Shown piece after piece: positions 1-12,819 of a DNA stretch of 12,819 nt. Numbering within the stretch: position 1 is the first letter of the stretch; each line of letters begins with the position of its first letter. The notes below the pieces were generated by a model. That model had not been told where the DNA came from, ran no database searches, and saw only the letters and a program-made list of their open reading frames with translations. The stretch is from Limnohabitans sp. (GTDB lineage Bacteria > Pseudomonadota > Gammaproteobacteria > Burkholderiales > Burkholderiaceae_C), in assembly GCA_015657605.1 (NCBI GenBank), contig JACDQO010000064.1:1-12819 (forward strand), given 5' to 3'. The translations under genes were made by a program, and so were the position numbers.

Positions 1-2037
1 CCAAAACTGGCTGCGCGACGAACGCGGCCTGAGCTTTGCCACCTACAACGACCTGTGGCGTTGGTCGGTGACCGAGTTGGACGCCTTTTGGCAAAGCATC
101 TGGGATTATTTCGACTTCCAGTCGCCCACGCCGCACACGGCGGTGCTGGCCAACAACGTCATGCCGGGGGCCAAGTGGTTCCCCGGGGCCCAGACCAATT
201 ACGCGCACCAGGTGTTGCGCCATGTGCAACCCGCGCACGCCGCAGGTTTTTTGGCCGTCATCAGCCACAACGAAAAAGGTCTGCGCCGCGAAATGAGCTG
301 GCCTGAGCTGCGTCGCCAAGTGGCCGCCATGGCTTTGCACCTGCAAGCCCAAGGCGTCAAGCCCGGTGACCGGGTGGCGGCTTACATGCCCAATATCCCT
401 GAGGCGATGGTGGCGTTTTTGGCCACCGCCAGCGTGGGCGGCGTGTGGAGCATTTGCGCGCCCGACATGGGCACCAACGCCGTGCTCGACCGTTTCAAAC
501 AGATTGAGCCCAAGGTGCTGATCGCGGTGGATGGCGTGAGCTACGGCGGGCGCGACTTTGACCGCATGGGTGTGGTGCAGGAGCTGCGCGATGCTTTGCC
601 CAGCGTGCAGCATGTGGTCATTCACGAAAACTTGGGCACGCTCGACTTGGCCCAGTGTGATGTGGGTGCCAGCGTTCAGATGTCGGCCATCACCGCGCGT
701 GACGATGCTCAGGTGCAGGCCTTTGAGCCGCTGTGGCTGCCGTTCGATCACCCGCTGTGGATTGTTTATTCAAGCGGCACCACCGGACTGCCCAAGCCCA
801 TCGTGCACGGCCACGGCGGCACGGTGATCGTGGCGCTGGCCAACAAGATCTTGCACAACGACATCGGCTGCAGTTACCACCCCAACAGCTGGGGCGAGCG
901 CTTTCACTGGTACAGCTCCACTGGCTGGGTGATGTGGAACGCGCAGGTGGCCGGCCTGCTCAATGGCGTGACTTGCGTGATCTATGACGGCAACCCCGGC
1001 GGCAGCAAAGACAAACCGGACTGGGGCATTTTGTGGCGCATGGCGGCTGAAGAAAAGGTCACGTTCTTTGGTGCGGGTGCGGCTTTCTTTGCCAACTGCC
1101 AAAAGGCCGGTGTGGACATTGCGCGCTGTGGCGATTTGTCGCGGGTGCGGGCTTTGGGCACCACGGGTTCGCCCTTGTCGCCCGAAACCCAAACTTGGGG
1201 CGTCGATCAATTCAAGGCCATCGGTACCGACATTTGGTGGTGCAACATCTCAGGCGGCACCGACTTTGCGGGCGCCTTTGTGGGCGGCCACCGCGAGCTG
1301 CCGCAAGAGGCGGGCGTCATGCAATGCCGAGAGCTCGGCTGCGCGGTCGAGGCTTGGAACGAAGCGGGCGAGCCGTGATCGGCGAGGTGGGTGAGCTGGT
1401 CTGCACCCAGCCCATCCCGTCCATGCCGCTGTACTTCTGGAACGACAAGGACAACGCCCGCTATCTGGCGAGCTACTTCGAGATGTACCCCGCAGGCCAC
1501 GGCCGCATGCCCGGTGGCGGCGACGGCCCGGCCAGCATGGGCGGCGTCTGGCGCCACGGCGACTGGCTGCGCATCGGCAACGCGCAAGGCCAAGGCGAAG
1601 GCTGCGTGATCTTTGGCCGCAGCGACGCCACCATCAACCGCTATGGCCTGCGCATGGGCACCAGCGAGTTGTACAGCGCTGTCGAAGCCCTGCCCGAAGT
1701 CATGGACTCGATGGTGGTGGACTTGGAGTACCTGGGCAAGGAAAGCTACATGCCGTTGTTTGTGGTGCTGCGCCCTGGCACCACGCTGGACGACGCGCTC
1801 AAGGCCAAGCTCAACAACGCCATCAAGGTGGCGCTCAGCCCGCGCTTCATCCCCAACGACATCTTCCAGGTGGCCGAGATCCCGCGCACCCTGTCGGGCA
1901 AAAAGCAGGAGCTGCCGATCAAGAAGCTCATGCTGGGCCAGCCGCTGGAAAAGGTGGTCAACAAAGACGCCATGGCCAATCCAGGGTGTCTGGATTGGTA
2001 TGTGGATCTGGCCAAGTGGCATTTGGCCAAGGCTTAA
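1..2037 (+). CDS. Acetoacetyl-CoA synthetase (5' partial, one frameshift near 1375)
   Basis: ATP-dependent, AMP-forming ligase that converts acetoacetate to acetoacetyl-CoA in the cytosol, used in ketone-body or polyhydroxybutyrate metabolism. The frame is open from base 2 with no start, so roughly the first 25 residues lie outside the window. Family marks are WFPGAQTNYAHQVL, the adenylation P-loop YSSGTTGLPKP, STGWVMWN, ISGGTDFAGAF, the GRSDATINRYGLRMG hinge region and the catalytic lysine in TLSGKKQELPIKKL. The frame stops at TGA 1376-1378 (ending WNEAGEP) and resumes one frame back at 1375 with VIGEVGELVCTQP. The family reads EPVIGEVGEL without a break, so one G is missing from the codon boundary at 1374-1375. 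Repaired, the window holds about 678 residues, normal for the family. It converges on dapD and shares a terminator with it. There is no clear tie to the catabolic cluster. Confidence 0.9.
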
Positions 2038-2074
2038 AAAAAGGCGTGCCGCTCTCGCGAGCACGCCGTTTTTT
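2036..2074. terminator. Bidirectional intrinsic terminator between convergent genes
   Basis: A run of seven A (2036-2042) leads into the perfect 7-bp stem GGCGTGC (2043-2049) / GCACGCC (2061-2067), followed by G and six T (2069-2074). The 11-nt loop can form a further short CGC/GCG stem. Reading either strand gives a GC-rich hairpin followed by a U-tract. It lies directly after the synthetase stop codon and 15 bases beyond the dapD stop, so it can end both transcripts. Confidence 0.85.
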
Positions 2075-2089
2075 GGGGCAGAACCCAAA

Positions 2090-3067
2090 TCAGTTCTTGT
2101 GCAACTCAGCGTTCAACTCGCCCCAGCTCTTGTTGCGCGGGATGGCGTGCAAAGCGCCCGACTGTGAATCGCGGCGGAACAGGATGCCGTTTTTGCCGGA
2201 CAGCTCTTTGGCCTTCATGACCGAGCCGTCGGGCATCTGCACGCGGCTGCCACCCGTGATGTAGCAGCCGGCTTCGACGATGCAGTCGTCGCCCAGCGAG
2301 ATGCCGATGCCGGCGTTGGCGCCCAGCAGGCAGCGCTTGCCGACCTTGATGACTTCTTTGCCGCCACCCGACAGCGTGCCCATGATGGACGCGCCGCCGC
2401 CGATGTCGCTGGCGTCATCGACCACCACACCCGCGCTGATGCGGCCTTCAACCATGCTGGCACCCAGCGTGCCGGCGTTGAAGTTGCAAAAGCCTTCGTG
2501 CATGACGGTGGTGCCGCTGGCCAGGTGCGCGCCCAGGCGCACACGGTCGGCGTTGGCAATGCGCACGCCAGACGGGATCACGTAGTCGGTCATTTGTGGG
2601 AATTTGTCCAAGCCTTTGATCTCGAGCACGCGGCCAGCGCCACGGGCTTTCAGTCGGGCGGCGGGCACATCGGCCAGCGCGCAGGGGCCAAAGTTGGTCC
2701 AGGCCACGTTGGGCAGCAGGCCAAAGATGCCGGTCACGTTGGCACCGTGCGGCAACACCAAGCGGTGGCTCAGCAGGTGCAGGCGCAGGTAGGCGTCGTG
2801 GGTGTCGGCGGGTGCGTCGGCCAGGCTTTTGATCTCGGTGCGCACGGCGACCACGGTGGCGTTGCGCACGCTGCAGGCGACCAAAGCCTGGGCCACGTCA
2901 GCGCCCAGAGCGGCGACGGCTTCGGCCTGGGTCAGGCGGGTGCTGCCGCTGGCGGCCACGTCGGCGGCCAGTTCGGGGGCGGGGAACCAGGTGTCCAGCA
3001 CGGTGCCGTCAGCGGCGATGGTGGCGAGGCCCGTGGCGCGTGCGCCGGTGGTTTGGAATGTGCTCAT
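2090..3067 (-). CDS. dapD: 2,3,4,5-tetrahydropyridine-2,6-dicarboxylate N-succinyltransferase, long type
   Basis: Cytosolic enzyme of the succinylase branch of lysine and meso-diaminopimelate synthesis; it transfers succinyl from succinyl-CoA to tetrahydrodipicolinate. The 325-residue protein has a variable N-terminal domain (1-90), then AYLRLHLLSHRLV and LLPNVAWTNFG (92-127). A left-handed beta-helix of hexapeptide repeats follows (about 160-275), including MTDYVIPSGVRIA, GTTVMHEGF, FNAGTLGASMVEGR and SIMGTLSGGG. These blocks match the long Pseudomonas/Mycobacterium DapD form, not the ~274-residue E. coli form. Glu207 in MVEGR sits where the mycobacterial enzyme is thought to have its catalytic acid (from memory). 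The ATG at 3067 is kept because the frame opens there, but no strong Shine-Dalgarno precedes it. A candidate promoter lies at 3103-3131. The gene is monocistronic and diverges from the catabolic cluster. Confidence 0.9.
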   Translation of the reverse strand: MSTFQTTGARATGLATIAADGTVLDTWFPAPELAADVAASGSTRLTQAEAVAALGADVAQALVACSVRNATVVAVRTEIKSLADAPADTHDAYLRLHLLSHRLVLPHGANVTGIFGLLPNVAWTNFGPCALADVPAARLKARGAGRVLEIKGLDKFPQMTDYVIPSGVRIANADRVRLGAHLASGTTVMHEGFCNFNAGTLGASMVEGRISAGVVVDDASDIGGGASIMGTLSGGGKEVIKVGKRCLLGANAGIGISLGDDCIVEAGCYITGGSRVQMPDGSVMKAKELSGKNGILFRRDSQSGALHAIPRNKSWGELNAELHKN

Positions 3068-3102
3068 GGGGTGATCTTGGGTCTAAAAGCTTTAAAACCT
3101 GA

Positions 3103-3131
3103 ATTATCGGGGAGGATATTTGTTCTGCCCA
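3103..3131 (-). promoter_or_regulatory. Candidate sigma-70 promoter for dapD
   Basis: Read on the minus strand, TGGGCA (3131-3126, 4 of 6 matches to the -35 consensus) is followed after 17 bp by GATAAT (3108-3103, 5 of 6 matches to the -10 consensus). This would place the transcript start about 30 bases before the dapD ATG. The spacing is ideal, but the -35 box is weak and the call rests on sequence alone. Confidence 0.4.
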
Positions 3132-3293
3132 TTGAGGGTGTTTTCAGCGTGCCGCATTGGCGCGGAAAACCAAGGTGACACCTGCGGGCATTCTGTTGCG
3201 CTTGGGGGGCTTAGGATGCCATGACAAGATTCGAGGCCTGGTTTCGGATTCCGTCTGTGGTGGTCAAAGTGCCGCAGTGGGGTTCTTCTCAGG

Positions 3294-3330
3294 CCCACGT
3301 TGGGGCGTAGAGTCACCCACCAAGCGTGGG
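3294..3330. repeat. Imperfect inverted repeat upstream of the catabolic cluster
   Basis: CCCACGTTGG (3294-3303) and CCAAGCGTGGG (3320-3330) are inverted copies apart from one extra base in the right arm, with 16 bases between them. The repeat ends 43 bases before the first start codon of the cluster. It could be an operator or an mRNA hairpin. No T-run follows, so it is not an intrinsic terminator. Confidence 0.3.
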
Positions 3331-3362
3331 AGTGGGGGCCGCTTCATCCGACTTCAAAATTT

Positions 3363-3369
3363 GGAGGTG
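3363..3369 (+). promoter_or_regulatory. Strong ribosome binding site fixing the 3374 start
   Basis: GGAGGTG lies 4 bases before ATG 3374 (6 bases from the GGAGG core). It is the best Shine-Dalgarno in the window, and it supports 3374 as the first translated gene of the cluster. Confidence 0.75.
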
Positions 3370-3373
3370 AACC

Positions 3374-3823
3374 ATGATTGACCGTCGGTACATTGGCCAT
3401 CAGATGCCGGGCTTTGAGGTGTTCGTTGAAAAAGGCCGGCTGCGCTTTTTTGCCAAAGCGACCGGCCAGACCGATCCTGTCTACACAGACGAAGAGTTTG
3501 CCCGCGCACAAGGCCATCCGGCTTTGCCTGTACCGCCTACCTTCTTTTTTTGCCTTGAGATGGAGTCGCCCGACCCGGCCGCAATCCGCAACTTGTTGGG
3601 CATCGATTACCGCCGACTGTTGCATGGTGAGCAAGGCTTTACCTACCACCGCATGGCTTACGCGGGGGATGTCCTGCGCTTTGAACAACGCATTGAGGAC
3701 ATCTATGACAAAAAGAACGGCGCCCTCGAGTTCGTGGTGCGCCGAACGCGGGTGAGCAATCAGCACGGCCAGTGCGTCGTCGATTTGCGCAATGTCGCGG
3801 TTCTCCGCAACAGCGAAGGGTAA
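3374..3823 (+). CDS. MaoC-type hydratase, FAS1-like N-terminal (non-catalytic) half
   Basis: A 149-residue single hot-dog domain of the MaoC_dehydrat_N / FAS1-like dehydratase type. Recognisable blocks are FAKATGQTDPVYTDEEFARA (27-46), the conserved PVPPTFFF stretch, LLHGEQGFTYHRMAYAGDVL and the closing strand FVVRRTRVSNQHGQCVVDL. At the position of the R-hydratase motif GDxNPxH this protein has GQTDPVY (31-37), so the catalytic Asp and His are Gln32 and Tyr37. That is expected of the structural, acyl-chain-binding half of a heterodimer. The next gene starts 4 bases after its stop and supplies the complete motif. Together they should form a heteromeric (R)-specific enoyl-CoA hydratase, as in ChsH1-ChsH2 or the mycobacterial Had dehydratases. 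The substrate is unknown. Confidence 0.8.
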   Translation: MIDRRYIGHQMPGFEVFVEKGRLRFFAKATGQTDPVYTDEEFARAQGHPALPVPPTFFFCLEMESPDPAAIRNLLGIDYRRLLHGEQGFTYHRMAYAGDVLRFEQRIEDIYDKKNGALEFVVRRTRVSNQHGQCVVDLRNVAVLRNSEG

Positions 3824-3827
3824 TGGG

Positions 3828-4247
3828 ATGAAAACATCGGTTTTTGATGGGTTGACGGTGGGTGATGACATTCCCGCTTTGACAATGCCCCCCCTGTCGC
3901 GTTTGACGTTGGCGCTTTACTGTGGCGCATCGGGCGACCACAACCCGATCCATGTGGACACCGATTTCGCACACAGCGCAGGCATGCCCGATGTGATTGC
4001 ACACGGCATGCTGTCCATGGCGTGGTTGGCACAGGTTTTGACCCACTGGGTGCCGCAAACAGCCATCCGCGATTACAGCGTGCGTTTTGCGGCCATGACG
4101 CATGTTTGCGAAAGAATCACTTGCAGCGCAAAAGTGACTGAAAAATTCGAACTTCAGGGTGAGCGCCGCGTGCGTTTGGCCTTGACCGCGGCCAATGACG
4201 AAGGCCAAACCAAGTTGTCCGGAGAAGCCGTGATTGCGCTGACTTGA
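3828..4247 (+). CDS. MaoC-family enoyl-CoA hydratase, catalytic subunit
   Basis: A 139-residue hot-dog protein carrying the hydratase-2 motif: ASGDHNPIHVD with catalytic Asp37 and His42, followed by the usual MPDVIAHGMLSMAWLAQVL helix region. It should add water to a trans-2-enoyl-CoA to give the (R)-3-hydroxyacyl-CoA. ATG 3828 is chosen over upstream in-frame codons because GAAGGG (3815-3820) sits 7 bases before it and the protein then begins like its family. The gene lies 4 bases downstream of the partner half-hydratase and just ahead of the crotonase, which points to translational coupling. The partner lacks both catalytic residues, so this subunit should supply the chemistry. Confidence 0.85.
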   Translation: MKTSVFDGLTVGDDIPALTMPPLSRLTLALYCGASGDHNPIHVDTDFAHSAGMPDVIAHGMLSMAWLAQVLTHWVPQTAIRDYSVRFAAMTHVCERITCSAKVTEKFELQGERRVRLALTAANDEGQTKLSGEAVIALT

Positions 4248-4249
4248 CC

Positions 4250-5056
4250 ATGACCCATACATCCTTGCTCCAATTTGAGGTGAGCGAACAAGTCGCCACC
4301 CTGACCTTCAACAGCCCGACCAAGCGCAACGCGCTGGAGCCGGCCATGCGCGAAGAACTGGCAGTGGCCTTGCAGCAAATCCAGCAAGACCACAGCATCC
4401 GCGCGGTGATCCTGACGGGCGCGGGCGGGCATTTTTGTTCGGGCGGTGACCTGAAAAACATCGCCACGGCCAACCTTGACAACGGCGGTTGGCTGCTGCG
4501 CATGCAGACCCTGCATGCTTGGTTGCAGGTCTTGCTCACGCTCGATCGCCCGGTGATCGCTGCGGTGGATGGTGCGGCCGCTGGTGCGGGCTTCAGCCTC
4601 GCCTTGTCCGCCGACTTCGTGCTGGCCACGCCGCGCGCCTGGTTCAACATGTCCTTCCTCAAGGTCGGTCTGGTGCCCGATGTGGGGGCGCTTTATACCT
4701 TGCCCCGCGTGGTGGGCGTGCAGCGGGCCAAAGAAATCATGCTCTCGGCCCGCGACATCGACGCCCAAGAGGCCCTGCGGCTGGGCATCGTGATGGAGCT
4801 GCATGAGCCGGACCAATTGCTGCCCCGCGCTCAGGCCATGGCCCGCAGTTTTGTGGGCGCGTCTCCTGCGGCTGTGGCGCTCATCAAGCGCAGCTTGGGC
4901 ACGGCCCTGGGCGGCGGCCTGCAAGACATGCTGAGCTCAGAAGCGCAGGCTCAGGCTTTGGCCGCAGGCACCGCCGAGCACCGCGAAGCCGTGAGCCGGT
5001 TTTTGAACAAGCAACCGCCCTTGTTTGTTTGGCCAGCCCAAGACAAGCGGTCTTGA
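4250..5056 (+). CDS. Crotonase-family enoyl-CoA isomerase/hydratase, PaaG-like
   Basis: A 268-residue crotonase-fold protein. GAGGHFCSGGDLKN (57-70) and the AAAGAG segment (109-114) build the oxyanion hole that holds the thioester carbonyl. By eye alignment, the two glutamates used by classical enoyl-CoA hydratases are absent: Ser116 stands in GAGFSLAL where the first is expected, and Phe136 in NMSFLKVG where the second is expected. Asp144 in GLVPDVG is kept, matching the catalytic Asp of PaaG-type isomerases (GLIPDCG). I therefore favour a delta3-delta2 enoyl-CoA isomerase or related reaction over simple hydration, which the MaoC pair can do. ATG 4250 is 2 bases after the previous stop. TTG 4244 in the same frame would overlap that stop and is less likely. 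No strong ribosome binding site is seen, so coupling is probable. Confidence 0.85.
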   Translation: MTHTSLLQFEVSEQVATLTFNSPTKRNALEPAMREELAVALQQIQQDHSIRAVILTGAGGHFCSGGDLKNIATANLDNGGWLLRMQTLHAWLQVLLTLDRPVIAAVDGAAAGAGFSLALSADFVLATPRAWFNMSFLKVGLVPDVGALYTLPRVVGVQRAKEIMLSARDIDAQEALRLGIVMELHEPDQLLPRAQAMARSFVGASPAAVALIKRSLGTALGGGLQDMLSSEAQAQALAAGTAEHREAVSRFLNKQPPLFVWPAQDKRS

Positions 5057-5210
5057 ACCAAGGGGAATCCCGGGGTTCGGCAATTCAAAAGACCCGGTTC
5101 AGCAATCGCAGATTGATGAGAACTGGGGCACGGCACAAGATACATCTACCCATGGTGTCGCAGGCGGTATCCAGTCCAGCCACGAACCCATGACCCGAAG
5201 GAAAGCAAAC
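5057..5210. promoter_or_regulatory. 154-bp gap inside the cluster, possible internal promoter
   Basis: This is the largest gap within the cluster. TTGATG (5113-5118) and CAAGAT (5136-5141) with a 17-bp spacer form a weak sigma-70-like pair (4/6 and 3/6 matches). An open frame enters from upstream in the dehydrogenase frame but does not look like protein. Nothing else is recognisable. Confidence 0.25.
5198..5205 (+). promoter_or_regulatory. Ribosome binding site deciding the dehydrogenase start
   Basis: AAGGAAAG, with its AAGGA core 8 bases before ATG 5211, favours that codon over the in-frame ATG 5190 and the much longer upstream extension. Confidence 0.6.
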
Positions 5211-6131
5211 ATGAGTATGACTGGATTGGTTCAGGACAAGGTGGTGGTGGTCACCGGCGCAGGTGGCGGCATTGGCCGCGATATCGCGTTGGCCATGGCC
5301 CGCGAGGGTGCCAAGGTGGTGGTCAACGACATTGGCGCGTCCGTCTCGGGCGAAGGCCAGGACGCTGGCCCCGCGCAAAAAGTGGTGGACGAGATCCAGG
5401 CCTTGGGAGGCCAGGCGGCGGCTAACACCGACAGTGTGTCTGACGCAGCAGGCGCAGCCCGCATCATCCAGACGGCCATCGACCACTTTGGCCGCATCGA
5501 CGTGGTGGTCAACAACGCAGGCATCTTGCGCGACCGTTTCTTTCACAAGATGAGCATGGACGAGTGGGACGCCGTGCTCAAGGTGCACCTGTACGGCGCC
5601 TTTTATGTCAGCCGCGCCGCTGCCACCCATTTCAAAGAGCAAGAAAGCGGCAACTACATCCACATGACCTCCACCTCGGGGCTGGTGGGCAACTTTGGCC
5701 AAGCCAACTACTCGGCGGCCAAGCTGGGGGTGGCGGCGCTGTCCAAGTCAATCGCGCTGGACATGCAAAAGTTCAATGTCCGCTCCAACTGCATCTCACC
5801 TTTTGCCTGGAGCCGCATGATCGGCTCGATCCCGACCGAAACGCCGGAAGAGCAAGCCCGCGTCGAGCGCATCAAGCAGATGACACCCGCCAAGATCGCG
5901 CCCATGGCCGTGGCCTTGGCCAGCGATGCATCGGCCCACGTGAACGGCCAGATTTTTGCCGTGCGCAACAACGAAATCTTTTTGATGAGCCAGCCGCGCC
6001 CCATCCGATCGGTGCACCGCAGTGAGGGCTGGACGCCGCAGACGGTGCTCGACCAGGCCATGCCCGCGCTCAAGTCCAGCTTTTTTGACCTGGACCGCTC
6101 GGGCGACGTGTTCAGCTGGGACCCGATCTGA
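5211..6131 (+). CDS. Short-chain dehydrogenase, MFE-2-like (3R)-hydroxyacyl-CoA dehydrogenase
   Basis: A 306-residue Rossmann-fold oxidoreductase. It has the cofactor loop TGAGGGIG (15-22), Asp40 at the end of VVVND favouring NAD(H), NNAG (101-104), and the catalytic set Ser154, Tyr167, Lys171 (MTSTSG ... YSAAK). The blocks GRIDVVVNNAGILRDR and GNFGQANYSAAKLG are typical of the dehydrogenase domain of peroxisomal multifunctional enzyme 2. That enzyme oxidises (3R)-hydroxyacyl-CoA, which fits the (R)-specific MaoC hydratase upstream. The C-terminal 60 residues extend past the basic fold and contain SQPRPIRSVHRSEGW and SFFDLDRSGDVFSW, seen in this subfamily. It ends 3 bases before the DUF35-thiolase gene, so the two are probably co-translated. 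Confidence 0.85.
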   Translation: MSMTGLVQDKVVVVTGAGGGIGRDIALAMAREGAKVVVNDIGASVSGEGQDAGPAQKVVDEIQALGGQAAANTDSVSDAAGAARIIQTAIDHFGRIDVVVNNAGILRDRFFHKMSMDEWDAVLKVHLYGAFYVSRAAATHFKEQESGNYIHMTSTSGLVGNFGQANYSAAKLGVAALSKSIALDMQKFNVRSNCISPFAWSRMIGSIPTETPEEQARVERIKQMTPAKIAPMAVALASDASAHVNGQIFAVRNNEIFLMSQPRPIRSVHRSEGWTPQTVLDQAMPALKSSFFDLDRSGDVFSWDPI

Positions 6132-6134
6132 GCG

Positions 6135-7760
6135 ATGACCATGACTGCACAGAACAACAACACCGGCGTCCTCGCCCAGCACCAGGCGGCCCTGGCACAG
6201 GGCCAATTCCTGATCCAAAAATGTGGTGACTGTGGCCAGTACATTTACTTCCCGCGTGAGGTTTGCCCGCATTGCGGCAGCGACCAGCTGGCCCTGGTGC
6301 CCCCCACAGGCCTGGGCACGGTGTATTCGGTGACCACGGTGCGCCGCAAGCCCGATGCGGGCGGCGATTACAACGTCTGCCTGATCGACCTGGACGAGGG
6401 CGTTCGCCTGATGAGCCGCGTGGACATGGACCCAGTGGATGCCGTACAAGTGGGCCAGCGGGTGCAATCCCGCGTGGTGGTCGACAAGGGCCAAGGTATG
6501 GTGGTGTTTGACCCGGTCAGCACGGTTGCCGCCATGGCCAAGCCCGTGCCTCGCGGCCCCGCCGCATCGGCAGCGGTACATACCTCATCGGGCCTCAAGG
6601 CTTTGCGTGGCAGCGCTGCCATTGCGGGTGTGGCCACCTTCGGTTGCGGCGAAGCCACGGGCTTTACCGAGATGGAAGTGCTGGCCCGCGCCGCGCACGC
6701 CGCCGTGGCCGATGCCGGCTTGAAGATGAGCGACATCGACGGCCTGTGCACTGCCAGTGTGCTGTCCACCATGTGGCCCATGCCTGTCACGGAATATTTG
6801 GGCATCAACCCGCGCTACACCAACGGCACCATGCTCGGCGGCTCCAGCTTTGTGGCGCACCTGCTGCCTGCCATGATGGCTTTGCAGTCGGGCCAGTGCA
6901 ATGCCGTGCTGGTTTGTTACGGCAGCACGCAGCGCACCTCGACCTTTGGCCGCGCCGAGATCGCGCAGGCGCGCCGCGTCATGGACCCGCAGCCCTACGA
7001 GACGCCCTACGCCCCGATACAACCGCTGAGCGCTTATGCGCTGGCCACGCAACGGCACATGCACCAATACGGCACCACCCGCCGCCAGTTGGCCGAAGTG
7101 GCGGTGGCCGCGCGCGCTTGGGCGCAGCGCAACCCCGAAGCCTTCATGCGCGATCCGCTGACGATTGACGAGGTGCTGAAGGCCCGCATGGTGTCTGACC
7201 CCTTGTCGGTGCGTGACTGCTGTTTGGTGACCGACGGCGGGGGTGCCTTTGTGCTGGTGCGCGCCGACCGTGCGCGTGACCTGCCCCAAAAGCCGGTCTA
7301 CGTGCTGGGCAACGCCACCGCCAACTGGAACCGCCAGATCTCGTCCATGCATGACCTCACCGTCACATCGGCCAGCCAGTCGGGGCGCGAAGCCTTTGCC
7401 ATGGCAGGCCTTGCGCCCGCCGACATGAACGTGGTGCAGCTCTACGACGCCTTCACCATCAACACCTTGCTTTTCCTGGAAGACCTGGGCTTTTGCAAAA
7501 AGGGCGAAGGCGGTGCCTTTGTTGAAGGCGGTGCGATCGCGCCCGGCGGCCGCCTGGCGGTCAACACCAACGGCGGCGGCCTGTCGTGCACGCATCCGGG
7601 CATGTACGGCATCTTCACGGTGATCGAAGCCGTGCGCCAGTTGCGCGGCGAAGGCGGCGAGCGCCAAGTAGCAGGTGCCCAAACCGCGCTGGCCCACGGC
7701 AACGGCGGCACCTTGTCGAGCCAGTCCACCGCCATCTTGGGCACTTTTGAAACCTTGTGA
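6135..7760 (+). CDS. DUF35 (zinc ribbon + OB-fold) fused to a thiolase-like/aldolase domain
   Basis: A 541-residue two-domain protein. Residues 1-~140 form a DUF35 unit: zinc ribbon C30-x2-C33 ... C44-x2-C47 and an OB-fold starting at GLGTVYSVTTV. After an Ala/Pro linker, residues ~155-541 are an SCP2/lipid-transfer-type thiolase fold with GGSS (235-238), YDAF (437-440), NGGGLSCTHPG (479-489) and HGNGG (521-525). By eye alignment to SCPx thiolase, the nucleophilic cysteine falls at Ser237. The C-terminal catalytic cysteine is also absent, because HGNGG replaces the usual CxGGG. The family includes Ltp2, a retro-aldolase needing the DUF35 domain of ChsH2, and BbsAB, a thiolase with a zinc-finger subunit. 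Likely role: C-C cleavage of a beta-hydroxy- or beta-keto-acyl-CoA. The neighbours allow either reaction. ATG 6135 is used; ATG 6141 is possible. Confidence 0.85.
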   Translation: MTMTAQNNNTGVLAQHQAALAQGQFLIQKCGDCGQYIYFPREVCPHCGSDQLALVPPTGLGTVYSVTTVRRKPDAGGDYNVCLIDLDEGVRLMSRVDMDPVDAVQVGQRVQSRVVVDKGQGMVVFDPVSTVAAMAKPVPRGPAASAAVHTSSGLKALRGSAAIAGVATFGCGEATGFTEMEVLARAAHAAVADAGLKMSDIDGLCTASVLSTMWPMPVTEYLGINPRYTNGTMLGGSSFVAHLLPAMMALQSGQCNAVLVCYGSTQRTSTFGRAEIAQARRVMDPQPYETPYAPIQPLSAYALATQRHMHQYGTTRRQLAEVAVAARAWAQRNPEAFMRDPLTIDEVLKARMVSDPLSVRDCCLVTDGGGAFVLVRADRARDLPQKPVYVLGNATANWNRQISSMHDLTVTSASQSGREAFAMAGLAPADMNVVQLYDAFTINTLLFLEDLGFCKKGEGGAFVEGGAIAPGGRLAVNTNGGGLSCTHPGMYGIFTVIEAVRQLRGEGGERQVAGAQTALAHGNGGTLSSQSTAILGTFETL

Positions 7761-7767
7761 GCAAGCC

Positions 7768-8935
7768 ATGATCCGAGACCCCGAAACCTTCGAAGCCCTG
7801 CTCGACTCGGTGCGTCGTTTTGTGCGCGACCGTCTGGTACCTGCCGAAAACCAAGTCGCTCAGACCGACGAGATCCCAGAATCCATCGTGCAAGAGATGC
7901 GCGAGATGGGTTTGTTTGGCCTGACCATCCCCGAGGCCTATGGCGGCCTGGAGCTGACCATGGAAGAGGAGTCGCGCTTGCTGTTTGAGCTGTGCAAGAC
8001 CTCGCCCGCTTTCCGCTCGGTGATCGGCACCACGGTGGGCATTGGCTCGCAGGGCATCCTGATGGACGGCACCGATGAACAAAAAGCCTATTACCTGCCC
8101 AAGCTGGCCACGGGCGAGTTGTCGGCCTCGTTTGCGCTGACCGAGCCCGACGCGGGCTCGGACGCCGCATCGCTGCGCACCACGGCCATCCGGGGCACAG
8201 ACAGTGAGGGCGACCACTACATCGTCAACGGCACCAAGCGCTACATCACCAACGCACCGCATTCCAAAATTTTCACGCTCATGGCGCGCACCAACCCGGC
8301 CGACAAGGGCGCGGGCGGCGTGTCGGCCTTCATCGTCGATGCCAAAACCCCCGGCATCAGCTTGGGCAAAAATGACCAAAAGATGGGCCAAAAAGGGCGC
8401 GCACACCTGTGACGTGATGTTTGACAACGTGCGTGTGCCCGCTGCCAACCTCATCGGCGGCCAAGAAGGCCAGGGCTTCAAGACCGCGATGAAGGTGCTC
8501 GAAAAAGGCCGCATCCACTTGGCCGCCGTCTGCGTGGGCGTGGCTCAGCGCATCCTGGATGACGCTTTGCGTTACGCCATCGACCGCAAGCAGTTTGGCC
8601 AGCCGATCGCCGAGTTCCAGCTGGTGCAGGCCATGCTCGCCGACAGCAAGGCCGAGCTGTATGCGGCCGAGTGCATGGTGATCGACGCCGCACGCAAGCG
8701 CGACGAAGGGCGCAGCGTGTCGACCGAGGCTTCATGCTGCAAGATGTTCGCGTCCGAGATGTGCGGCCGTGTGGCCGACCGGGCTGTACAAATTTTGGGT
8801 GGCGCGGGCTATTTGTCGGAATACGGCATCGAGCGCTTTTATCGCGATGTGCGCCTGTTCCGTTTGTACGAGGGCACCACGCAGATCCAGCAAATCATCA
8901 TTGGCCGCAATATGGTGCGTGAAGCACGCGGCTGA
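7768..8935 (+). CDS. Acyl-CoA dehydrogenase (one frameshift near 8395)
   Basis: FAD-dependent enzyme that makes the alpha,beta double bond of an acyl-CoA and passes electrons to ETF. The first part (7768-8412) has the N-terminal helical domain, GLFGLTIPEAYGG and the flavin/substrate block SFALTEPDAGSDA (121-133). It runs off frame after KMGQKG. The second part continues one frame forward with AHTCDVMFDNVRVP, ALRYAIDRKQFGQP, the VQILGGAGY block and LYEGTTQIQQ, whose Glu (about 368) is the usual catalytic base. The break lies in A5G3 (8390-8397): one base too many, since removing one restores GQKGAHTCDVMFDN. Repaired length is 388 residues, typical of the family. It starts 7 bases after the DUF35-thiolase gene and should catalyse the first oxidation of the pathway. 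Confidence 0.9.
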
Positions 8936-9928
<993 letters not shown>

Positions 9929-9974
9929 GCGACGGCTCCACCGATTTCCCCAAGCCAAAACCGATGACAACCCT

Positions 9975-9980
9975 AGGAGA
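9975..9980 (+). promoter_or_regulatory. Ribosome binding site of the Bug-type binding protein
   Basis: AGGAGA lies 6 bases before ATG 9987 and selects this start, which also gives a proper signal peptide, over the upstream in-frame extension. Confidence 0.65.
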
Positions 9981-9986
9981 CAAACC

Positions 9987-10971
9987 ATGACAAAAACCCC
10001 ATCCACCCAACGCCGTTTGCTGATGGCCCTTTTGGGGGCGGTGTGCACAGCATCTGCCCTGCCCGTGTGGGCCCAGTCCACAGGCAACAACACCGTCAAG
10101 CTGATTGTGGGTTACGCCCCAGGCGGACCCGTGGATTCATCGGCGCGCGTGTTTGCGCCCGTGCTCAGCCGCGAACTGGGCCAGCCCGTGATCGTGGAAA
10201 ACCGACCCGGCGCGGGTGGTGCGTTGGCGGGTAACACCGTGGTCAGGTCGGCACCCGCGAGCTTGGAGATTTTTTATGCCGCCAGCCCCACCATGACCAT
10301 CAGCCCCCCACGTGCTCAAGGCCATGGCCTTTGACCCGCTCAAGGACATGACCCCGCTGGCCACCATCCTCAGTTATGCCAACGTGCTGGTCGTCAACCA
10401 GAACCAGCCCTTCAAGACCTTGCCCGAGCTGGTGGCCTTTGCCAAAGCCAATCCGGGCAAACTGGCCTATGGCTCGGCTGGCATGGGCGCATCGAACCAC
10501 CTGAGTGGCGAGCTGTTTGCGCGCCGTGCGGGCATCAGCATGACCCATGTGCCCTACAAGGGCAATGCCCCGGCCATGACCGACGTGATCGGCGGGCAAA
10601 TCCAGATGATGTTTGACATCGTGGGCGGTGCCAAGGGCCACATCGACGGCGGCAAGGTGAGGCCCCTGGCCGTGACCTCCAAAGACCGCAACCCGGCCTT
10701 GCCGCAGCTGCCCAGCATGACCGAGTTGGGCATCCGTGATTACGACGTGGGTGGCTGGTACGGCCTGTATGGCCCGCTGGGCATGAGTGCAGAAGTGAGC
10801 CAGAGGATCACCGCTGCGACGGCCCGCGCCTTGCAAGACCCCGAGCTGAACAAGCGCTGGGTGGACCAGGGCTACGTGATTTGGAATGCCAAACCCGCCG
10901 ACCTGGCCGAGCGCATGCGCCGCGAACACGCGCTGTGGGCCGAGGTGACCAAAGGCATGACCTTCGAATAA
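9987..10971 (+). CDS. Bug/TctC-family periplasmic substrate-binding protein (one frameshift near 10303)
   Basis: Secreted solute-binding protein of the tripartite tricarboxylate transporter (TTT) type, which binds organic carboxylates in the periplasm. The N-terminus is a signal peptide (basic QRR, hydrophobic LLMALLGAVC, likely cleavage after PVWA). The ligand-binding signature VGYAPGGPVDSSARVFA and VIVENRPGAGG follow. The frame breaks in a run of six C (10304-10309). With five C the protein reads TISPHVLKAMAFDPLKDMTP, as in the family. The second part continues with KANPGKLAYGSAGMG, HVPYKGNAPAMTDVIGGQIQ and the C-terminal helices. Repaired length is 327 residues, normal for Bug proteins. 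No TctA/TctB membrane genes are in the window, so it is an orphan receptor, common in Burkholderiales. It may recognise the pathway substrate and is followed 3 bases later by the CoA ligase. Confidence 0.88.
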
Positions 10972-10974
10972 AAC

Positions 10975-12511
10975 ATGTCTTTGCATTTGACCGCACCCCA
11001 CACCCGCATTCACCAGCTGTTTGACGAACGCGTCGCACAGGCCCCTGCGCACCCCTTTTTGTATTTGACGCAAGGGATGATGACGCTGGGTCAGTTGGCC
11101 CAGCAGGTGGACCTGCTGGAAGACGAGCTGTGCAAAGCGGGTGTGCGTGTGGGTGACCGGGTGTTGGTCGCCGCCGAAAATTGCCCCGAGCATGTGGCAT
11201 TGGTGCTCGCCTGCAGCCGTGTGGGGGCCTGGGCCTGCGGCGTCAATGCCCGCATGACGGCATCCGAAGTGGCAGCATTTGCTGACAAAGCGGATGCCCG
11301 TGTGCTGTATTTCACGGTGGGCGTGTCCGAGGCGGCGCGCCAGCACGCGGCGCAATACGACACCCAGGCCAGCGTGCTGCCCGGCTTGCAGCGCACGCTC
11401 GTCAGGCCGCAAGCCACAGCGCAAACCGGTGAGCTGGCTGAGCAGGTCGCTGCGATCATCTTCACGTCGGGCACCACCGGACAGCCCAAGGGCGTGATGC
11501 TCACGCACGCCGGGCTGTTGCAATTCGCCCGGGTGTCGGCGCAGTCGCGACAGCTTGGGGCCTCGGACCGGTCTTACGCCTATTTGCCCATGACGCACAT
11601 CTTCGGTCTGGGCACGGTGCTCATGGCTTCGCTGCACGCGGGCTCGGGCCTGCTCATGCGCAGCCAGTTCGACCCGGCCGATGTGTTCCACGCGCTGGCC
11701 CACCATGGCCTCACGCAGCTGCAAGGCCCGCCCGCCATGTTCACCCGCTTGCTGGGCTGGCTGGATGGTCAAGGCATAAGGCAGCCGGTTGCACCAGATT
11801 TGCGCTATGTCTACACAGGCGCTGCACCGCTCGACCTCAGCGTCAAGCAGGCGATTGAAGCGCGCTTTGGCAAACCCCTGCACCACGGTTATGGCCTGTC
11901 GGAATACGCAGGAGCTTTGACCCTGTGCCGCCTGAACGAACAGCGCGCCGACACCAGCGCGGGCTACTTGGTTGAAGGCGCTGAACTGCGCATCATGGGC
12001 CCCGATGGGCAAGACCTGCCTGCAGGCGAGACGGGCGAAATCTGGATGCGTGGCGTGGGCCTGATGCCCGGTTATTTCCGCGACCCCGAGATCACTGCAC
12101 AGGTCATCAAGTCCGGTGGCTGGTACGCCAGTGGCGATCTGGGCCGACAAGATGCCGACGGCGCTTTGCAGGTGGTGGGTCGCTCAAGAGATGATCATCC
12201 GCTCCGGCTTCAACGTCTACCCCGGCGAGGTCGAGGCGGTGTTCCTGGCCTGGCCCGGTGTGCAAAAAGTGGCGGTGGCCGGGCGCAAAGCGGCCGATGG
12301 CAACGAGGACATTTTGGCCTTCATCGAAGCCAAGCCTGGCGCGCAGTTGGACCTGCAGGCCCTGAAGGCCCATGCCCATGAACACCTGTCGCCCTACAAG
12401 CGGCCCACGGCGCTGGTGCTGGTGCCCGAGATGCCCATGACCCTGAGTGGCAAAGTGCTCAAGCGCGAGTTGGTTGAACAATGGAGCGCCGCGCAAACTG
12501 GCAGCGCCTGA
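10975..12511 (+). CDS. AMP-forming acyl-CoA ligase (one frameshift near 12186)
   Basis: Class I adenylate-forming enzyme that activates a carboxylic acid with ATP and CoA, probably the entry step of the pathway. The first part has the P-loop FTSGTTGQPKG (163-173), AYLPMTHIFGLG, YVYTGAAPLDLS, the adenine-binding HGYGLSEY, GEIWMRGVGLMPGYF and WYASGDLG. The frame breaks after VVGRS at 12181-12190. The family continues GRSKEMIIRSGFNVYPGEVE, and EMIIRSGFNVYPGEVE is present in the next frame, so two bases are missing (or one is extra). The C-terminal catalytic lysine follows in TLSGKVLKREL. Repaired length is about 512 residues, normal. Relation to MenE/FadD-like ligases is clear, but the acid substrate is not. 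The gene has no visible ribosome binding site and starts 3 bases after the Bug stop, which suggests coupling. Confidence 0.88.
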
Positions 12512-12590
12512 GAGCTCTTCTTGACTGACAAATGCGGACTTTGACAAACACAGACGACCCCTTGGCCCCGACTCGGCGAAGATCGACACC
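12512..12590. promoter_or_regulatory. Short gap before the last gene, repeated TTGAC boxes
   Basis: Two related boxes, TTGACTGACAAA (12521-12532) and TTTGACAAACA (12540-12550), lie in the 79-bp gap. Either could act as a -35 element or a regulator half-site, but no good -10 box follows at normal spacing. No terminator hairpin with a T-run is seen after the ligase, so read-through into the last gene is possible. Confidence 0.2.
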
Positions 12591-12819
12591 ATGAACACCT
12601 CCACCACCTTAGACGCGACCCAAGTCGCGCACCTGCGCAGCTGGGAAGGCCGCAGTGAAACATTGAGCGATGAGATCGTGGCCGCCCCGTTGCGTGGCCA
12701 AAGTGCCTTGCTGGACCGCGATGACGCCCGCCAAACCGCAGGCAGCGACGTGCCCCCGCTGTGGCATTGGCTGTACTTTTGCCGCAAGCCCCACAAATGC
12801 CAGATCGGCCCGACGGCCA
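12591..12819 (+). CDS. MaoC-like hydratase of the mesaconyl-C4-CoA/3-methylfumaryl-CoA hydratase type (3' partial, frameshift near 12778)
   Basis: The start of a further acyl-CoA hydratase that runs out of the window. LRSWEGRSETLSDEIV (15-30), LLDRDDA and the hallmark PPLWHWLYF (55-63) are typical of the N-terminal hot-dog half of this family (often labelled HTD2/Meh-like). As written, the frame then gives a Cys- and Lys-rich tail with no family match. If the four T at 12777-12780 are read as five, the sequence continues LPQAPQMPDRPDGH, which fits the family's LPxAPxxxxGPDGH in length and residues. The frame is therefore probably broken by one missing T. It would hydrate an unsaturated or branched acyl-CoA. 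Only GAAG (12578-12581) is a possible ribosome binding site. Whether it belongs to the same transcript as the ligase is unclear. Confidence 0.7.
   Translation, partial: MNTSTTLDATQVAHLRSWEGRSETLSDEIVAAPLRGQSALLDRDDARQTAGSDVPPLWHWLYFCRKPHKCQIGPTA

Follow-up and report, generated by a model that had tools for sequence, protein, structure and literature searches.

A putative acyl-CoA retro-aldolase of the thiolase superfamily, with DUF35 in cis, encoded in an operon from Limnohabitans sp.

DUF35-linked members of the thiolase superfamily

The closest characterised relatives of the protein described here are two proven steroid retro-aldolases, Sal, from the Sal-Shy(DUF35) complex of Comamonas testosteroni (9MYR), and Ltp2, from the Ltp2-ChsH2(DUF35) complex (6OK1). 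According to PMC12329534, Tyr302 of Sal acts as the base and Cys304 as the acid, Ltp2 employs a Tyr294 and Tyr344 pair with His296 in the oxyanion hole, and Sal, in which Gly replaces the Cys, is stated to be incapable of thiolysis. The DUF35 domain is fused to a MaoC hydratase in Shy and is supplied in trans on ChsH2 for Ltp2, whereas in the present protein it is joined in cis to the aldolase-like part. The benzoylsuccinyl-CoA thiolase BbsAB (7PXP) likewise combines DUF35 with a thiolase fold, and its subunit BbsB has Ala at the position of residue 439, in HDAF, but differs in that HDAF itself and in its Cys nucleophile. TbSLP, the SCP2-thiolase-like protein of Trypanosoma brucei (5AB4; YDCF), matches the thiolase part only. 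The nearest solved structure by sequence is 4U4E, a putative thiolase of Sphaerobacter thermophilus (3.5e-108, 48-49% identity), which has the GGSS, THPGMYG and HGxGG motifs in common with the fusion protein, but has YDSF in place of YDAF and is a chain of 383 residues in which no DUF35 part was matched. No functional report on 4U4E, or on the fusion-protein family or its operon, was found in open-licence PMC papers.

The window analysed here is a stretch of 12,819 nucleotides, in which a single ORF with an ATG start encodes a protein of 541 amino acids with the following features:

6135-7760, + strand: DUF35 (zinc ribbon and OB) followed by an SCP2-type thiolase-like domain, 541-aa fusion (ORF, Pfam, NCBIfam, model)
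6186-6290, + strand: zf-ChsH2 zinc ribbon, residues 18-52, ligands C30/C33/C44/C47 (Pfam, ligand conservation)
6306-6473, + strand: OB_ChsH2_C domain, residues 58-113 (Pfam; match to the ChsH2 DUF35 chain 6ok1_B, 1.1e-9)
6516-6587, + strand: linker, approximately residues 128-151 (low pLDDT, block means 50-68)
6600-7748, + strand: thiolase-like domain, residues 156-538 (sequence and structure matches)
6840-6842, + strand: Gly236, where thiolases have the nucleophilic Cys (alignment; Gly89 in Sal by the same alignment)
7443-7454, + strand: YDAF, residues 437-440, with Tyr437 at the catalytic Tyr of Sal and Ltp2 (alignment; residue roles from PMC12329534)
7593-7595, + strand: His487 (THPG), the histidine of GHP in thiolases (alignment; Tyr344 in Ltp2, Gln352 in Sal)
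7695-7697, + strand: His521 (HGNGG), where classical thiolases have their C-terminal Cys (motif comparison)

Domain organization and the recurrence of the fusion

Pfam detects zf-ChsH2 (1.3e-13), OB_ChsH2_C (6.5e-13) and, at residues 394-537, Thiolase_C_1 (3.9e-69), and the NCBIfam model PRK06158.1 covers residues 155-541 (680 bits; cut-off 421). The four zinc-ribbon ligands C30, C33, C44 and C47 are Cys in 127, 127, 130 and 128, respectively, of 132 aligned DUF35 rows. The chain had been described from sequence as a zinc ribbon and an OB-fold followed by an SCP2-type thiolase fold, and the ORF, the domain matches and ligand conservation bear this out. An AlphaFold2 model built with 35 sequences has a pLDDT of 89.3 and a pTM of 0.90, and the structure prediction that had been proposed as a check places 4u4e, Sal and Ltp2 at the top of the Foldseek ranks. 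VIA-align scores were 50.9 for Sal, 50.4 for 4u4e, 49.9 for Ltp2, 48.6 for TbSLP, 48.5 for 6esq, 47.1 for 7yvy, 44.2 for BbsB and 43.5 for SCP2 thiolase; the top three differ by no more than 1.0, and the archaeal thiolase 6esq is not far below them. Since the structure-match rows covered residues 154-540 only, the DUF35 fold rests on Pfam and on sequence matches to the DUF35 chains of Ltp2-ChsH2 (1.1e-9) and Sal-Shy (9.8e-9). After 4u4e, the thiolase part by sequence matches Sal (9myr, 1.9e-59), Ltp2 (6ok1, 6.8e-53) and BbsB (1.8e-38).

The fusion gene is present in one copy in its genome bin (62% complete). Its frame is not an artefact of assembly, because a full-length relative is 97% identical (locus L001) and 54 of the 120 homologues listed are the same fusion, of 530-575 aa. 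L001 lies on a contig titled Akkermansia muciniphila that carries a Comamonadaceae-type operon, and is likely a mislabelled or mixed bin. Among 80 related loci, DUF35 is fused in 19 (L001-L017, L022 and L031), and encoded by a separate neighbouring gene in 58; no DUF35 ORF was found in three, where the match lies close to the start of the fetched stretch. At five split junctions inspected, the DUF35 stop overlaps the thiolase start as ATGA; the split loci L018, L029 and L030 have a short gap instead.

For the history of the fusion, 204 rows were thinned to 95, on whose quick tree the fused and split states change nine times, at least three of these being forced by well-supported branches. Support is weak at many of its forks, some metagenome proteins counted as 'split' may be truncated, and for two of the three outgroup rows the split label was given without looking for DUF35. 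The DUF35 fusion has thus been gained or lost several times, gain and loss being indistinguishable on this tree; the three forced changes may represent a single gain with two losses, which would leave this type of fusion with one origin. The linker sequence varies among several of the fused lineages; some linkers look alike. One protein, P0125, a close relative of a YDSF row, has the fusion in reverse order, thiolase first, and is a separate event. That DUF35 is fused to thiolase-superfamily proteins was stated in print in 2010 (PMC2954200), and split relatives carry the same active-site motifs as fused ones. Because of this precedent, the several gains or losses, the reverse-order protein and the shared motifs, the fusion is uninformative on chemistry; it is real but not new in kind, and was rejected as a sign of new chemistry.

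Active-site residues and position in the superfamily

Of 450 proteins matched, 445 with a matched stretch of at least ∼330 residues were kept and thinned to 147, and these rows, the fusion protein among them, were aligned with three solved chains (L-INS-i). Positions 236 and 437 are Gly and Tyr in 105 rows and Cys and His in the remaining 42, with no exceptions. The fusion protein (YDAF) is of the Gly/Tyr type, as are Sal and Ltp2. Among solved chains, SCP2 thiolase, BbsB, 7yvy and 6esq have Cys with HDxF, while Sal, Ltp2 and 4u4e have Gly with YDxF/Y.

The sequence-only reading had proposed that the nucleophilic Cys is missing and had placed its position at Ser237. The first proposal holds, the second is wrong. 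The Cys of all 42 Cys-type rows aligns on Gly236, and a hand count of the helix spacing agrees: without gaps, the next conserved Gly comes 17 residues after Gly89 in Sal, after position 236 in the fusion protein (at 253) and after the corresponding position in 6HSJ. A local hhalign alignment puts the Cys on Met233, with a gap; by neither method does the fusion protein have a Cys at the nucleophile position. Ser237 was also considered as a replacement nucleophile and rejected, as it lies outside the nucleophile column and is variable (S 50, C 3, G 1 and N 1 among 55 YDAF rows). HGNGG does stand, as had been noted, in the place of the C-terminal CxGGG, but a His is also found there in SCP2 thiolases that bear the nucleophile (HNLGLGG).

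Compared with degradative SCP2-type thiolases, the protein has Gly236 where these enzymes begin the active-site helix with the nucleophilic Cys, has Tyr437 instead of the HDxF histidine, and keeps the GHP-motif histidine as His487; with no Cys at 236 it also differs from BbsAB-type thiolases, which pair a Cys nucleophile with a DUF35 subunit. It shares with the Sal/Ltp2 clade a thiolase fold with Gly replacing that Cys, a catalytic Tyr in YDxF/Y (Tyr437 aligns with Sal Tyr302 and Ltp2 Tyr294) and a DUF35 partner, here in cis. The known general acids differ: Ala439 aligns with Cys304 of Sal and with His296 of Ltp2 (YDHF), and His487 stands where Sal has Gln352 and Ltp2 its acid, Tyr344. Because Ala439 and His487 occupy both acid positions, the protein is neither a Sal nor an Ltp2; as judged from its residues, it combines those of the aldolase clade with neither known acid and is not simply of either type. 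The oxyanion Gln161 of Sal is not retained either, Pro297 standing there in our reading of the alignment.

Where a Gly/Tyr row has Ala or Ser at 439 (94 rows), His487 is retained in 93 cases. Cys occupies 439 in seven rows, three of which have Gln at 487, two His and two a gap; the sole YDHF row has Tyr. Since His also occupies 487 in 41 of the 42 Cys/His rows (a gap in the other), His487 looks like the ancestral thiolase histidine.

On a tree of 97 rows (90 of the 147 and seven solved chains), a single change separates the Gly/Tyr from the Cys/His type, and its branch has an SH-aLRT of 100; this tree and the fused/split tree are quick searches without bootstrap, each with long-branch warnings. 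The fusion protein groups on the Sal/Ltp2 side, which answers the proposed tree check in favour of the sequence-only reading, and is in the clade of these known retro-aldolases via one deep split, not repeated evolution. Repeated covariation of the two residues was considered and rejected, since the tree needs only one change. The YDCY rows adjoining Sal form a separate clade, and a bile-acid or steroid role for the fusion protein is unsupported.

In 35 rows, 34 of them 36-94% identical to the fusion protein, G236, Y437, D438, N477 and H487 are invariant; 19 of the rows lack a fused DUF35. This invariance speaks against a subunit devoid of catalysis whose role would be to hold DUF35 or to regulate a second thiolase, as PhlA may in PhlABC, as does the lack of any thiolase to regulate among the other nine window proteins scanned with Pfam. 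The missing nucleophile would fit such a subunit, as would PhlA, described in PMC2954200 as a relative of thiolases that is inactive and belongs to a complex with DUF35; we nevertheless consider it very improbable.

Operon context and proposed reaction

The neighbouring genes lie on the same strand as the fusion gene:

3374-3823, + strand: MaoC-fold (FAS1_DH, HadA/HadC-like) subunit lacking the Asp/His motif of hydratases (TGQTDPVY; Pfam, NCBIfam)
3792-4247, + strand: MaoC (HadB-like) subunit, motif GDHNPIH (Pfam, NCBIfam)
4244-5056, + strand: enoyl-CoA hydratase/isomerase family gene (Pfam, NCBIfam)
5211-6131, + strand, start codon chosen by us: MFE-2-type (3R)-hydroxyacyl-CoA dehydrogenase (SDR; Pfam, nearest matches)
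7759-8935, + strand: acyl-CoA dehydrogenase, in two overlapping frames, 7759-8412 and 8204-8935 (Pfam; one ORF in L001)
8936-9928, + strand: nitronate monooxygenase/FabK-like gene (Pfam, NCBIfam)
10975-12511, + strand: AMP-forming acyl-CoA ligase, in two frames (Pfam; one ORF in L001)

A TctC gene (9885-10971), also on this strand, and an acetoacetyl-CoA synthetase-like gene (2-2037) are, like the acyl-CoA dehydrogenase and ligase genes, split over two frames here and single ORFs in L001, which suggests assembly errors in all four. The ORFs of the MaoC pair (together 3374-4247) overlap, and only the second has the hydratase motif at its usual position. The His/Asp dyad of the hydratase is named in PMC11321319, where the ChsH1-ChsH2 hydratases are likewise MaoC pairs.

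Among 56 loci of at least 15 kb, orthologues of the SDR were found nearby in 40, of the acyl-CoA dehydrogenase in 39, of the two MaoC subunits in 27 and 31 and of the hydratase-family gene in 31 (identity limits 50-65%; no control loci); any acyl-CoA dehydrogenase was found in 50 and any hydratase in 37, again without control loci. Four plasmid regions of relatives with 58-77% identity contain CaiB-type CoA transferases, adjacent acyl-CoA dehydrogenases and 3-oxoacid CoA transferases, and such varied neighbours do not fix the substrate. One, on a Hydrogenophaga sp. BPS33 plasmid (L188, 9191-17849), is flanked on both sides by IS1071 transposase genes and holds two DUF35-thiolase pairs, accompanied by genes for acyl-CoA dehydrogenase and CoA transferase. 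Another, on a Roseovarius indicus plasmid typed as conjugative (L187, 12489-25092), has a split DUF35-thiolase pair amid CaiB-type CoA transferases, acyl-CoA dehydrogenases, MaoC genes and a nitronate monooxygenase-family gene.

The fusion protein is probably an acyl-CoA retro-aldolase, a C-C lyase of the thiolase superfamily, with both reaction and substrate inferred. This is supported by the Gly/Tyr pair of a clade that holds two characterised retro-aldolases. The sequence-only reading, which favoured an aldolase-like or otherwise repurposed C-C lyase over a thiolase, was thus likely right in kind; it had argued from a cis fusion lacking the nucleophile, and the weight falls on the Gly/Tyr pair, not on the fusion. 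In the proposed reaction, a 3-hydroxyacyl-CoA, formed in the dehydrogenase and hydratase steps that this operon encodes, would be cut to an aldehyde or ketone and acetyl-CoA or propionyl-CoA. Tyr437 would be the base that removes the β-hydroxyl proton, and Gly236, in place of Cys, would offer room and a backbone NH for the hydroxyl, as proposed for Gly89 of Sal. Because Ala439 could not protonate the enolate, His487 is the likeliest donor. DUF35 would bind and shape the pocket, as in Sal-Shy and Ltp2-ChsH2, and dehydrogenase, hydratase and retro-aldolase would together form a three-step module as in steroid side-chain removal.

The main fact against a retro-aldolase, and one that urges caution, is the adjacent and conserved SDR, which is nearest to the (3R)-hydroxyacyl-CoA dehydrogenases of MFE-2, because its product would be a 3-ketoacyl-CoA, a thiolase substrate. 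With the MaoC hydratase genes beside it, it would suit an enzyme in which CoA or water attacks the ketone directly, with no enzyme thiolester, to complete an MFE-2-type β-oxidation round. Retention of the GHP histidine and the failure to find a second Thiolase_C_1 protein in the incomplete (62%) genome bin of the window also agree with this, yet we regard such thiolysis as unlikely. No member of the superfamily is known to act as a thiolase without a Cys, and where all 42 Cys-type rows have the His of HDxF, the fusion protein has Tyr. Of the 80 related loci, 26 have another thiolase-like ORF close by, and the 15 whose loop was inspected are all Cys-type, with HDCF (one scores 470 bits against the SCP2 thiolase 6hsj). 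The statement that Sal cannot perform thiolysis (PMC12329534) points the same way. One guess that would reconcile the SDR with a retro-aldolase is a mixed pathway, in which SDR and SCP2 thiolase carry out some rounds of normal β-oxidation and retro-aldol cleavage takes over at a block.

Another C-C lyase or condensing enzyme acting on CoA thioesters would, for example, deacylate a dearomatised aryl-acyl-CoA, as is assigned to IpfDE for ibuprofen (IpfE being presumably a DUF35 protein), or carry out aldol synthesis; PhlABC, which reportedly acylates phenols, counts in its favour. So does the ipfDE thiolase, said in PMC9195938 to yield propionyl-CoA in ibuprofen degradation. A ring-attacking oxygenase is absent, however, among the window proteins scanned with Pfam, and such an enzyme appears improbable.

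If the protein is a retro-aldolase, the name acetyl-CoA acetyltransferase given to it by PRK06158.1 would describe the wrong chemistry for a family that occurs in Comamonadaceae and other proteobacteria. A two-residue check (Cys/His versus Gly/Tyr) would then re-sort the DUF35-linked thiolase relatives. More tentatively, the YDAF/YDSF group with HP, publicly annotated as acetyl-CoA acetyltransferase or thiolase, might be aldolases and constitute a third, widespread class of acyl-CoA retro-aldolases, with a Tyr base and the old thiolase His as acid, for which 4U4E would be an existing, close structure. Tertiary acyl-CoAs (e.g., 3-hydroxy-3-methyl), at which β-oxidation stalls, would in that case be cleaved to a ketone and acetyl-CoA, and a further route from a thiolase site to an aldolase would stand beside those of Sal and Ltp2.
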